Source: Acidocella aquatica
GTDB lineage: Bacteria; Pseudomonadota; Alphaproteobacteria; Acetobacterales; Acetobacteraceae
NCBI RefSeq assembly: GCF_030160635.1
Contig: NZ_BSOS01000005.1
Location: 124,001-188,000 of the forward strand
DNA: 64,000 nt
Direction: 5' to 3'
A program made the translations under genes and the position numbers. The notes beneath the pieces were generated by a model, which ran no database searches, was not told the origin of the DNA, and was given only the letters and a program-made list of their open reading frames with translations. Below are positions 1 through 64,000 of this stretch, in pieces (within the stretch, counting starts at the first letter, position 1; every line of letters begins with the position of its first letter).

Positions 1-2
1 CA

Positions 3-113
3 TTGTTCGGCGCGGTTCCCGCGGCGGCGCTTGGCGGGGTGGGCACGGTTCTGGTGGCGCTGCTCTGGATGAAGCTTTTTCCCGCGCTGCGTGAGGTGGA
101 ACGCCTGGAATAG
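3..113 (+). CDS. MFS transporter, C-terminal fragment (5' end outside window)
   Basis: The reading frame is open from the window edge and stops at TAG 111-113. The 36 visible residues form one hydrophobic helix (VLVALLWMKLF) followed by a short charged tail, PALREVERLE. A last transmembrane helix running into WMKLFPALRxVxRLE is typical of MFS_3/EntS-type exporters of the major facilitator superfamily, so this is read as the end of such an inner-membrane transporter. Only the tail is visible, so substrate and direction of transport cannot be judged, and the family call rests on this short match from memory. Confidence 0.5.
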   Translation: MFGAVPAAALGGVGTVLVALLWMKLFPALREVERLE

Positions 114-170
114 CCGAAAGTTCTGGAGATTTTAGATCGTTGCGCTATAGTTCCACAACGGAGGCAAAAA

Positions 171-488
171 GTGGGCAATGCGCTTCAGTCTGTTCTGAGC
201 AGTGTTTTCTCCTTCTGTGAGGTGCTCCTCAATTGCGCCGGCTGGGTTAACGATGCGGCATCCAGTTTTCTGTCCAGGCTGGGGATACCCCCATCGTATC
301 AACTTTATGTTTTCCTGGTCATTCTGGTTGCCGTCTCGGTGTTCGCGCTGCGTTGGCTGGGCGGGTTCATGGGCTGGCTGCTGGTGTTGCTGCTGTTGCT
401 GCTGTTGCTGCAGCGGGTTTTGCCTGATTTCACCTCCGCCAGCCCCCAGAACCTGCCGGTGATTCACCCGCTGCAATCCGCGCTTTAA
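171..488 (+). CDS. Small membrane protein of unknown function
   Basis: A 105-residue protein starting at GTG 171, with a GGAGG-like ribosome site at 160-164 about six bases upstream. It has two hydrophobic segments, roughly residues 45-60 and 65-82. The second is a run of leucines encoded by alternating CTG/TTG codons around 379-412, so the DNA there is a simple trinucleotide repeat. The N-terminal half (residues 1-40) is amphipathic and contains two Cys, and the C-terminal 20 residues are probably soluble. I recognise no family. The gene is followed by a strong hairpin (489-525) that may end its transcript. Confidence 0.6.
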   Translation: MGNALQSVLSSVFSFCEVLLNCAGWVNDAASSFLSRLGIPPSYQLYVFLVILVAVSVFALRWLGGFMGWLLVLLLLLLLLQRVLPDFTSASPQNLPVIHPLQSAL

Positions 489-534
489 CCAGAGCCGGAT
501 CACTTTGAGCGCGATCAGGCTCTGGCTGTTTTTC
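489..534 (+). terminator. Stem-loop with T-run after the small membrane protein gene; overlaps a dispersed repeat
   Basis: Perfect 8-bp arms CCAGAGCC (489-496) and GGCTCTGG (518-525) enclose a second, near-perfect GATCAC/GCGATC pairing. A short T-run (529-534) follows. It could act as a rho-independent terminator for the gene ending at 488. Positions 498-544 are also the left half of a repeat found again at 51741-51787. Confidence 0.5.
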
Positions 535-544
535 TGAGGGCGAT
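498..544 (+). repeat. Dispersed intergenic repeat, left half
   Basis: These 47 bases align without gaps to 51741-51787. The ends are nearly identical (GATC-CTTT at the left, then GCGATCAGG, and a final 16 identical bases TTTTTCTGAGGGCGAT), with a variable 9-base middle. In the second locus this half is directly followed by the right half. Here the right half is 376 bases away (921-965), on the far side of the superinfection-immunity gene. Confidence 0.7.
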
Positions 545-622
545 CTCTCCGTACACGCGAAGTACCTATCTCTTGCAATTCCGGGTCAATTCTTACTATC
601 GTCTTCCCATAAGGGGGGCGTC

Positions 623-868
623 ATGGGCAGTTTTATGTTGTTGATTTTAGCCATTCTAGGCTTCCTTCTCTATTTTCTTCCCTGCATTATCTCAGGCAAC
701 CGCAATGCCACGAACGGCGGGGCTGTCTTTATGGTCAACTTGCTTTTTGGCTGGACATTAATCGGCTGGCTGGTTGCCATGATTATGGCTATTACCGCAC
801 AGACAGAGGTATCGGCCGAAATCGAACGCGAGACATTGCGCCAGTTACGAGCCAAGGCAAACAAATAG
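623..868 (+). CDS. Superinfection immunity family membrane protein
   Basis: An 81-residue protein starting at ATG 623 behind an AAGGGGGGC ribosome site (611-619). It has two transmembrane helices (about residues 4-22 and 35-56) joined by a short loop NRNATNGGAVF, and a charged cytoplasmic tail rich in Glu, Arg and Lys. The helix, NxxN loop, FxxNLLFGWTLIGWxxA helix pattern is that of the superinfection immunity (Imm, T4-type) family. In phage T4, Imm blocks DNA entry of a second phage. Chromosomal homologues are common and mostly uncharacterised. No other phage genes are nearby, and the gene sits between two halves of an intergenic repeat, which suggests it arrived by insertion. Confidence 0.75.
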   Translation: MGSFMLLILAILGFLLYFLPCIISGNRNATNGGAVFMVNLLFGWTLIGWLVAMIMAITAQTEVSAEIERETLRQLRAKANK

Positions 869-920
869 CCTGCCTGGCCGTTACGCTCCATAAGCCCTCT
901 TCCGCCCAATCTACCGATAA

Positions 921-965
921 ACGCTTTCGGCTCGCTCAGGCGAGCGAACCTCAAACGATTGCGCT
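921..965 (+). repeat. Dispersed intergenic repeat, right half
   Basis: These 45 bases match 51790-51834 with only two mismatches. The core contains the inverted pair GCTC-AGG-CGAGC (CTCGCTCAGGCGAGCG). In the other locus this half follows the left half after a 2-base gap. Here the two are separated by the immunity gene. Confidence 0.75.
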
Positions 966-1004
966 TAATTGATAAGAGGCTGATTCAGCCATTCGCTGAA
1001 GACC

Positions 1005-1718
1005 CTAACGGCCCGCATCCACCAGCACCCGGCGGCCCGCGGCCCGGTGCCGCGCGGGAATAAGCCCGTGCAGATCCTTGCTCGCCGCCACGACGTGCAG
1101 CCCGGCGAATTGCGGCGCCAGCAGGCGCCCGGTGCGCTCGCACATATTAAATACCCGCAGCGCCGGTCCCCAGTTCAGCGGCGGGGCGAACAGGCAGGTT
1201 TCCTCGGCTTCGACGCGGAAAAACAGCCCTTGCAGCAGCCGGGTGATCTGGGCCTCCGAATACGGCTGGCCATGGCCGAAGGGCGTGCTCTCCGCATAGG
1301 CCCAAAGCCCGCGCCGGTTGGGCGCCACGATGATCAGCTGCCCGTCATCCTTCAGCAGCCGCCACACCTCGCGCAGGCAGCGCCGTGCGTTGCCGGCCTG
1401 CTCCAGCCCATGCACGAGGAGGATCCGGTCAAACATCAGGTCGGGGAAGGGCAGGGCATCCTCCTCCGCGCTGCACGCGAGGTTGGCCCGTCCGGCAGGC
1501 CACGGGGCCAGCCCCAGTTGCGGCGGCGATACAGCGATGCACCGCCGCGCCTGTTCGCGCCACAAATGCAGATAAGGCCCAGTGTAGCCAAGCCCCAGCA
1601 CCGACATCCCGGTGCAGTCCGGCCATAGCGCAAGCAGCTTCCGCCGCAGCAGGGCGGCTGTCATCTGTCCCAGCGCGGTGGCATAAAATCCGGCCGCATC
1701 TCGCGTATCGGTCGCCAT
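1005..1718 (-). CDS. Class I SAM-dependent methyltransferase
   Basis: A 237-residue protein. I take ATG 1718 (MATDTRDAAGFYATAL) rather than an upstream start because the longer version would run into the gloB leader. After an N-terminal helical region, VLGLGYTGPYL (about residues 41-51) is a motif I variant of the Methyltransf_11 fold. DRILLVHGLEQA (about residues 111-122) fits the motif IV/post-I acidic segment, and LREVWRLLKDDGQLIIVAPNR (about 130-150) is the conserved strand-5 region. The substrate is unknown. The gene is divergent from gloB with about 40 bases between starts, an arrangement I recall from other alphaproteobacteria. Confidence 0.8.
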   Translation of the reverse strand: MATDTRDAAGFYATALGQMTAALLRRKLLALWPDCTGMSVLGLGYTGPYLHLWREQARRCIAVSPPQLGLAPWPAGRANLACSAEEDALPFPDLMFDRILLVHGLEQAGNARRCLREVWRLLKDDGQLIIVAPNRRGLWAYAESTPFGHGQPYSEAQITRLLQGLFFRVEAEETCLFAPPLNWGPALRVFNMCERTGRLLAPQFAGLHVVAASKDLHGLIPARHRAAGRRVLVDAGR

Positions 1719-1758
1719 TGGCCCTATATATACGCGCAAACACCAAGGAGTGACACAG

Positions 1759-2484
1759 GTGACAGTGACGGCAACGCGCATCCCCATGCTGACCGATAAT
1801 TATTCCTGGCTGCTGCGGGAGTCGGGCACCGGCAAGGTGGCCATCGTCGACCCGGCGGCGGCCGAACCGGCTCTTGCCGCGGTGGAGGCGGCCGGGGGTC
1901 GGCTGGATTATATTTTTCTCACGCATCATCACGGCGACCATATTGACGGTGTGCCGGCGCTCGTGGCGCGCTACCATCCGGTGGTGGTAGGCCACGCGGC
2001 TGATTCGCACCGGCTGCCCAAGCTCGATATCGCGGTGCGCGAGGGCGACCTTGTCGATTTCGGCGCCGCGAAATTGCGCGTCATCGCGGTTCCTGGCCAC
2101 ACGCTGGGCCATATCGCCTATTACATCGCCGATGGCGGCATCTTGCTCCCCGGCGACACGCTGTTCAGCCTGGGCTGTGGCCGGTTGTTCGAGGGCACGG
2201 CGGAGGACATGTTCACATCGCTGCAAAAATTCGCCGCGCTGCCGGGGGAGACGTTGATCTGCTGCGGCCATGAATACACCCAGTCCAACGCCAAATTCGC
2301 GCTGGCGGTAGACTCTGACAACGCAGCGCTGCGCGCCCGCGCGGCGGCGGTGAACGCGCTGCGCGAGGCCGGGCAGGCCACCGTTCCGGTCACCCTGGCA
2401 AGCGAGCGCGAATGCAACCCGTTTTTGCGCTCAGCCGACGCCGCCAGCCTCGGCCGCCTGCGCGCCGCCAAGGATGTATTCTAG
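1759..2484 (+). CDS. gloB: Hydroxyacylglutathione hydrolase (glyoxalase II)
   Basis: Glyoxalase II hydrolyses S-lactoylglutathione to D-lactate and glutathione, the second step of methylglyoxal detoxification in the cytoplasm. The metallo-beta-lactamase metal motif THHHGDH is at residues 55-61. Further ligands are in VPGHTLGH and LPGDTLF, and the GCGRLFEGTAEDM and CGHEYTQSN segments are specific to GloB. NPFLR near the C-terminus is also characteristic. Length is 241 residues, normal for the family. GTG 1759 is chosen because the AAGGAG at 1745-1750 is correctly spaced for it; the GTG at 1750 would overlap that site. The next gene starts 3 bases after the stop. Confidence 0.9.
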   Translation: MTVTATRIPMLTDNYSWLLRESGTGKVAIVDPAAAEPALAAVEAAGGRLDYIFLTHHHGDHIDGVPALVARYHPVVVGHAADSHRLPKLDIAVREGDLVDFGAAKLRVIAVPGHTLGHIAYYIADGGILLPGDTLFSLGCGRLFEGTAEDMFTSLQKFAALPGETLICCGHEYTQSNAKFALAVDSDNAALRARAAAVNALREAGQATVPVTLASERECNPFLRSADAASLGRLRAAKDVF

Positions 2485-2487
2485 CCC

Positions 2488-4059
2488 ATGAACCGCCAGG
2501 AGCGCCGCCGCCTCGCCAAGACCAATCCGTCCAACAGCGCGGCGCTGCTCGCGCAGGGGGTTCGCGCGCATCAGGCGGGCAATCTGGCGGCGGCGGAAAC
2601 CGCGTACCGTGAAGTGTTGCATCAGGAGCCCGGGCATTTTGACGCCATGCGGCTGCTCGGCGAGTTGATCCTGAGCCGGGGCCAGGCCCGTGACGCGCTG
2701 GCGCTGCTGAATCACCTCACCGCGCTGCACCCGCGCAATTTTCTCGCGCATTACACCCTGGGCAACGCCTGCCGCCTCACGGGGCAGGTTGATACCGCCA
2801 TCGCCTGCTACCGCAACACCCTGGCCCTGAACCCCGGATTCGCGGCGGCGCATCACGGCCTGGGGCTGGCGCTGCGCCGGGCCGAGCGCGAGCGCGAGGC
2901 CGCTGATAATTTCCGCCAGGCGCTCACCGCCGAACCCAACTGGGCCGAGGCGTGGAAAGACCTGGGGCTGGCGCTGGCGATGCTGGGTGAACTGCCGGAC
3001 GCCGAAGCCGCGCTCAAACGCGCCACCGCCTTGCGGCCGGGCTTCGGGGAGGCGCAGCGCCACCTCGCCGCGATCCGCTGCGACACCCCCACGCAGGCCG
3101 AAACCGCCGCCCTGCTGGCCTGCGCCGCCGACCCGCGGCTGCCGCCCGATGAAAAGCTGGAGATTCTCTTCACCCTCGGCCGCCAGGAGGACAAGGCCGG
3201 GCAGTATGAGGCCGCCTTCAACCATTTCGCCGCCGCCAACGCCCTGCTGCGCGCCCGGCAGGCCCAGGCCGGCATAGGCTTCGAGCGCGCCCGGCTAGTC
3301 CAGGACGTTGATAAACTGGCCTCCACCTTCAGCCCCGCGTTTTTTGTGGCGCAAGGCGGCACCGGCAGCCCTTCCGAGGCCCCGGTCTTCATCGTGGGCA
3401 TGCCGCGCGCCGGGTCCACCCTGTTTGAGCAGATCGCGGCCAGCCATTCGCAGGTTTTCGGCGCGGGCGAGTGTCTTGGCATCGGCGCGGCCGCCGCGCG
3501 CATCGGCTGGGCGCCATCTCCGGCCTGGACCCCCGCCGCCCTGCGCACCGAGGCCGAGACCTATCTGCGCACCCAGCAGAGCAAGGCCGGAACCGCCGCG
3601 CGCATCATCGACAAAATGCCCGACAATATTTTCCAGCTTGGCCTTATCTCGGCCCTGTTCCCCCAGGCGCGCATCATCTTCTGCGCCCGAGACCCGCGCG
3701 ACACCATCCTCTCCTGCTTCTTCCAGCATTTCGCGCAGCCGCTGGCCTACGACACTGACTTGCAGGACTGCGCCTTCCGCCTGCGCGAGGTTGAGCGCCT
3801 CACCCGCCACTGGCAGAGCGTGCTGAAGCTGCGCCACATGACGCTCTCCTACGACGCCCTGCTGGCGGCGCCGGAGGCTGAATCGCGGCGCCTCATCAGC
3901 TTCCTCGGGCTGGACTGGGAGGCGCAATGCCTGGATTTCCACCAGAGTGCCCGGGCAGTGCGCACCGCCAGCTGGGCGCAGGTGCGCCAGCCGTTGTATC
4001 AAAACGCCTCGGGCCGCTGGCGCCACTATGCGGCGCAGCTGAGCGGGGTGGAAATCTAG
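2488..4059 (+). CDS. Tetratricopeptide-repeat sulfotransferase family protein
   Basis: A 523-residue fusion. Residues about 20-220 consist of TPR units (helix pairs with GN/LG-A spacing, for example AHYTLGNACRLTGQVDTAI). From about residue 298 comes a sulfotransferase domain with the PAPS 5'-phosphosulfate loop APVFIVGMPRAGSTLFEQ and the IIDKMPDN and CARDPRDTILSCFF segments that normally bind the 3'-phosphate. Proteins of this layout are frequent in alphaproteobacteria, but their acceptors (a peptide tyrosine, glycan or small molecule) are mostly unknown. There is no signal peptide, so it should be cytoplasmic. It probably shares a transcript with gloB, 3 bases upstream. Confidence 0.85.
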   Translation: MNRQERRRLAKTNPSNSAALLAQGVRAHQAGNLAAAETAYREVLHQEPGHFDAMRLLGELILSRGQARDALALLNHLTALHPRNFLAHYTLGNACRLTGQVDTAIACYRNTLALNPGFAAAHHGLGLALRRAEREREAADNFRQALTAEPNWAEAWKDLGLALAMLGELPDAEAALKRATALRPGFGEAQRHLAAIRCDTPTQAETAALLACAADPRLPPDEKLEILFTLGRQEDKAGQYEAAFNHFAAANALLRARQAQAGIGFERARLVQDVDKLASTFSPAFFVAQGGTGSPSEAPVFIVGMPRAGSTLFEQIAASHSQVFGAGECLGIGAAAARIGWAPSPAWTPAALRTEAETYLRTQQSKAGTAARIIDKMPDNIFQLGLISALFPQARIIFCARDPRDTILSCFFQHFAQPLAYDTDLQDCAFRLREVERLTRHWQSVLKLRHMTLSYDALLAAPEAESRRLISFLGLDWEAQCLDFHQSARAVRTASWAQVRQPLYQNASGRWRHYAAQLSGVEI

Positions 4060-4138
4060 CCTTTCCCCCAGGTTTACCTTAGCGCGCAGTTTTTGCTTAA
4101 CTTATACCAGAACAACCGTCCAAAAAGGGAAACCATAA

Positions 4139-5317
4139 ATGCAAGACGTTTTCATCCTTTCCGGCCAGCGCACCGCCATCGGCGATTTCGGCAAAAGCCT
4201 GAAGGACATTCCGCCAACCAAGCTGGGTGAAATCGCGATCCGCGCCGCCATCGCCAAGGCTGGCGCCGAAGCGGCTGAAATCCAGAACGTGGTGATGGGC
4301 ACGGTCATCTACACCGAACCGCGCGACACCTACCTCTCGCGCGTCTCCTCGCTGGATGCGGGGGTCCCGGTGGGCACCCCGGCGATGAACGTCAACCGCC
4401 TTTGCGGCTCGGGCCTGCAGGCCATCATCTCCGCCGCGCAGGGCATCATGCTGGGGGACTCCTCGCTGGCCGTCGCTGGCGGGGCTGAATCCATGAGCCG
4501 TGGCGGCTATCTGCTGCCCTCCGGCCGCTGGGGCGCGCGCCTTGGCGACGGTCAGATCATCGACATGGTGGTCGGCACCCTCAACGACCCCTTTGGCGGC
4601 GGCCATATGGGCATCACCGCTGAAACCGTCGCCACCCGCTATGGTCTCACCCGTGAGATGCAGGATGCATTCGCAGTGGAATCCCACCGCCGCGCCGCGC
4701 TCGCCATCGCCGAGGGCCGTTTCAAAGCCCAGATCACCCCGGTGGAACTCGCCTCGCGCAAAGGTGTCACCCTGTTCGAGACCGATGAGCATCCGCGTAG
4801 CGAGACCAGCATGGAGAGCCTGGGCGGCCTGAAACCAGCCTTCCAGAAGGGCGGCACTGTCACCCCCGGCAATGCCTCCTCGCTTAACGACGGCGCGGCC
4901 GCCGTGGTCCTGGCCTCCGGCGCCGAGGTTGCCCGCCGCAACGCCAAGCCGCTCGCCCGCCTGGTCGCATACGGCCATGCCGGCGTGGAGCCCGGAGTCA
5001 TGGGCCTCGGCCCCATCCCCGCTTCGCAGATCGCGCTGAAAAAAGCCGGGCTCACCATCGCCGATATCGACGTGATCGAGGCCAATGAAGCCTTCGCCGC
5101 CCAGGCCTGCGCCGTCGCTCATGACCTCGGCTTCCCGCCGGAAAAAGTTAACCCCAACGGCGGCGCCGTCGCCCTGGGGCATCCGGTCGGCGCCTCGGGC
5201 GCCATCATCACCATCAAGGCCCTTTACGAGCTGCAACGCACCCAGACCCGCTATGCGCTTGTCACCATGTGCATCGGCGGCGGCCAGGGCATCGCCGCGA
5301 TTTTCGAGCGGGTGTGA
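4139..5317 (+). CDS. Acetyl-CoA C-acetyltransferase (thiolase)
   Basis: This 392-residue thiolase condenses two acetyl-CoA to acetoacetyl-CoA or runs the reverse cleavage. The catalytic residues stand at the canonical positions: Cys89 in NRLCGSGLQ, His348 in GHPVGASGA and Cys378 in CIGGGQG. GGAESMSRGGYLLPSGRWG and the FGGGHMGITAE segment resemble the BktB-like branch more than the classical PhaA branch, so longer beta-ketoacyl-CoA substrates are possible. No phaB or other butanoate gene is adjacent. An A-rich AAAAAGGGAAA leader (4121-4131) supplies the ribosome site, and a bidirectional terminator lies right after the stop. Confidence 0.9.
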   Translation: MQDVFILSGQRTAIGDFGKSLKDIPPTKLGEIAIRAAIAKAGAEAAEIQNVVMGTVIYTEPRDTYLSRVSSLDAGVPVGTPAMNVNRLCGSGLQAIISAAQGIMLGDSSLAVAGGAESMSRGGYLLPSGRWGARLGDGQIIDMVVGTLNDPFGGGHMGITAETVATRYGLTREMQDAFAVESHRRAALAIAEGRFKAQITPVELASRKGVTLFETDEHPRSETSMESLGGLKPAFQKGGTVTPGNASSLNDGAAAVVLASGAEVARRNAKPLARLVAYGHAGVEPGVMGLGPIPASQIALKKAGLTIADIDVIEANEAFAAQACAVAHDLGFPPEKVNPNGGAVALGHPVGASGAIITIKALYELQRTQTRYALVTMCIGGGQGIAAIFERV

Positions 5318-5325
5318 AACAAAAT

Positions 5326-5358
5326 CCCCGGTGATGCTTTGTCACCGGGGGGAGTTTT
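5326..5358. terminator. Bidirectional rho-independent terminator between thiolase gene and trpS
   Basis: Perfect 9-bp arms CCCCGGTGA (5326-5334) and TCACCGGGG (5342-5350) with a 7-base loop. An A-run (5317-5324) lies on the left and a T-run (5355-5358) on the right, so it can end transcripts from both converging genes. It overlaps the stop region of trpS. Confidence 0.85.
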
Positions 5359-6358
5359 ATCCGCGGGCTAAAAACCCGACCAGCCGTTCCGCCTCGTCGA
5401 CGATCGGGTTGGCGATGGCGGCGGCGCGGCGCGCGCCTGCCTGCAATATCTGGTCGAGATGCGCGGGTTCGGCCAGAAGCTCCTGCGCCCGGGCATTGAT
5501 CGGCGCCAGATGCGCGATGAGCGCCTCCACCAGTTTTTCCTTGAACGGGCCAAAGCCCGAGCCTGCGAATTCGGCCAATACGGCGGCGGTTTTCTGCCCG
5601 GTCATGGCGGCGTAGATACCCACCAGGTTCGCCGCCTCCGCCCGCCCGGCCAGCCCCTCGGCGGTTTCCGGCAAAGGCTCGGGGTCGGTTTTGGCGCGGC
5701 GGATTTTCAGGGCGATGGTATCCACATCGTCGGTCAGGTTGATCCGGCTCTGGTCCGAGGTGTCGGATTTGGACATTTTTTTGGCGCCGTCGCGCAGGCT
5801 CATCACCCGCGCGGTCTCGGGTAAAATCAGCGGCTCGATGCGCGGAAAAAATTCCACGCCGAAATCATGGTTGAATTTCTCGGCGATGTCGTTTGCCAAC
5901 TCCAGATGCTGGCGCTGGTCATCGCCCACCGGCACCTGCGTGGCGTGGTAGGCGTGAATATCGGCGGCCATCAAATTCGGGTAGACGAACAGCCCGGTGG
6001 AAACCGCCTCGCGGTCTTTACCGGCTTTGTCCTTGAACTGCGTCATCCGGCTGAGCCAGCCGAAGCGCGCGACGCAGTTGAAAATCCAGGCCAGGCGCGC
6101 ATGCGCGTGCACGGCGGATTGGTGGAAGAGGATGTGCTTATCCGGGTCGATGCCGCAGGCGATCAATATCGCCGCGTTCAGCCGCGTTTGGTCGCGCAGC
6201 AGAACAGGATTCTGCGCCACCGTGATGGCGTGCAGGTCGACGAGGCAGAACACGCATTCGTTGCTGTCCTGTAGTTTGACCCAGTTTTGCACGGCGCCGA
6301 GGTAGTTGCCGAGATGCGCGATGCCAGTGGGCTGAATGCCGGAGAATATGCGTGCCAT
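5357..6358 (-). CDS. trpS: Tryptophanyl-tRNA synthetase
   Basis: Charges tRNA(Trp) with tryptophan in the cytoplasm. The class I signature is [15 protein letters not shown] near the N-terminus (HIGH equivalent AHLG), and the KMSKS loop is at residues 194-198. FLVDLHAIT and the [10 protein letters not shown] segment are typical of bacterial TrpRS. Length is 333 residues, as expected. It lies 31 bases downstream of murJ on the same strand, a pairing seen in many alphaproteobacteria, and it probably shares murJ's transcript. Confidence 0.95.
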
Positions 6359-6389
6359 GGCGGCTACGTCGCGCGGTTTTTTGCCCCGG

Positions 6390-7937
6390 TCAACCGGGGG
6401 CGGGTTTCGGGCGCCGCCGCTTCAGCAATGCCGCCAGCTCCGAGAGATCAAACGCGCGCAGCAGAATCCCCGAACCGCCATAGGCAACGCCGCCCGCCAG
6501 TGTGAGCAGTAAAAATTGCGGAATGGTCGTCTTGCCGTGAGGGAGCACAAAAACCTCCATCGCGAAAAGCGCGCCGGCCATGATCGCCCCGGCCAGCATG
6601 AGGCGCGGCACCCGGCGCCGGGCGGCGGCATCGAGCGCGAAATGCCCCCGCCGGTGCAGCAGGAAGAGCAGCACGGCGGCGTTGAAGGCCGATGACAGGC
6701 TGGTGGCCAGCGCCGGGCCCACGGCCTTGAGCGGATGCATGAACAGCAGGTTCATGCACAGGTTCAACACCACCGCCGCCACGCCGATCTTCAATGGCGT
6801 CACAGTATCCCCGCGCGCGAAAAACCCGGGGGTGAGCACCTTCACCAGCGCGAACACCGGCAGGCCGAGCGCGAAGGCCGCCAGCGAATTCCCCGCCAGC
6901 AGCGCGGTATGCTGCGAAAACGCGCCGCGCACGAAGAGCACATCCATCACCTGCCGCCCCGCGACTGAAAGCCCGATGGCGGCGGGCAGGGTGAGCATGA
7001 GCACCCCTTCCAGCGCCCGGTTGAGCGCGTTCAGCGCCGCCCCCTCCTCGCGCAGGGCGATGTGGCGGGTGATCGCGGGGAGCAGCGCCGTTCCGGCGGC
7101 GGTGCCGATCACCCCCAGCGGCAACTGGTTCACCCGGTCGGCGTAATACAATACAGAGACCGACCCCGCCGGCAGCAGCGTGCCGATGATGATGTCGATG
7201 GAGACATTGAGCTGCGTCACCCCCGCCCCCACCAGCCCCGGCGCCATGCGGCGGAACAATGTCCTGATGCGCGGTGTCAGCCTGGGCCGTGGCACGGTGA
7301 TGCGTATCCCCGCCCGGCGCGCCGCCCAGATGAGCAGAAAAAGCTGCGCGATGCCCGAAACCGTGACCCCCCAGGCCAGCGCATAGCCCGGGTTGGGCGT
7401 GTAGCGGCTCAAGCCCAGCATGAAGGCGATGGAAAACACGTTGAAGAGCACCGGCGCTGCGGCGGCGGCGGCAAAACGGTTCATGGCGTTGAGCACGCCC
7501 GAGAACAGCGCCGTGAGGCAAACGAAGAACAGATACGGGAACATGATCCGCGTCAGCGCCACCGCCAGCTCAAATTTGGCGTGATTCCCTGAAAACCCCG
7601 GGGCGAGCACATACAACAGCCAGGGCGTGAAAATCTCGCCCGCGGCCGTGATGCCGCCCAGCCAGAAGATCATCACCGCCGTCGCCTCCTCGGCGAACCC
7701 GGCGGCCGCCGCCACGCCCTCGGTGTGCAGGATGCTGGAGATGGAGGGCACGAAAGCGGCGTTGAACGCCCCTTCGCCAAACAGCCGCCGGAACAGATTG
7801 GGCAGCCGCAGCGCCACGAAGAACGCATCGGCCACCGGCCCGGTGCCAAGAATCGCGGCGATGAGAATATCCCGGGCGAAGCCCAGGACGCGGCTCGCCA
7901 TCGTCCACATCCCAACCGTAAAGGCACCGCGCATCAT
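6390..7937 (-). CDS. murJ: Lipid II flippase MurJ (MviN)
   Basis: A 515-residue inner-membrane protein with about 14 hydrophobic segments. It moves the peptidoglycan precursor lipid II across the membrane. The N-terminus [20 protein letters not shown] and the early segments [20 protein letters not shown] and FNAAFVPSI are the family's best-conserved stretches; the arginines lining the flippase cavity lie in them. Two ATG codons (7937, 7934) are equally possible starts. The gene precedes trpS and follows, on the same strand, the CHAP lipoprotein gene. Confidence 0.95.
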
Positions 7938-7956
7938 GAGTTAAGGCCCTATCTGA

Positions 7957-8427
7957 TTAATTCGGCAGGATAAACCCATAGGTGGGATACACCTTGCGGC
8001 CCAGCTGGTGCGCCGGCTCATACCACACCCGCACCCGTGTCCAGTCATTGCGCGCTGAAACATCAACCACCGGCTGGCCGTGCTCGATGCGGTGCGGCAG
8101 CCAGTTGGATTGCGTGACCAGAATGTTGCGCGGCCCGCGCACCGCCGTGACCACCGCCAGATGCCCCACATCCATGCGGCCATGCGGCGCGAACACCAGA
8201 ACAGCGCCGCGCGCGGGCCTCTGGCTGCGCGGATACACACCATCGGCCTCGCCCCACCACTCATAGGCGTCGCCATCGAGCTGAATGCCCGAGACCTCGC
8301 GCGCATAAGGCACGCAGGTGAGCGGCGTGGGGGTGCCAAAATGGCTGGGCGAGGCCATCCGTGGCCCGGCGCAGGCGGCCAGTGCCAGAAAAACCGCCAG
8401 CAACCCAAGCCGCCGGGCCAGCATCAT
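7957..8427 (-). CDS. CHAP-domain lipoprotein (putative peptidoglycan amidase)
   Basis: A 156-residue protein with a lipoprotein signal (LALAAC, lipidated Cys19). The mature part is a CHAP-type papain-like fold: candidate catalytic Cys38 in LTCVPYAREVSG and His89 in VGHLAVVT. CHAP domains usually cleave amide bonds in peptidoglycan, so a cell-wall role at the outer membrane is inferred. It shares the CVPYAREVS, GHxAVVT and YPTYGFI signatures with the protein at 12079-12828, so the two are paralogues. The start ATG overlaps the stop of the upstream gene (ATGA at 8424-8427), showing translational coupling. MurJ follows 20 bases downstream. Confidence 0.8.
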   Translation of the reverse strand: MMLARRLGLLAVFLALAACAGPRMASPSHFGTPTPLTCVPYAREVSGIQLDGDAYEWWGEADGVYPRSQRPARGAVLVFAPHGRMDVGHLAVVTAVRGPRNILVTQSNWLPHRIEHGQPVVDVSARNDWTRVRVWYEPAHQLGRKVYPTYGFILPN

Positions 8428-9566
8428 ACCGGCGTGAGCTGTGAACCGCGCCAGCGCTGCAGCGTCACGAAGCTCCGCGTATTCTGCCCGCTGGCATCAA
8501 ACGCCACGCCGAACCCGTTGGCCAGGCCGCCGGCCGGAATATCCACCTTGCGCAGCACGTCGAGCAATTTGTCCGCGCTGCCGCCCTGGGCGTTCAGCGT
8601 GTCGAACACCAGTTTCGCGCCAACATAGGCGGTCAGGCTGTCCGCGCCGCGCGGCGGGGTGCCGTATTTCGCCTGATACGCCTGCGCGATCGGCGCCGCC
8701 GCCGCGGGATAAAACGGCGCGCCGATGACCAGCGTGCCATCGAACGCCGCGCCCAGCGCATCGGCCGTTTCGCGCAGCATATAGCCATTGCCGCAGCCGA
8801 TCACCGCGCCAGGCCGCCAGCCCTGCTCCTGCATGGCGAGATAAAACCCAAGCACATCCGCCGGTCCGCCCGCATGCAGCACCAGCTCCACCCCCGCGCG
8901 CATGAACCGGCCAACCGGGTCATACAGATCGGTCACATCCTCCGGGTAGCCGATGGCCAGCAGCACGGGGATTTTCGCGTTGCCGAGCGCCGCGATCACC
9001 CCTGCCGCAATCGCCCCGCCGGTGGCGCCGGTATTGAACAGCAGGCCAATTTTGCGCCCCGCGAACCGGCTCTGGATGGCGCCCACCGCCAGCCCCCCGA
9101 TCATGCTGGTCGTAGGCCCGGTGCGGAGCAGGAATTTGAACCCGCGCGCGGTGAGGCCATCGGCCGGGGCGTTGAGCTCAATATAAGGCACCTGCGCCAA
9201 TTCAGCCGCCGCCGAGCCAGGGTAGGAGAGCGCCGAAGCCCCGGTGCCCAGCACGACTCCGGCGTGGCCGCCGCCAATCACCCCGTTCACCGCCGCCGCC
9301 ACATGGCTTTGGTCCACGGCATCCGCCGCCACCAGCGCCACTTCTTTCCCCGCGATGCCGCCCGCCGCGTTCACCGCCCCGGCGGCGAGATGTATGCCGC
9401 GCAGGCATTCATCCCCGATCAACGAGAGATCGCCCGAGAGCGGCAGCACAACGCCGGTCACCGCCGGGGCAGGGGGCTGTGCCTGCGGCGCGGCGGCTCT
9501 GGCGCGGCCTGCTATGAGGCTGGTAGAGAGGCTGGCGAGCAGAAATCGGCGGGTGAGGTATGACAT
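8424..9566 (-). CDS. ABC-type periplasmic binding protein (Peripla_BP_6 type)
   Basis: About 380 residues from ATG 9566. MSYLTRRFLLASLSTSLIAGRARA forms a signal peptide; its TRRFLL resembles a twin-arginine motif. The mature protein follows the leucine/amide-binding-protein fold used by branched-chain amino-acid transporters and by LppC-like penicillin-binding-protein activators: GVVLPLSGDLSLIGDECLRG opens the first lobe and LTAYVGAKLVFD lies in the second. No permease or ATPase genes adjoin it. Coupling to the CHAP protein and then murJ makes a cell-envelope role at least as likely as nutrient uptake, but this is inference. Ligand unknown. Confidence 0.75.
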   Translation of the reverse strand: MSYLTRRFLLASLSTSLIAGRARAAAPQAQPPAPAVTGVVLPLSGDLSLIGDECLRGIHLAAGAVNAAGGIAGKEVALVAADAVDQSHVAAAVNGVIGGGHAGVVLGTGASALSYPGSAAAELAQVPYIELNAPADGLTARGFKFLLRTGPTTSMIGGLAVGAIQSRFAGRKIGLLFNTGATGGAIAAGVIAALGNAKIPVLLAIGYPEDVTDLYDPVGRFMRAGVELVLHAGGPADVLGFYLAMQEQGWRPGAVIGCGNGYMLRETADALGAAFDGTLVIGAPFYPAAAAPIAQAYQAKYGTPPRGADSLTAYVGAKLVFDTLNAQGGSADKLLDVLRKVDIPAGGLANGFGVAFDASGQNTRSFVTLQRWRGSQLTPV

Positions 9567-9612
9567 CGCCGCTAAACTCGCATTTGGCACCAAACCCGGC
9601 AAGGTGATGCAG

Positions 9613-10617
9613 ATGACCCAACTTCCCGACAGCATGCGCTATATCGAAATTGCCGCCCCCGGCGGGCCGGAGGTTATGCGCATCGGCCGCTGCGCGCTGC
9701 CCGTGCCCGGGCCCGGCGATGTACTCATCCGCGTCGCCGCCGCCGGGGTTAACCGGCCGGATGTGCAGCAGCGCAAGGGGCTGTACCCGCCGCCGCCCGG
9801 CGCCAGCCCGATTCTGGGGCTCGAGGCGGCTGGCGAGGTTGTGGCGCTGGGGGCGATGGCCAGCGGCTTCTACCCCGGCCACAAGGTCACGGCCTTGTGC
9901 AACGGCGGCGCCTACGCCGAATATGTCGCGGTGCCCGCCGGGCAATGCCTGCCCTGGCCGCACGGCTTCACCGCGTTGCAGGCCGCCGCCCTGCCGGAGA
10001 ATTATTTCACCGTCTGGGCCAATTTGTTTGACATGGGGCATCTCAGCGCGGGCGAGACCCTGCTGGTTCATGGCGGCACCTCGGGCATCGGCCTCACCGC
10101 CATCCAGCTTGCCCTGGCGAGCGGCGCCAAGGTTTTCGCCACCGCCGGCTCGGCGGAAAAATGCGCCGCCATCGAGGCGTTCGGCGCCACCGCCATCAAC
10201 TACCGCACCCAGGATTTCGTCGAGATCATCGCCACCCTGACCGATAATCGCGGCGTCGATGTGGTGCTCGATATCGTGGGCGCCCCCTACACGCAGCGCA
10301 ATTTCAAATGCCTGGCCCTGCGCGGGCGGCTTTTGCAGGTTGCCTTCATGCAGGGCAGCAAGGCGGAGGGGCTGGACCTGCTGCCGATCATGACCAAGCG
10401 CCTCACCTATACCGGCTCGACCATGCGCCCGCGCACCACGGAGGAAAAAACCGCCATCGCCGCCGCGTTGAAGCGCAAGGTCTGGCCGTGGCTGGAGGCG
10501 GGCAAGGTTGTCCCCGTCATAGACAAGGTGTTCTCCCTGGAAGACGCCCCCGCCGCTCATGCGCTGATGGAAAGCAGCACGCATATCGGCAAGATCATGC
10601 TCGACCTTGCCGGTTGA
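9613..10617 (+). CDS. NAD(P)H quinone oxidoreductase, PIG3/zeta-crystallin family
   Basis: A 334-residue medium-chain dehydrogenase without the zinc ligands of alcohol dehydrogenases. The N-terminal GroES-like part contains GVNRPDVQQRKGLYPPPPGASPILGLEAAG, where NRPDVxQRxGxYPPPPG marks the PIG3 quinone reductase group. The Rossmann part has the NADPH-binding VHGGTSGIGLTAIQLA (about residues 154-169). It probably reduces quinones in the cytoplasm. ATG 9613 is chosen for the AAGG at 9601-9604 eight bases upstream; ATG 9607 is the alternative. The next gene overlaps the 3' end. Confidence 0.88.
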   Translation: MTQLPDSMRYIEIAAPGGPEVMRIGRCALPVPGPGDVLIRVAAAGVNRPDVQQRKGLYPPPPGASPILGLEAAGEVVALGAMASGFYPGHKVTALCNGGAYAEYVAVPAGQCLPWPHGFTALQAAALPENYFTVWANLFDMGHLSAGETLLVHGGTSGIGLTAIQLALASGAKVFATAGSAEKCAAIEAFGATAINYRTQDFVEIIATLTDNRGVDVVLDIVGAPYTQRNFKCLALRGRLLQVAFMQGSKAEGLDLLPIMTKRLTYTGSTMRPRTTEEKTAIAAALKRKVWPWLEAGKVVPVIDKVFSLEDAPAAHALMESSTHIGKIMLDLAG

Positions 10618-11086
10618 AACCCTGATCGGCCCGGCTGGCGAGGTGCTGCACCAGCTCGGCCAGCCGGCCTCCTCGCTCCCGGCGGTGAGCAAGCGCGACC
10701 TGGAGCAGGCGCTGGAGGCGGCGCATGGCCGGTTGAAGAGGGCACCGGCACGCGGTTTTCGCTTTCTGGCCCCGCCCGCCCCGCCGGTGGAGTTGATACT
10801 GGCCGACGCTGACGCCGCCGCCTGGGCCGTCGCGGTGGAGCAAACCGCGGGGCTGGATACGCCGCACGGCGTTTCCCTCTGCCTGCGCCTGCTGGCCCTG
10901 GTGGCGCTGCTGGCCGATGCCGCCTGGGTGCGCCCCTGGCTGGCGCGGGGCGGCGAGGGCATTGAGATCCACCCGCAACTGCTGCGCGCCGCCGCCCTGG
11001 TGCCGCTCAATACGGCCGGGGGTTTTGACGAAACGGCCCTGCGCGCTCTATTGCCCCACACACAAGCCCGGGGTGCAAACATATGA
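10607..11086 (+). CDS. Conserved-looking hypothetical protein, overlapping operon member
   Basis: The frame is open from TTG 10607, overlapping the previous stop by 11 bases, giving 159 residues; GTG 10643 (MLHQLGQPASSL) is an equally plausible start. The protein is Ala/Leu-rich and mostly helical. It contains VELILADADAAAWAVAVEQTAG (about residues 61-82) and a hydrophobic LCLRLLALVALLADAAW segment that could be a single membrane helix or a buried one. I recognise no family. Its stop overlaps the ATG of the next gene (11083-11086), so the quinone reductase, this gene and the lipoprotein gene appear to be one operon. Confidence 0.6.
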   Translation: MPVETLIGPAGEVLHQLGQPASSLPAVSKRDLEQALEAAHGRLKRAPARGFRFLAPPAPPVELILADADAAAWAVAVEQTAGLDTPHGVSLCLRLLALVALLADAAWVRPWLARGGEGIEIHPQLLRAAALVPLNTAGGFDETALRALLPHTQARGANI

Positions 11087-11418
11087 TGAAATTCCTGATG
11101 GCCGTTCTGGCCTGCGGCGCGCTCGCCGCCTGCGCGCCAGTCCAGCCGGAAAGCCAGGCCCAGCAGGCCGACGATGCGGCCTGCACCGCCCAGGCCGATG
11201 CCGCCTATAACGCCAGCACGCTCGATGAGCAGGCCCGCCCCTCGCAGAACGGGCTGCTATACGGCGCGATGCCGACGCACGTGTTCGATGGCGAGAAGCT
11301 TGGCGCCGAGCATGACCGCCAAAGCCAGATAAGCGATTGCGAGCGCAACGGCGGCAACAGCGGCCCCGATGGGCTGAACGGCGCCCCGGCCGTGGTGCCG
11401 CACATCATCAACCCCTGA
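11083..11418 (+). CDS. Small predicted lipoprotein
   Basis: A 111-residue protein with a short lipoprotein signal MMKFLMAVLACGALAAC (lipidated Cys at about 17). The rest is polar and rich in Ala, Asp, Gln and Asn, with two further Cys (one near residue 34 and one in SDCERNG) that could form a disulfide. It should be anchored in a periplasm-facing membrane leaflet. No family recognised. The start overlaps the previous stop by 4 bases, indicating coupling. Confidence 0.7.
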   Translation: MMKFLMAVLACGALAACAPVQPESQAQQADDAACTAQADAAYNASTLDEQARPSQNGLLYGAMPTHVFDGEKLGAEHDRQSQISDCERNGGNSGPDGLNGAPAVVPHIINP

Positions 11419-11442
11419 ATTTTTTGAAAAAAGGAACCTATC

Positions 11443-11793
11443 ATGAGCCGCATAATCCGCACCGATGCCAATCCGGTCCTGTCCAAGGCCCTGGAGTACC
11501 ATGGCTTTGTCTACACCCAGGGCGTGGTCGCTTCCGATCCGAGCCAGGACATCACAGCCCAGACCAAGGATGTTCTGGCGCAGATCGATTCCCTGTTGGA
11601 AATTCATGGTACGGATAATACCCGCCTGCTCCAGGCGCATATCTGGCTCAAGAATATGGCAGACCGCGAAGCCATGAATAAAGTCTGGACCGCCTGGCTG
11701 CCCGAAGGCGCCGCGCCCGTCCGCGCCTGCGTGCAGGCTGTTCTGGCCGACCCCGGCTATCTGGTCGAGATCATGATCACCGCCTGCCGTTAA
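11443..11793 (+). CDS. RidA family protein (YjgF/YER057c/UK114)
   Basis: A 116-residue protein. RidA-type deaminases hydrolyse reactive enamine/imine intermediates released by PLP enzymes. The family's features are visible: the N-terminal VLSKALEYHGFVYTQGVV strand, the DITAQTKDVLAQIDSLLE helix and the near-C-terminal VRACVQAVLADPGYLVEIMITA. The catalytic Arg of the deaminating subfamily corresponds to the Arg in PVRACVQ. An AAAAAAGGAA ribosome site (11425-11434) lies 8 bases before ATG 11443. It is probably a separate transcription unit or the end of the preceding operon. Confidence 0.88.
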   Translation: MSRIIRTDANPVLSKALEYHGFVYTQGVVASDPSQDITAQTKDVLAQIDSLLEIHGTDNTRLLQAHIWLKNMADREAMNKVWTAWLPEGAAPVRACVQAVLADPGYLVEIMITACR

Positions 11794-11823
11794 ACCGCAA
11801 ATCAGTTTTTTTGTTATAAGATT

Positions 11824-11878
11824 GAAGCGGTTACGCTTCGATCATGGAGTCGCGGCCGCCTCTTGAAACGGGCGGCCG
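11824..11878. terminator. Two consecutive stem-loops after the RidA gene
   Basis: Arms GAAGCG (11824-11829) and CGCTTC (11834-11839) form a small hairpin. CGGCCGCC (11853-11860) and GGCGGCCG (11871-11878) form a perfect 8-bp GC-rich one. A T-run (11805-11812) precedes them, but neither hairpin is followed by a strong T-run, so they are only possible transcript ends. The remaining stretch to 12078 is AT-rich and probably holds the promoter of the CHAP gene; I could not place convincing -35/-10 boxes. Confidence 0.4.
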
Positions 11879-12078
11879 TATTTCATGGGACGAAAAAAAC
11901 ATAACCAAAAACTCAAATAGGAATGTTGTCTTAACTTGTTTCCGCTCATCATCGGCAAATGACGATTTTGTCACTATGTTGCATTTTTGCCGCAATTTCG
12001 TATTGCGCTTAACGCATTCCACCCGTAGCCCCTTAGCATGACATATTGGCGCAACGGCAATCTGGGGCGGAGTATTTG

Positions 12079-12828
12079 ATGGCCGGCAAAAGCAAGTTCA
12101 GCGGATTTGGGGCAAAAGCCCGCTTGATTCTGCTCGGCGCGGCACTGGCCGGCGCATCGTTCCTCGGCACCACCGCTGCTCACGCAACCACCCATCATTA
12201 TGTTCATCACACCGCGCCGCACATAGCCTCGGCCCATAGCCACCTGCGCAGCCATGTCCGCCTTGCCAGCCGCCACCATTACACCTCGGCCCATCTGAAA
12301 ACCGCGGCATACCATCCGCATTACGCCCACAACCGCGTCGCGCGCTATCATCATTCGGGCCTGCAATGCGTCCCCTATGCGCGCGAAGTTTCGCATATCG
12401 ACCTGACCGGCAACGCCTTTCTCTGGTGGGCCGAGGCGGCCGGCCGTTACGCGCGGGGCGATACCCCGGTTGAAGGCGCGGTGCTGAACTTCCGCGCCAT
12501 CGGCCGCATGCCGCTCGGCCATGTCGCCGTTGTCACCGGCGTTATCGACAGCCGCACCATCCTCGTCACCCAGGCCAACTGGGTCCGCGGCACCATCACC
12601 AATGATGTCACGATGCAGGACGTATCCCCGAATAACGACTGGTCCCAGGTTCAGGTGGAACTGGGCGACAGCAGCACCTGGGGCGCCGCCTACCCGACCT
12701 ATGGCTTCATTTACAACAAACCGGCGGCCAGCACGGTTATTGCAGCCAACGGCCAGGGCAGCGAAGTCGCGGAAGCTCCCAGCGTTCAGCCTGTCAGCAC
12801 CGACGCTCCGAACCGCAACCTGCAATAA
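12079..12828 (+). CDS. Secreted CHAP-domain protein with His-rich linker
   Basis: A 249-residue protein from ATG 12079, behind GGGGCGGAG (12064-12072). Residues 1-36 form a signal peptide ending at AAHA. Residues about 37-93 are a His-rich, low-complexity spacer with around 20 His (HHYVHH, SRHHYT, RYHH). Then comes a CHAP domain with Cys97 in LQCVPYAREVS and His148 in LGHVAVVTG. It lacks a lipobox, unlike its paralogue at 7957-8427, so it should be periplasmic or secreted. The His-rich stretch could bind metal or the wall. Role in peptidoglycan cleavage is inferred from the fold. Confidence 0.8.
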   Translation: MAGKSKFSGFGAKARLILLGAALAGASFLGTTAAHATTHHYVHHTAPHIASAHSHLRSHVRLASRHHYTSAHLKTAAYHPHYAHNRVARYHHSGLQCVPYAREVSHIDLTGNAFLWWAEAAGRYARGDTPVEGAVLNFRAIGRMPLGHVAVVTGVIDSRTILVTQANWVRGTITNDVTMQDVSPNNDWSQVQVELGDSSTWGAAYPTYGFIYNKPAASTVIAANGQGSEVAEAPSVQPVSTDAPNRNLQ

Positions 12829-12875
12829 TCTGTGTTTAAGGCGGGCGCCGGTCACGCCGCGGCAACAGGCGGGCT

Positions 12876-13706
12876 TCAGCCCTGCTTTAAAATCGCCATC
12901 ATCAATTGCTCGAACTCCTCAACGCTGAGCGTTTCGGCGCGCCGGGCCGGGTCTATGCCCGCTGCGTCCAGAAGTGCGATGCCGCCGATCCCCTTTAACG
13001 CCCCGCGCAGCATTTTGCGCCGCTGGCCAAAGGCGGCGGCGGTAAGCTTCTCCATGGCCTGGATCTGGCGCCTCGGCGGCTGATTGGGTTTTGGCACCAG
13101 CCGGATCAGGGCGGAGTCCACCTTTGGCGGCGGCGCGAAGGCGCTGGCCGGAATCTGCATGACGATCGCCACATCGCACAGCCATTGCGCCAACACGGAG
13201 ATCCGCCCGTAGGCCGGGGTGTTGGGCGCGGCGCAGATGCGTTGCGCCACCTCGAGCTGGAACATCAGCGTGAACGACTGATATTGCGCCGCCTGCATCA
13301 GCCATGAGATCAACAGCGGCGTGCCGATATTGTAGGGCAGGTTGGCGACGATGGCGCGCGGTGCCGGCACCAGCGCGGGCAGATCGGCCTTCATCGCATC
13401 GGCCTGGAGAATCGTGAGCCGGCCCTGTGCGGATTCCGCCAGGGCTTTGATCGCGGCCACCGCGCGCGGGTCAAATTCAATGGCGGTGACATGGCGCGCC
13501 CCGGTTGCCAGCAGCGCGCGGGTCAGCCCGCCAGGCCCGGGGCCGATCTCGATGACATTGACCCCCGCCAGCGGCTCCGCCCGCGCCGCGATGCTGGCCA
13601 GCAGGTTCGGGTCGAGCAAAAAATGCTGCCCCAGCGATTTATCCGCCCGCAGATCGTAGGTTTTTATGACCTCGCGGAGTGGGGGAGGCAAAATTTCATT
13701 CGGCAT
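12876..13706 (-). CDS. rsmA: 16S rRNA dimethyladenosine transferase
   Basis: Dimethylates the two adjacent adenosines in the 3'-terminal hairpin of 16S rRNA (A1518/A1519 in E. coli numbering). 276 residues from ATG 13706 (MPNEILPPPLREVI). The SAM site motif I is VIEIGPGPGGLTRALL, and the catalytic motif IV NLPYNIGTPLL is intact. The N-terminal LRADKSLGQHFLLDPNLL is characteristic of the KsgA family. Divergent from the ClC channel gene, with about 41 bases between the chosen starts. Confidence 0.95.
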   Translation of the reverse strand: MPNEILPPPLREVIKTYDLRADKSLGQHFLLDPNLLASIAARAEPLAGVNVIEIGPGPGGLTRALLATGARHVTAIEFDPRAVAAIKALAESAQGRLTILQADAMKADLPALVPAPRAIVANLPYNIGTPLLISWLMQAAQYQSFTLMFQLEVAQRICAAPNTPAYGRISVLAQWLCDVAIVMQIPASAFAPPPKVDSALIRLVPKPNQPPRRQIQAMEKLTAAAFGQRRKMLRGALKGIGGIALLDAAGIDPARRAETLSVEEFEQLMMAILKQG

Positions 13707-13747
13707 GGCGCTTGTTAGCCGAGGCGGGACCGTGGCAACAGGGGGAT

Positions 13748-15535
13748 GTGAGCCAGCAAACAACGAAACCGCCGTCACTACGGCCAATTGGCGACTGGGT
13801 GATGCACGCGCCGCAGATATTGCGCGCGCTGGTGCGCGCCGACGAGATATGGCTGGCGATTTTGTCGGCCGCCGTAGGGGTGCTCAGCGGGGTGGGCGTG
13901 GTCATTATCAACGCCATCACGCAGATCATGCACGAGCGGCTGTTCGCGCTGCCCTCGGGGCAGGGGCTTTCGGAATCCGTGCACATCGCGCCGCTGCGGG
14001 CTTTTCTGGTGCCGGTGCTGGGCGGCACGGTTCTGGGTGTCAGCATGTGGGCGCTGGCCCGCCTGCGCCCGCGTAATCTGGTGGACCCGGTGGAGGCCAA
14101 CGCGCTCTACGGCGGGCGGGTTTCGCTCAATGACAGCCTGATCGTGGCGGCGCAGACCGCCTGGTCCAACGGCGTGGGCGCCTCGGTCGGCATGGAGGCG
14201 GGCTATGCCCAGCTGGGTGCTGGCATCGCCTCCCGGCTGGGGCGCAGTTTCCGGCTGCGGCGTAATGATTTGCGGGTGCTGGTCGGCTGCGGCACGGCCG
14301 CGGCCATCGGCGGCGCCTTCAACGCCCCCTTGTGCGGCGCCTTTTACGGCATCGAGCTGATCATCGGCATATATTCGATTGCGACGCTGCCCTTCGTGGT
14401 GATCGCCGCCCTGGCGGGCACGCTCACGGTGCAGATCATCTCCGGTGGCACCGCGCCCTTGCTGGTGACCCTGCCGGCCGATGTGCCAAACGCCGCCTAT
14501 GCCGCCGTGTTGGTCGAGGGGGTAGCCTGTGGACTGGCCGGCATTGCCATCATGCGCGGTGTCACCGCCATTGAGGGCTTGTTCCGCCGCTCGGGCATTC
14601 CGCTCTGGGCGCGCCCCGTTCTGGGCGGGGCGGTGGCCGGCCTGCTTGGCTGCATCACGCCTAAAGCCATGTCCTCGGGCCATTCCGCTCTGCATGCCGA
14701 CATCAACATCGCCTATCCGTTTCTCGCCGTGCTTGGGTTTCTGCTCATAAAATCGGTCGCCTCGGCATTTTCCATCGGTTCGGGCTTTCGCGGCGGCCTG
14801 TTTTTCGCCTCGCTGTTTCTGGGCGCGCTGTTCGGCAAGGTTTTTGCCGGGGTGCTCACCGTGCTGCCCTTTGTCACCCCCATGCCGAGCGGCTTCTATG
14901 CCGTGGTCGGCATGAGCGCCCTGGCCGTGGCTGTTGTCGGCGGGCCGATGACGATGACCTTTCTGGCGCTGGAGAGTACGCAGAACTTTGGCGTCACCAT
15001 GGCGGTGCTGGCCGCCTCCATCGTCTCGGCGATAACCGTGCGCCGCCTGTTTGGCTACTCCTTCGCCACCTGGCGCTTCCACCTGCGCGGCGAACAAATC
15101 CGCAGCGCCGTGGATGTCGGCTGGATCCAGTCCCTCACCGTCGGGCGCATGATGCGCCGCGCCACGGCGATGGTGCATCAAGGCATGACCCTGGTGTCGT
15201 TTCGCGCCGAGGTGCCGCTTGGCTCCACCCAGCGCGTGATCGTGACCGACGCCGAGGCCGCCTACGCCGGCATTGCCTATCCGGCGGAGGCCTTCGCGAT
15301 TACCGGCGAAGGGCGCACGGTGCGCGATATTTTGCACCATCAGGAACATTTCCTGCTGCCCGCGATGACGGTGAAGGAAGCACTGGCGGCCTTCGAGGCG
15401 GCGGAAGCCGATGCGCTGGCCGTGCTGGACGGGCCGGACACCCGCAATGTGCTGGGGCTGCTGACCGAGCAATATGCCTTGCGCCGCTATAACGAGGAGC
15501 TGGACCGCAGGCGGCGCGAAATGTCCGGCGAGTAG
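13748..15535 (+). CDS. ClC-family chloride channel/transporter with C-terminal CBS pair
   Basis: About 595 residues with roughly ten membrane segments, followed by a cytoplasmic tail from about residue 455. The selectivity/gating region GVGASVGMEAGYAQLGAG carries the gating Glu in GMEAG, and FRGGLFFASLFLGALFG is the second conserved pore motif. The tail (LTVGRMMRRAT, ITGEGRTVRDIL, LPAMTVKEALAAFEAAEADALAVLDG) fits two CBS modules that would sense nucleotides. The intact Glu suggests Cl-/H+ exchange, though channel function cannot be excluded. GTG 13748 is a tentative start; GTG 13799 or ATG 13802 would remove 17-18 residues before the first helix. Confidence 0.88.
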   Translation: MSQQTTKPPSLRPIGDWVMHAPQILRALVRADEIWLAILSAAVGVLSGVGVVIINAITQIMHERLFALPSGQGLSESVHIAPLRAFLVPVLGGTVLGVSMWALARLRPRNLVDPVEANALYGGRVSLNDSLIVAAQTAWSNGVGASVGMEAGYAQLGAGIASRLGRSFRLRRNDLRVLVGCGTAAAIGGAFNAPLCGAFYGIELIIGIYSIATLPFVVIAALAGTLTVQIISGGTAPLLVTLPADVPNAAYAAVLVEGVACGLAGIAIMRGVTAIEGLFRRSGIPLWARPVLGGAVAGLLGCITPKAMSSGHSALHADINIAYPFLAVLGFLLIKSVASAFSIGSGFRGGLFFASLFLGALFGKVFAGVLTVLPFVTPMPSGFYAVVGMSALAVAVVGGPMTMTFLALESTQNFGVTMAVLAASIVSAITVRRLFGYSFATWRFHLRGEQIRSAVDVGWIQSLTVGRMMRRATAMVHQGMTLVSFRAEVPLGSTQRVIVTDAEAAYAGIAYPAEAFAITGEGRTVRDILHHQEHFLLPAMTVKEALAAFEAAEADALAVLDGPDTRNVLGLLTEQYALRRYNEELDRRRREMSGE

Positions 15536-15538
15536 AGG

Positions 15539-16603
15539 TTAGGGCGATATCCGGCGCGCAAGGCGCTGCAACGGCCGGTCATATAAAAACGTAACCAGCG
15601 CACTCGCGATGAGCGATGCGGCCATGAAAGCCACGAATACGGTGAGGGGGCTGAACATATGCTTGTCGCCCGGGTGCTCATAGATGAACGCGCTGCCCAG
15701 AAACAGGACCGAGGGGTGGATGATATAAAACGGGTATGACATGGCGCCAAGCCGGGTGAGGCGTTGGTTCAGGCGCAGATGCCCGCCACGCTCCAACGCC
15801 GCCAGGCTGACGATGATTGCGGCAAAGCTGGCGGCGACCAGCGGCGTGCGCTCCAGGCTTGGGTAGGCAAAACCCCAGGCATCCATCTGTGTAAGCAGCA
15901 TGAGGGCGGCGCTTGCCCCGCCCAGGAGCAACCACAGCCAGCGATGGTGCAACCGCAGCCGGAAAAAGGTAGCACCCGCCCCTAGCCCGGCAAAGAACAT
16001 GATCTCGTGCACGCCAAAAAAATGCCATGCCACCGCATGGGGCAGCCGTAGGATGAAGCCCATGGGCTTCATCGGCTGGTACACATGCCAGGCGGCAAGA
16101 AATATCCATGCGCCAAGAATATAGCGCCCCACGCGCGGGAGCAGGGCCAGCGCGAACATCAGATAGAACGCGATTTCAAAACGCAGGCTCCAGGCCGGCG
16201 GGATCAGTTCGCGGAAGCTGTTGTTGCGGGTGAATGGGGCGAGGGTGAATATCTGCGCCAGATAACCGGGGGTGCAGGTGGGCCATAAAAAAAACAGCGG
16301 AATGGCGAGCGAGAGCCAATAAACCGGGTAGATGCGCCAGAACCGCCGCCATGCGAACCGGGGCAGCCGGTTCAATTGCCCAAAATCCTGCCGGTGCGCG
16401 GTATAGATCACGAACCCGCTGAGCACGAAGAAGAACAATACCGAGGTGATCGGCGGCAGATCAAATCCACCAAGCACCGGATTGGGGCTGAGCGAGGCGG
16501 TGAAGCTGACAATATGGTCGGTCCCGACACAAAGGGCCGCGGCAAAACGGGCAACTTCGAGGCTGACGAGCTTGTCGGGGCGCTTGGCCGCGGGATCGTT
16601 CAT
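15539..16603 (-). CDS. Acyltransferase family 3 membrane protein (OafA/YrhL-like)
   Basis: A 354-residue multi-pass inner-membrane protein with about ten hydrophobic segments. The N-terminal LVSLEVARFAAALCVGTDHIV is a variant of the acyltransferase-3 signature in which His follows the first helix. PPITSVLFFFVLSGFVIYTAHR is the family's second conserved stretch (FFxxSGF). Such enzymes O-acetylate or O-acylate surface sugars, peptidoglycan or lipids; the acceptor here is unknown. ATG 16603 is chosen; the frame extends upstream to TTG 16672 and no ribosome site decides between them. It is convergent with the ClC gene, 3 bases apart. Confidence 0.85.
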   Translation of the reverse strand: MNDPAAKRPDKLVSLEVARFAAALCVGTDHIVSFTASLSPNPVLGGFDLPPITSVLFFFVLSGFVIYTAHRQDFGQLNRLPRFAWRRFWRIYPVYWLSLAIPLFFLWPTCTPGYLAQIFTLAPFTRNNSFRELIPPAWSLRFEIAFYLMFALALLPRVGRYILGAWIFLAAWHVYQPMKPMGFILRLPHAVAWHFFGVHEIMFFAGLGAGATFFRLRLHHRWLWLLLGGASAALMLLTQMDAWGFAYPSLERTPLVAASFAAIIVSLAALERGGHLRLNQRLTRLGAMSYPFYIIHPSVLFLGSAFIYEHPGDKHMFSPLTVFVAFMAASLIASALVTFLYDRPLQRLARRISP

Positions 16604-16953
16604 GACAGACGCGATTCGTTTGACCGGCGGCTCATACCGTGGCTGATGCGGGCTTGGCGCCGGTACTGTCAAGCATGGCCGCTGGCCGCCGGGCCGAGGC
16701 GGCCGTTTTTCCGGGTGCCGGAACGATTCGAAGAGACAATGTACATAAACTTGTGCTTAATTTTTAAAAATAAAATAATATCCAAAAATAAACATCGTTA
16801 GGTTGTGCTAAATTTACGGTTTCGAAGGTGTATCTTCTCGAAAAAGTGATTAGCGTAATGGAGTTGTCATAGAAATTAACTAAAGATTGTACTTGCCAGC
16901 GCTGCACTGCAGCGGTAAGAAAATTTCGAAGTGATTAAATCAGGGGTAGTGTT
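16604..16953 (+). other. 350-base AT-rich intergenic region upstream of the beta-roll protein gene
   Basis: Positions 16740-16950 are much richer in A+T than the surroundings. They contain a 15-base palindrome CGCTGCA-C-TGCAGCG at 16900-16914. AGGGG (16941-16945) is the likely ribosome site for ATG 16954. This is the natural place for the promoter of a strongly expressed secreted protein, but I could not identify a convincing -35/-10 pair. No small reading frame with a credible ribosome site was seen. Confidence 0.6.
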
Positions 16954-18435
16954 ATGTCAGCAGTCGTTTCAAGTACAGTAGGCTTAACAGTCGGCGGGTC
17001 CCCCAATTTGGCGGTTGGTATCGTTACCGTTCCGTCAGCCTTCAGCCCCGTGGGTGCGGGCAGCGGCGTCAACAGCCTTCTGCAGGCATACCTCAACGGT
17101 ATCAGCAGCTCAATTTCCAGCTCCGTTCCGGGCGGAACCCCGGTTGTCGGCCTGATCAACAACGATCTCACGGCTGGTTCAGTTTATACCGTTTCCGGCT
17201 CCAGCGGTAAGTTTTTCGAGGAATTCACGAACACTGACTCGGTCGGCGGTATTTCGACGGTTAACGCCGCGCCTTACCCGGGTCTGGCTGTTGCCGCTAA
17301 CGTGACGAACCTGCTCGTGGAAGTTCCCGGCAGGTCGGTGGTTACCGGCAACGGGAATACGTCCCTGGCTCTGTTCGGCGCCACCAGCAACGTTGTGTAT
17401 ACGGATACAAATGGTGGCACCACGGGTGCGGCGGATTCCATTTTCGCCGCTGGCGGCAGAGATGTTATCAGCGCCTACGGCACGAACGTTAATCCGAATT
17501 CGTCCTACGACATCGTGCTTTCGGGCGGCGGCACGTCCCAGGCGGGCGCCGGCAAGGACACTGTTAACGTCGGCGCGGCTTTCGATACCGTTACCGCTGA
17601 TGGCAATTCGACGGCGACTGTCTATGTTTATGGCGGCGCCACGACCGTTAACGCGAACGACTCCTCCACCGTCGCCGTGCAGTTCGCCCAGAACGCTGGC
17701 GGTACGCTGGACTTCATCAATAACAGCTCCAATGCCGCAACCGTCTTTTCCGGCAACTATGGCGTCGGGAAGTTCGCTCCTAACTCCGTGACGGCTTACG
17801 GCGGCGCGGGTGGTGGTTACTATGTCGGCGGCCGCGCGGGCAGCAACTCGCTGGTTGGCGGTTCCGGCGCGGTGACCCTGCAGGCAGCTGGCGCGGGTGA
17901 CTACCTCCAGGGCAATTCATCAGTTGGTAACTTGATGTTCGCCTATCAGGGCAGCGAAACTCTTATCGGCAGTGCCACTTCATCGAACAACACCTTCCAG
18001 CTTGGCCTGGCATATACCGGCAGCACGGGTGCGGTGGTTGCCAACGCCGTTGTGTCCACCGCGGGCAGCGGGCAGCAGGCCTTCATTCTGGGCAGCTCCT
18101 CCAGCAGCACGCTGACCGGCTCGAACTCAAGCGTTTCCGGCACGAACAATTTGTATATCTTCGTGAGCAACGCCGCGACCACCGTTAACGGTACGAGCAA
18201 CTATCTGATCACGGATTTCAGCTCGGCCAACAGCTCGATCTACCTGAACGATACCATATACGGTTCGACCAATACACTGGGCATCTTCTCGATGGCCGAT
18301 TCGACCGCCCCTGGCTTCAGCGGCGCTGTCATTACCCTGACCGATGGTTCGACCATCAAACTCTCCGGCGTGACGGCCGCCTCGCTTACCACAGTGGCTG
18401 GCTCCACTGGCGCCAATAGCATCGTGATCACCTGA
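16954..18435 (+). CDS. Secreted beta-strand-repeat (RTX-like beta-roll) protein
   Basis: A 493-residue acidic protein, very rich in Gly, Ser, Thr, Asn, Ala and Val and almost without Cys or Lys. It lacks an N-terminal signal peptide. Irregular repeats of the type GNTSLALFG, GGRDVISAYG, GAGKDTVNVG, AGAGDYLQGNS and GSETLIGS resemble degenerate RTX/beta-helix units. The C-terminus (ITLTDGSTIKLSGVTAASL) resembles the hydrophobic end of type I secretion substrates. Export by a type I system as an adhesin, S-layer-like or biofilm protein is inferred. No type I ABC/HlyD genes are in the window. A strong terminator follows. Confidence 0.7.
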   Translation: MSAVVSSTVGLTVGGSPNLAVGIVTVPSAFSPVGAGSGVNSLLQAYLNGISSSISSSVPGGTPVVGLINNDLTAGSVYTVSGSSGKFFEEFTNTDSVGGISTVNAAPYPGLAVAANVTNLLVEVPGRSVVTGNGNTSLALFGATSNVVYTDTNGGTTGAADSIFAAGGRDVISAYGTNVNPNSSYDIVLSGGGTSQAGAGKDTVNVGAAFDTVTADGNSTATVYVYGGATTVNANDSSTVAVQFAQNAGGTLDFINNSSNAATVFSGNYGVGKFAPNSVTAYGGAGGGYYVGGRAGSNSLVGGSGAVTLQAAGAGDYLQGNSSVGNLMFAYQGSETLIGSATSSNNTFQLGLAYTGSTGAVVANAVVSTAGSGQQAFILGSSSSSTLTGSNSSVSGTNNLYIFVSNAATTVNGTSNYLITDFSSANSSIYLNDTIYGSTNTLGIFSMADSTAPGFSGAVITLTDGSTIKLSGVTAASLTTVAGSTGANSIVIT

Positions 18436-18453
18436 ATTTAAGCTTCCGGGCTC

Positions 18454-18490
18454 AAAAAAACCTGCGCGGCGCAAGCCTCGCAGGTTTTTT
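18454..18490 (+). terminator. Rho-independent terminator after the beta-roll protein gene
   Basis: Arms AACCTGCG and CGCAGGTT are extended on both sides to an A-run (18454-18460) and a T-run (18485-18490), with a 12-base loop. The symmetrical A/T tracts make it effective on both strands, but it mainly ends the forward gene. It lies 19 bases after that stop. Confidence 0.88.
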
Positions 18491-18570
18491 ATTGCCTGGG
18501 TGAATACCCGATCAGATTGGTTCGGTAGGGCCAGGTAATCGGCAGATACGTGAACGCCCAGCGGACATCG

Positions 18571-18984
18571 TCACCCCTCCGGCGTAAAATTCAGCGCCAC
18601 GCCATTAATGCAATAGCGTAACCCGGTCGGCGCCGGGCCATCCTCAAACACATGGCCAAGATGCCCGCCGCAACGGCTGCAATGTGCCTCAATCCTTATC
18701 ATACCGTATTTGCGGTCAACCGAGGTCGCCACCGCGCCGGGAACCGGGTCGTTAAAACTGGGCCAGCCGGTGCCGCTTTCAAACTTCGTAACCGCAACGA
18801 ACAAATCCTGCCCACACCCCGCGCAGGAAAACCGGCCCGCCCGCTTCTCCTGGTTCAGCGCGCAACTGCCAGGGCGCTCGGTGCCGTGGCCACGCAAAAC
18901 CTCATACTGCTCCGGGCTAAGAATCTCACGCCACTCGGCTTCCGTGTGGCTGACGGGAAAACTGGGCTCAACAGGCAAGGTCAT
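18571..18984 (-). CDS. msrB: Peptide-methionine (R)-S-oxide reductase
   Basis: A 137-residue cytoplasmic repair enzyme that reduces the R epimer of methionine sulfoxide. Two zinc-binding CxxC pairs are present (SCAGCGQDL and HCSRCGGHLGHVFEDG). The catalytic Cys is in the C-terminal RYCINGVALNF. The N-terminal TEAEWREILSPEQYEVLRGHGTE-like region and the FESGTGWPSF segment are standard for MsrB. There is no signal peptide, in contrast to the exported MsrA encoded divergently 108 bases away; the two probably share a regulatory region. Confidence 0.93.
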   Translation of the reverse strand: MTLPVEPSFPVSHTEAEWREILSPEQYEVLRGHGTERPGSCALNQEKRAGRFSCAGCGQDLFVAVTKFESGTGWPSFNDPVPGAVATSVDRKYGMIRIEAHCSRCGGHLGHVFEDGPAPTGLRYCINGVALNFTPEG

Positions 18985-19092
18985 GCTTATCTCCTACTTT
19001 ATGGCGCGGGCCGGGCGGAATTTTCCCACATTGCGGCCTTGGCACACTATATAAGTGCCAATCGTCCAGACCCCAAGATAAAGCAGGTTTCC

Positions 19093-19797
19093 ATGTCAGG
19101 ATCACGAACAAGCCGCCATCCTTGGCGCCTCTTCCCGGCCTTCCTCGCCGTTGGTCTTGCCCAGGCGATCGCCGGGGCTGCTTTTGCCAGCCCGGCGGTG
19201 CCGCCTCCCGCCTATGACCCGCCAAACCCCGCCGGGGTTGAAACCGCGACGCTTTCAGGCGGCTGCTTCTGGGGGATGCAGGGTGTGTTTGAGCATGTGA
19301 GGGGCGTTATTCATGTTTATTCCGGCTATACAGGCGGCGGCGCCGGCACCGCGCAATACGAGACCGTCAGCACCGGCCTGACCGGACATGCCGAATCCGT
19401 ACAGATTATTTTCAATCCGAAAATCATCTCCTACGGTAAAATCCTGCAAATTGACTTCGCCGTCGCGTCGGACCCCACGGAGCTGAACTACCAGGGGCCG
19501 GATAGCGGAACGCAGTATCGTTCGGAGATTTGGTACGCCTCACCCGAACAGCAAAAAATCGCCAGCCTTTATCTCGATCAACTCACGAAGGCGCATATTT
19601 TCCCGGCCCCTATCGTGGTCCGGCTGGCTCCGGCCATGCCCTTCTACCAGGCCGAGGCGTATCATCAGGATTTTTTGGTTCGCCACCCGCATTACCCCTA
19701 CATCGCCATCAACGACATTCCCAAGGTGCGGGCACTGCAAACAACCTTCCCGGCGTTCTACCAGGCGGTGCCGGTCACGGTCTTCCCGGCAAATTAG
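19093..19797 (+). CDS. msrA: Exported peptide-methionine (S)-S-oxide reductase
   Basis: Reduces the S epimer of methionine sulfoxide. From ATG 19093 the 234-residue protein begins with a basic, then hydrophobic segment (about residues 11-32) ending ASPA, a clear signal peptide, so it should act in the periplasm. The catalytic Cys58 is in SGGCFWGMQGVFEHVRG. NYQGPDSGTQYRS and the YHQDFLVRHP segment are family signatures. No MsrB domain is fused. Resolving cysteines are not obvious near the C-terminus, so how it is reduced in the periplasm is unclear. Confidence 0.9.
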   Translation: MSGSRTSRHPWRLFPAFLAVGLAQAIAGAAFASPAVPPPAYDPPNPAGVETATLSGGCFWGMQGVFEHVRGVIHVYSGYTGGGAGTAQYETVSTGLTGHAESVQIIFNPKIISYGKILQIDFAVASDPTELNYQGPDSGTQYRSEIWYASPEQQKIASLYLDQLTKAHIFPAPIVVRLAPAMPFYQAEAYHQDFLVRHPHYPYIAINDIPKVRALQTTFPAFYQAVPVTVFPAN

Positions 19798-19807
19798 CGC
19801 GCTCCGC

Positions 19808-19981
19808 TCAGGAGGCCTTGATCTCGGTTTTAGCCGCGTCAGTTGCCGGAATGCTCATCCGGCGCCAACGCTCGATCGTCGCCTCAAGGCTTGGTTTGCC
19901 GTTGCTCAATGAAGCCGCGATCAACCGGTCAATCACGGCATGGCGCAGGTCAGCTTCGGTCTTCAGCATATTCACGGGCAT
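19808..19981 (-). CDS. Small hypothetical protein, 57 residues
   Basis: The reverse strand reads ATG at 19981 and TGA at 19810-19808. GGAG lies five bases before the start (ACGGAGAATAAAATG context). The product starts MPVNMLKTEADLRHAVIDRL and continues through ATIERWRRMSIPATDAAKTE; it is soluble, helical and charged. The good ribosome site and normal codon use support a real gene. I recognise no family. A 7-bp hairpin CATGGAT/ATCCATG (20004-20022) lies just upstream and could be an operator or leader structure. Confidence 0.55.
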   Translation of the reverse strand: MPVNMLKTEADLRHAVIDRLIAASLSNGKPSLEATIERWRRMSIPATDAAKTEIKAS

Positions 19982-20191
19982 TTTTATTCTCCGTCGTCAG
20001 GATCATGGATCAATCATCCATGTGAACAAGTTGGCTTGCGACCAAGGCACGAATAAGGCGGCGCGCTGATTTGATTGTGGCGAAAAAAATTTGTGCTTCG
20101 CGGAAAAAACTATGCCCGAATGCGCCGAATCGTCCTGTTAAAGTATTATGCATTTGTTATAGACAAGCGGGCTTCAGCTTCCGGGAATCGC

Positions 20192-20572
20192 ATGGCGCAG
20201 CGGATCAGATTTAGACTTCTTGGCGCGGCGTGCGGTGTCATATTGCTTGCGGGCTGCGCTGATGTGCCTGGCCAAACCGCGCAAAGCGGGTCAACCGTCC
20301 CCTTGCTCAGCGCCGGCAATCTGGTTGGCGCCACCCCCGCGACGCTTGATGCCGCTTTTGGCCACCCGGCGCTGCTCCGGGTCGATGGCCCGGCTCAGGT
20401 CTGGCTCTACCATTCCCCGGTCTGCGGCCTCAATCTCATCCTCTACCCCGATGCGTCCGGTATTCCCCATGTCGCCACCGCCGTGCCCGATAATGGAGAT
20501 GCCACCCGGTGCACACTCAGCCTGGAACACCCCACCACAGCCGCGGCACTGGAGCCCCCCGCCGCCTCCTGA
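20192..20572 (+). CDS. Small predicted lipoprotein
   Basis: From ATG 20192 the 126-residue protein has a lipoprotein signal with lipobox LLAGC (Cys at about 20). The mature part has a [33 protein letters not shown]-type core, in which an N-terminal helix packs against QVWLYH and LNLILYP strands. That pattern resembles small SmpA/OmlA-like lipoproteins, but the match is weak. Two Cys (VCGLNL and TRCTL) may form a disulfide. gshB starts 32 bases downstream. Confidence 0.65.
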
Positions 20573-20604
20573 TAGGTTGTCCTCAACAGAGAATTGAGGA
20601 TCAC

Positions 20605-21549
20605 ATGGCCGGCTTGAAAATCGCAGTGCAGATGGACCCGATGCACAGCATCGATATCACGGGCGACTCCAGTTTTGCCTTGATGCTGGAAGCGCAAAAG
20701 CGCGGCCATGCGCTCTGGCACTATGAAGTCCACCACATGTGGCTGAATGGCGCCACGCTCCAGGCCCGCGTGCGGCCTGTCACGGTCCAAAACGTCGCCG
20801 GCAAACACTATGAATTCGGCCCCGAAAAAACCGTGAACCTGGCGGAGATGGACGTGGTGCTGATGCGCCAGGACCCGCCGTTCGACATGGCCTATATCAC
20901 CGCCACGCATCTGCTGGAGCACATCCACCCCAAAACCCTGGTGGTGAACAACCCCGCCGCCGTGCGCAACGCTCCTGAGAAGCTGCTGGTGACCCATTTT
21001 CCAGACCTGATGCCCCCCACCCTCATCGCCTGGGACCGGGGGGCGATCAAGGATTTCCGCAAGCTGCATGGCGACATCATCGTCAAGCCGCTGTTCGGCA
21101 ATGGCGGCATCGGCGTCTTCCGCCTCAAGTCGGACGATGAAAACCTCGGCTCCCTGCTGGACATGTTCTTCGCCGCCTCCCGCGAGCCGCTGATGGTCCA
21201 GCGCTACGAGCCGGCTGTCCGCCAGGGCGACAAACGCATCATCCTGATTGACGGCGAACCTTTGGGCGCCCTCAACCGAGTCCCCGCCGAGGGCGACAGC
21301 CGCTCCAACATGCACGCCGGCGGCCGCCCGGAACCCACCAAACTCACCCCCCGCGAGCGGGAAATCTGCGCCCGCATCGCGCCCACGCTGAAACGGGAAG
21401 GTCTGCTTTTCACCGGCATCGATGTCATCGGCGGCTACCTCACCGAAATTAACGTCACCTCCCCAACCGGCCTGCAACAAATCTCCCGCTTTGACGGTGT
21501 TAATCTCGCCGCGGCCATCTGGGACAAAATCGAGGCGATGCGGGCCTGA
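20605..21549 (+). CDS. gshB: Glutathione synthetase
   Basis: An ATP-grasp ligase of 314 residues that joins gamma-glutamylcysteine and glycine. The N-terminal [21 protein letters not shown] is the family hallmark. [45 protein letters not shown] (ATP loop), [24 protein letters not shown] and the C-terminal [22 protein letters not shown] complete it. ATG 20605 has TTGAGGA five bases upstream. gshA is not in the window. The product supplies the glutathione used by GloB at 1759. Confidence 0.95.
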
Positions 21550-21624
21550 GGCTGTCATTGAATTGTAGCAGACGAGACGCTGGCGGGTTTGCTAGACGGG
21601 TCGGAGATTCTGAGAGGTTGTTTG

Positions 21625-22560
21625 ATGTTGCTTACACGCCGGCGGTTTATTTCCTCCTCGGTTGCCCTGGGGGCGGGCTCGGCGTTCGGCGTGGGGCCCG
21701 CGCTGGCGGACCCGGCAGCCCTCAACTGCGTGCTCATCGGCGACTGGGGCCGCAATGGGCATGACGATCAGCGCGCCGTCGCCGTGCAGATGGGCAAAAC
21801 GGCCGCCGCCATAGGCGCCAAATTCACCGTCTCGGTCGGCGATAATTTTTATGAGGACGGTGTCACCGCCGTCGATGACCCGCAGTGGGAGAGTTCTTTC
21901 GAGAAGATCTACACCGCCCCATCGCTTCAGAGCCCCTGGAAGGTCATTCTCGGCAACCATGACTACCGCGGCAACGTGCAGGCGCAGCTTGACTACAGCG
22001 CCAGGAGCCACCGCTGGCAGCTGCCCGCGCGCTATTACATGGAAACGCAGACCCTGCCGGATGGCGCGCGCGCTGATTTCTTCTATCTGGACACTTCGCC
22101 GTTCATCAAAAAATACCTCGGCTCGAAGGTGAAAATCGAAGGCCAGGATTCTCAGGCCCAGCTCGACTGGCTGGATAGCGCCCTGGGCGCCTCCACCGCG
22201 CATTGGAAAATCGTTGTCGGCCATCACCCCATCTACACCGCGCTGGACGATGGCGACGGCGAGGATCACGATCAGCCTGACCTCATCGCGCGGCTCGACC
22301 CGGTGCTGATGAAGCATGATGTGCCGCTCTACATTTGCGGGCATGACCATTGCCTGCAATCAGTCGCGATGAACGGCACCACCTATGTCGTCACCGGCGC
22401 CGGTTCGCAGACCTACACCCCCCGCGCGGCCATTCGCGGCGGCTTCGCCTCCGGGGCGCATGGTTTCATGACCCTGCATATCACCGCCGGCAAGCTGCAA
22501 TATGCCCTGGTGGATATGACCGGCAAATCGCTCTACGCCGGGATTATAACCCCGGCCTGA
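21625..22560 (+). CDS. Tat-exported metallophosphatase (purple acid phosphatase-like)
   Basis: A 311-residue protein from ATG 21625. The N-terminus LLTRRRFISSSVALGAGSAF is a twin-arginine signal, so the folded metalloenzyme should be exported. The calcineurin-like metal motifs are in order: IGDWG, VGDNFYEDGV, GNHDYRGN, GHHPIYT and CGHDHCLQ. The spacing matches type-5 tartrate-resistant (purple) acid phosphatases; in those the metal-bridging Tyr follows the GNHDY Asp. Likely a broad phosphomonoesterase in the periplasm. Monocistronic or loosely linked to gshB. Confidence 0.88.
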   Translation: MLLTRRRFISSSVALGAGSAFGVGPALADPAALNCVLIGDWGRNGHDDQRAVAVQMGKTAAAIGAKFTVSVGDNFYEDGVTAVDDPQWESSFEKIYTAPSLQSPWKVILGNHDYRGNVQAQLDYSARSHRWQLPARYYMETQTLPDGARADFFYLDTSPFIKKYLGSKVKIEGQDSQAQLDWLDSALGASTAHWKIVVGHHPIYTALDDGDGEDHDQPDLIARLDPVLMKHDVPLYICGHDHCLQSVAMNGTTYVVTGAGSQTYTPRAAIRGGFASGAHGFMTLHITAGKLQYALVDMTGKSLYAGIITPA

Positions 22561-22640
22561 TCCGCCGCGCGGCTGGTGCGGTCATGGGCGTTGCATTATG
22601 ACAACCGCGCGCACCATTTTGCCGCGAGGAAGGCAACACC

Positions 22641-23855
22641 ATGGCACCTGACCCCCACCAGCCCCCCGCCCCCCTGCGCGGCGTTTATCTCTTGCGCCCC
22701 TTCGCGGCCGCTCAATCGCGCGGCTACCTGAAAATCGGGCTACAGAAGGCGGGCGCGCAACCGCGTGAGTGGCTCCTCCCCGTGGGCCTGGGGTTAAATT
22801 TTTTCGTGGACCCGGAGCAGACCGGCGTGACCCTCTCGTTTGCCCCGGGTGAGGCGGCGCTTGAGCGTGTTGGCCGGGGCACGGCGATGCTGGCACGCCT
22901 CCGCCGGCGCTTTAAAACTCTGAGCCTGGGCGTGTTGAATTTTGACGGTGTGAAGATTTTTCCGGCCGGGAGCAAGCGGCAATACAAAACATATTGCAAA
23001 CATGTGCGCTTCGCCCGCATCTCCCAAACGCCGCCGGATGGGGATATCATGCGCGAGCACCCGGAGCTGATAACGGGCTGGCCGCCAGCCGCACCCGCTG
23101 GCGCGCCCGCCACCATCACCCCCACCCCGCGCATCGCCGTGGCGCTGCACCTCCACTACGCTGATTTATGGTCAGAGATTGCAACCTTGCTCGGGCGGTG
23201 GAGCCTGCCCTTCACGTTGTTCCTGACAATTACGAGTGAAAATAAAGACTTAACCAGCCGCGTGACCGCCGCCTTTCCTGGCGCCATCGTCCGAATCGTC
23301 GAGAATTCCGGCCGCGACGTGCGCCCCTTTCTGTTGCTCCTTGAGGAGGGCGCCTTCGACGGATTTGATTTCGTCTGCAAAATCCATGGCAAAAAATCGG
23401 TCAGCCATGGCCGCGTGCTGATTTTTGGCGACATCTGGCGCCGCGCAACATTCCTTGACCTCATCGCCACCGGCGCTCAGCTACATAAAATCATCCGATT
23501 GTTTCAGGATGATCCAAAAATCGGAATTGCCGGGCCCGCCCGTTTCTTCATTGTTTCAGACAGCGCGGCGCCGCGCGATCTGCTTGGGAACAATCGCCCA
23601 GTGGTGGAAGAAATTGCGGCGCGCATGGGCGCCCCCATTCAAGGCGATACGTTTGATTTTTTCGAAGGCACGATGTTCTGGGCAAGGCCGCAAGCTCTGG
23701 AGCCACTTCGGCGTTTGCAACTGTCTGCGGCTTTCCAAACTTCCGATGCAGGACGCGGCAACGGCGCGCTCGAACATGCCCTGGAACGTCTTTTCAACCA
23801 TGCGGCGCGCGCAGCGGGCTTTCGCGCTGAACAAGTCACGGGGACGATTATATAA
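22641..23855 (+). CDS. Rhamnan-synthesis F (RgpF)-like glycosyltransferase
   Basis: A 404-residue protein with AGGAAGG (22627-22633) before ATG 22641. The C-terminal two thirds match the RgpF family: IAVALHLHYADLWSEI, IVRIVENSGRDVRPFLLLL and FVCKIHGKKSVSH are its characteristic strings, with EGTMFWARPQAL near the end. RgpF proteins act in assembling rhamnose-containing surface glycans. The N-terminal 150 residues are more variable. First gene of a polysaccharide patch; its stop overlaps the next start (TAATG), so the two are coupled. Confidence 0.85.
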   Translation: MAPDPHQPPAPLRGVYLLRPFAAAQSRGYLKIGLQKAGAQPREWLLPVGLGLNFFVDPEQTGVTLSFAPGEAALERVGRGTAMLARLRRRFKTLSLGVLNFDGVKIFPAGSKRQYKTYCKHVRFARISQTPPDGDIMREHPELITGWPPAAPAGAPATITPTPRIAVALHLHYADLWSEIATLLGRWSLPFTLFLTITSENKDLTSRVTAAFPGAIVRIVENSGRDVRPFLLLLEEGAFDGFDFVCKIHGKKSVSHGRVLIFGDIWRRATFLDLIATGAQLHKIIRLFQDDPKIGIAGPARFFIVSDSAAPRDLLGNNRPVVEEIAARMGAPIQGDTFDFFEGTMFWARPQALEPLRRLQLSAAFQTSDAGRGNGALEHALERLFNHAARAAGFRAEQVTGTII

Positions 23856-25096
23856 TGTCCGGACTCATGGCGTGTTATTACAAATGGCGGCAACGCAAAT
23901 CATACCTCGTTGAAGGCGGCAAGAGGGCTCTTATTCTGGCCTGGTCGCATTCCAGCAATACGGTAATCTCCCTGGCCGGATCACTTGCCAGCGGGCTCAT
24001 CGCGAATGATATCGATGTTACGATATTGAACCTGAGTGACAAAAGCCAAAGGAGGAAACTGGGCTTTTTTCATAGAAGATTTTTTGATCAGGTTTTTCTG
24101 ATGGGGTCGGTACCGCTCAGGTACAAATGCAATGGAATGCCGATTGTTGATTATTTCGAATCAGACATTTATTTCTGGGTTCTGGACCCGATTATCTATG
24201 ATTTTGATTCAACATCGAAAACGCGTGATTATTTTAATAAGGTCCGGCACTCCGAGCGGTTATATTGCCTGTTTCCTGACCGCTCATATATGAAATTCGT
24301 TGAGAGCTGGATCGGAGACAGGTGCATATATTTCCCATTTGCGGGAAATTTTAACCGCGAAGATGGCAGGCAAAATCGTGATAATCCCGATGACGAGAAG
24401 CGATCGGAAATTGTGGTTCTGGCGAACATCGGGCAGGAATTGAATGTCCATGCATCGCAAACTCTTCAGGAAATAATTGATATTCTCGATCCCTTTGGAC
24501 TGGACGGACGCCGTAAGGCAAGTTTGGCGAAACATGTCATGAATGATGAGATACATTCAAACGTCGCCATATCGGTTAAAAATTTTATGCAGATACCGTT
24601 TCAGGAAATGTATGATCCCCGGATCATCAGCCTCCTTACGGCGATCGACGCTTCAGAGAAACGCCGCCGCCGTATTCAGATCGTTGATTCGATTAAATCT
24701 CTGAAAATTGATATCATTGGCGCCGGGTGGCAGAAAATACTCGGAGACCGGCCAAACATAACATATTCGGCAAAGCCGGTGCGGCATGATTTTCTGGCCG
24801 ATCTTTTTGCCGATTATAAGGTCCTTCTCGATTTTTCCCCGAATTGGGACCATGGGTTTAACGATCGTGTTATTACCAGCATCGCCGCCGGTTGCCGCGT
24901 CGTGACATCGCAAAACGCCGCCATTACGGAACTTGGTGATGCTTCAACGCTTGTTTCCACCTATACGATGGTGCATCCCCAGCCAGAAGCTGAACTCGCA
25001 AAGGCATTGAATGCGCCAACCATTGATGAAAATCTGATTTCGCGCATCAAGCAAGACCACAACTGGGACGGGCGGCTACGGCAATTGCTCGCGTAA
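23855..25096 (+). CDS. Glycosyltransferase-like protein (GT1/CgeB-like)
   Basis: A 413-residue protein in a stretch clearly richer in A+T than most of the window, suggesting transfer. The N-terminal half has a Rossmann-like start ALILAWSHSSNTVISLAGSLASGL. Toward the C-terminus, HDFLADLFADYKVLLDFSPNWDHGFNDRVITSIAAGCRVVT is the kind of acceptor/donor-binding loop seen in CgeB-like and Glyco_trans_1_2 proteins. The donor and acceptor sugars are unknown. It overlaps the RgpF-like gene by one base and is convergent with the methyltransferase at 25124. Confidence 0.65.
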   Translation: MSGLMACYYKWRQRKSYLVEGGKRALILAWSHSSNTVISLAGSLASGLIANDIDVTILNLSDKSQRRKLGFFHRRFFDQVFLMGSVPLRYKCNGMPIVDYFESDIYFWVLDPIIYDFDSTSKTRDYFNKVRHSERLYCLFPDRSYMKFVESWIGDRCIYFPFAGNFNREDGRQNRDNPDDEKRSEIVVLANIGQELNVHASQTLQEIIDILDPFGLDGRRKASLAKHVMNDEIHSNVAISVKNFMQIPFQEMYDPRIISLLTAIDASEKRRRRIQIVDSIKSLKIDIIGAGWQKILGDRPNITYSAKPVRHDFLADLFADYKVLLDFSPNWDHGFNDRVITSIAAGCRVVTSQNAAITELGDASTLVSTYTMVHPQPEAELAKALNAPTIDENLISRIKQDHNWDGRLRQLLA

Positions 25097-25123
25097 AAAT
25101 TTGAGGTTGGGTGGTTGAACGAA

Positions 25124-26176
25124 TTACCCTGGCCGCCTCGCGGTCATGGCAAGGCTTTCCCCCCGTTCCGGGGTACGAAAAGCGGCTTTATCCGCGGCGC
25201 GCGCCTGTTTTTTTCCGTCTATTTCCCACCCTGGCGGCGATTCTGTTTGCTGCGGGTTTAGACCCTGTTGCATTGCCAGGCTTTGCCGGAAATACGATTC
25301 AGCCACCGCCTCTGCGGGAAGCATTTTGATATCGATGAAGCCTGCTTCATGCAAAACCCGGGTCAGGCTTTTGCATGTGTATAAACATAAATGCCGTGGT
25401 GTTTCCAAGCCGCGCCAAAATTCGCCGAACAGTGAGAGGCCGATGGCATTCAGATTTGGCTGGGACAGCCAAACACGCCCGCCGGGCCGCAACAGGCTGA
25501 GAATCTCGGCGGCTGCCTCTCGCGGCCTGTGCAAATGCTCGAAGACGTGATTGAGAAAGATATAATCGAACGAACTCTTCGGAAGGCCGGAGTCAGGCAA
25601 GAGGCCTAATCGCACATCCAACCCCGCCGCGAGCCCGCGCTTTACAGCATCTCCGTCAGGCTCAAGCCCCACCGCGGCATATCCCAGATCGCGTGCCGTC
25701 AACAAAAAGCTGCCGTTGCCGCATCCGATATCCAGCACCATCGCATCCTTGCGTGATGGTGCGGGAAGATGCCTGATGGCGTAGTCGGCTCTTGAAGCCT
25801 TCGCATGGTCAAGCTTGAAAATGAATTTGCCGAACGGCCATGCCCCGGGAAAATCATAGCCATAATGCGCGTTGTAGTAGCCCATCTGCCGGCGGATTTT
25901 TATCCGCTTGCGGCGGTCTGAAATCGCGCTGCGGGGTTGCTTATGGGTGTAATAATTCTGGTAGGCGCGGCCGATCGAGTTTTCACTTGGCCGGGGGTCG
26001 AGATAGGCTGCCTCGCAGCCAAGGCAACGCCACATCGTCCAGGTTCCAGGCGCGACCTGAAAGGCGAGGTCGCGGAGTCCGGCAAAAAGCTGCGAGCGGT
26101 GTTCACCGCCGCAGGCGGGGCATTTGCCGAGCCATTCGAGGTCTTGTTCAGGCCAATTTTCGCTGGAGTTCATCAT
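25124..26176 (-). CDS. SAM-dependent methyltransferase with N-terminal zinc-ribbon-like motif
   Basis: A 350-residue protein. KCPACGGEH (about residues 18-26) and WRCLGCEAAYLDPRP (about 49-63) give a four-Cys zinc-binding head often found on sugar or nucleoside methyltransferases. The SAM motif is VLDIGCGNGSFLLTARDLG (about 149-167). FDYIFLNHVFEHLHRPREA and LLRPGGRVWLSQPN are motifs II and III. The family commonly methylates sugars in surface glycans, which fits the neighbours. Two ATG codons are adjacent at the start. On the reverse strand it follows the glycosyltransferase-like gene by 34 bases. Confidence 0.8.
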   Translation of the reverse strand: MMNSSENWPEQDLEWLGKCPACGGEHRSQLFAGLRDLAFQVAPGTWTMWRCLGCEAAYLDPRPSENSIGRAYQNYYTHKQPRSAISDRRKRIKIRRQMGYYNAHYGYDFPGAWPFGKFIFKLDHAKASRADYAIRHLPAPSRKDAMVLDIGCGNGSFLLTARDLGYAAVGLEPDGDAVKRGLAAGLDVRLGLLPDSGLPKSSFDYIFLNHVFEHLHRPREAAAEILSLLRPGGRVWLSQPNLNAIGLSLFGEFWRGLETPRHLCLYTCKSLTRVLHEAGFIDIKMLPAEAVAESYFRQSLAMQQGLNPQQTESPPGWEIDGKKQARAADKAAFRTPERGESLAMTARRPG

Positions 26177-26210
26177 CGTCCAAAATCCATTATCGTGGTG
26201 CAGCGGGTTA

Positions 26211-27227
26211 TTAGCTTTGCCGCATGAGGCTTTTCATAAGATGGCCAAAAGTTTTTTCTATTCGTTTCAGTAAACTTTTTATTCGAAAAACGATGATGCG
26301 TCGATCGGGCCTGCACTGGTATCCAACAATAATTTGCGCGCAAGTTGTCTGCAACAACCGGGGGCGAAGCGCATGATTCCATTTCTTTTCAAACGCGCGC
26401 CGCGCGGAATGAAAATCTGCGCCCATTTGGCCTCTGCCTAAATGGCGTAAATGAAAATTTATAACGTATGCGTTATATCCCATGATATTCGCATTAAGGC
26501 AGATATCCGTTCCATAGAAATGAAAGCCGGATAAATCATTCGAAAAGCCTAACCGCGCGCGCCTTCTGACGAGGATAAAATTTTCGTCCAAAGACATCAC
26601 CTTCCTGGGAAATGTCCCGATACTTTGGTTCTCTCCATAAATATCGGTAATCCGCATGGATAATGAATTTAATGCCACCCCTCCGGCATTCCCCGCAAGG
26701 CCCCAATTTTGGTCGATCATGTCAAGTTCTGATAATCGTGCTTCAAGAATGTGCCGATTATCGAAAGACAGCCGTATATCTTGATGACATAAAATGACGT
26801 AGTCACCTTGAGCGGCATCGAGCAGACAATTTAAGCCATGATAGGCCGAGGCTTGGTTTGTATTGACGTTGTTAATATACAGATACTCACAATCTTCTGG
26901 ACCAAATCCTGCTTCCAGAAAACTTTTCAGCGCAGCTTCATATTCTTCATTTTTTGTAACCAGCGTCCCGATCGAGAATATGGTTTTTTGGGTGCGCTTT
27001 GGAAATCCGGCAGAAGCATCAGGAGAAATCTCTCTTAAAAATGAAAACATCTGCATTAGATCGCTCACCAAGACATCCCTTGCCAAGATCGGGTTACTAA
27101 AATTTTCGAGCGTATATTTTGTATAAAACAGCCTTTTAAGAAAAAAATTGGTCAGTGAGCCGCCGGTCATACCTCTTGTATGAGGAATAGCCATGTTCGG
27201 GGGTTTTGAGAATGGTGAGCCGCGCAT
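26211..27227 (-). CDS. Glycosyltransferase family 2-like protein
   Basis: A 338-residue protein, AT-rich like the gene at 23855. The core TIFSIGTLVTKNEEYEAALKSFL, SAYHGLNCLLDAAQGDYVILCHQDIRLS and FHFYGTDICLNANIMGYNAYVINFHLRHLG resembles the DUF4422/Glyco_tranf_2_5 branch of GT2, with CHQD in place of the usual DxD. The true start is uncertain because ATG 27227 has no clear ribosome site and later Met codons (residues 12 and 20) are possible. It probably adds a sugar to the surface glycan made by this gene group. Confidence 0.65.
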   Translation of the reverse strand: MRGSPFSKPPNMAIPHTRGMTGGSLTNFFLKRLFYTKYTLENFSNPILARDVLVSDLMQMFSFLREISPDASAGFPKRTQKTIFSIGTLVTKNEEYEAALKSFLEAGFGPEDCEYLYINNVNTNQASAYHGLNCLLDAAQGDYVILCHQDIRLSFDNRHILEARLSELDMIDQNWGLAGNAGGVALNSLSMRITDIYGENQSIGTFPRKVMSLDENFILVRRRARLGFSNDLSGFHFYGTDICLNANIMGYNAYVINFHLRHLGRGQMGADFHSARRAFEKKWNHALRPRLLQTTCAQIIVGYQCRPDRRIIVFRIKSLLKRIEKTFGHLMKSLMRQS

Positions 27228-27404
27228 TTTGAGTTCAAGTTAACGAGGGCCGCCCCCGCCATCCCTCCCAGCACATGAACCTTGACAAAGCCTGACGAAA
27301 GTGTCGATTATTGGACGTATTGGACGGAACTGGCTTTGCCGGGAGCGGCGGCGCCTGTCCGCGGGGCTGGCGGGCGGGGCATCGGCCGGGCAGGGGAGAG
27401 TGCG

Positions 27405-28004
27405 GTGGCGGAGAGTTTGCGATTAAACGGGGTGCACCACACGGCCCGCCCCACCTGGAAGCTCAAGGAGACCGTGGAATTCTACCGCGACACCATGGGG
27501 CTGCCGCTCATCCACTGCGTCTCGGCGCGCGGCTGGGGGGCTGATAACCATCCCGATTTCCTGCATTTCTTCTTTGACAGCGGCAACGCCAGCACCATCG
27601 CCTTTTTCTATTACCTGGGCACCAGCCAGCCGGAGCATCTCATCCACCACCCCCGATATGACAGCGACGCCACCCACACCGCCTGGAGGGTCGAGAGCCG
27701 CGCCGAACTTCTGGCCTGGCGCGACCGGCTGGAGGGCCGGGGCGTGCCCATCATGTACCAAATCGAGCATGAGATCGTGGAGTCGATCTATTTCCGCGAC
27801 CCCAATGGCTACTTCATCGAAATCGGCACCCAGGTGCGGCCGATCCTCCCGCTCGACATCGCCGACGCCGAGTTGACGATGCGGGCCGCCATCGAGGAGG
27901 AACAGCGCCGCCTGAGCGCAGGGCTGGGCAGATTGCAGCATGTGGAGGCAATCTATCAGGCCAAGGGCGCCGCGCTGGAGGCGCTTCTGGGAGCCGCCCC
28001 ATGA
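27405..28004 (+). CDS. VOC-family dioxygenase/glyoxalase-fold protein
   Basis: A 199-residue protein. GTG 27405 is preferred because AGGGGAGAG (27392-27400) lies just upstream. The frame is open back to TTG 27282, but the added residues are low-complexity. Two beta-alpha-beta-beta-beta modules are visible: LNGVHHTARPTWKLKETVEFYRDTMGLPLI, with a possible metal His, and DATHTAWRVESRAELLAWRDRL followed by YFRDPNGYFIEIG, with the second-module His and Glu. It could be an extradiol dioxygenase, isomerase or lyase. The start overlap ATGA at 28001 couples it to the next gene, making it the first gene of the oxygenase operon. Confidence 0.78.
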   Translation: MAESLRLNGVHHTARPTWKLKETVEFYRDTMGLPLIHCVSARGWGADNHPDFLHFFFDSGNASTIAFFYYLGTSQPEHLIHHPRYDSDATHTAWRVESRAELLAWRDRLEGRGVPIMYQIEHEIVESIYFRDPNGYFIEIGTQVRPILPLDIADAELTMRAAIEEEQRRLSAGLGRLQHVEAIYQAKGAALEALLGAAP

Positions 28005-28255
28005 GCGTCACCATTTTCGTCGCCGACCTCGCCGAGTTCAGCCCGCTGGTGGAAGCCGCGCGGGGGATGGCCGGGGTCACGCTCGCGCCGCCGCGCCATG
28101 GCTACTGGCGAATCCAGGCGGCCGGCACGCTGGCCCTGCAGCGCAAAGCCCTTGGCCTGCGCGTGGCTTTATGGAACTCAGCGCTCTCGGGCGGGATTCG
28201 CGGCCGGTTGGTGGAATACACCAATGATCGCATCATCCTTGAGAACGAACCCTGA
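28001..28255 (+). CDS. 84-residue hypothetical protein in the oxygenase operon
   Basis: It begins at ATG 28001, overlapping the VOC stop by four bases, and ends one base before the monooxygenase start, so it is tightly coupled to both. The sequence has an N-terminal FVADLAEFSPLVEAA helix, a central PRHGYWRIQAAGTLALQRKALGLRVALW strand-helix and a C-terminal GRLVEYTNDRIILEN. It is soluble, with no Cys and no known motif. Context suggests an accessory role (substrate binding, subunit assembly, or a small catalytic subunit). I do not recognise a family. Confidence 0.7.
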   Translation: MSVTIFVADLAEFSPLVEAARGMAGVTLAPPRHGYWRIQAAGTLALQRKALGLRVALWNSALSGGIRGRLVEYTNDRIILENEP

Positions 28256-28256
28256 C

Positions 28257-29438
28257 ATGAAGAAAATTGCCGTCATCGGCGGCGGCCCTTCCGGCTTGTT
28301 TTTCGCGCTTCTGGCCCGCCGCCGCTTTCCCCGCGCGGCGGTCGAGGTGTTTGAGCAAAACCCCGCCGGCGCCACCTTCGGCTTTGGCATCATCCTGGCC
28401 GAGGGCGGCCTGGACCGCTTCCGCGATGCCGACCCCGAGGCCGCCGACGCCATCATGGCCGCGTCGCGCATCACCCGCGACCGCGTGTTCTCCCACAACG
28501 GCGATGCCGTCTTCATCGAGGGCGGCGCTTATGGCGGCGCCATCGCCCGCATCAAGCTCCTCAACACCTTGCAGGACCTTTGCCAGGCGCGCGGTATCCC
28601 GGTGCATTATGAATCGCGCATCGAAAACCCAGACGTGCTGGACGCTGAGCTGATTGTCGGCGCCGATGGCGTCAACTCCGTGGTCCGGCGCGCCTATGAG
28701 GGCCAGTTCGGCAGCTCCACCTGGTATCTGACCAACCGCATGGCGTGGTATGGCACCACCCGGCAATTCCCCAGCCCCATTCTCTCCTTCCGCACCACGC
28801 CGCACGGCCATTTCTGGGCCGCGGCCTACCCGCATTCGCAGACCATGAGCACCTTCGTCGCCGAATGCGACGCTGATGCCTGGACCCGCTCCGGCCTCAA
28901 CCGCATGACCGCGGCGCAGCGTATGGATTTTTCCCAGGAGATTTTTGCCGCCGAGCTGGAGGGCCACCCTCTGCTCAGCAACCGCTCGGACTGGGTCAGC
29001 CTGCCCGTGATCCGCTGCAAACACTGGTCGGTTGGCCATCGCGTGCTCATTGGCGACGCTTTGCACAGCCCGCACCCCTCCATCGGCTCGGGCACCCGCA
29101 TCGCCATGGAAGACGCCATCGCCCTCATCGGCGCCCTGGCGGACAACCCGGACAACCTGCCCCGCGCGCTGGCTGAATATCAGCGCCGCCACACCCCCGA
29201 GACCGCGAAGCTGGTGGACGCAATGGAGAAAAGCTACGAATGGTATGAGCAGGTCGCCGCGAAGATGGACAATATGGACGCCATCACCCTGGCGTTTGAC
29301 TTCATGACGCGCACCGGCCGCCTCAGCCCGCAGCGCCTCTACCGGGAATACCCGAAATTCATGCGGAAATACGAAGCCCAATGGAATGCCTGGCAAAAAT
29401 CGCGCGGCCAGGCGCAATCCGCCCTGGCCGGAGCGTAG
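28257..29438 (+). CDS. FAD-dependent monooxygenase, salicylyl-CoA/2-aminobenzoyl-CoA hydroxylase type
   Basis: A 393-residue group A flavin monooxygenase. The dinucleotide fold is IAVIGGGPSGLFFALLARR (about residues 4-22). FGFGIILAEGGLDRF is the stretch that in salicylyl-CoA 5-hydroxylase and the N-terminal part of 2-aminobenzoyl-CoA monooxygenase reads TFGxGVVFSD. GADGVNSVVRRAY is the DG motif, and VLIGDALHSPHPSIGSGTRIAMEDA (about 263-287) is the GD motif. It hydroxylates an aromatic ring using NAD(P)H, FAD and O2. The CoA-ester branch is suggested by similarity, not proven. Placed between the 84-aa gene and the Rieske alpha gene in one operon. Confidence 0.8.
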   Translation: MKKIAVIGGGPSGLFFALLARRRFPRAAVEVFEQNPAGATFGFGIILAEGGLDRFRDADPEAADAIMAASRITRDRVFSHNGDAVFIEGGAYGGAIARIKLLNTLQDLCQARGIPVHYESRIENPDVLDAELIVGADGVNSVVRRAYEGQFGSSTWYLTNRMAWYGTTRQFPSPILSFRTTPHGHFWAAAYPHSQTMSTFVAECDADAWTRSGLNRMTAAQRMDFSQEIFAAELEGHPLLSNRSDWVSLPVIRCKHWSVGHRVLIGDALHSPHPSIGSGTRIAMEDAIALIGALADNPDNLPRALAEYQRRHTPETAKLVDAMEKSYEWYEQVAAKMDNMDAITLAFDFMTRTGRLSPQRLYREYPKFMRKYEAQWNAWQKSRGQAQSALAGA

Positions 29439-29463
29439 CGCCATATCTGAAAGAGCTGGTATC

Positions 29464-30765
29464 ATGAGCAGAATCGGTCAACATCAATCGCGTTTCCTGC
29501 AGTACGATCCACAGAACCACATCTTTCGCGTTCACCGCGACGCCTATGCCTCGCCGGAGGTTTTCGCCGAGGAAAAACAAAAAATCCTCTACAAATCCTG
29601 GATCGTCCTTGGCCATGAAACGGAAATCGCCAAACCGGGCGATTTCGTCACCCGCCGCGTGATCGACCGCGAACTGATCTTCAACCGCGACAGCGCCGGC
29701 AATGTGAATGTGTTTTTCAACAGTTGCATGCATCGCGGCCCCGCCGTGTGCAAGCATAAGGAGGGCAAGGCCAGCGTCTTCGTCTGCCCTTATCACGGCT
29801 GGGTTTATAAAAACGACGGCTACCTCGCCTCCACCGGCTCCACGAAGGCCGATGCCGGTTATCCCGCCGCCTATCTGCAACGCGGCGAGGGCGCTGTACG
29901 CCTGCAACGCATTAAAAATGCCGCGCAACGCGCCGGTTTCTACTTCGTGAATTTTGATGAGAATGCAGGCCCGCTGGATGACTACCTGCAGGGTGCCGGC
30001 GCGCGGCTGGACCGCATGGCCCTGCAAACCACCGCGGGCTTTGAGATGATCGCCGGGGTGCATGAATACGACATCAGCGCCAACTACAAACTGCTCTGCG
30101 AAAACAGCTATGACGGCTACCACCTGATGCAGACGCACGCGACATATCTCGATTACGTAAAGGAGATACTCAAAGGCTCGAATCTGGACCCAAAACTGGG
30201 CGGCACGGTGATGACACTCGGCAACGGCCACGGCGCGTTTGAAATTCCGGTGCTCTCCGGCCGGCCGGTCGCGCAATGGCTGCCCCATTGGGGCGAGGAG
30301 GCGCGCCTGTTACTGGAGGCCAAGCGCAACGAGGTCATCGGCCGGCTGGGCGAGGAGCTTGGCGCCAATGTCTGCGACATGAACAGCAACATGGTCATCT
30401 TCCCCAATTCCGTCATCAACGACCAGCAGACCATCCTGGCGCGCACCATCATCCCCCTCTCGCACAACCGCATGCGCGTGCGCGCCTGGACGATCGCCCC
30501 CAAGGATGAACACCCGAAACTGCGCGAAATCCGCATGGAGAACATCCTCTCCTTCCTCGGGCCAGGCGGTTTTGCCACGCCCGATGATGTCTCCATGCTG
30601 GAATGGGCACAAACCGGCTACGAGACCACCAATGTCGCGTGGAATGATTTCTCCAAAGGCATGACGCCCGATGAAACCCCGCAGAATTCCACCGCCGTGT
30701 ATGACGATGAAATGCAGATGCGCGCCTACTGGCTGCAGTGGGATAAAATGATGTCGGGTGATTAA
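29464..30765 (+). CDS. Rieske aromatic-ring-hydroxylating dioxygenase, alpha subunit
   Basis: A 433-residue protein. The Rieske [2Fe-2S] ligands are Cys88/His90 in CMHRG and Cys108/His111 in CPYHGW. The mononuclear iron site is His220 and His225 in NSYDGYHLMQTH, with a distal Asp expected near the C-terminal third. These are the catalytic features of ring-hydroxylating oxygenases that add both atoms of O2 to an aromatic ring. Pairing with the beta subunit 38 bases downstream supports an alpha3beta3 enzyme. No ferredoxin or reductase gene is adjacent, so electrons must come from elsewhere. Confidence 0.92.
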   Translation: MSRIGQHQSRFLQYDPQNHIFRVHRDAYASPEVFAEEKQKILYKSWIVLGHETEIAKPGDFVTRRVIDRELIFNRDSAGNVNVFFNSCMHRGPAVCKHKEGKASVFVCPYHGWVYKNDGYLASTGSTKADAGYPAAYLQRGEGAVRLQRIKNAAQRAGFYFVNFDENAGPLDDYLQGAGARLDRMALQTTAGFEMIAGVHEYDISANYKLLCENSYDGYHLMQTHATYLDYVKEILKGSNLDPKLGGTVMTLGNGHGAFEIPVLSGRPVAQWLPHWGEEARLLLEAKRNEVIGRLGEELGANVCDMNSNMVIFPNSVINDQQTILARTIIPLSHNRMRVRAWTIAPKDEHPKLREIRMENILSFLGPGGFATPDDVSMLEWAQTGYETTNVAWNDFSKGMTPDETPQNSTAVYDDEMQMRAYWLQWDKMMSGD

Positions 30766-30803
30766 CGACTCTGAATGAGCAGTTTGAAAGGCCGCAACAC
30801 GCC

Positions 30804-31310
30804 ATGAGCGAAGCATCCCTGAGGCAAGAGATCGAGCAGCTGCTCTACCTGGAGGCGGATTATGCCGATGACTGGCAACTCACCAGCTGGCTTGGCCTGT
30901 GGGCGGAGGGCGAGCTGCTCTACGAAGTAGGCCCGCTGGACACGCCAAGGGGAGACCGCCTCTCACACAACCAGGTGCTCTACCTGCTCAGCGACGACCG
31001 CTTCCGCCTGGAGCAGCGGGTTATCCGCATGGGCAAGCCAACCGCCCATGCCGAGGCGCCGGTGCGCTCGCAGACACGCCATAACTACACGCATCTGCGC
31101 AATATCGCCGTCGATGGCGATGTCATCACCTTCAAGGTGAACATGCTGGTCACCCGCACGCGGCGCGACAACGAGGGGGTTGCCATTCTCCCCGGCTATG
31201 TTCTCTTCACCCTGGCGCGGCAAAATGGCGCCCTGAAAATTCAGCGGAAACGGATATTTCTCGACCTTTGGGTGCTCTCCAACCCCGGGACCATGTCGAT
31301 TATCCTCTAG
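30804..31310 (+). CDS. Ring-hydroxylating dioxygenase, beta subunit
   Basis: A 168-residue SnoaL-like small subunit. LRQEIEQLLYLEADYADDWQLTSWLGLW at the start, RVIRMGKPTAHAEAPVRSQTRHNYTHLRNI in the middle and a C-terminal KRIFLDL strand are typical of the beta subunits of two-component dioxygenases. It has a structural role, sometimes influencing substrate range. Last gene of the VOC-84aa-FMO-alpha-beta operon, and convergent with thiG. Confidence 0.88.
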   Translation: MSEASLRQEIEQLLYLEADYADDWQLTSWLGLWAEGELLYEVGPLDTPRGDRLSHNQVLYLLSDDRFRLEQRVIRMGKPTAHAEAPVRSQTRHNYTHLRNIAVDGDVITFKVNMLVTRTRRDNEGVAILPGYVLFTLARQNGALKIQRKRIFLDLWVLSNPGTMSIIL

Positions 31311-31332
31311 TCCTTTGTTTTGACGGGAAAAT

Positions 31333-32124
31333 TTATCCGATCAGCCCCGTCATCGGGCTGGAGGCGCTGGCGAAGCCACGGCGCGGGATGCGCCCGGCGC
31401 GGAAGGCCAAACGCCCGGCTTCCACGCCCGCCTTCATCGCACGCGCCATCAGCACCGGGTCATTGGCCATGGCGATGGCCGAATTCACCAGCACGGCATC
31501 GCAGCCAAGCTCCATGGCGAAGGTGGCGTCATACGCGGTGCCGACTCCGGCATCCACCAACACCGGCACTTTTGCCTGTTCGATGATCATCTGGATCATC
31601 AGCGGGTTCTGTACGCCGAGCCCGGAGCCGATCGGCGCACCCAGCGGCATGATGGCGACGCAGCCCATCTCCTCCAGCCGTTTCGCGGCGATCGGGTCGT
31701 CCGAGCAATACACCATGACCTCGAAACCGTCCTTGATCAGGGCTTTGGCGGCTTCGAAGGTGGCTGGCATGTCAGGGTAGAGCGTGGGGGCCGGGCCGAG
31801 GACCTCGAGTTTCACCAGATTCCAGCCTCCCGCCTCGCGCGCCAGGCGCAGGGTGCGCACCGCTTCGTCGGCCGTGAAGCAGCCGGCGGTATTGGGTAAA
31901 TAAGTGTATCGCTGCGGGCTTACATAATCCTGTAGCATCGGCGCGTTGCGGTCCGAGAGGTTCACGCGCCGCACCGCGACCGTCACCATCTCCGCGCCGG
32001 ACGCCTCGATCGCCGCGGCGGTGGTGGGCAGATCCTTGTATTTTCCGGTGCCGACCACCAGACGGGAGGCAAATTTGCGCCCCGCCACGGTCCATTCATC
32101 GCCCGTACCTACATAAGAATCCAT
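31333..32124 (-). CDS. thiG: Thiazole synthase
   Basis: A 263-residue TIM-barrel enzyme that makes the thiazole phosphate of thiamine from deoxyxylulose phosphate, dehydroglycine and ThiS thiocarboxylate. [58 protein letters not shown] (with the Schiff-base Lys) and [29 protein letters not shown] are the family motifs. Its ATG (32124) directly abuts the thiS stop (32125), so translation is coupled. No TPP riboswitch was seen in the short leader upstream of thiS. Confidence 0.96.
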
Positions 32125-32346
32125 TTAACCGCCACCAATAAAATGAACAATTTCAAGAGCATCGCCGGGGGTCAGGCGCACATCCGCATAGGTTGAGCGG
32201 GGCACGATCTCAAGATTGCGCTCCACCGCCACTTTGCGCGTATCCAACCCCAGTTGCGCGATCAGCCCGGCCACGGTCAAACCCGGCGTAAAGGCCAGCG
32301 TTTCGCCATTTACTGTCACGCACATATTTTCCGCGGTCACACTCAT
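32125..32346 (-). CDS. thiS: Sulfur carrier protein ThiS
   Basis: A 73-residue ubiquitin-fold protein ending in the required Gly-Gly (FIGGG), where the thiocarboxylate is formed. [26 protein letters not shown] and [32 protein letters not shown] match ThiS. ATG 32346 (MSVTAENM) is used; an internal Met at residue 8 is the alternative. The gene is divergent from aroQ with about 91 bases between starts, and it sits directly before thiG. Confidence 0.93.
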
Positions 32347-32437
32347 GCGCGCATTATCGGCTGCGCAGCCCCCCCTCGCAAGGCCGCCGCCGCGTAAAAT
32401 TTGGCGGCTACGATTTGGGTGTGCTAGCGGGGATAAA

Positions 32438-32887
32438 ATGACGACACCACTTATCTTCGTATTGAACGGTCCGAATCTTAATCTGCTGGGCACCCGCGAG
32501 CCGGAAGTCTATGGCACCGGCACGCTGGATGACCTGGAAACCCTGTGCGCGGAAACCGCGGAGGGGCTCGGCATCGCCGTTGATATCCGGCAAAGCAACC
32601 TGGAGGGGGAGCTGATCTCCTGGGTGCATGAGGCGCGGGCCCGCGCGGCCGGGCTCATCATCAATCCGGCCGGGTATTCGCATACCTCCGTCGCGTTGAT
32701 GGACGCGATTCTCGCCCTCGACATTCCGGTGATCGAGGTGCATCTCTCCAACATCCACAAGCGTGAGAGCTTCCGCCACCATTCATATGTGTCGCGTGCT
32801 GCAGACGGGGTCATTTGCGGTCTTGGTTTTGCAGGCTATAGGCTGGCACTCATCGCCCTCTCGGACATTCTGGAAGAAGATCAATGA
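32438..32887 (+). CDS. aroQ: 3-dehydroquinate dehydratase, type II
   Basis: The third step of the shikimate pathway. The 149-residue protein starts [23 protein letters not shown], which carries the catalytic Tyr of type II enzymes. It continues with [56 protein letters not shown] and [11 protein letters not shown], all standard. The stop overlaps the accB start (ATGA at 32884), giving the common alphaproteobacterial order aroQ-accB-accC. Confidence 0.96.
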
Positions 32888-33345
32888 GCCTTTCCTTCGA
32901 TCCCAAAACCCTGCGCGAGCTGGCAGAGCTGCTCAGCGACACCGGCCTTTCGGAAATCGAGCTGGCCGAGGGCGACCGCAAGGTCCGTCTGGTGCGGACC
33001 CCGCCGCAGGTGCATGCCCAGGTGATTGCCGCTCCGGCTGTGGCGCATGCCCCGGTTCATGCCCCAGCACCCGAGCCCGCCGCCGAGCACAAGGCTGATC
33101 CGGCCAAGCATCCAGGCGTTGTGAAAAGCCCGATGGTGGGTGTTGCGTATCTCTCCGCCGAGCCTGGCGCCGCCCCTTATGTGAGCGTCGGCCAGACGGT
33201 TGAGGCGGGGGCTACGCTGCTGTTGATCGAGGCGATGAAGACCTTCAACCAGATCAAGGCGCCGCGCGCGGGCACCATCAAGCAGATTTTCGTGGCCCCG
33301 GGAGCGCCGGTCGAGTTCGACGAGCCCCTGCTGATTATCGAATGA
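32884..33345 (+). CDS. accB: Acetyl-CoA carboxylase biotin carboxyl carrier protein
   Basis: A 153-residue protein. The C-terminal biotinyl domain has the biotin attachment site [13 protein letters not shown] with Lys119, preceded by [21 protein letters not shown]. The N-terminal helix [35 protein letters not shown] is the conserved AccB head. An Ala/Pro linker (about residues 42-76) joins the two. Coupled to aroQ upstream; accC follows 12 bases downstream. Confidence 0.95.
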
Positions 33346-33357
33346 TCAGCCAATAGC

Positions 33358-34698
33358 ATGTTCAAAAAGATCCTCATCGCCAATCGCGGCGAAATCGCGC
33401 TGCGCATCCAGCGGGCCTGCCGGGAACTCGGCATCGCCACCGTTGCGGTTCATTCCACCGCTGATACCGACGCCATGCATGTCCGCCTCGCCGATGAGAG
33501 CGTGTGCATCGGCCCGCCGCTGGCGCGCGACTCCTATCTCAACATGCCGGCGATCATTTCCGCGGCGTTGATCACCGGCGCCGAGGCGATTCACCCCGGC
33601 TATGGGTTTCTCTCCGAGAACGCGGCCTTCGCCGAGATGGTCGAGGCGCATAACCTGGTCTTCATCGGCCCCACGGCGGCGCATATCCGTATGATGGGCG
33701 ACAAGATCACCGCCAAGACCACGATGATGGAACTTGGCGTGCCGCTGGTCCCAGGCTCGCCCGGCGAGATCGCGACGCTTGAGGAAGCCCATGCGATTGC
33801 CGAGAAGATCAAATTCCCGGTGCTGATCAAGGCCGCGGCCGGCGGCGGCGGGCGGGGCATGAAAGTGGCCTACAGCGCCGATGAGCTGGCGGCGGCCTTC
33901 CATGAGGCCCGCGCCGAGGCGGGGGCGGCGTTTGGCAACAATGCCGTCTACATGGAAAAATATCTGGACAAGCCGCGCCATATCGAGCTGCAGATTCTGG
34001 CCGATAATCACGGCGCCGTGGTGCATATCGGCGAGCGGGACTGCTCGCTGCAACGCCGCCACCAGAAGGTGCTGGAAGAGGCGGGCAGCCCGGCCATCAC
34101 CACCGCGCAGCGCGACGAGCTCGGGGCCACGGTGACCAGGGCGCTGAAGAAAATCGGCTACCGCAACGCCGGAACGCTGGAATTTTTGTACCAGGACGAG
34201 CAGTTCTCCTTCATCGAGATGAACACCCGTTTGCAGGTGGAGCATCCGGTTTCGGAGATGATCTCGGGGCTGGATCTGGTGCATGAGCAGATCCGCATCG
34301 CCGCCGGGGAGCCGCTGGGCTACGGCCAGAAGGATATCCACCTCGCGGGCCATGCCATCGAGTGCCGGATCACCGCCGAGGACCCGGAAACCTTTGCGCC
34401 ATCGCCCGGAACGGTGGTGATGTATCACCCGCCCGGCGGGCTTGGCGTGCGCGTCGACTCGGCGCTCTACGCCGGTTATCGCGTGCCGCCGCATTATGAC
34501 AGCCTGATCGCCAAGCTGATCAGCTATGGGCGCACGCGCGACGAGGCGATTGCCCGCATGCGCCGCGCGTTGCGGGAGTTTGTCATCACCGGCATCAAGA
34601 CCACGATTCCCCTGCACGAGAAGATTTTGCAGGCGCCGGAGTTCATCGATGGCGATTACACGATCCACTGGCTGGAGCGCTTTGTCGCGGGCCAATAG
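33358..34698 (+). CDS. accC: Acetyl-CoA carboxylase biotin carboxylase subunit
   Basis: A 446-residue ATP-grasp enzyme that carboxylates the biotin on AccB. It opens with [22 protein letters not shown] and has the [31 protein letters not shown] (ATP loop), [21 protein letters not shown] and [24 protein letters not shown] motifs. Length is typical. With accB it forms the first half-reaction of fatty acid synthesis; accA and accD are not in the window. Confidence 0.97.
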
Positions 34699-34706
34699 GC
34701 CGGGCG

Positions 34707-35021
34707 TTGCGCTTCTGGCTTGAAACGGCGGCCGGGCTGGTCGTGGCGGTGAAGGCGCATCCTGGTGCGAAGCGGGTTAAAATCGGCCCGGTGATCGCCG
34801 CCGCTCCAAGCCCTGGCTGGCCGCAAGCGCGGCTGCGGATTTCCGTCGCCGCCCCGCCCGAGGATGGGCGGGCCAACGAGGCGATTATTCAGGCTCTGGC
34901 TGATTGGCTGCACATCAAGCCCGCGGCCATTACCCAGGAGGCTGGAACCACCGCGCGGGATAAGAAATTCCGCATCGCCGGTGCGGCCGCCGGCGATTTC
35001 GCAGAATTATTGCGGCTGTAG
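34707..35021 (+). CDS. DUF167 (YggU-type) small protein
   Basis: A 104-residue protein with the DUF167 hallmarks VAVKAHPGAKRVKIG, RLRISVAAPPEDGRANEAIIQALADWL and a C-terminal TTARDKKFRIAG. The biochemical role of the family is not established. The apparent start is TTG 34707, 9 bases after accC, without a clear ribosome site, so it may be translated by reinitiation. Its last 15 bases overlap the 3' end of the reverse-strand gene at 35007. Confidence 0.82.
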   Translation: MRFWLETAAGLVVAVKAHPGAKRVKIGPVIAAAPSPGWPQARLRISVAAPPEDGRANEAIIQALADWLHIKPAAITQEAGTTARDKKFRIAGAAAGDFAELLRL

Positions 35022-35591
35022 CAGCGCCTGCAGCGCCCCTGGGGGGAGTGTCACGTCGGAAAATCCGTCGGGCAGCGCAAATTCCTGCGCCGGTTGCGGG
35101 GCGTAGGCGACGGAAAGCGCGGTCACCTCGGCTGAACCATGCGCGTCATGCCCGGCGAAATGCAGCACTACGCCATCGGGCGTGATGCAGGCGGTGCCGG
35201 AGCCCTGGGCGTTGAGTACCAGATATTTCTGGCAGGCCATGCCAGCATAATGCCCTGAGCCCAGCGGGGTGAACTGGGCGCCGCCGGCGGTGGAGATTTC
35301 CTGCGTCAGGGCCGAGAAATCAGGTGCCTGCACAATGGCGTGCAAGGCGGGGACCACCACCTGCGCCTGGCCCGAGGGCAGGTTCGCCAGGATATAGACG
35401 CCCTGGGCGGGGTTTTCGACCCGCGCCAGCTCCTGCGCCGCGTCGTAGTTCAATTGATAATTCTGGGCCGCGCGGCCGGGCGCATCCAGCTCATAGGTGA
35501 TGGCGACATCGCGGGTGGGCAGAAACGCGGGTGTCGCCAGGGCGGGGGCCGCGGCCAGCAATGCGGGCAATACGAAGGGTAAAATTCTCAT
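35007..35591 (-). CDS. Exported hypothetical protein
   Basis: A 194-residue protein with a signal peptide (RILPFVLPALLAAAPALA, cleaved near residue 19). The mature part is beta-rich: repeated strands such as VAITYELDAPGRAAQNYQLNY, GVYILANLPSGQAQVVVP, KYLVLNAQGSGTACITPDGVVLHF and AEVTALSVAYAP. That would suit a lipid-binding or DUF4412-like periplasmic fold, but I cannot assign it. One Cys pair (CQKY and TACI) may be disulfide-bonded. It overlaps the aat stop by four bases (35588-35591), so the two are coupled. Confidence 0.65.
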   Translation of the reverse strand: MRILPFVLPALLAAAPALATPAFLPTRDVAITYELDAPGRAAQNYQLNYDAAQELARVENPAQGVYILANLPSGQAQVVVPALHAIVQAPDFSALTQEISTAGGAQFTPLGSGHYAGMACQKYLVLNAQGSGTACITPDGVVLHFAGHDAHGSAEVTALSVAYAPQPAQEFALPDGFSDVTLPPGALQALLQPQ

Positions 35592-36253
35592 GGTGATTCT
35601 TTCCTCATGGCCTCTATCTCGCGCAGCAATACGGCAGGATCAGGGCTGGCGGTGAAGTGCGCCGGAATTTCCACCGCTTGCGCCAGCAAGGCATGATACG
35701 CCGCGCGGGGGATTTCCATCGCGCCGAAGCGGGCCAGATGCGCGGTGATGAACTGTGTGTCGAGCAGCGTGAACCCGCCCAGGCGCAGCCGCGCGAGCAG
35801 ATGCACCAGCGCCACCTTGGAGGCATCCGTCGCGGTGGAGAACATGCTCTCGCCGAAAAAAGCGCCGCCCAGGCAGGCGCCATAAAGCCCGCCGGCCAGT
35901 TTGCCGTTCTCCCAGGTCTCCACGCTATGGGCGAAGCCGAGGTGGAACAGCTCGATGAACAGCCGCTCGATCTCCTGGTTGATCCAGGTCTCCGGCCGGT
36001 TTTCCCGCGCGGCGGCGCAGGCGGCGATGGTGCCGGGGAAGTCAGCGTCAGCCGTGACGGTGAATTTGCCGCTGCGCAGGGTTTTCATCAGGCTGCGGGG
36101 CAAATGAAATTTATCCAGCGGCAGCACCCCGCGTGCCTCCGGGTCGAGCCAGTGCAGTGTTTTGCTGCTGCGCGACTCCGCCATGGGGAACAGCCCCAGC
36201 CGGTAGGCCCGGAGCAGCAGGTCTGGATTAAGGGTGAATGGCCGGGCGGACAT
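35588..36253 (-). CDS. aat: Leucyl/phenylalanyl-tRNA-protein transferase
   Basis: Adds Leu or Phe from aminoacyl-tRNA to N-terminal Arg/Lys of proteins, marking them for ClpS/ClpAP degradation. LLLRAYRLGLFPMAESRSS, LHWLDPEARGVLPLDKFHLPRSL, ETWINQEIERLFIELFHLGFAHSVETW, LAGGLYGACLGGAFFGESMFS and LLDTQFITAHLARFGAMEIPR are the family's conserved blocks. At 221 residues it is complete. In many alphaproteobacteria aat follows accC in the same direction; here it faces accC on the other strand. Confidence 0.94.
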   Translation of the reverse strand: MSARPFTLNPDLLLRAYRLGLFPMAESRSSKTLHWLDPEARGVLPLDKFHLPRSLMKTLRSGKFTVTADADFPGTIAACAAARENRPETWINQEIERLFIELFHLGFAHSVETWENGKLAGGLYGACLGGAFFGESMFSTATDASKVALVHLLARLRLGGFTLLDTQFITAHLARFGAMEIPRAAYHALLAQAVEIPAHFTASPDPAVLLREIEAMRKESP

Positions 36254-36307
36254 GGGGGGAGGTTGGCACGGTTTTCGAGCCGGGCGAAGCCTAAAAAAAT
36301 GAACAAT

Positions 36308-36335
36308 AAAAAACCCTGGGCATTATGACCCAGGG
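36308..36335 (-). terminator. Rho-independent terminator, reverse strand
   Basis: Perfect 7-bp arms CCCTGGG (36314-36320) and CCCAGGG (36329-36335) with an 8-base loop. They are followed on the reverse strand by a T-run (36313-36308). It should end the transcript of the 63-residue protein gene before aat. Confidence 0.8.
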
Positions 36336-36414
36336 GTGTTCGTGGACGTTTCCTGAACAGGCGGCGCTTATGCGCGGTTTATTGAATTATTGATCTTATT
36401 TGAAGGCGATTCGG

Positions 36415-36455
36415 CCCTCAGGTCAAGCCCGCATGAGGCGAAAGTGACCTGAGGG
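36415..36455. repeat. Perfect 11-bp inverted repeat just past the peptide gene
   Basis: CCCTCAGGTCA (36415-36425) pairs exactly with TGACCTGAGGG (36445-36455), with a 19-base loop. It starts 11 bases past the stop of the 63-residue protein gene and has no T-run. Together with the terminator at 36308-36335 it would give the short mRNA a stable 3' structure. A protein-binding operator is the alternative. Confidence 0.7.
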
Positions 36456-36465
36456 AGGGAATTAT

Positions 36466-36657
36466 TCAGCGTTCGGGGGACGACATGGCCCAGGCGTGGG
36501 CATGAACCAGGCCGTCGTCGTAATCGTGAAACGTCACCGTGGCCTTGCGCTCGCGGGACTCGCGGGCCCAGCCGTGGGAGTGCACCAGGCCATCATCATA
36601 ATCGTGGCCCTGCATGGTTTCGATGGAGGTTCTGGCGGTGGTGGTCTGGGTCTGCAT
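36466..36657 (-). CDS. 63-residue protein with two HDYDDGLVHxHxWA repeats
   Basis: ATG 36657 is preceded by CAGGAG seven bases upstream, and the normal ribosome site supports expression. The protein is a short polar leader (residues 1-17), then HDYDDGLVHSHGWA (18-31), a basic spacer RESRERKATVTF, then HDYDDGLVHAHAWA (44-57) and a 6-residue tail. Twelve of 14 repeat residues are identical. The corresponding codons differ at five synonymous and two nonsynonymous positions, so the motif itself appears to be conserved by selection. Three His and three Asp per repeat suggest metal binding; a modified-peptide precursor is another possibility. No modifying enzyme is adjacent. It is divergent from a ScfR/RamB-type regulator. 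Confidence 0.7.
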   Translation of the reverse strand: MQTQTTTARTSIETMQGHDYDDGLVHSHGWARESRERKATVTFHDYDDGLVHAHAWAMSSPER

Positions 36658-36760
36658 GGCGGGTCTCCTGGGTACGCGGTGGTTTGGCGTAACACAGTTA
36701 ATAATTTACATTGCACCGCGATGCATAGCGCAAAATCACCGGGCACCCTCGAAATAAGTC

Positions 36761-36797
36761 TTCAACTTTACTGTAAAAATTTGCTATATGTAAATCA
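36761..36797 (+). promoter_or_regulatory. Promoter/operator of the ScfR/RamB-type regulator
   Basis: TTTAC-T-GTAAA (36767-36777) is a perfect 11-base palindrome. A related half-site pair, TTTGC (36780-36784) and GTAAA (36790-36794), follows immediately and ends two bases before ATG 36797. TATATG (36785-36790) could be the -10 box, in which case transcription would begin near the ATG itself. There is no Shine-Dalgarno sequence. The arrangement suggests an autoregulated, leaderless or near-leaderless transcript. Short TTTGC-type sites are known for related regulators of short-chain fatty acid metabolism. Confidence 0.45.
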
Positions 36798-38188
36798 TGT
36801 CAAAGACCGCCATTGGTAAAACCATCCGCCGCCTGCGCATGGAGCAAGGCTATTCGCAGCAGGGACTGGCACAAAAACTAGGTATCTCAACGAGCTACCT
36901 TAACCTCGTCGAGCATGACCAGCGCAATGTCACGGCTTCGTTGCTGTTCAAGCTGACGGATATTTTGCACGTTGACCTCGCGGCGCTCTCAGGCGTGCAG
37001 GAGCGTGAGTTCGAGGTGGCGTTGCGCGAGGTGTTCGCCGACCCGCAACTGGCCATAGAACCGGTGCCCGAGGCTGAGATTCAGGCCCTCGCCGCCGCGC
37101 CCAATGGCGCGCGCGCGATTCTGGCGCTGCACCGCGCCCTGGCCGGGGCACGCGAGGAGTCATTGGGCATCACCTTGCCTTCGGGGCGCAAGATCATGCT
37201 GCCGAACGAAGAGGTGCGGGATTTTTTCCATGACCATGAAAACCATTTTCCGGCGCTTGAAGCCGCCGCCGAGGCCATCAACGCGACCCTGAACGCGCAG
37301 ACCATCGGCAGCAGCCACGCTCTGGCCGAGCGGTTGCGCCAGGTGCATGGGCTGATCGTGCGTGTGCAGCCGCTCCCCGGCGCGCTGCGGGTGTTTGACG
37401 CCAAGGCCCGGCTGCTCACGCTCTCGGAGGATCTGCCGCGCGAGAGCCGGGGGTTCCAGATGGCGTTCCAGCTTGCCCTGCTGGAAGCGCGTGACGCGAT
37501 CGACCCGATCATCAAGGCCGCCAATCCGTCGTCGCGCGATGCCACCGAGCTGCTGCGCATTGGGCTGCTCAACTACATTACCGGCGCCATCCTGATGCCC
37601 TATGATGCGTTTTTGGAGACCGCGCGGCATCTGCGCTACGATGTGGACGCCATCGCGGCGCGTTTTGGCGTGAGCTACGAGCAGGCCTGCCACCGGCTCT
37701 CCACCTTGCAGCGCAATGGCGCGCGGGGGGTGCCGTTCTTCTTCCTGCGGGTGGACCCGGCGGGCAATGTCAGCAAGCGCTTCTCGGCGGCCGGTTTTCC
37801 CTTCATGCGCTTTGGCGGCACCTGCCCGCGCTGGATCGTCCATTCCGCCTTCGCCACGCCGGGGACCATCCGCGTGCAGGTGGCGCAGCTGTCGGCCACG
37901 GAAACCTTTCTCTGTTTCGCGCGCGCCATCACCGGCCGCCCGGCGCGCTGGGGCGAGCCGCCGCCGGTGCGGGTTGTCGCCATGGGGTGCGATATCAGCC
38001 ACGCCGGAGAAGTGGTTTATGGCGACGGGCTGGATCTCGCCACCGCCGCGGTGGGCATTGGCCTCTCCTGCCGGTTGTGCGATCGCCAGGACTGCCGCTC
38101 GCGCGCGTTTCCGCCCCTTGCGCACCGCCTCAGCATCGATCCGCTGACCACCAGCGCCAGCCCGTATAAATTCGAGGCGAAGAAATAA
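36797..38188 (+). CDS. XRE-family regulator of the RamB/ScfR (short-chain fatty acid) type
   Basis: A 463-residue protein. Residues 7-60 are an XRE helix-turn-helix (IRRLRMEQGYSQQGLAQKLGISTSYLNLVEHDQRNV). The centre corresponds to the ImmA/IrrE-like region, but the HExxH metal site is not visible; the equivalent segment reads NYITGAILMPYDAF. The C-terminus is DUF2083, with FMRFGGTCPRWIVHSAFATPG and a four-Cys GLSCRLCDRQDCRSRAFPP. Members such as RamB, PrpC-region regulators and ScfR control acetate, propionate or glyoxylate metabolism by sensing acyl-CoAs. acs, pckA and the thiolase in this window would be plausible targets, but that is inference. Likely autoregulated. Confidence 0.85.
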   Translation: MSKTAIGKTIRRLRMEQGYSQQGLAQKLGISTSYLNLVEHDQRNVTASLLFKLTDILHVDLAALSGVQEREFEVALREVFADPQLAIEPVPEAEIQALAAAPNGARAILALHRALAGAREESLGITLPSGRKIMLPNEEVRDFFHDHENHFPALEAAAEAINATLNAQTIGSSHALAERLRQVHGLIVRVQPLPGALRVFDAKARLLTLSEDLPRESRGFQMAFQLALLEARDAIDPIIKAANPSSRDATELLRIGLLNYITGAILMPYDAFLETARHLRYDVDAIAARFGVSYEQACHRLSTLQRNGARGVPFFFLRVDPAGNVSKRFSAAGFPFMRFGGTCPRWIVHSAFATPGTIRVQVAQLSATETFLCFARAITGRPARWGEPPPVRVVAMGCDISHAGEVVYGDGLDLATAAVGIGLSCRLCDRQDCRSRAFPPLAHRLSIDPLTTSASPYKFEAKK

Positions 38189-38259
38189 GCGGTTGCCGTA
38201 TCCTTGACGTAGCGGGACACCGGGCGAAGATAAGGACGACAAAACGGCAAGGACGAGAC

Positions 38260-39105
38260 ATGCGCTTTGAAGGTACTGATACATTCGTCGCCACCGATGA
38301 CCTGAAGGTCGCGGTCAACGCCGCCGTGGCGCTGCAAAGGCCGCTGCTCATCAAGGGCGAGCCCGGCACCGGCAAAACGGTTCTGGCGCAGGAGATCGCC
38401 ACCGCGCTGGGCAAGCCGCTGATCTCCTGGCATGTGAAATCCACCACCAAGGCGCAGCAGGGGCTCTATGAGTACGATGCGGTTTCGCGCCTGCGCGATT
38501 CTCAGCTCGGTGATGCGCGCGTGCATGATATCGCCAACTACATCATCCGCGGCAAATTATGGGATGCCTTCGACGCCGAGAACGCGCCTGTCCTGCTGAT
38601 CGATGAGATCGACAAGGCGGATATCGAATTCCCCAACGATCTGCTGCTCGAACTCGACCGCATGGAGTTTTTTGTCTACGAGACGCGCCAGACGATCAAG
38701 GCGAAGCAGCGCCCGATCATCATCATCACCTCCAATAACGAGAAGGAACTGCCGGACGCGTTTCTGCGCCGCTGCTTCTTCCACTACATCAAATTCCCTG
38801 ACCGCGAGACGATGCAGCGCATTGTGGATGTGCATTATCCCGGCATCAGCAATCTGCTCCTGCGCGAGGCGCTGACCTCGTTCTTCGAGCTGCGCGAGGT
38901 TCCCGGCCTGAAGAAGCGGCCCAGCACCTCGGAGTTTCTGGATTGGTTGAAGCTGCTTCTAGCCGAGGAGATCGGTCCCGAGTTGTTGCGCGAGCGCAAT
39001 ACGGCCAAGCTCATTCCCCCGCTGCACGGCGCGCTGCTGAAAAACGAGCAGGATGTGCATCTGTTTGAGCGCCTGGCGTTCCTGAACCGCCGGGGCACGA
39101 GCTGA
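38260..39105 (+). CDS. MoxR-family AAA+ ATPase
   Basis: A 281-residue chaperone-like ATPase. Walker A is GEPGTGKT (residues 33-40), Walker B is PVLLIDEIDKAD, sensor 1 is IIIITSNNEKELPDAFLRRCFFHYI with the arginine finger region. HVKSTTKAQQGLYEYDAVSRL is typical of the MoxR/NorQ/CoxD group. Such ATPases work with a VWA-domain partner to insert cofactors or remodel a target complex. The partner gene starts three bases after the stop (39109). No client enzyme gene is next to the pair. Confidence 0.93.
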   Translation: MRFEGTDTFVATDDLKVAVNAAVALQRPLLIKGEPGTGKTVLAQEIATALGKPLISWHVKSTTKAQQGLYEYDAVSRLRDSQLGDARVHDIANYIIRGKLWDAFDAENAPVLLIDEIDKADIEFPNDLLLELDRMEFFVYETRQTIKAKQRPIIIITSNNEKELPDAFLRRCFFHYIKFPDRETMQRIVDVHYPGISNLLLREALTSFFELREVPGLKKRPSTSEFLDWLKLLLAEEIGPELLRERNTAKLIPPLHGALLKNEQDVHLFERLAFLNRRGTS

Positions 39106-39108
39106 GCC

Positions 39109-40302
39109 ATGTTCCTCGCGTTTTTCCTGGCCCTGCGCGCGGCGGGCGTTAAAGTCTCGCTCCGCGAGTTTTTAACCTTGCAGGAGGCGATGCAGGCCGG
39201 GCTGGCTGATTACGATGTCGACCATTTCTACTATCTCGCCCGCGCCACCTGGGTGAAGGATGAGCGGTTTCTCGATAAATTCGACCGCGTTTTCGCCGAG
39301 AGCTTCAAGGGGATTCTGCAACCGCAACCGGTGGCGCCCGATGGTGTGCCGGTGCAGGAAATCCCGGAGGAGTGGCTGCGCAAACTGGTGGAGAAAAACC
39401 TCACCCCGGAGGAAAAAGCCGAGATCGAGGCGATGGGCGGCTTCGAGAAGCTGATGGAAACCTTGAGGCAGCGGCTGGCGGAACAGAAAGGCCGGCATCA
39501 GGGCGGCAACAAATGGATCGGCACGGCCGGCACCTCGCCCTTTGGCGCTTACGGCTATAACCCCGAGGGGGTGCGTATCGGCCAGGAGTCCGGGCGCAAC
39601 CGTTCGGCGGTGAAGGTCTGGGACCAACGTAGTTTCAAAAACCTCGCGGGCGATGTTGAGCTTGGTACGCGCAATATGAAAGTCGCCTTGCGCCGCCTGC
39701 GCCGTTTCGCGCGCGAGGGGGCGGCCGATGAGCTCGACCTTTCCGGCACCATCACCTCCACCGCGCGCAATGCCGGGTATCTGGACCTGAAAATGGTGCC
39801 CGAGCGGCATAATGCGGTGAAAATTCTTCTCCTGCTCGATATCGGCGGCTCGATGGACGATCACATCGCCCTCTCGGAGCAACTCTTCACGGCCGCCGGG
39901 TCAGAGTTCAAACATCTCAAGCATTTGTATTTTCATAACTGCCCGTATGAGATGCTGTGGAAGGACGCCCGCATGCGCGGGCAGGACGCGGTGGCGACCA
40001 GCGATGTGCTGAATACTTATGACCACACCTGGAAACTTGTGTTCGTCGGCGATGCGGCGATGAGCCCGTATGAGATCATGCAGCCGGGCGGGGGGATTTC
40101 ATCCTGGAATGCCGAGAGCGGCCAGACCTGGCTGACCCGCATTATCGCGGCCTATCCAAAAGCCGTCTGGCTCAACCCGGTGGGCGAGCAGCACTGGAAC
40201 TATACGCAGTCGACCCGCATGATCCGCGCATTGATGGAAGAGCGCATGTACGGGCTGACGCTTGAGGGGCTGGATGCCGCGATGCGCAGATTGATGCATT
40301 GA
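39109..40302 (+). CDS. VWA-domain protein, CoxE-like
   Basis: A 397-residue partner of the MoxR ATPase. The N-terminal region FLAFFLALRAAGVKVSLREFLTLQEAMQAG and YYLARATWVKDERFLDKFDRVF is typical of CoxE-like proteins. The C-terminal von Willebrand A domain has an altered MIDAS: ILLLLDIGGSMDDHIALSEQL reads DIGGS where DxSxS is usual. This substitution is common in CoxE-type proteins. Function with MoxR in metalloenzyme maturation or stress response is inferred. Confidence 0.88.
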   Translation: MFLAFFLALRAAGVKVSLREFLTLQEAMQAGLADYDVDHFYYLARATWVKDERFLDKFDRVFAESFKGILQPQPVAPDGVPVQEIPEEWLRKLVEKNLTPEEKAEIEAMGGFEKLMETLRQRLAEQKGRHQGGNKWIGTAGTSPFGAYGYNPEGVRIGQESGRNRSAVKVWDQRSFKNLAGDVELGTRNMKVALRRLRRFAREGAADELDLSGTITSTARNAGYLDLKMVPERHNAVKILLLLDIGGSMDDHIALSEQLFTAAGSEFKHLKHLYFHNCPYEMLWKDARMRGQDAVATSDVLNTYDHTWKLVFVGDAAMSPYEIMQPGGGISSWNAESGQTWLTRIIAAYPKAVWLNPVGEQHWNYTQSTRMIRALMEERMYGLTLEGLDAAMRRLMH

Positions 40303-40349
40303 AGCAGGGGGCTGGTTTTAATCCGCCGGACGCGCACCAGATAAACGTA

Positions 40350-41321
40350 ATGTCCTATCCCATCTCAGACCATTATGACGGCAAGCTTTTCTTCAACCCC
40401 GAGCCCACGGCCCGCGCCGCCAACGGCCGGCGGCTGAATTTTTTCACGATCTTGCGCGCGCGGCTGCGCAGAAACCCGGAGACCTGGGCCACCTGGCCCA
40501 AGCATATTGAGAACAATCACCATCCTGTTCCCTCGGTTGAGCCGCCGGCCATCAGCTTTATCGGCCACAGCACGTTTCTGATCCACCTGCCCGGGTTGAA
40601 CATTCTCACCGATCCGGTGTTTTCCGCGCGTTGCTCGCCCTCGCAATTCGCCGGGCCAAAGCGTGTCCGCGCGCCGGGGGTCGCGCTGCATCATCTGCCG
40701 CATGTCGACCTGATTTTGCTGTCGCATAATCATTACGACCATATGGATATCATCTCGCTGCGCAAACTGCGCGCGCGATTCCCGAAGGTTCATATCGTGA
40801 CCACGCTCGGCAACGCCGCGTTTCTGCACAAAAAGGGAATCCCCGGCGCGGTGGAGCTGGATTGGTGGCAGAGCCACACCCATGGCGAGGCGGTGCTGAC
40901 TGTAACGCCGGCCCGGCATTTTGCCGCCCGCACCTTGTATGACCGCAACACAACCCTCTGGGGCGGGATGTTCATTGAGCATCAGGGCCGGAGAATCTAT
41001 TTCGCCGGGGATACTGGAGCGACCAAATTCTTCACTGAAATCCGCGCCCGCCTGGGTGCGCCGGATCTGGCCTTGCTGCCGATCGGCGCCTACGAGCCGC
41101 GCTGGTTCATGGGGCCGGTGCATATGAACCCGCAGGACGCTGTGCAGGCCTTCGCGGCGCTGGAGGCGAAGCGGGCCATCGGCATGCATTTTGGCACGTT
41201 CCAGCTCACCGCCGAGGCGATCGGCGCGCCGGAGCAGGACCTGGCCGCGGCGCGGGAGGAAGCGGGGATTGCGGAGGATTTGTTCTTCACGCTGGATTGC
41301 GGCGAGACGATCAGGCTTTGA
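40350..41321 (+). CDS. MBL-fold metallo-hydrolase, NAPE-PLD-like
   Basis: A 323-residue protein from ATG 40350. The frame continues upstream to TTG 40299, which would overlap the VWA gene by four bases. Metal ligands are in SHNHYDHMD, with a further site at RHFAAR and FAGDTGATKFF. FIGHSTFLIHLPGLNILTDPVFSARCSP and GPVHMNPQDAVQAF are characteristic of N-acyl-phosphatidylethanolamine phospholipase D-like and UlaG-like proteins. The exact substrate is unknown; a phosphodiester or lactone is typical. The last 11 bases overlap nth, encoded on the other strand. Confidence 0.82.
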   Translation: MSYPISDHYDGKLFFNPEPTARAANGRRLNFFTILRARLRRNPETWATWPKHIENNHHPVPSVEPPAISFIGHSTFLIHLPGLNILTDPVFSARCSPSQFAGPKRVRAPGVALHHLPHVDLILLSHNHYDHMDIISLRKLRARFPKVHIVTTLGNAAFLHKKGIPGAVELDWWQSHTHGEAVLTVTPARHFAARTLYDRNTTLWGGMFIEHQGRRIYFAGDTGATKFFTEIRARLGAPDLALLPIGAYEPRWFMGPVHMNPQDAVQAFAALEAKRAIGMHFGTFQLTAEAIGAPEQDLAAAREEAGIAEDLFFTLDCGETIRL

Positions 41322-41982
41322 TGGTTTTCTCGCCATAGGTGCAATAGGCAGCGCCGGGGCAGCGCCAGCATTCCGGCGTGCGGGCCTTGCAAACGTAGCG
41401 CCCGTGCAAAATCAGCCAGAGATGCGCGGGCTTGAGCATGTCCTTGGGGATGCGCTTCAGCAATGCGTCCTCCACGGCGCGCGGGGTGCTGCCCGGCGCC
41501 AGGCCGGTGCGGTTGCCGAGGCGGAAGATATGCGTGTCCACCGCCATTGCAGGCTGACCGAAAACCTCGTTCAGCACCACGTTCGCGGTCTTGCGGCCCA
41601 CGCCGGGCAGCGCCTCCAGCGCCGCGCGATCGCCCGGCACCTCGCCGCCATGGCGCTCCAGCAGCAGGTGCGAGAGCATGGCCACGTTTTTTGCCTTGGC
41701 CTGCCACAGGCCGATGGATTTAATCCGCTGCGCGATGGCAGCCTCGCCCAGCGCCACCATCGCCTGCGGGGTGGGGGCATCGGCAAACAGGGTTCTGGTC
41801 ACGCGGTTGACCGAGACATCAGTGGCCTGGGCCGAGAGCACGACCGCGACCAGCAGCTGGTAGGGGGTGGCGTAGTCCAGCTCGGTGCGCGGGTTGGCAT
41901 TGCCGCCGGAAATCGCCTCCAAAAACGCCCGGATGTCCGCCCGTTTCATCATGCGCTGATTTTTTCTCTTGCTCGCGGCCAT
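41311..41982 (-). CDS. nth: Endonuclease III
   Basis: A 223-residue DNA glycosylase/AP lyase that removes oxidised pyrimidines. The helix-hairpin-helix LPGVGRKTANVVLNEVFG contains the catalytic Lys, and VDTHIFRLGNRTGL contains the catalytic Asp. The [4Fe-4S] loop CKARTPECWRCPGAAYC is near the C-terminus. LLVAVVLSAQATDVSVN is the family's N-terminal block. Divergent from the DUF2244 gene with 20 bases between starts, a common alphaproteobacterial arrangement. Confidence 0.95.
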   Translation of the reverse strand: MAASKRKNQRMMKRADIRAFLEAISGGNANPRTELDYATPYQLLVAVVLSAQATDVSVNRVTRTLFADAPTPQAMVALGEAAIAQRIKSIGLWQAKAKNVAMLSHLLLERHGGEVPGDRAALEALPGVGRKTANVVLNEVFGQPAMAVDTHIFRLGNRTGLAPGSTPRAVEDALLKRIPKDMLKPAHLWLILHGRYVCKARTPECWRCPGAAYCTYGEKTIKA

Positions 41983-42002
41983 GTCGATACGATTTATGCG
42001 GT

Positions 42003-42518
42003 ATGGACGCCGAGACCGCCAGTGCGGGGAGCAAAAATCTGATTTTCGAGGCCGTGATCAAACCCCATCGCAGCCTCTCGTATCGCGCCATGTTCATGGT
42101 GATGGGCGGGATGATCGCGGTTTCGTTGTTCATGACCAGCGAAATGGCGCATCTGGGCGCCTGGCCTGTCATCGGCTTCAACATCGCCGGCATGTTTCTG
42201 GCGGTCAGCCTGTTCTGGCTCAACATGCGCGCGGCGCGGGCGAGCGAGACGATCAGCCTTCGTGACGACCAGCTGGCGGTCACGCGCATGGATGTCCACG
42301 GCCGCAGCACCAGCTTCTCGGTGCCGCCGGACTGGTTGAACGTGGTGCTGGAGGAACGCCCCGGCACCGTGCCGAAATTGTTGTTTTCCTCGCGGGGGAA
42401 GAGCTTCGAGGTCGCCCGGGCCTTGGGCGAGGCGCAAAAGCGTGAGCTGGCGGAGGCGCTGAGCCGGGCCATGCACCGCTGGCGCAACCCCCTCTTCGAC
42501 AACCCGCAACTGCGCTAG
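42003..42518 (+). CDS. DUF2244 membrane protein
   Basis: A 171-residue protein with two transmembrane helices (about residues 29-44 and 50-70: MFMVMGGMIAVSLFM and GAWPVIGFNIAGMFLAVSLFW). The cytoplasmic C-terminal domain has EETISLRDDQLAVTRMD-like strands and SFSVPPDWLNVVLEERPGTVPKLLFSSRGKSFEVARAL. This is the DUF2244 pattern, whose role is unknown. It is found next to nth and respiratory genes in many alphaproteobacteria. The stop is immediately followed by a large inverted repeat. Confidence 0.85.
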   Translation: MDAETASAGSKNLIFEAVIKPHRSLSYRAMFMVMGGMIAVSLFMTSEMAHLGAWPVIGFNIAGMFLAVSLFWLNMRAARASETISLRDDQLAVTRMDVHGRSTSFSVPPDWLNVVLEERPGTVPKLLFSSRGKSFEVARALGEAQKRELAEALSRAMHRWRNPLFDNPQLR

Positions 42519-42621
42519 ATCAATATTGGTTTAGCTTGAGTCACCCGATTCAAGCTAAACCAATGAAATTGATCGTAAAACATAAGGTAGAGCGTGATTG
42601 ACGTGAGGCAATCACGCTCTA
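42518..42621. repeat. Pair of perfect inverted repeats between DUF2244 gene and ppx
   Basis: ATTGGTTTAGCTTGA (42525-42539) and TCAAGCTAAACCAAT (42550-42564) are exact 15-bp arms with a 10-base loop. An outer GATCAAT/ATTGATC pair (42518-42524, 42568-42574) extends the stem. A second perfect hairpin has 13-bp arms (42588-42600 and 42609-42621, core AGAGCGTGATTG). They look like REP/MITE-type intergenic elements and could also shield the upstream mRNA. No second copy was seen in this window. Confidence 0.8.
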
Positions 42622-42694
42622 AGCACTCCAGGACCGCCGGTTTTTCATGGAAGTGTGACTTAACCGGAATGTCTAAATCTGCGAGACAGGAGCC

Positions 42695-44203
42695 ATGAAC
42701 GAGATGACCCCCGCCCAATACGCCATCCCCTCCGGATTATCGCGCCGCGCGGTGGTCGACCTTGGGTCCAACTCCGTCCGTCTGGTCATCTATGAGGGCG
42801 AGGCGCGCAATCCGGTCCAGATTTTTAACGAAAAAGCCGTCATCCGCCTTGCCAAGGGCATGACCAAAACCGGCCGGCTCGACGAGGCTGCGCTGGAGCA
42901 GACCGGGACGGTGCTGCGCCGCTACGCCGCCATCGCGCGCGCCATGGGGGCCAGCCCGTTTGATGTGCTGGCGACCTCGGCTGTGCGCGATGCTGAAAAT
43001 GGCGCTGAATTCGTCAAGCTGATGACCCGGCGGCTGCCGGATATGCGGATCAATGTGCTCTCGGGCGAGCAGGAGGCTGCGCTTTCGGCCGAGGGCGTGC
43101 TCTGCGGCATTCCGGGCGCGGATGGTGTGCTGGCAGACCTGGGCGGCGGCTCGCTTGAGCTGGTGCGGCTCGAATCCGGGCGCGTCGGCCAGGCGGCGAC
43201 GATCCCGGTCGGCGTGATCCGCCTTGCCGACCGCTCCGGCGGCGACCTGTTGAAGGCCCGCGCGATCATGACCGCGGAATTGGAGCGCACGCCCTTTATC
43301 GGCGATGCGGCGGGGCGGGATTTATACCTCTCCGGCGGCGCCTTCCGGGCGCTGGCGCGGATTCATATCGCCCAGACCGGCTACCCGCTGAACATGGTGC
43401 ATCACTACACCATCGGCCGTGAAGAGGCGCGCGATCTGGCTGGTGTCGTCTCCGAGGCAGGCCGCAAGCTGATTGAACGGATGCCCGGCGTGCCGCGCCG
43501 GCGGATTGAGGATCTGCCCTATGCGGCGGTGATTCTGCGGCGGCTGTTGCGCAGCTCGGGCGTTAACCGCGTGGTGTTTTCAGCCAACGGGTTGCGTGAA
43601 GGCTGGTTCGCCCGGCTGATGCCGCCGGAAATCCGTGATGAAGACCCGCTGCTTGCCGCCGGGCGCGACCTCACGCGCGGCACAATGCGCGATGCCAAAC
43701 TGCCGCCCGAACTCATAAGCTGGACCAATCCGCTCTTCCCCGGCGAGACCGGCCCGCAGCGCCGCCTGCGCGAGGCCGCATGCTGGCTCTCCGACATCGG
43801 CAGCCATGAACACCCGGAATACCGCGCCGAGCAGGCGTTTTTGCGCGTGTTGCGCCAGGCGGGCATCGGGCTGGACCATCACGCCCGCGCCTTTCTCGCG
43901 CTGACCATGGCGCTGCGCTATGAGGCGCCGCCGGATGCCGCATTCCTCGCGCCCGCGCGCAGCCTGCTGGATATGCACGCAACCCGCCGCGCGGAGACCT
44001 TGGGCATCGCGCTGCGTCTGGCCTACACGCTCTCGGCCGGTACCCCGCAGCTGTTAGCCGGAACCAGCCTCACCATCGCGCCGGACCGTTTGATTTTGGG
44101 GCTGGCCGAAGCCAACGGCGTTTTCGCGGGAGACGCGGTGCTGCGCCGGTTGGACCGGCTGGCGCAGATGCTGGGGCTGGAGGCGGAAACCGAGCGGAAA
44201 TAG
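42695..44203 (+). CDS. ppx: Ppx/GppA exopolyphosphatase
   Basis: A 502-residue actin-fold phosphatase that releases phosphate from polyphosphate ends or removes the 5'-gamma phosphate of pppGpp. The two phosphate-loop motifs are AVVDLGSNSVRLVIYEG and VLADLGGGSLELVRLESG. LATSAVRDAENGAEFVKL and LSGEQEAALSAEGVL (with the catalytic Glu) lie between them. The C-terminal HD-like helical region starts near residue 320. ppk, its frequent neighbour, is not here. ATG 42695 follows AGGAG at 42689-42693 with short spacing. Confidence 0.92.
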   Translation: MNEMTPAQYAIPSGLSRRAVVDLGSNSVRLVIYEGEARNPVQIFNEKAVIRLAKGMTKTGRLDEAALEQTGTVLRRYAAIARAMGASPFDVLATSAVRDAENGAEFVKLMTRRLPDMRINVLSGEQEAALSAEGVLCGIPGADGVLADLGGGSLELVRLESGRVGQAATIPVGVIRLADRSGGDLLKARAIMTAELERTPFIGDAAGRDLYLSGGAFRALARIHIAQTGYPLNMVHHYTIGREEARDLAGVVSEAGRKLIERMPGVPRRRIEDLPYAAVILRRLLRSSGVNRVVFSANGLREGWFARLMPPEIRDEDPLLAAGRDLTRGTMRDAKLPPELISWTNPLFPGETGPQRRLREAACWLSDIGSHEHPEYRAEQAFLRVLRQAGIGLDHHARAFLALTMALRYEAPPDAAFLAPARSLLDMHATRRAETLGIALRLAYTLSAGTPQLLAGTSLTIAPDRLILGLAEANGVFAGDAVLRRLDRLAQMLGLEAETERK

Positions 44204-44207
44204 GGGC

Positions 44208-44717
44208 TCAGCCCTTCCCGGGGTTAACCTTGTGATAGGCCCGGCCATGATAGATCAGGCCCGAGGCGGTGTCTCCCAGATGTATGGCCCGCACGGCGCA
44301 GAAGATCACGCTATGCGTGCCAACCTCCACAACCTGGTCGATCTTGCAGTCGAAGGCGGCGGTGGCGCTCTCCAGCACCGGCGCGCCGGTATCCAGGCGC
44401 AGCCATTTCGTCTGCGCGAAGCGCTCGGCCATAGGCACATTGCCAACGCCCGCGAACATCGGCGACAATTCCTGATGCTCATGCGTCAGCACGTTCACGC
44501 ATAAAAAACCGGCCGCTAGAATCGCATCGTGCTGGCTGGCGTTTTTGTTCACGCAGACCAGCAGGGTCGGCGGGTCGTCGGTCACGCTGCACACCGCCGA
44601 GGCGGTGAACCCGGCATCGCCGTCCGGCCCCGTGGTGGTGATGATATTGACCGCGGCCCCCAGGCGGGACATGGCTTCACGGAAGTTCTGGCGGCTGGCA
44701 CTGGTTTTTTCGTTCAT
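44208..44717 (-). CDS. Flavin reductase family protein
   Basis: A 169-residue FMN-binding split-barrel protein. FREAMSRLGAAVNIITTTGPDGDAGFTASAVCSVTDDPPTLLVCVNKNAS is the conserved N-terminal half of HpaC/RutF-type NAD(P)H:flavin reductases; FLCVNVLTHEHQEL and GRAYHKV follow. It supplies reduced flavin to a two-component monooxygenase or acts as a flavoprotein itself. The partner is not evident next to it. It follows dinB by nine bases on the reverse strand. Confidence 0.87.
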   Translation of the reverse strand: MNEKTSASRQNFREAMSRLGAAVNIITTTGPDGDAGFTASAVCSVTDDPPTLLVCVNKNASQHDAILAAGFLCVNVLTHEHQELSPMFAGVGNVPMAERFAQTKWLRLDTGAPVLESATAAFDCKIDQVVEVGTHSVIFCAVRAIHLGDTASGLIYHGRAYHKVNPGKG

Positions 44718-44726
44718 ACGGATGCT

Positions 44727-45989
44727 TTACTTGGTTCCTGGTGTTTTGGGAAAGCCACGGCCGCGCTGCACGGCCGATTGCCCGAAGCGGTCGCGCAGAT
44801 GGTTGATGGCGCTTTGCCGCGCCCGGCGCCGCGCCGCGCCGGCATCGGCCAGATCACCTTTATCAGCCAGCGCTTCGGCCACCAGCGGCGCCGCGCCGAT
44901 GCCGATCAGGCGGAAGGCCGTGCCGTCCACCTCGCGTGCCAGCAGGGTGCGCGCCGCCTCGAAGATGGTCTCCGGCAATTGCGTCGGGTTCGCCAGCCGC
45001 TGGCTGCGGGTGCGGCTGGCAAAACTGGCGGTCTTCAGTTTCAGCACAATGCCCGCCGCCGCCAGGGCCTCGCCGCGCAGGCGGCGGCCCAGTCTCTCGC
45101 ACAAGTTCCACAGCGCGGCCTCCAGCTCCGGCCGCGCGCTTAAATCAGTGGCGAACGTGGTCTCGGCACTTATTGACTTGCTCTCCCGCTCAAGCCGCAC
45201 CGGCCTTGAATCCTCGCCGCGCGCGCGGGCCACCAGGGCGGGGCCTTCATCCCCGAGTTTCTGCACCGCGGTGCGCTCATCCAGCGATGCCAGCTGCCCC
45301 ACGCGAAAAACCCCCAGTGCCTGCAACCGCCGCACCTGCGCGGGGCCGACACCGGGCAGCAGCCCCACCGGCTCGGGCGCCAGCACCGCCGCCGCCTCCG
45401 CGCCAAACACGGTGAAGCCGCGCGGCTTGCCCCGCTCCGCCGCCAGCTTGGCCAGCAGCCGGTTGCGCGCGAGGCCGATGGAAACGGTGATGCCCATCTG
45501 CGCCTCCACCTGCCGGGCAAGGCGGTTGAGTACGACCGCGGGCGGCGCATGGTGCAGCGCCTGGGTTCCCGCCAGATCCAGCGCCGCCTCGTCCACCGAG
45601 AGCATCTGCACCAGCGGTGTCAGCGCCTCCATCAACCGCCGCACCTGCGCCGAGGCCGCCGCATATTTTTTCATGTCAGGCGCGATCACCACGGCCTTTG
45701 GGCATAGTTCGCGCGCCTTGAACATCGGCATCGCGCTGCGCACCCCATATAACCGGGCCACATAGCAGCAGGTGCTCACCACCCCGCGCGCGCCGCCGCC
45801 CACGATCACCGGCAGATCGCGCAGTTCCGGCCGGTCGCGCTTCTCCACGCTGGCGAAAAACGCATCGCAATCAATATGCGCGATCGCCAGGCTGAACAGC
45901 TCCTCATGCCGCACCACCCGCGCGCTGCCGCAGGCCTCGCATACCGCCCCGGACACCTGCGCATCGCAGTCGCGGCAAATGGCGGGCAT
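44727..45989 (-). CDS. dinB: DNA polymerase IV with N-terminal zinc ribbon
   Basis: A 420-residue Y-family translesion polymerase. The catalytic motifs are IAHIDCDAFFASVEKRD and MLSVDEAALDL; GVVSTCCYVARLYGVRSAMP and the GLARNRLLAKLAAERGKP segment are also standard. A non-standard N-terminal extension carries a four-Cys zinc-ribbon motif (Cys5, Cys8, Cys17, Cys20), a feature of one alphaproteobacterial DinB subgroup. There is no obvious beta-clamp motif at the end (GRGFPKTPGTK). The start directly abuts the ROK kinase stop (45990), so the two are co-translated. Confidence 0.92.
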   Translation of the reverse strand: MPAICRDCDAQVSGAVCEACGSARVVRHEELFSLAIAHIDCDAFFASVEKRDRPELRDLPVIVGGGARGVVSTCCYVARLYGVRSAMPMFKARELCPKAVVIAPDMKKYAAASAQVRRLMEALTPLVQMLSVDEAALDLAGTQALHHAPPAVVLNRLARQVEAQMGITVSIGLARNRLLAKLAAERGKPRGFTVFGAEAAAVLAPEPVGLLPGVGPAQVRRLQALGVFRVGQLASLDERTAVQKLGDEGPALVARARGEDSRPVRLERESKSISAETTFATDLSARPELEAALWNLCERLGRRLRGEALAAAGIVLKLKTASFASRTRSQRLANPTQLPETIFEAARTLLAREVDGTAFRLIGIGAAPLVAEALADKGDLADAGAARRRARQSAINHLRDRFGQSAVQRGRGFPKTPGTK

Positions 45990-46883
45990 TTATCTGGGCC
46001 AGAGCCAGGCGGCGCCGCGCACGCCCGAGGAGTCGCCATGCAGGTTGCGGCGGATGTTGGGGGTGCAGGTGTCGGAGAAGATATAGGGCTGCATGAGGGA
46101 GGGGAGGGTGGTGGCGAGGTTGGGCAGGTTGGAGAGGCCGCCGCCGAGCACGATGGTGTCAGGGTCGAGGACATTGGTGATGACGGCGAGCGCGCGGGCC
46201 AGGCGGTTGGCATGGATGGCGAGCGCCGCGATGGCTTTTGCCTCGCCATTGGCGGCGCGCGCGGGGATGGCCGAGGCATCGCTGGCGCCGGGGCCGTCGC
46301 ATTCAAAGGCGAGGGCGGGGCCTGCGAGGTAGGTTTCCAGGCAGCCGCTGAGACCGCACCAGCAGGGGCGCAGGGGCATTTCGTCCATGCGCGGCCAGGG
46401 CAGGGGGATATGCCCCCACTCGCCGGCGAGGCGGTGGCGGCCTTCGAGAATCTGCCCGTTCACCACAATGCCGCCGCCGCAGCCGGTGCCCAGGATCACG
46501 CCAAACACGATCTTCGCCCCGGCCCCGGCACCGTCGGTGGCCTCGGAGAGGGCAAAGCAGTTGGCGTCGTTGGCGACGCGGATTTCCCGGTGGAGCAGGG
46601 CGCCGAGGTCACGGTCAAACTTGTGGCCGTTCAGGGCATTGGAGTTGGCGTTTTTCACCAGCCCGGTCGCGGGGCTGATGCTGCCGGGGATGCCGATGCC
46701 CACGCTGGCGGCGGCGCCGATTTCCGCTTCGGCCTGGTGCACGAGGCTTGCGATGGTATCCAGGGCTTGCGCATAGCCCGCGGGCGTGGCGGTGCGGCGG
46801 CGCAGGATTTCGTTGCCCCCAGGCCCGAGGACCAGAATTTCGGTTTTTGTGCCGCCGAGGTCGATGCCGATGCGATAGCTCAT
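45990..46883 (-). CDS. ROK-family sugar kinase (fructokinase/glucokinase)
   Basis: A 297-residue kinase. The ATP loop RIGIDLGGTKTEILVLGPGG, the sugar site VANDANCFALSEA and ILGTGCGGGIVVNGQILEG, and the catalytic AGEWGHIPLPW are all present. The zinc motif CWCGLSGCLETYLAGPAL confirms the ROK family. The substrate, fructose or glucose, cannot be decided; similarity to Mak-type fructokinases is suggested by the PWPRMDEMPLRPCWCG stretch. First gene of a ROK-dinB-flavin reductase run, divergent from the TusA-like gene. Confidence 0.9.
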   Translation of the reverse strand: MSYRIGIDLGGTKTEILVLGPGGNEILRRRTATPAGYAQALDTIASLVHQAEAEIGAAASVGIGIPGSISPATGLVKNANSNALNGHKFDRDLGALLHREIRVANDANCFALSEATDGAGAGAKIVFGVILGTGCGGGIVVNGQILEGRHRLAGEWGHIPLPWPRMDEMPLRPCWCGLSGCLETYLAGPALAFECDGPGASDASAIPARAANGEAKAIAALAIHANRLARALAVITNVLDPDTIVLGGGLSNLPNLATTLPSLMQPYIFSDTCTPNIRRNLHGDSSGVRGAAWLWPR

Positions 46884-46945
46884 ACGCCTATGTCGGATGA
46901 ATCCCGGTCTTGCTCAAGACCGTCCGGGCGCGCATTCTCAAAACC

Positions 46946-47182
46946 ATGAGAGAGCGTGTGATTGATGCGCAGTTTCAGAAGTCGCCGCTGCCGGTGTTGC
47001 GCGCTGCGCGGATGCTGCGTGGCATGGCGGCGGGCGAGAAGCTGCGGATATTGGCGACGGACCCGCAAGCGGTGGCCGATTTCAAGGATTTTTGCAAAAC
47101 TTCCGGCCACGCGCTGGTGGCCGCGAGCGAGAGCGGCGGCGTGTTCAGCTTCTCGGTTAAGGTGAAAGCCGCCGTGCCGTGA
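46946..47182 (+). CDS. TusA-like protein lacking the catalytic cysteine
   Basis: About 78 residues from ATG 46946 (GTG 46958 also possible). The TusA/SirA fold is recognisable: VIDAQFQKSPLPVLRAARML, EKLRILATDPQAVADFKDFCKTSGHALV and VFSFSVK. In TusA the first motif is CPxP, with Cys carrying the persulfide. Here the codon is TCG, giving Ser13 (KSPLPV). A second Cys in DFCKTSGH remains. A sulfur-transfer role is therefore doubtful; a structural or regulatory derivative is likelier. Its stop overlaps the start of the HDAC gene (GTGA 47179-47182). Confidence 0.75.
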   Translation: MRERVIDAQFQKSPLPVLRAARMLRGMAAGEKLRILATDPQAVADFKDFCKTSGHALVAASESGGVFSFSVKVKAAVP

Positions 47183-48105
47183 GCGTCGCGTTGTTCACGC
47201 ACCCGGCGGCATTGGCGCATGATACCGGGCAGGACCACCCCGAATGCGCCGAGCGGCTGCGCGCCGTGCTGCGGGCGCTGGAGGTGCCGGAGTTTGCGCC
47301 GCTGCTGCGCGAAATCGCGCCGAAGGCCCCGATTGAGGCATTACAGCCAGCGCATTCGGCGGAATATGTCGCGGCCATGCTGGCGCTGCCGCCCGATAAA
47401 ACCACCTATATCGACGGCGATACGGTGTTTGCCCCCGGCACGCTGGAAGCCGCCCTGCGCGCGGCGGGCGGCGCGATGGCGGCGGTGGACGCGGTGATGG
47501 AGGGCTGGGCCAACGCCGCCTTCGTGGCGATGCGCCCGCCGGGCCATCACGCGGAGCGGGACCGCGCCATGGGGTTTTGTTTTTTCAACAATGCGGCGGT
47601 GGCGGCGTATCATGCCCGCGCGCGCTGGGGGCTCAGGCGGATCGCGGTGGTGGATTTCGATGTGCATCACGGTAACGGCACGCAGGATATTTTCGGCCCC
47701 GACCCCGAACTGTTTTATGGCTCCTCGCATCAGTACCCGTGTTTCCCCGGCACCGGCATGGTGCGTGAGCAGGGGGTGGCTGGCAACATCATGAATGTCC
47801 CCCTCGCGCCCGGCTCCGGCGGGCCTGAGTTCCGCGCCGCGTGGGAGGGCGGGATCATCCCCGCCGTAGCCTCCTTCCGCCCGGAGCTGTTGATCATCTC
47901 GGCCGGGTTCGACGCGCATGTGGCCGACCCGCTGGCGCAGCTTCGCCTGCGCGAGGCGGATTTCGCCTGGGTGACGCGCGCGCTGATGGAACTCTCCGGC
48001 ACGCATTGCCCCGGCCGTGTTATCTCATTGCTGGAAGGCGGCTACGACCTCACCGCCCTGGCCGCCAGCACCGCTGCCCATGTGCGCGCGCTGATGCGGT
48101 TGTGA
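47179..48105 (+). CDS. Histone-deacetylase-superfamily protein (class II/AcuC-like)
   Basis: A 308-residue zinc amidohydrolase. THPAALAHDTGQDHPECAERLRAV starts the fold; AMRPPGHHAERDRAMGFCFFNNAAVAA contains the catalytic His pair; IAVVDFDVHHGNGTQDIF carries the zinc ligands; SAGFDAHVADPLAQLRL has the third ligand; LLEGGYDL is the end motif. In bacteria such enzymes deacetylate acetyl-lysine (as on Acs), acetylpolyamines or other amides. The acs gene in this window is a possible client, which is inference. GTG start, coupled to the TusA-like gene. Confidence 0.9.
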   Translation: MSVALFTHPAALAHDTGQDHPECAERLRAVLRALEVPEFAPLLREIAPKAPIEALQPAHSAEYVAAMLALPPDKTTYIDGDTVFAPGTLEAALRAAGGAMAAVDAVMEGWANAAFVAMRPPGHHAERDRAMGFCFFNNAAVAAYHARARWGLRRIAVVDFDVHHGNGTQDIFGPDPELFYGSSHQYPCFPGTGMVREQGVAGNIMNVPLAPGSGGPEFRAAWEGGIIPAVASFRPELLIISAGFDAHVADPLAQLRLREADFAWVTRALMELSGTHCPGRVISLLEGGYDLTALAASTAAHVRALMRL

Positions 48106-48136
48106 ATTTTCAAGTGAACCTGTAGGCAGCAAAACC

Positions 48137-48373
48137 ATGACGGCAAAAAACGATATTTCGGCAATGTCCTTCGAGGATGCGCTGGCGGCCCTGGAGGCCA
48201 TTGTCCGCGGCCTGGAGTCCGGCCAGCAAAAACTGGAAGACGCGATTACCGCCTATGAGCGCGGCGCGGCGCTTAAAAAACACTGTGAAGCCAAACTGGC
48301 GGAGGCCGAGGCGCGCGTGCAGGCAATCGTCGCCCGTGCCGATGGCACTCTTGCCCTTAAATCCGAGGATTGA
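48137..48373 (+). CDS. xseB: Exodeoxyribonuclease VII small subunit
   Basis: A 78-residue helical protein. MSFEDALAALEAIVRGLESGQQKLEDAITAYERGAALKKHCEAKLAEAEARV matches XseB throughout. It binds the large subunit XseA, which is not in the window. The stop is three bases before ispA, giving the widespread xseB-ispA pair. Confidence 0.94.
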   Translation: MTAKNDISAMSFEDALAALEAIVRGLESGQQKLEDAITAYERGAALKKHCEAKLAEAEARVQAIVARADGTLALKSED

Positions 48374-48376
48374 CCG

Positions 48377-49288
48377 ATGGCGTCTGATATTGTGCGCAAC
48401 CCCAACGCCCTGGCCGAGGCTCTGGCCGAAACCTCCCGCGTGGTGGAAGCCCAGCTCGACGCGCTGCTCCCCGTGCCCGAGGGCGCGGAGGCCCGCGTCG
48501 TCGAGGCGATGCGCTATGCGGTGCTCAACGGCGGCAAGCGGATGCGCGCGTTTCTGGTGATGGAGACGGCGCAGCTGTTCACGGTGAACCGCACCTGCGC
48601 GGCGCGCGTGGCGGCGGCGGTGGAAATGCTGCATGCCTACTCCTTGGTGCATGACGACCTGCCGGCGATGGACGATGACGATCTACGCCGGGGCATGCCG
48701 AGCTGCCATAAACAATTTGACGAAGCCACCGCCATTCTCGCTGGCGATGCGTTGCAGACCCGCGCCTTCGAGGTGCTGGCAGAGGAAGACACCCATGCCG
48801 ACGCCGAGGCGCGTTGCGAGCTGGTGCTGGCGCTGGCCCATGCCTCGGGCGCGCGCGGCATGGTCGGCGGGCAGATGATCGACATGGCGAGCGAGGGCAA
48901 AAAACTCTCAGGGCCGGAGATCACCCGCTTGCAGGCGCTCAAAACCGGGCGGCTGATCCAGTTCAGCGCCGAGGCCGGTGCGATTCTGGGCCGTGCCTCG
49001 CAGCCGCAGCGGCATTTTATCGCCGCCTATGGCCGCGATCTGGGCGGCGCCTTCCAGATATACGACGATGTGCTGGACGAAACCGCCTCCGCCGAGGAGC
49101 TGGGCAAGACAGCGGGCAAGGACGCGGCGCAGGGCAAGGCCACCATGGTCTCCGTGCTGGGGCTGGAACAGGCGAAGGCGCATGCCGAGCTGCTGGCCGA
49201 GCAGGCGGCGGGGTATCTGGAGAGTTTTGGCGAGCGTGGCGCGCTGTTGCAGGAACTCGCGCGCTTCACGGTGACACGAAAGAGCTAG
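48377..49288 (+). CDS. ispA: Polyprenyl diphosphate synthase (farnesyl/geranylgeranyl type)
   Basis: A 303-residue trans-prenyltransferase that condenses IPP with allylic diphosphates. The first Asp-rich motif is HDDLPAMDDDDLRRG; the second is IYDDVLDE. AMRYAVLNGGKRMRAFLVM and the GDALQTRAFEVLA segments are standard for IspA. Product chain length cannot be read from the sequence; C15 is usual for xseB-linked genes. In many alphaproteobacteria dxs follows ispA; here tlyA is next. Confidence 0.93.
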   Translation: MASDIVRNPNALAEALAETSRVVEAQLDALLPVPEGAEARVVEAMRYAVLNGGKRMRAFLVMETAQLFTVNRTCAARVAAAVEMLHAYSLVHDDLPAMDDDDLRRGMPSCHKQFDEATAILAGDALQTRAFEVLAEEDTHADAEARCELVLALAHASGARGMVGGQMIDMASEGKKLSGPEITRLQALKTGRLIQFSAEAGAILGRASQPQRHFIAAYGRDLGGAFQIYDDVLDETASAEELGKTAGKDAAQGKATMVSVLGLEQAKAHAELLAEQAAGYLESFGERGALLQELARFTVTRKS

Positions 49289-49307
49289 CGCCGGGGCGGG
49301 GCCGCTC

Positions 49308-50048
49308 ATGGCCAGGCAGCGCGCCGACCTTATGCTCGTCGCCACCGGGCTGGTGGAGTCGCGCGCCAAGGCGCAGGCGCTCATCATGGCCGGGCTGGTT
49401 TATGCCGGCACCGCGCGGGTGCAGAAAGCCGGTGATCTGTTGCCCGAGGATGCCGCCCTTTCCGTGAAAGGCCAGGACCATCCCTGGGTCTCGCGCGGCG
49501 GGGTGAAGCTGGCGCATGGGCTTAGCCATTTCAGCTTCGACCCTGCAGGCCGGACATGCCTGGATGTCGGCGCCTCCACCGGCGGCTTCACCGATGTGCT
49601 GCTCACCCATGGCGCCAGACATGTCTACGCGGTGGACGTCGGCCACGGCCAGTTGGCGTGGAAACTCCGGTCTGACCCGCGTGTCACCGTGCTGGAGAAA
49701 ACCAACGCCCGCCACCTCACCGCGCAGATCATCCCCGAGCCCATCGGCGCGCTGGTTTGTGATGCCAGTTTCATCGGGTTGCAGATTGTGCTGCCCGCCG
49801 GTCTCGCTTTGTGCGCGCCGGGGGCGTTCGCGGTGGCGCTGATCAAGCCGCAGTTCGAGGCCGGGCCGGAGCATGTCGGCAAGGGCGGGGTTGTGCGGGA
49901 CCCGGAGATTCACGCCGCGGTCTGCGCGAAAATCCGGTCCTGGTGGGAATCGCTCCCCGGCTGGCGGGTGCTGGGTGTGGAGAAAAGCCCGATCACCGGG
50001 CCGGAGGGGAATATTGAATTCCTCATCGGCGCGGTGAAGGAGGGCTAG
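49308..50048 (+). CDS. tlyA: TlyA-family rRNA 2'-O-methyltransferase
   Basis: A 246-residue protein. An N-terminal S4 RNA-binding domain (RADLMLVATGLVESRAKAQALIMAGLVYAG) is followed by a FtsJ-type methyltransferase: WVSRGGVKLAHGL, CLDVGASTGGFTDVLLTHGARHVYAVDVGHGQL (SAM motif I), ALVCDASFIGLQIVLP and VALIKPQFEAGPEHVGKGGVVRDPEIH. TlyA enzymes methylate ribose of cytidines in 16S and 23S rRNA; some members are annotated as hemolysins. ATG 49308 lies 19 bases after ispA. Confidence 0.92.
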   Translation: MARQRADLMLVATGLVESRAKAQALIMAGLVYAGTARVQKAGDLLPEDAALSVKGQDHPWVSRGGVKLAHGLSHFSFDPAGRTCLDVGASTGGFTDVLLTHGARHVYAVDVGHGQLAWKLRSDPRVTVLEKTNARHLTAQIIPEPIGALVCDASFIGLQIVLPAGLALCAPGAFAVALIKPQFEAGPEHVGKGGVVRDPEIHAAVCAKIRSWWESLPGWRVLGVEKSPITGPEGNIEFLIGAVKEG

Positions 50049-50050
50049 GC

Positions 50051-50599
50051 TCAGGCGTGCAATTTCACCCAGCCGGTGAATTTATCCATCCATCCCTGCA
50101 AAAACGCCTGGCTGCCTGGCCCGATATTCCCCGCATCGTCAAACAGCCCATCCTTCGCCTGGATGAACACTTCCGGCCCGCCCAGCGTCGGCATGTCAAG
50201 GTAGGCCAGCACATTGCGCAGATGCTGCTGCGCCAGCGCGGTGCCGATCGCGCCGATCGAGACGCCGAGCACAGCCGCCGGTTTCCCCGCCCAGGCGCTC
50301 TGGCCGTAGGGGCGCGAGGCATTGTCAATGGCGTTTTTGAGCACGCCGGGGATCGAGCGGTTGTATTCCGCCGTGACAAACAAAACCCCGGCTGAGCCCG
50401 CGATCTCCGCCTTCAGGCGTTTCACGCTGGCGGCCTGATTGGCGTCGTCATCCTGGTTGTAGAGCGGCAGATCATCGATCCGCACCGGGTTGAAGGAAAA
50501 ATCGGGTGGCGCCATCCGGGCGATGCCGGTGGCAAGTTTACGGTTGAACGAATCCTGGCGAAGGCTGCCGACAATCACAGCGATTTTATGCTGGCTCAT
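50051..50599 (-). CDS. NADPH-dependent FMN reductase family protein
   Basis: A 182-residue flavodoxin-fold protein. KIAVIVGSLRQDSFNRKLATGIARMA is the FMN phosphate loop, LFVTAEYNRSIPGVLKNAIDNASRP the isoalloxazine loop and KPAAVLGVSIGAIGTALAQQHLRNVL the third conserved region, as in ChrR/azoreductase-type quinone or chromate reductases. The physiological acceptor is unknown. Convergent with tlyA, two bases apart. Confidence 0.9.
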   Translation of the reverse strand: MSQHKIAVIVGSLRQDSFNRKLATGIARMAPPDFSFNPVRIDDLPLYNQDDDANQAASVKRLKAEIAGSAGVLFVTAEYNRSIPGVLKNAIDNASRPYGQSAWAGKPAAVLGVSIGAIGTALAQQHLRNVLAYLDMPTLGGPEVFIQAKDGLFDDAGNIGPGSQAFLQGWMDKFTGWVKLHA

Positions 50600-50667
50600 G
50601 ATGCACTCCTGGAATGACTGGAAACCGTGTTATGCGCGCGCAGGCTAGCACCGATTCGCCGCGTATG

Positions 50668-51198
50668 TCATCGCATCTTTGAAGGCAGTTTCAGCACCTC
50701 GCCATCCACGGCGAATTTGCCGTAACCCTGGTGATGGATGGTCCGGCGATCCGTTTGCGCGGGATCAACCCAGGCCTTCACCACCTCCAGAATGAACATG
50801 TTATATTTGGTCACGAGTTTGGTATCGATCACGCGGCACTCCAGATTGGCGAGGCATTGCGCGATTAGCGGCGCTTCCACCTGCGAGGCTGGCACCGGCG
50901 TCAGGCCGAATTTGGTGAATTTATCAGTGTCCCGGCCGGAGCAATTGCCGATTTTCACCACTTTGGGAGCCAGGGCCACGCCCGGAATGGCGATCACGCA
51001 TTGTTTGGTTGCCCGCAGCGCGGCGAAGCTGTGGTTGGCGCTGCTCACCACGCAGGAGATGAGCGGCGGCTCGAACTCAATCATCATATGCCATGACATC
51101 GTCATGACATTGGCCAGCCCCTTGCGCGCGGTTGTCAGCAATACCACCGGCCCTGGCTCGATCAGCTGGTAGACTTTCGGCAACGGCAAATTTTTCAT
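50668..51198 (-). CDS. Flavin reductase family protein (FMN-binding split barrel)
   Basis: A 176-residue protein different from the flavin reductase at 44208. PGPVVLLTTARKGLANVMTMSWHMMIEFEPPLISCVVSSANHSFAALRATKQCVIAIPG matches the flavoredoxin/Flav_reduct group. LIAQCLANLECRVID and MFILEVVKAWVDP follow. Such proteins bind FMN and either reduce it or carry electrons. It is 68 bases upstream of the FMN reductase gene on the same strand, so the two may be co-transcribed. Confidence 0.85.
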   Translation of the reverse strand: MKNLPLPKVYQLIEPGPVVLLTTARKGLANVMTMSWHMMIEFEPPLISCVVSSANHSFAALRATKQCVIAIPGVALAPKVVKIGNCSGRDTDKFTKFGLTPVPASQVEAPLIAQCLANLECRVIDTKLVTKYNMFILEVVKAWVDPAQTDRRTIHHQGYGKFAVDGEVLKLPSKMR

Positions 51199-51324
51199 GG
51201 CGGCAGCTCCTTATACCAAGCGCCTTGGATTATGGCTCATCATCGCAGGCTTTTGGCATCACGCTTGGTTCAGAACATTAGCCTGTTAGATGACGTTCGC
51301 CCGCCGCTGGGTTATGGTATGTTA

Positions 51325-51732
51325 ATGAGTAAGAAATTCGATACGATGTCAATTTGCCGTGGCTATCCGGGGTTGCGCGCCGCGCTGTTGCCGGTGGCCA
51401 TGGCGGCGGTGCTCTCCGGCTGTTCTCTTCCACCGGGCCAGCAAGCCCAAATGAATACGCCGTCATCCGTGCCATCCTCCGCGGCTTTGCAGCAGGCGGA
51501 GTTGCAGGGCTATAACAGAGGCTTTGCCGCGGGCGAACTGGCGCAGGCGCTCCGCGACAAGGTGCGGCAACCCGCGCTGGCGATAAAACAGACCCCGCCG
51601 GCGCCGCCGTTGCCAGCCGTGGCGCCGCAACCGGTCATCCCTGCCGCGCCGCAAGTGTCTTCGCCGCCGGGAACAAGTTACAACTCCAGCGGTCCGGCCA
51701 AGCCTCTGGGAGGCTCGGCCGAACCGTTTTAG
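51325..51732 (+). CDS. Predicted lipoprotein with Pro/Ala-rich tail
   Basis: From ATG 51325 (ATG 51319 is an alternative) about 135 residues. The signal sequence ends in the lipobox AVLSGC (Cys at about 33). The mature protein contains a short helix ALQQAELQGYNRGFAAGELAQALRDKV, then a Pro/Ala/Val-rich tail (PPAPPLPAVAPQPVIP) that could span the periplasm or wall. No family recognised. The dispersed repeat at 51741-51834 follows eight bases past the stop. Confidence 0.65.
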   Translation: MSKKFDTMSICRGYPGLRAALLPVAMAAVLSGCSLPPGQQAQMNTPSSVPSSAALQQAELQGYNRGFAAGELAQALRDKVRQPALAIKQTPPAPPLPAVAPQPVIPAAPQVSSPPGTSYNSSGPAKPLGGSAEPF

Positions 51733-51740
51733 CCAAGTCT

Positions 51741-51834
51741 GATCGCTTTAAGTGCGATCAGGCCCCAGACATTTTTCTGAGGGCGATTCACGCTTTCGGC
51801 GCGCTCAGGCGAGCGAACCTCAAACGATCGCGCT
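51741..51834 (+). repeat. Dispersed intergenic repeat, contiguous copy
   Basis: Left part 51741-51787 matches 498-544, and right part 51790-51834 matches 921-965 (43 of 45 bases). Here the two parts are separated by only two bases. The element fills the gap between the lipoprotein gene and the convergent aldehyde dehydrogenase stop, so it may serve both as a terminator and as a mobile or REP-like unit. Confidence 0.75.
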
Positions 51835-53262
51835 CTACTCGCCGTAACCGATCATGCCCTTGATCTCCAGCATGTCATTCAGGCCGAAGTCCACATATTC
51901 GCGGCCGTTGCCGGATTGTTTGTAGCCGCCGAAGGGCGCGAACAAATCCCATTCGGGGTAGTTGATATACACGCTGCCGGCACGCATCTCGCGCGCCACC
52001 GCGCGGGCCTTTTCCAGGTCCTTGCTCTGCACATAGGCCGCCAGACCATAGACCGTATCGTTGGCGATCTCGATTGCCTCGTCCAGCGTGTCATACGGCA
52101 GGATCGAGAGCACGGGGCCAAAGATTTCCTCGCGCGCGATGGTCATGTTGCGCGTGACATTGCCGAACACGGTGGGTTTGACGAAATAACCGCCGCTCAG
52201 GCCATCGGGGCGGCCCAGCCCGCCTGTTGCCAGCGTTGCTCCCTCGTCGATACCCGCCTTGATGAGGCGCTGTACCTTGTCAAACTGAACCTGGCTGACC
52301 AGCGGCCCCAGCACCGTGCTGTTGCCAAAAGCCGGACCGACCGTCTGCTTGGAGGCTTCATCGGCGGCGATGGCCATCGCCTCATCGTGCATCATGCGCG
52401 GCACCAGCATGCGCGTCGCCGCATCGCAGGATTGGCCGCTGTTGATGAAGCAGGCGCCGATACCCTGGCGCACGGCGGAGTCCAGATCGACATCGGGCAG
52501 CAGAATGTTGGCGGATTTTCCGCCCAGCTCCTGCGCCACGCGCTTGACCGTATCAGCCGCGGCCTTGGCCACCAGAATCCCCGCGCGGGTGGAGCCGGTG
52601 AAGGACATCATATCCACATCGGGATGTTCGGCGAGCTTCTGGCCGACTGAGGGGCCATCGCCGTTGACCATGTTGAACACGCCTTTTGGCACCCCGGCCT
52701 CATGCATGATCTCGGCGAAGATGATCGCGTTGATCGGCGCGATCTCGCTGGGTTTCAGCACCATCGTGTTGCCGGCCGCGATCGCGGGGGCGACCTTTGA
52801 GACGATCTGGTTCAGCGGCCAGTTCCAGGGGGTGATCAGGCCGACGACGCCGAGGGGTTCCTTCACCACCAGCGTGGTGCCGCGCTTCTCGCTCCACTCG
52901 AAATTCGGCAGCGTCTTAATCAGCGCGGCAAAATGCGCCTGCCCGGCGACAGCCTGCGCGTCGCGGGCAAAGCCGATAGGCGCGCCCATTTCATGCGCGC
53001 AGGCATCCGCGATCTCACCCATCCGGCGCTCATAAATCGCCAGGCAGGTTTTCAGCAGCTCCAGCCGTTCCTTGGGTGTGGTGTGCGAGAACGAGTGGAA
53101 AGCCGCCCGCGCCGCCGCCACGGCCTTGTTCACATCGGCAACGCTGCCGCCGGAAATCTCGGTATAGGGCTGCCCGGTTGAAGGGTCGATGACGGTGATG
53201 CGGTTGGGCACCACCGGGTCAACCCAGGCGCCATCGATGTAGAACTTCAGGTTATTGGACAT
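51835..53262 (-). CDS. NAD(P)-dependent aldehyde dehydrogenase
   Basis: A 475-residue enzyme that oxidises aldehydes to acids. VGLITPWNWPLNQIVSKVAPAIAAGNTMVLKPSEIAP and the FTGSTRAGILVAKAAADTVKRVAQELGGKSANI stretch (with the catalytic Glu in QELGGKS) bind the cofactor. The nucleophile is the Cys in FINSGQSCDAATRML. EEIFGPVLSILPYDTLDEAI and the C-terminal FGGYKQSGNGREYV are standard. The substrate is not evident from the context; it might act on products of the oxygenase operon, but it is far away. Confidence 0.93.
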   Translation of the reverse strand: MSNNLKFYIDGAWVDPVVPNRITVIDPSTGQPYTEISGGSVADVNKAVAAARAAFHSFSHTTPKERLELLKTCLAIYERRMGEIADACAHEMGAPIGFARDAQAVAGQAHFAALIKTLPNFEWSEKRGTTLVVKEPLGVVGLITPWNWPLNQIVSKVAPAIAAGNTMVLKPSEIAPINAIIFAEIMHEAGVPKGVFNMVNGDGPSVGQKLAEHPDVDMMSFTGSTRAGILVAKAAADTVKRVAQELGGKSANILLPDVDLDSAVRQGIGACFINSGQSCDAATRMLVPRMMHDEAMAIAADEASKQTVGPAFGNSTVLGPLVSQVQFDKVQRLIKAGIDEGATLATGGLGRPDGLSGGYFVKPTVFGNVTRNMTIAREEIFGPVLSILPYDTLDEAIEIANDTVYGLAAYVQSKDLEKARAVAREMRAGSVYINYPEWDLFAPFGGYKQSGNGREYVDFGLNDMLEIKGMIGYGE

Positions 53263-53361
53263 TTGCTCTCCTGTGCAGCTGCGGTGTGTTAAACATGGCC
53301 AGTAAAATCGCGGTCAGCGCTGGTGCTTGCCATGAAGTGAAACCGGTCAGGAGTTTAGCAG

Positions 53362-53766
53362 ATGCTGCTTACGGGGGCTTGTCTTTGCAGCGCAATCGCC
53401 TACGAATTTTCGTGCGCGGGCGGCGAGGTTGCCGATTATTGCCACTGCCGCCAATGCCAAAAATCCAGCGGCGCCCCGGTGCTGGCCTGGATTCAGGTGG
53501 CGCCGTCAAACTTCCGCGTTACGCGCGGCCAGGCCAAAGCCTATGGCTCATCGGCCCATTCAACCCGCTGGTTCTGCCCCAACTGCGGCACGCCGCTGTA
53601 TATGACCGACCGGGAAGGCCGGTCGGTGGGGATCACCTTGGGAACGCTGGACACCCCCAACGCCATTCACCCCACCGTTCATGGCTGGGATTGCGAGCGT
53701 CTGGCATGGTTTGCCACAACTGACAGCCTGCCGCGCTACGCGAAGGCACCGCCTTACGATTTGTAG
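53362..53766 (+). CDS. GFA (glutathione-dependent formaldehyde-activating)-family protein
   Basis: A 134-residue CENP-V/GFA fold protein. Zinc ligands appear in GACLCSAIAYEF, DYCHCRQCQKSSGAPVLAWIQV and RWFCPNCGTPLYM. LGTLDTPNAIHPTVHGW and PRYAKAPPY end the domain. Some members speed up the glutathione-formaldehyde reaction, but most have no proven activity. Divergent from the aldehyde dehydrogenase with about 99 bases between starts. Confidence 0.9.
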   Translation: MLLTGACLCSAIAYEFSCAGGEVADYCHCRQCQKSSGAPVLAWIQVAPSNFRVTRGQAKAYGSSAHSTRWFCPNCGTPLYMTDREGRSVGITLGTLDTPNAIHPTVHGWDCERLAWFATTDSLPRYAKAPPYDL

Positions 53767-53785
53767 GGCGGCGCCAGGGGGCAGG

Positions 53786-55393
53786 TTAAGCGGCGGCGCG
53801 GATCGCGGCGGCCTTCACATCTTCGTCGACCAGGTCTGCAAACGTGGCAAAATTATCAACGAAGCGCTGCACCAGCCCCTTCGCCGCGGCGTCATAGGCG
53901 GCGCGGTCGGCCCAGGCGGAGCGCGGGTCGAGCACTTCGTCCGGCACGTTGTTTACATGCACGGGGATTTGCAGCCCAAAGAACGGATCGGTGCGATACT
54001 CGATGTTATCCAGCTCCCCGGCCAGGGCGGCGCGCAGCAGGGCGCGGGTATGGGTGATGGACATGCGCTTGCCCACGCCATAGGCCCCGCCGGTCCAGCC
54101 GGTGTTCACCAGCCAGCAGGAGGCGCCGGTTTTGGCGATGAGGGCCTGCAGCAGCTTGCCGTAGACCTGCGGGTGGCGCGGCAGGAAGGGCGAGCCGAAA
54201 CAGGTCGAGAAGGTGGCCTGGGGCTCGGAGCCGAGGCCCTTCTCCGTCCCGGCGACACGCGCGGTGTAGCCGGAGAGGAAGTGATACATCGCCTGCGCCG
54301 GGTTGAGCCGGGAGATCGGCGGCAGCACGCCGAAGGCATCGGCGGTGAGCATGATGACGTTTTTGGGCGTTCCGCCCCGGCCGGAGAGTTCCACATTGGG
54401 GATGAATTCCACCGGGTAGCAAGCGCGGGTGTTCTCGGTGTAGGTCTGGTCGCTCAGGTCCAGGCGGCCCTGCGGGTCGGCGACGACATTTTCCAGCACA
54501 GTGCCGAAACGGTGCGTGGCGGCCCAGATTTCCGGCTCGTTCTTCTGGCTGAGATCGATGACCTTCGCGTAGCAGCCGCCTTCGAAGTTGAACACGCCAT
54601 CCGGCCCCCAGCCATGCTCGTCATCGCCGATCAGGCGGCGGGTCGGGTCGGAGGAGAGGGTGGTTTTGCCGGTGCCTGACAGGCCGAAGAACAATGCGGC
54701 GTCTTCCTGAGGGCCGATGTTGGCGGAGCAGTGCATCGGCAGCACATCGCGCTCCGGCAGGATCCAGTTCATCACCGTGAAGATCGATTTCTTGATTTCG
54801 CCCGCATATTGCGTGCCGGCGATGACGATCATTTTTTCCGCGAACGAGAGCACGATGGCGGAGGAGGAATTCACCCCATCGATGAGCGGGTCGGCCTCGA
54901 AATCCGGCGCGTGCAGAATCACGTAATCAGGCACGAACCCGGCAAGGTCTTCCGCCGGCGGGCGGATGAACATGTTGCGCGCGAACATTGCGTGCCAGGC
55001 GCCGGTTGTGACCAGGCGGATGCTGATGCGGTTGGCCGGGTCGGCGCCGGCGTAGAGGTCCTGCGTGAACAGTTCGCGGCCCTGCAGATATGCCTGTACG
55101 CGCGATTTCAGGATCGCGAATTTATCGACAGGCAGTTTTTGGTTGATCTTGCCCCACCACACATTTCCGGTGGTGGAGGGTTCATCGACGACAAATTTAT
55201 CCCCGACGGAGCGGCCGGTATGCACGCCGGTGCGCACGATAAGCGCGCCGTCGGCCGAGAGCCGGCCCTCGTTTTTGCGCAGGGAATGCGTCACCAGCGC
55301 CGGGGCTGTCAGGTTGGCGTGCAGGGCGGAGGCGACGCGCACACCGGTGCCAGCGAGGGGGACAGCGTCCCTGAGATTGGCGAAATCAGTCAT
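53786..55393 (-). CDS. pckA: Phosphoenolpyruvate carboxykinase (ATP)
   Basis: A 535-residue gluconeogenic enzyme that converts oxaloacetate and ATP to PEP. ATG 55393 (MTDFANLRDAVPLAG) is chosen; the frame continues upstream without any homologous sequence. ALIVRTGVHTGRSVGDKFVVDEP is the N-terminal motif; the P-loop is ALFFGLSGTGKTTLSSDP; GDDEHGWGPDGVFNFEGGCYAKVI is the metal site; and GGTPKNVIMLTADAFGVLPPISRL is conserved. pckA divergent from chvI is typical of alphaproteobacteria, where ChvI has been linked to pckA control in some species. Confidence 0.96.
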   Translation of the reverse strand: MTDFANLRDAVPLAGTGVRVASALHANLTAPALVTHSLRKNEGRLSADGALIVRTGVHTGRSVGDKFVVDEPSTTGNVWWGKINQKLPVDKFAILKSRVQAYLQGRELFTQDLYAGADPANRISIRLVTTGAWHAMFARNMFIRPPAEDLAGFVPDYVILHAPDFEADPLIDGVNSSSAIVLSFAEKMIVIAGTQYAGEIKKSIFTVMNWILPERDVLPMHCSANIGPQEDAALFFGLSGTGKTTLSSDPTRRLIGDDEHGWGPDGVFNFEGGCYAKVIDLSQKNEPEIWAATHRFGTVLENVVADPQGRLDLSDQTYTENTRACYPVEFIPNVELSGRGGTPKNVIMLTADAFGVLPPISRLNPAQAMYHFLSGYTARVAGTEKGLGSEPQATFSTCFGSPFLPRHPQVYGKLLQALIAKTGASCWLVNTGWTGGAYGVGKRMSITHTRALLRAALAGELDNIEYRTDPFFGLQIPVHVNNVPDEVLDPRSAWADRAAYDAAAKGLVQRFVDNFATFADLVDEDVKAAAIRAAA

Positions 55394-55463
55394 GTGGGTC
55401 ACGGTCAAATCGTTCCTCTGCGGCTGGAAATCTGTTCCTTCATAAGCAGCCGGACCCCTCGTA

Positions 55464-55952
55464 TCAACCGGAAGCGTTCTCAAAAATGCGATTAATTTCA
55501 TGCTGCAATGCAGCGAGACGTAACCGAGACGCCGCGGCAAACCCGCCGACATAATGGGCATCGTTCACCACGACCCGCCAGAGGTGAAAATCCGCGAACC
55601 CGGCATATTGGCTGGCGTAGGGGTGCGCGCGCAGGAAGCGTTCGCGGGATGCGGGATCGGTGGTGATCCGCGCCGTGCCGCTGAGCAGCAGCCGGGGCGC
55701 CGTTTGCGGGTTTTCATCCACGGCCGCGCCGGTTACCAGCAGGGCGCAGGCCGGGTTGGCGCGCAGGTTTTTGGTATGCGCCGCGAGATCAGAGAGCAGC
55801 AGGATGGGGCCGCCCTCCGCATCCAGCGCCGGTGTCACAAGGGCGGCGTGGGGCAGTCCGGCGGCGGTTGTGGTGGCCAGCGTGGCGCTGCGCGCGGCCG
55901 TGAGCAGGCCCGCCGCCTCTGAGTAAAAATTCCGCTCTTGATTTGCCGCCAT
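55464..55952 (-). CDS. Pyridoxamine 5'-phosphate oxidase-like FMN/heme-binding protein (HugZ-type)
   Basis: From ATG 55952 a 162-residue split-barrel protein. EAAGLLTAARSATLATTTAAGLPHAALVTPALDAEGGPILLLSDLAAHTKNL is the conserved flavin-binding half, and CALLVTGAAV and RLLLSGTARI follow. The C-terminal HLWRVVVNDAHYVGGFAAASRL resembles the HugZ/HutZ extension seen in heme oxygenase-like members (VxxVxxAHYVGGF). Heme or F420/FMN binding is possible; the substrate is unknown. It sits between pckA and the divergent chvI. Confidence 0.83.
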   Translation of the reverse strand: MAANQERNFYSEAAGLLTAARSATLATTTAAGLPHAALVTPALDAEGGPILLLSDLAAHTKNLRANPACALLVTGAAVDENPQTAPRLLLSGTARITTDPASRERFLRAHPYASQYAGFADFHLWRVVVNDAHYVGGFAAASRLRLAALQHEINRIFENASG

Positions 55953-56011
55953 AATCCGGTCACTCCCACGATGCACTTGACACTTATGTCCGCAAATATG
56001 AGTCCCAACAG

Positions 56012-56713
56012 ATGAAACACACAATCGCCCTGGTCGATGACGATCGCAACATCCTTACCTCCGTCTCCATGACGCTGGAGCAGGAGGGGTTCGACGTGCG
56101 GACTTTCACCGATGGAGAGTCGGCCCTGCAGGCCCTTCTCGCCAAACCGGCCGATCTGGCGGTGCTGGATATTAAAATGCCCCGCATGGATGGCATGGAG
56201 CTGCTGCAGAAACTGCGTGTCCGCACGGCGATGCCGGTGATCTTTCTCACCAGCAAGGACGATGAGCTGGACGAGCTGATGGGCCTGCGCCTTGGCGCGG
56301 ATGATTACATCACCAAGCCCTTCAGCCAGCGGCTGCTGCTGGAGCGTATCCGCGCCCTGCTGCGCCGCAACGAGGCCTCCAAGGCCGAGGGGTCGGGCGC
56401 TGCTCCGGCCAGCGTTATAACCCGGGGCAACCTCACGCTGGACGAAACCAAGCACCAGTGCCTCTGGAAGGGCAAGGACATTCAGCTCACCGTCACCGAG
56501 TTTTTGCTGGTGAAGGCCCTGGCCCAGCGCCCCGGCATGGTGAAGTCGCGCGACCAGTTGATCGACGCCGCCTATGGCGAAAATGTTTACGTCGATGACC
56601 GCACCATCGACAGCCATGTGAAGCGCCTGCGCAAAAAATTCCGCAACGAGGACGGCGAATTCGACCAGATCGAGACGCTCTACGGGATCGGCTACCGCTA
56701 CAAGGAAGCCTGA
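56012..56713 (+). CDS. chvI: ChvI-type response regulator
   Basis: A 233-residue OmpR-family regulator. The receiver begins [36 protein letters not shown]; the phosphorylation Asp is in [17 protein letters not shown] and the signal Lys in [17 protein letters not shown]. The winged helix (about 135-233) contains [26 protein letters not shown] and [17 protein letters not shown]. In alphaproteobacteria ChvG/ChvI senses acid and envelope stress and controls succinoglycan, motility and host interaction genes. It precedes the kinase gene by 28 bases. Confidence 0.94.
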
Positions 56714-56741
56714 ATTTGCACACGACCGCTCCGGCCGCCCC

Positions 56742-58376
56742 ATGACCAATCAAAAACCCCGCCTCTCGCGCCTGCTGCGCGACATCCTGCTGGTTAACCT
56801 GCTCCCCGTGGCGCTGATCTTCATGGCGCTGTTTTATCTGGACCAGTATCAGCAAGGACTGCTCAGCGCCGAAGTCGCCGCCTTGCGTGAACAGGCGCGC
56901 ATTTACGCCAGCGCGGTCGCGCAAACCGCCGTGCAGGAAAACAGCAGCGGCGCCACCATCAACCCCGATCTGGCGCAGCCGCTGCTCTACCAGCTGACCG
57001 AGCCAACCCCCAACGCGCAGGCGCTGATCTACGGGCCTGACGGCGAGCTGATCGCCAATTCGCGCGTCCATCCCGGCCCTGGCGGCGCGATTGTCACCGA
57101 ACCGCTTTCCGCCCCGCCGCCGCCGGGCTTTTTCCCCCGCGTGATCGGCTTCATCTACGACCATTTATTGGGTTCCGTGGCGGGGCAGGTCGACGAAACC
57201 GGACTTTTAGGCTCAGGCGCGGGGGAAAACCCCGCGACTTTGGGCTGGCAGCCTGATGCCCGCCAGGCGCTGCAACTCACCAGCGCCGGTCCGAATCAGG
57301 AATCACCTCCCTTCGTGCGGCGCGATAGCCAGGGCCAGCTGCTCATCACGGTCGCCGAGCCGATCGAGCGTAGCCAGCAGAGTGTGGGCACCGTGCTGCT
57401 GACGCGGGAGGCCGATGAGGTGGACCGCGCCGTGCTGGCGGTGCGGATTTCCATTCTCGGCCTGTTTGCCCTGGCGCTGGGGCTGACTGTCATTGTCTCG
57501 TTCTACCTCGCCCGCACCATCGCAAGCCCGATCCTCCGTCTGGCGGGGGCCGCGGCGCTGATGCGTGAGGGGCGCGCGCGCACCCAGGCGCTGCCGGAGA
57601 GCATCACTGGGCGCAACGACGAGATCGGCACCCTGGCCCGCGCGCTGGATGGCTCGGCCAAGGCCCTCTGGGCGCGGATGGACGCCATCGAGCAATTCGC
57701 CGCCGATGTCAGCCACGAGATCAAAAATCCGCTGTCCTCCATCCGCTCCGCGATCGAGACCCTGAGCCGGGTCGAAGACCCCACCCGCGCCGCCCGGCTG
57801 CTCGCCATCATCACCCAGGATGTCGCCCGGCTGGACCGGCTGATTACTGATATCTCAGACTCCTCGCGGCTGGATTCCGAGCTGTCGCGCAGCAAGATGG
57901 AAATTGTCGACCTTGCGCGCATTCTCGCCACGCTGTCCGAAATCCACGACGCCACCCGCAAGGATAACGGCCCCTATGTGGTGGTCGATGCCCCCGCCGT
58001 CGGGCTTTTCGTGCGCGGGGCGGAAAACCGGCTGGTCCAGGTGCTGCGCAACCTCATCGGCAACGCCATCTCCTTCAGCCCGCCCAACGGCAAAATCTGG
58101 CTGCGCGGGCGTGAGACCGGCGGCATGGTGGAGCTGGCGGTGGAGGATGAAGGCCCCGGCATCCCCGATGCCAAGCTGGACGGTATTTTTGACCGTTTTT
58201 ATTCCGAGCGGCCGCAGAGCGAGCAGTTCGGCAGCCATTCCGGCCTTGGCCTCTCCATCTCCCGCCAGATCGTCGAGGCGCATCTGGGCCGCATCTCGGC
58301 CGAGAACCGGCGCAACGAGGAAGGCGCCATCATCGGCGCGCGCTTCGTGATCAGACTGCCAAAAGCCGAAGGGTGA
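56742..58376 (+). CDS. chvG: ChvG-type sensor histidine kinase
   Basis: A 544-residue inner-membrane kinase. TM1 is about residues 14-33 ([18 protein letters not shown]) and TM2 about 231-253. The periplasmic stretch between them carries the stimulus-sensing domain (ExoR/acid sensing in relatives). Then come HAMP ([42 protein letters not shown]), the HisKA with phospho-acceptor His325 in [20 protein letters not shown], and ATPase motifs [19 protein letters not shown] and SGLGLSIS. The hprK and PTS genes that often follow chvG are replaced by upp, five bases downstream. Confidence 0.93.
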
Positions 58377-58380
58377 GCAA

Positions 58381-59004
58381 ATGGTAACTGTGATCGACCA
58401 CCCGCTGGTGCAGCATAAATTGACCTTGCTGCGCCGCAAGGAGACCACCACCGGCGAGTTCCGCCGCCTCTGCCGCGAAATCGCGTTGCTGCTCGGCTAT
58501 GAGGTGCTGCGCGACCTGCCGCTGGAGCCCATCACCATCGAGACGCCGCTGGAGAGAATGCAGGCGGTGCAGGTCTCGGGCAAAAAACTCTGTTTCATCT
58601 CGGTGCTGCGGGCCGGGGAGGGGATTCTGGACGGTATTCTGGATCTGGTGCCCTCCGCGCGGATTGGCCATGTTGGGCTCTACCGCGACCCGGCGACGCA
58701 TGAGCCGGTGAAATATTATTTTAAGGTGCCTGAGGGCATGGCCGAGCGCCTGTGCATCGTGGTTGACCCGATGCTCGCCACCGGCCACTCCGCGGCCGCC
58801 GCCGTGACCATGTTGAAGGAGGCCGGCGCAAGGAGACTCAAATTCGTCTGTCTGCTCGCAGCACCCGAGGGCCTGGCGTGGTTCGAGGCCGCGCACCCTG
58901 ACGTGCCGGTGTTCGCCGCCGCGGTGGACCGCGAGCTGGACGATCACGCCTACATCCACCCCGGCCTGGGCGACGCCGGCGACCGGCTTTTTGGGACGAA
59001 GTAG
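58381..59004 (+). CDS. upp: Uracil phosphoribosyltransferase
   Basis: A 207-residue salvage enzyme making UMP from uracil and [77 protein letters not shown] and the PRPP loop [24 protein letters not shown] are present. [35 protein letters not shown] is the conserved uracil site. The start lies five bases after the chvG stop, suggesting read-through from the two-component operon. Confidence 0.95.
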
Positions 59005-59097
59005 GCGGCCAGGATAACGCTGGATGACTATAATATATCAGATGGATGTATTAGGGACATATTTTGTCCGTAATGTATAAGGATATGGAGCGGACAG

Positions 59098-59874
59098 ATG
59101 GGTGTACAGAAGCCGTACCACAGAAATTACCGCGCGATGAAAGAGAGCCATAATTCTGGATATAATGAAATAGCCTATATTAGAGATGAGAATTATGCAA
59201 AAGCACCGGTTCATTATCTAAGAGCCTTTATGATTATTCAAAGAGATTTAGAAAAAATATTTGAATATATTGAGCCAAGTGAATCGAGCTTAAAGGCGTA
59301 TTCATATCGTATACATGAATTGCTGATGAGGACATGTATTGAAATCGAAGCAAATTTCAAAGCGATTTTGGCAGAAAATTTATTTATTCCAGAAAAGAAT
59401 AAATATGGCCAAATCTACAACATTCGCGTCTATAAAAAAGTTAATAAAACCCATCATCTTTCTTCTTATGAAGTTAGCTTACCTATATGGAACGGCGAGA
59501 AAAGAATTTTAAAACCATTTCACAGTTGGATTGAGGGAAAAACCCCAGTTTGGTATCAAGCATACAATAACAGTAAGCATGATCGTCTCGAAAAATTTAA
59601 AGAAGCAAATCTCGAGAATTTAATTGACGCCGTGGCGGGGTTACTTGCGCTTATCTCATCGCAGTTTAAGACAGATGATTTTTCAGCATCAGTTGGTTTT
59701 TTAAGTGTGCGCGATGTTGATTATTATGACATGGGGCCAGCAATTGGCTCGTTCTTCAGGATTAGATTTCCTGCTGATTGGAGTGATGAAGAAAAATACG
59801 ATTTTAATTGGAGCGAACTCTCTAAAGAGTCCGATCGGTTTGCAAAAATCAACTACAATCAGATTGATTCTTAG
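59098..59874 (+). CDS. AT-rich orphan protein of unknown function (HEPN-like candidate)
   Basis: A 258-residue protein encoded by strikingly AT-rich DNA (59030-59880) in an otherwise GC-rich region, a strong sign of horizontal gain. It has no signal peptide and no Cys-rich motif. Helices dominate: ELLMRTCIEIEANFKAILAENLF in the middle and DAVAGLLALISSQF near the end. WYQAYNNSKHDRLEKFKEANLENLI carries an NxKHDR string like those in HEPN-type RNase or substrate-binding helices, but a canonical Rx4-6H pair is not certain. Orphan genes of this type often belong to defence or toxin systems. No partner gene is adjacent. Start ATG 59098 follows GGATATGGAG (59083-59092). Confidence 0.6.
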   Translation: MGVQKPYHRNYRAMKESHNSGYNEIAYIRDENYAKAPVHYLRAFMIIQRDLEKIFEYIEPSESSLKAYSYRIHELLMRTCIEIEANFKAILAENLFIPEKNKYGQIYNIRVYKKVNKTHHLSSYEVSLPIWNGEKRILKPFHSWIEGKTPVWYQAYNNSKHDRLEKFKEANLENLIDAVAGLLALISSQFKTDDFSASVGFLSVRDVDYYDMGPAIGSFFRIRFPADWSDEEKYDFNWSELSKESDRFAKINYNQIDS

Positions 59875-59933
59875 TTTTTTGGTGGCATCGGGGGGTGCTG
59901 TGTCCAGGGAGGTCTGGACACAGCAATGGAGTT

Positions 59934-61868
59934 TCAACCCGCGCGGTTATCCACCAGATCAGTCACCACGCCCGGATCAGCCAGGGTGGAGGTATCGCCC
60001 AGGCTGTCGGTTTCGTTCGCGGCAATCTTGCGTAAAATCCGGCGCATGATTTTGCCCGAGCGGGTTTTCGGCAGGCCCGGCGCCCATTGGATCACATCCG
60101 GTGCCGCAATCGGCCCGATCTCCTTACGCACCCAGGCAACAAGCTCCTTGCGCAGCGCCTCGGTCGGCTCCGCATCGGCCACCAGGGTTACATAGGCATA
60201 GATGCCCTGGCCCTTGATCTCGTGCGGGAAGCCAACCACGGCCGCTTCCGCGACTTTGGGGTGCAGCACGAGGGCGGATTCCACCTCCGCGGTGCCCATG
60301 CGGTGGCCGGAGACGTTAATGACGTCATCAACCCGCCCGGTGATCCAGAAATAGCCGTCGGCATCGCGGCGCGCGCCGTCGCCGGTGAAATACAGGCCCT
60401 TGAAGGTGGAGAAATAGGTCTGCACGAAACGGGCGTGGTCGCCGTAGAGCGAGCGCATCTGCCCCGGCCAGGAATCGGCGATGCAGAGGTTGCCCTCGGT
60501 CGCGCCGTGCAGGCGCTGGCCTTCGCCGTCCACCAGAATGGGAAACACGCCCGGCAGCGGCAGCGTCGCCGAACCCGGCTTCTGCGCGATGGCGCCGGGC
60601 AGCGGCGAGATGAGAATGCCGCCGGTCTCCGTCTGCCACCAGGTATCCACGATCGGGCAGCGGTTCTCGCCGACCACGCGGTAATACCAGTTCCACGCCT
60701 CGGGGTTGATGGGCTCGCCCACCGAACCCAGAATTCGCAGAGATTTGCGCGAGGTTTTGTGCACCGGGCCTTCGCCGTCGCGCATCAAGGCGCGGATGGC
60801 GGTCGGCGCGGTGTAGAAGATATTCACCTGATGCTTGTCGACGACCTGCCAGAAGCGCGAGGTGTCCGGGTAGTTGGGGATGCCCTCGAACATCAGCGTG
60901 GTGGCGCCATTGGCCAGCGGCCCGTAGACGATATAAGTATGCCCGGTTACCCAGCCGACATCGGCGGTGCACCAGTAGACCTCGCCGGGGTGATAGTCGA
61001 ACACATATTGATGCGTGAAGCTCGCCCACACCATGTAGCCGCCGGTGGTGTGCAGCACGCCCTTGGGCTTGCCGGTGGAGCCGGAGGTGTAGAGGATGAA
61101 CAGCGGGTCCTCGGCGTTCATCTCGGCCGGGGTGTGGGCGGGCGAGGCGGCGGCGGTCACATCTTCATACCATACGTCGCGCCCGGCCTGCATCGCCACA
61201 TCGCCGCCGGTGGCCTTCACCACGATCACGTTTTTCACCGTCGGGCAGCTCTTCAGCGCCTCATCGGCGTTCAGCTTCAGCGCCACCTTGCGCCCGCCGC
61301 GGCGGCCTTCATCGGCGGTGATGAGCGCGACTGAGTTGCAGTCCTGAATCCGGTTGGCCAGAGAGTCGGGCGAGAACCCGCCGAACACCACGGAGTGGAT
61401 CGCGCCGATCCGCGCGCAGGCGAGCAGCGCCACCGCTGCTTCCACGATCATCGGCAGATACACGGTCACCACATCGCCTTTTTTAACACCCTGGGCGCTC
61501 AGCGCATTGGCCAGGCGGCAGACCTGCTCGTGCAACTCCCGGTAGGTTACCTTCTTGGAGTCATTCGGGTCATCGCCTTCCCAGATGATCGCGACCTGAT
61601 CGCCGCGTTCGGCCAGATGCCGGTCCAGGCAGTTGGCGGCGGCGTTCAGCGTGCCGTCCTCGAACCATTTGATCGAGACATCCCCGGTGAAATTGGTATT
61701 TTTGATCTTGGTGGGCGCCTTCATCCAGTCGATGCGCTTGCACTCTTCCGCCCAGAATTCATCAGGCGCCGCGGCGGCGCGGGCGGTCATTTCGTCATAG
61801 CGCGCCCGTGGTATCAGGGCGGCCGCCGCAATCTCTGGTTTTACCGGTACAACATCCGCATCTGACAT
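59934..61868 (-). CDS. acs: Acetyl-CoA synthetase
   Basis: A 644-residue AMP-forming ligase that activates acetate. [25 protein letters not shown] is the AMP-binding P-loop; [20 protein letters not shown] and [19 protein letters not shown] follow; the hinge is [26 protein letters not shown]. The C-terminal Lys in [15 protein letters not shown] is the site usually controlled by acetylation, which makes the HDAC-family protein at 47179 a candidate deacetylase (inference). Acs with PEPCK and the thiolase indicates acetate and gluconeogenic metabolism. Confidence 0.96.
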
Positions 61869-62192
61869 GTTCGACCCTCCGTAATTTATTATAGGCTTAT
61901 GCCGTTATGCCAAGAATCCACAGGGTCCGAAAGCCTGTCCCAAATTTTAGCACATCACCGGCCGCCGCCATGCGAAAATACGGGTTTCAGGACATGTCCT
62001 CAGGCCCAGGTATGAGGAAGTCGTTGACAATACCAAAGGTTTCTGCGCGAGATTTGATGGCAATCGACTTTGGCTTGACTTGGGAACGCGACCCCGGCGA
62101 CCGGACGCATACAAGATTAACCAGAACCCGGTTGTCCCTCAATCCGCGCGGCAGGCGCGCGGCGGGCCAATGTTAAGGAGCGACGACGAGTA
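61869..62192 (+). other. 324-base region between acs and cspA, containing the cspA leader
   Basis: A perfect 12-base palindrome AGGACATGTCCT lies at 61989-62000. TTGACA at 62024-62029 could be a -35 box, with only a weak -10 about 18-20 bases on. From there to ATG 62193 would be a leader of roughly 130-150 bases, in line with cold-shock mRNA leaders that fold differently at low temperature. AAGGAG (62174-62179) is the ribosome site, with rather long spacing of 13 bases. An open frame at 61907-62176 covers much of it but has no ribosome site and no protein-like features. Confidence 0.5.
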
Positions 62193-62396
62193 ATGGCTAC
62201 CGGCACTGTTAAGTGGTTCAACACCACCAAAGGATATGGTTTTATTGTTCCCCAGGATGGCGGCAAGGACGTGTTCGTCCACATTACCGCCGTGCAGTCC
62301 GCGGGCCTGCGCGGCCTGAACGAGGGCCAGAAGGTCACGTTCGACATCGCGATGGAACGTGGCAAGGCCGCCGCGATCAATCTTAAAGCCGTCTGA
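62193..62396 (+). CDS. cspA: Cold-shock protein
   Basis: A 67-residue OB-fold RNA chaperone. [21 protein letters not shown] contains RNP1 (KGYGFI), and [14 protein letters not shown] contains RNP2 (VFVHI). [24 protein letters not shown] ends the fold. It binds single-stranded RNA or DNA and prevents structure formation. A perfect GC-rich terminator follows 48 bases after the stop. Confidence 0.96.
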
Positions 62397-62443
62397 GCCA
62401 CAGCGCCGGTTTCATACTGGCCAAACGGGCCGGGCGCAGTTTT

Positions 62444-62470
62444 AACGGGGCCTTTGGGCCCCGTTGTTTT
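62444..62470 (+). terminator. Rho-independent terminator after cspA
   Basis: Perfect 9-bp arms AACGGGGCC (62444-62452) and GGCCCCGTT (62457-62465) around a TTTG loop, followed by GTTTTG. It ends the cspA transcript before the acyl-CoA ligase gene. Confidence 0.9.
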
Positions 62471-62620
62471 GTTGCAATCAGTTAAAAACACCGCTACCCC
62501 GGCCATATATCAGGTTAAGCCCAACGGGCAGCCTGAAGGCTGAGCGGCGTGATTTCCGGTGCTGAATGATCCTGTTCCCGGAATATCGGCTCTCCTCAGC
62601 ATCATTATGAGGGGGAAGAC

Positions 62621-64000
62621 ATGGACGGTTTGAGCACGCCGCGGCCGGTACCGGGTTTTGAGCCGCCCCATGAGCCAGCCTTTGCCATGCTCGATGATGC
62701 CGTGCGCAGATTCGGCCCCAGGCCGGCGCTTGATTTCCTCGGCCGCCGCTGGAGCTATGAGCAACTCGGCCAGCTTACCAACCGTGCCGCCGCCGGCCTG
62801 CAGAAGCTGGGTGTCAGGCCGGGTGTGAATGTTGGCCTCTGCCTGCCCAACTGCCCATATTCCGTCATCATGTACCATGCCATCCTCAAGGCCGGCGGCA
62901 CGGTGGTTAATTTCAACCCGCTCTACACCTTGCCCGAGATCGAGGCGCAGGCCCGCGAAACCGATGTCAGCATCATGGTTTCCATGGATCTCGCCCTCAT
63001 CCAGGACAAAATCGGCAAGCTCGCGGCGAGCGGCCTGTTCAAGCGCGTTATCATCTGCCCGATGGGCCCCCTCCTCACGCCGCTTAAAGCCATTGCGTTC
63101 CGGCTGTTCAAGCGCAAGGAGCTGGCGCGCGTTCCCGATCACGCGCCCTATGTAACATTTGAGCGGTTGACCTCAGGCCCCGCGCAGCCCGCCCCCGTTG
63201 CGATCGACCCAACGCGCCATATCGCGGTGCTGCAATTCACCGGCGGCACCACGGGTAAGCCAAAGGCCGCCCAGCTCACCCACACCAATATCAGCGTCAA
63301 TGTCCGCCAGGTGCTGGCGGTACTTCCGGGCATCATCCCCGGCGAGGAGCGGATGCTGGCGATCCTGCCGTTTTTTCATGTTTTTGCGATGACGGCCGTG
63401 ATGAACCTGTCGTTGAGCATCGGCGCTGAAATCATACTGCTGCCGCGGCTCGACCTGAAACTGCTGATGCGCACCATCTATCATCGCCGCCCGACCATTT
63501 TGCCTGGCGTGCCCACGCTCTTCACCGCCATCAGCAATGCCGCCGAGGCATCGGGCAAAGCCGATCTGAGCTTTATCAAATTCTGCGTCTCTGGCGGCGC
63601 CCCGCTTTCCGCGGAAGTGCAGGACCGTTTCGAGCGCATTTCCCATTGTCATATCCTGGAAGGCTATGGGCTTTCGGAAACCTCGCCGGTGCTCGCCTTA
63701 AACCTGCCGGGTGCCAGCAAGCGCGGCAGCGTCGGGCGCGCGCTGCAAGGCACCACCATCGAGATCCGCGACCCTGAAAACCCGGACGTGATCCTGCCGC
63801 AAGGCGCGCGCGGCGAGATTTGCGCGCGCGGGCCGCAGGTGATGCCCGGTTACTACCATCAGCGCGAAGAAGCCCAGGTGTTCACCGGCGGCGCCTTTCG
63901 CACCGGCGACATCGGCTATCTCGACGAGGAGGGTTATCTCTTCATCGTTGACCGCATCAAGGACATCATCATCTGCGGCGGCTACAACGTGTATCCGCGC
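62621..64000 (+). CDS. AMP-dependent acyl-CoA ligase (long-chain fatty acid type), 3' end outside window
   Basis: An open frame from ATG 62621 (GAGGGGGAAG 62609-62618 upstream) to the window edge, 460 residues. The AMP-binding motif is LQFTGGTTGKPKAAQLTH (about residues 204-221). ILPFFHVFAMTAVMN, KFCVSGGAPLSAEVQDRF, LEGYGLSETSPVLALN and TGDIGYLDEEGYLFIVDRIKDIIICGGYNVYPR are the other ANL-family motifs. The C-terminal Lys domain is missing because of the cut. Similarity to FadD-like enzymes suggests a long- or medium-chain fatty acid substrate. Confidence 0.9.
   Translation, partial: MDGLSTPRPVPGFEPPHEPAFAMLDDAVRRFGPRPALDFLGRRWSYEQLGQLTNRAAAGLQKLGVRPGVNVGLCLPNCPYSVIMYHAILKAGGTVVNFNPLYTLPEIEAQARETDVSIMVSMDLALIQDKIGKLAASGLFKRVIICPMGPLLTPLKAIAFRLFKRKELARVPDHAPYVTFERLTSGPAQPAPVAIDPTRHIAVLQFTGGTTGKPKAAQLTHTNISVNVRQVLAVLPGIIPGEERMLAILPFFHVFAMTAVMNLSLSIGAEIILLPRLDLKLLMRTIYHRRPTILPGVPTLFTAISNAAEASGKADLSFIKFCVSGGAPLSAEVQDRFERISHCHILEGYGLSETSPVLALNLPGASKRGSVGRALQGTTIEIRDPENPDVILPQGARGEICARGPQVMPGYYHQREEAQVFTGGAFRTGDIGYLDEEGYLFIVDRIKDIIICGGYNVYPR

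Follow-up and report, generated by a model that had tools for sequence, protein, structure and literature searches.

What is the role of a 63-residue protein that carries the same 14-residue motif twice and is encoded back to back with a metabolic regulator? The question is raised by a small open reading frame in the window, i.e. the whole 64,000-nucleotide stretch of Acidocella aquatica DNA analysed here. The frame lies on the minus strand (36657..36466), begins with ATG and ends with TGA. In its surroundings the following features were registered:

35588–36253, minus strand: aat, leucyl/phenylalanyl-tRNA-protein transferase, by Pfam/NCBIfam
36314–36335, minus strand: terminator-like hairpin followed by TTTTTT, further downstream of the small gene and not above shuffles
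36415–36455: 11-nt inverted repeat (arms 36415–36425 and 36445–36455) downstream of the small gene
36466–36657, minus strand: small protein with the two-copy tail motif, a probable descendant of an isocitrate lyase (ICL) gene without the catalytic core
36487–36528, minus strand: motif copy 2, HDYDDGLVHAHAWA, used in the codon comparison of the two copies
36565–36606, minus strand: motif copy 1, HDYDDGLVHSHGWA, the same motif as in the C-terminal tail of ICL1
36704–36715, minus strand: conserved promoter/operator-like element TGCAATGTAAAT, common to upstream regions of ICL1
36797–38188, plus strand: divergent RamB, a ScfR-family regulator (HTH, IrrE-like domain and ScfR C-terminal domain)

The protein has the layout MQTQTTTARTSIETMQG-HDYDDGLVHSHGWA-RESRERKATVTF-HDYDDGLVHAHAWA-MSSPER, and its HDYDDGLVHxHxWA copies begin at residues 18 and 44. 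A recount confirmed the initial annotation in that two copies of 14 residues follow each other with a period of 26 and that their codons differ by five synonymous and two non-synonymous changes. At the DNA level the duplication covers 60 nt with 77% identity and a spacing of 78 nt. Selection on the amino-acid motif, deduced in the same annotation, is also evident from comparison of the small gene with four close relatives (L001–L004), for which dS was 0.35–0.68 and dN only 0.05–0.07, that is 7–21% of dS in the four comparisons. Thus, the small protein is under purifying selection. Nothing in Pfam or NCBIfam matched it above cut-off, isocitrate lyase (PF00463) included, and the tail stretch considered below is all it has in common with this enzyme. 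The hit to COQ9_N of Pfam (E = 0.089, below cut-off) was taken as chance, and the Rfam scan of the window gave no match.

Of the DNA signals previously ascribed to the gene the inverted repeat is present; it has perfect arms and is not followed by a T-run. The terminator stood only in part: a hairpin with TTTTTT does exist at 36335–36314 on the minus strand, but one terminator-like hit downstream against a shuffle mean of 0.9 is no more than shuffles give. The divergent metabolic regulator turned out to be a RamB/ScfR-type gene and the key to the context of the small gene. Its product matches MtPrpR structures and scores 406 bits against a curated cut-off of 700 in the narrower NCBIfam model of RamB. 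The intergenic region between ramB and the peptide gene also contains an imperfect inverted repeat, ATAATTTACAT (36701–36711) and ATGTAAATCAT (36788–36798), which may be considered as candidate regulator sites. A second ScfR regulator, 37% identical, was noticed in the same genome (L083:4906–6294, C67), with a gene of the ICL superfamily (389-aa open frame) about 3 kb away. Since aat was found near the motif peptide only in Acidocella-type loci, it is probably not part of the system; the third neighbour of the small gene has no Pfam match (four window proteins were scanned).

The annotation had allowed for the motif being found in no other genome, and this clearly does not hold: a contig scan with the window peptide gave 72 loci in other genomes, all 72 with the motif, and in combination with the lack of Pfam/NCBIfam matches above cut-off this substantiates the earlier idea of a peptide family, one that is conserved and under selection. 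The loci are labelled as Acidocella, Roseomonas with its splits, other Acetobacteraceae and unclassified bins (Rhodospirillales, Alphaproteobacteria, Proteobacteria or just “bacterium”). One draw of 120 genomes of the family was used for the motif, ICL1, RamB, ICL2 and AceK searches; most of them are drafts, where absence may be missing sequence, and relatedness, ignored by the Fisher tests, inflates all association tests. The exact pattern DDGLVHxH was present in 48 of the 120 genomes and a relaxed pattern with tryptophan in 62, while their union amounts to 63 on account of G044, where tyrosine replaces tryptophan. The reversed control pattern gave no match in the 120 genomes in both searches. 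In a class-wide sample of 385 genomes the pattern D[DE]GLVHxHxW, which would miss the DHGIDH variant, was absent from all 380 alphaproteobacteria of other families; the window's own genome was the sole match and four other members of the family had none. The titles and abstract starts of the literature searched, subscription papers being outside, contained no description of an ICL tail or free peptide of this kind, and the letters DDGLVH were absent from the open-access papers searched.

Most separate reading frames contain two copies of the motif, some contain one, and the one of L030/G031 contains four. This last gene (L030:3554–4429, also L112, in G031) is core-less in the sense explained below, has at least 292 codons, being cut by the contig end, and repeats the segment IPEALVKRAM..YEWNAQ. 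In addition to the frame behind ICL1, G088 has a second two-copy one of the DEGLVH type (L208:2896–3108) on another contig. Motif peptides of the type MT[YF]AA...D[FY]YDDGLVH were observed away from both ICL and RamB (L029, L064, L204, L205 and L178); judged by eye, L029 and L064 are located near a PhaR-like regulator of polyhydroxybutyrate. In the sample this type is represented by three genomes, G043 with a tail-less ICL1 and G049 and G080 with ICL2.

At many loci a protein that reads as isocitrate lyase (..GYTATRHQREVG.GYFDAVA..SSTTA..STE..QFH..) terminates in the motif, and at most other ICL1 loci the enzyme is tail-less and a separate small frame, usually with two motif copies, lies directly downstream. 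Among 142 labelled loci, some of which are the same place fetched twice, 34 have the fused tail and 56 have ICL1 with a separate motif frame (90 of 142 together); 34 have the motif without ICL1 in the stretch, 9 have ICL1 but no motif (L156 among them ends at a contig edge) and 9 have neither. In 27 fused lyases the tail residues D447, G449, H452, H454, W456 and A457 are invariant. In the L068 protein of 461 residues the best match of a solved ICL (6lrp) stops at residue 432 and none of the solved-ICL matches listed passes residue 443, while the tail motif occupies 447–457. Structure prediction for one fused ICL with its tail, based on the 27 sequences (mean pLDDT 46, about 30 in the tail), was too poor to place the tail.

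The same association was found in the genome sample. ICL1 is present in 61 genomes, including G058 and G119 with partial-core matches only, and 54 of them have the motif, in 50 cases inside ICL1 or no more than about 250 nt downstream; the latter count is based on positions rather than on reading of every locus, and in G065 a contig break intervenes. In G043, G076, G091 and G081 a tail-less ICL1 is accompanied by a motif peptide elsewhere in the genome. By these patterns seven of the 61 ICL1 genomes are without the motif, G119 with its damaged locus among them. RamB is divergent from ICL1 in 50 of the 52 ICL1-holding loci of the 72-locus scan, and in the remaining two (L043 and L046) the stretch has no RamB. 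Orthologs of RamB (51–100% identity) were found in 75 of the 120 genomes, all 63 genomes with the motif being among them, and none of the other 45 has the motif (G119, which belongs to these 45, has a RamB fragment). The link of the motif to ICL and RamB is strong. Two kinds of disturbed loci were also seen: in G089 an in-frame stop separates ICL1 from the tail, which is open immediately after it (L159:3057–3122), while in L165 (G119) and L153 (G058) both ICL1 and the divergent RamB lack the ends that face each other, which could be a deletion of the shared promoter or an assembly artefact.

In the window and in 14 of the 72 loci (L001–L005, L008, L009, L019, L023, L030, L049, L051, L054 and L055) the motif gene replaces ICL1 beside RamB, and such loci are termed core-less. 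Their upstream regions were compared using the element [TC]GCAATGTnAAT, derived from the window and its relatives, which is located 80–93 nt from the start of RamB in most loci and further away in some. At least 10 of its 12 positions matched in 37 of 44 loci with the separate frame, 13 of 20 with the fused tail and 10 of 18 core-less ones, in 2 of 8 loci having ICL1 without the motif and 2 of 9 having neither, and in one of 495 mononucleotide shuffles. In 5 of the 18 core-less loci the match was no better than in shuffles. Conservation of the element thus suggests that core-less genes are mostly located at the promoter region of ICL1 itself.

The other trace of ICL1 is its N-terminal leader, which in this family resembles M..TP.FAPDG......RF.GI. 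A profile (HMM) built from 71 ICL1 leaders was applied to 28 distinct motif peptides of ICL1-less loci together with 1439 background frames and 1400 shuffles. Six peptides (L094, L054, L089, L049, L055 and L175) took the top six ranks, their scores lying between 14 and 30 bits, whereas none of the 2839 background sequences exceeded 8.3 bits; all six, bearing APDG, adjoin RamB. Among known systems close to the small gene is isocitrate lyase (PF00463; solved, for example, as 6lrp and 1f61): in much of the family ICL1 is extended at its C-terminus by the motif, and the leader and the upstream element are common to ICL1 and core-less genes. The difference from the lyase is that the window protein is without the catalytic core. 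The remaining 22 of the 28 peptides do not stand out, and the window peptide, which is one of them, has no recognizable leader (E = 160). L030 (YAPNSDRFDG) and L023 (TAPEGLS) look leader-like by eye, though their scores are no better than background. Descent of the window gene therefore rests on its position, motif and sister loci. The window gene shares D[DE]GLVHxHxWA, which it has in two copies, with what we define here as ICL1-derived terminal-module peptides and, as they do, occupies the promoter region of ICL1 with RamB diverging from it. On the RamB tree (19 rows, with L094 and L172 from the same genome) the core-less state requires four changes, at least two of them forced by starred branches, and by parsimony it arose in G020, G031, G099 and the Acidocella clade. 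Near the base of this clade L049 separates first and L055 next; as both keep the leader, the window gene may be read as a descendant that lost it. Derivation of the first 20 residues of the window peptide from the ICL C-terminal segment SSTTAMAGSTETAQFH was considered and rejected: the score was reached by 12 of 300 shuffles of the peptide itself, and 64 sequences, all of them shuffles, outrank it.

How then does the window genome cleave isocitrate? It has no match to ICL1, and its lyase is ICL2, encoded on another contig, about 31% identical to ICL1 and free of the motif. In the sample ICL1 (61 genomes) and ICL2 (12 genomes) never occur together, and their identity is about 30%. The motif is kept in eight of the 12 ICL2 genomes and by these patterns is absent from four; together with the seven ICL1 genomes mentioned above this means that it is dispensable, i.e. 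not essential everywhere. ICL2 is present in all but one of the six core-less genomes sampled. Only one of the 47 genomes with neither lyase contains the motif, namely G020, which combines a core-less gene beside RamB with a broken ICL1 end on another contig; the latter is an isolated C-terminal fragment with the tail (L207:2831–3208) in a genome without an intact match to ICL1 or ICL2. In G049, G080 and G056 RamB has ICL2 itself as its divergent neighbour. Eight of the 12 ICL2 N-termini bear an ICL1-type leader, occupying the top eight ranks of the profile against 1200 shuffles and 260 window frames (8.6 bits for the weakest of them and 8.4 for the best shuffle), while the window genome's ICL2 is one of the four without it. 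Since motif and leader are kept with ICL2, the terminal modules can persist when one catalytic core is exchanged for another.

Based on these data one can assume, as the reading that we consider probable from the sequence comparisons, that in the small gene the terminal part of an ICL1 gene has survived and that its motif serves as a docking module in the system of RamB and the glyoxylate shunt. In addition to the core, ICL1 of this family usually has two short modules, the N-terminal leader (..TP.FAPDG..) and the C-terminal tail (..D[DE]GLVHxHxWA..), the latter being sometimes a separate frame. The Acidocella ancestor would have lost the core of roughly 400 residues, a deletion that we infer, while the small gene remained at the promoter region of ICL, back to back with RamB, and its motif became doubled. 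The terminal modules are short, kept without the enzyme, placed in trans and multiplied, and are therefore read as short linear docking motifs, which would act in trans within the RamB-controlled circuit of the glyoxylate shunt. The attached tail may report or tether ICL, and the free two-copy peptide may be a bivalent ligand.

As the most likely partner of the tail motif we tentatively name RamB. According to the available text of the reports on RamB of Paracoccus (PMC10370305) and MtPrpR (PMC6765138), RamB controls ICL expression, CoA esters are ligands of proteins of this family, and the fold of MtPrpR resembles IrrE but is devoid of the HEXXH protease motif; this text differs from the situation discussed here in that it describes no small protein or ICL tail. 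Binding of ICL or of the free peptide to RamB would feed back on the activity of their own regulator. It is conceivable, with the same reserve, that detachable ICL modules bind RamB and, after loss or exchange of the core, were kept, moved and duplicated as its free ligand. Such a history might present a conversion of an enzyme to a regulator in several lineages and a peptide ligand for an IrrE-like, protease-derived fold. RamB and ICL co-occur almost perfectly (four RamB genomes have no intact ICL1 or ICL2, and three of these have no motif either), and phylogenetic profiles therefore cannot tell which of them is the partner. Both are more diverged at loci without the motif, and faster evolution of RamB after motif loss was not observed: the ratio of RamB to ICL divergence is unchanged (p = 0.90; among 69 loci 7 were tail-less, including L158, for which a motif peptide exists at another place), and thus gives no support for RamB over ICL.

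Nearly as likely, though in itself rather doubtful, is that the motif acts not on RamB but on an enzyme at the isocitrate branch point, be it isocitrate dehydrogenase, either ICL or another one, pushing carbon into the glyoxylate shunt or holding enzymes together; the free peptide would then be a small protein that regulates an enzyme and is expressed under the ICL promoter. In line with this, 62 of the 63 motif genomes contain ICL1 (54) or ICL2 (8), and in G102 the gene of the peptide immediately precedes ICL2. In E. coli the branch point is controlled by the kinase AceK. No AceK was found in the 120 genomes of the family, so another control may exist; this absence extends, however, to motif-less genomes and is not discriminating. 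Besides, a single ICL-binding motif would have to recognize two lyases that have so little in common, and malate synthase was found in all of 20 genomes, whether they had the motif or not. Malate synthase as an alternative carrier of the motif was rejected: eight stretches, covering the C-terminus in six cases and a clear N-terminus in four, contained no motif in any frame.

Binding of a metal ion or cofactor, with the tail delivering metal to ICL and the free peptide being a metal-binding small protein, appears unlikely. ICL is a Mg/Mn enzyme, and invariance of the aspartate, the glycine, both histidines, the tryptophan and the alanine in the 27 fused tails would fit such a role. Yet the acidic pair varies (DD, DE, DH), up to the DHGIDH variant, tryptophan is replaced by tyrosine (HSHNYA) in separate frames of some lineages, solved lyases have no such tail, and conservation of aromatic and acidic residues would be just as fitting in a docking motif. 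Still less probable is that the standalone peptide is a functionless, decaying remnant of a deleted ICL gene. Its location at the ICL1 position, the broken ICL1 end with the tail elsewhere in G020 and the promoter element unrecognizable in part of the core-less loci would be expected in this case, but dN well below dS, duplication of the motif, its retention in several lineages and the copies at other positions where ICL1 is tail-less are hardly compatible with decay. That the small protein gives rise to a modified peptide natural product, a possibility considered in the initial annotation, or is a toxin–antitoxin partner of the divergent HTH gene may be set aside as very improbable, since in spite of the short protein, the repeated core and the divergent XRE-type regulator gene the motif is also a covalent tail of ICL in many relatives, its two immediate neighbours encode RamB and Aat, and the HTH protein has the full ScfR architecture related to MtPrpR rather than being an antitoxin.

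If the small protein is a docking ligand, as we prefer to think, it resembles other short co-regulated proteins that bind a central enzyme or regulator, such as CP12, glutamine synthetase inactivating factors, AcnSP and PirC. The difference from regulators of the CP12/AcnSP/PirC type is that the small protein appears to be derived from the enzyme's own tail. CP12 is characterized by cysteine pairs, and the window peptide has no cysteine.

The ICL1 tail has thus outlived the enzyme in several lineages and is kept in eight of the 12 sampled ICL2 genomes. Its retention without the enzyme or with a distant isozyme suggests a function separable from catalysis and a job of its own in the control of growth on acetate or fats. 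For annotation of genomes it is a warning that conserved small reading frames may be enzyme parts with a second life. Small peptides that can be synthesized are now at hand for finding the tail's partner. For the biology of this large family, in which AceK was not found, the data point to a so far unrecognized control in the glyoxylate shunt.
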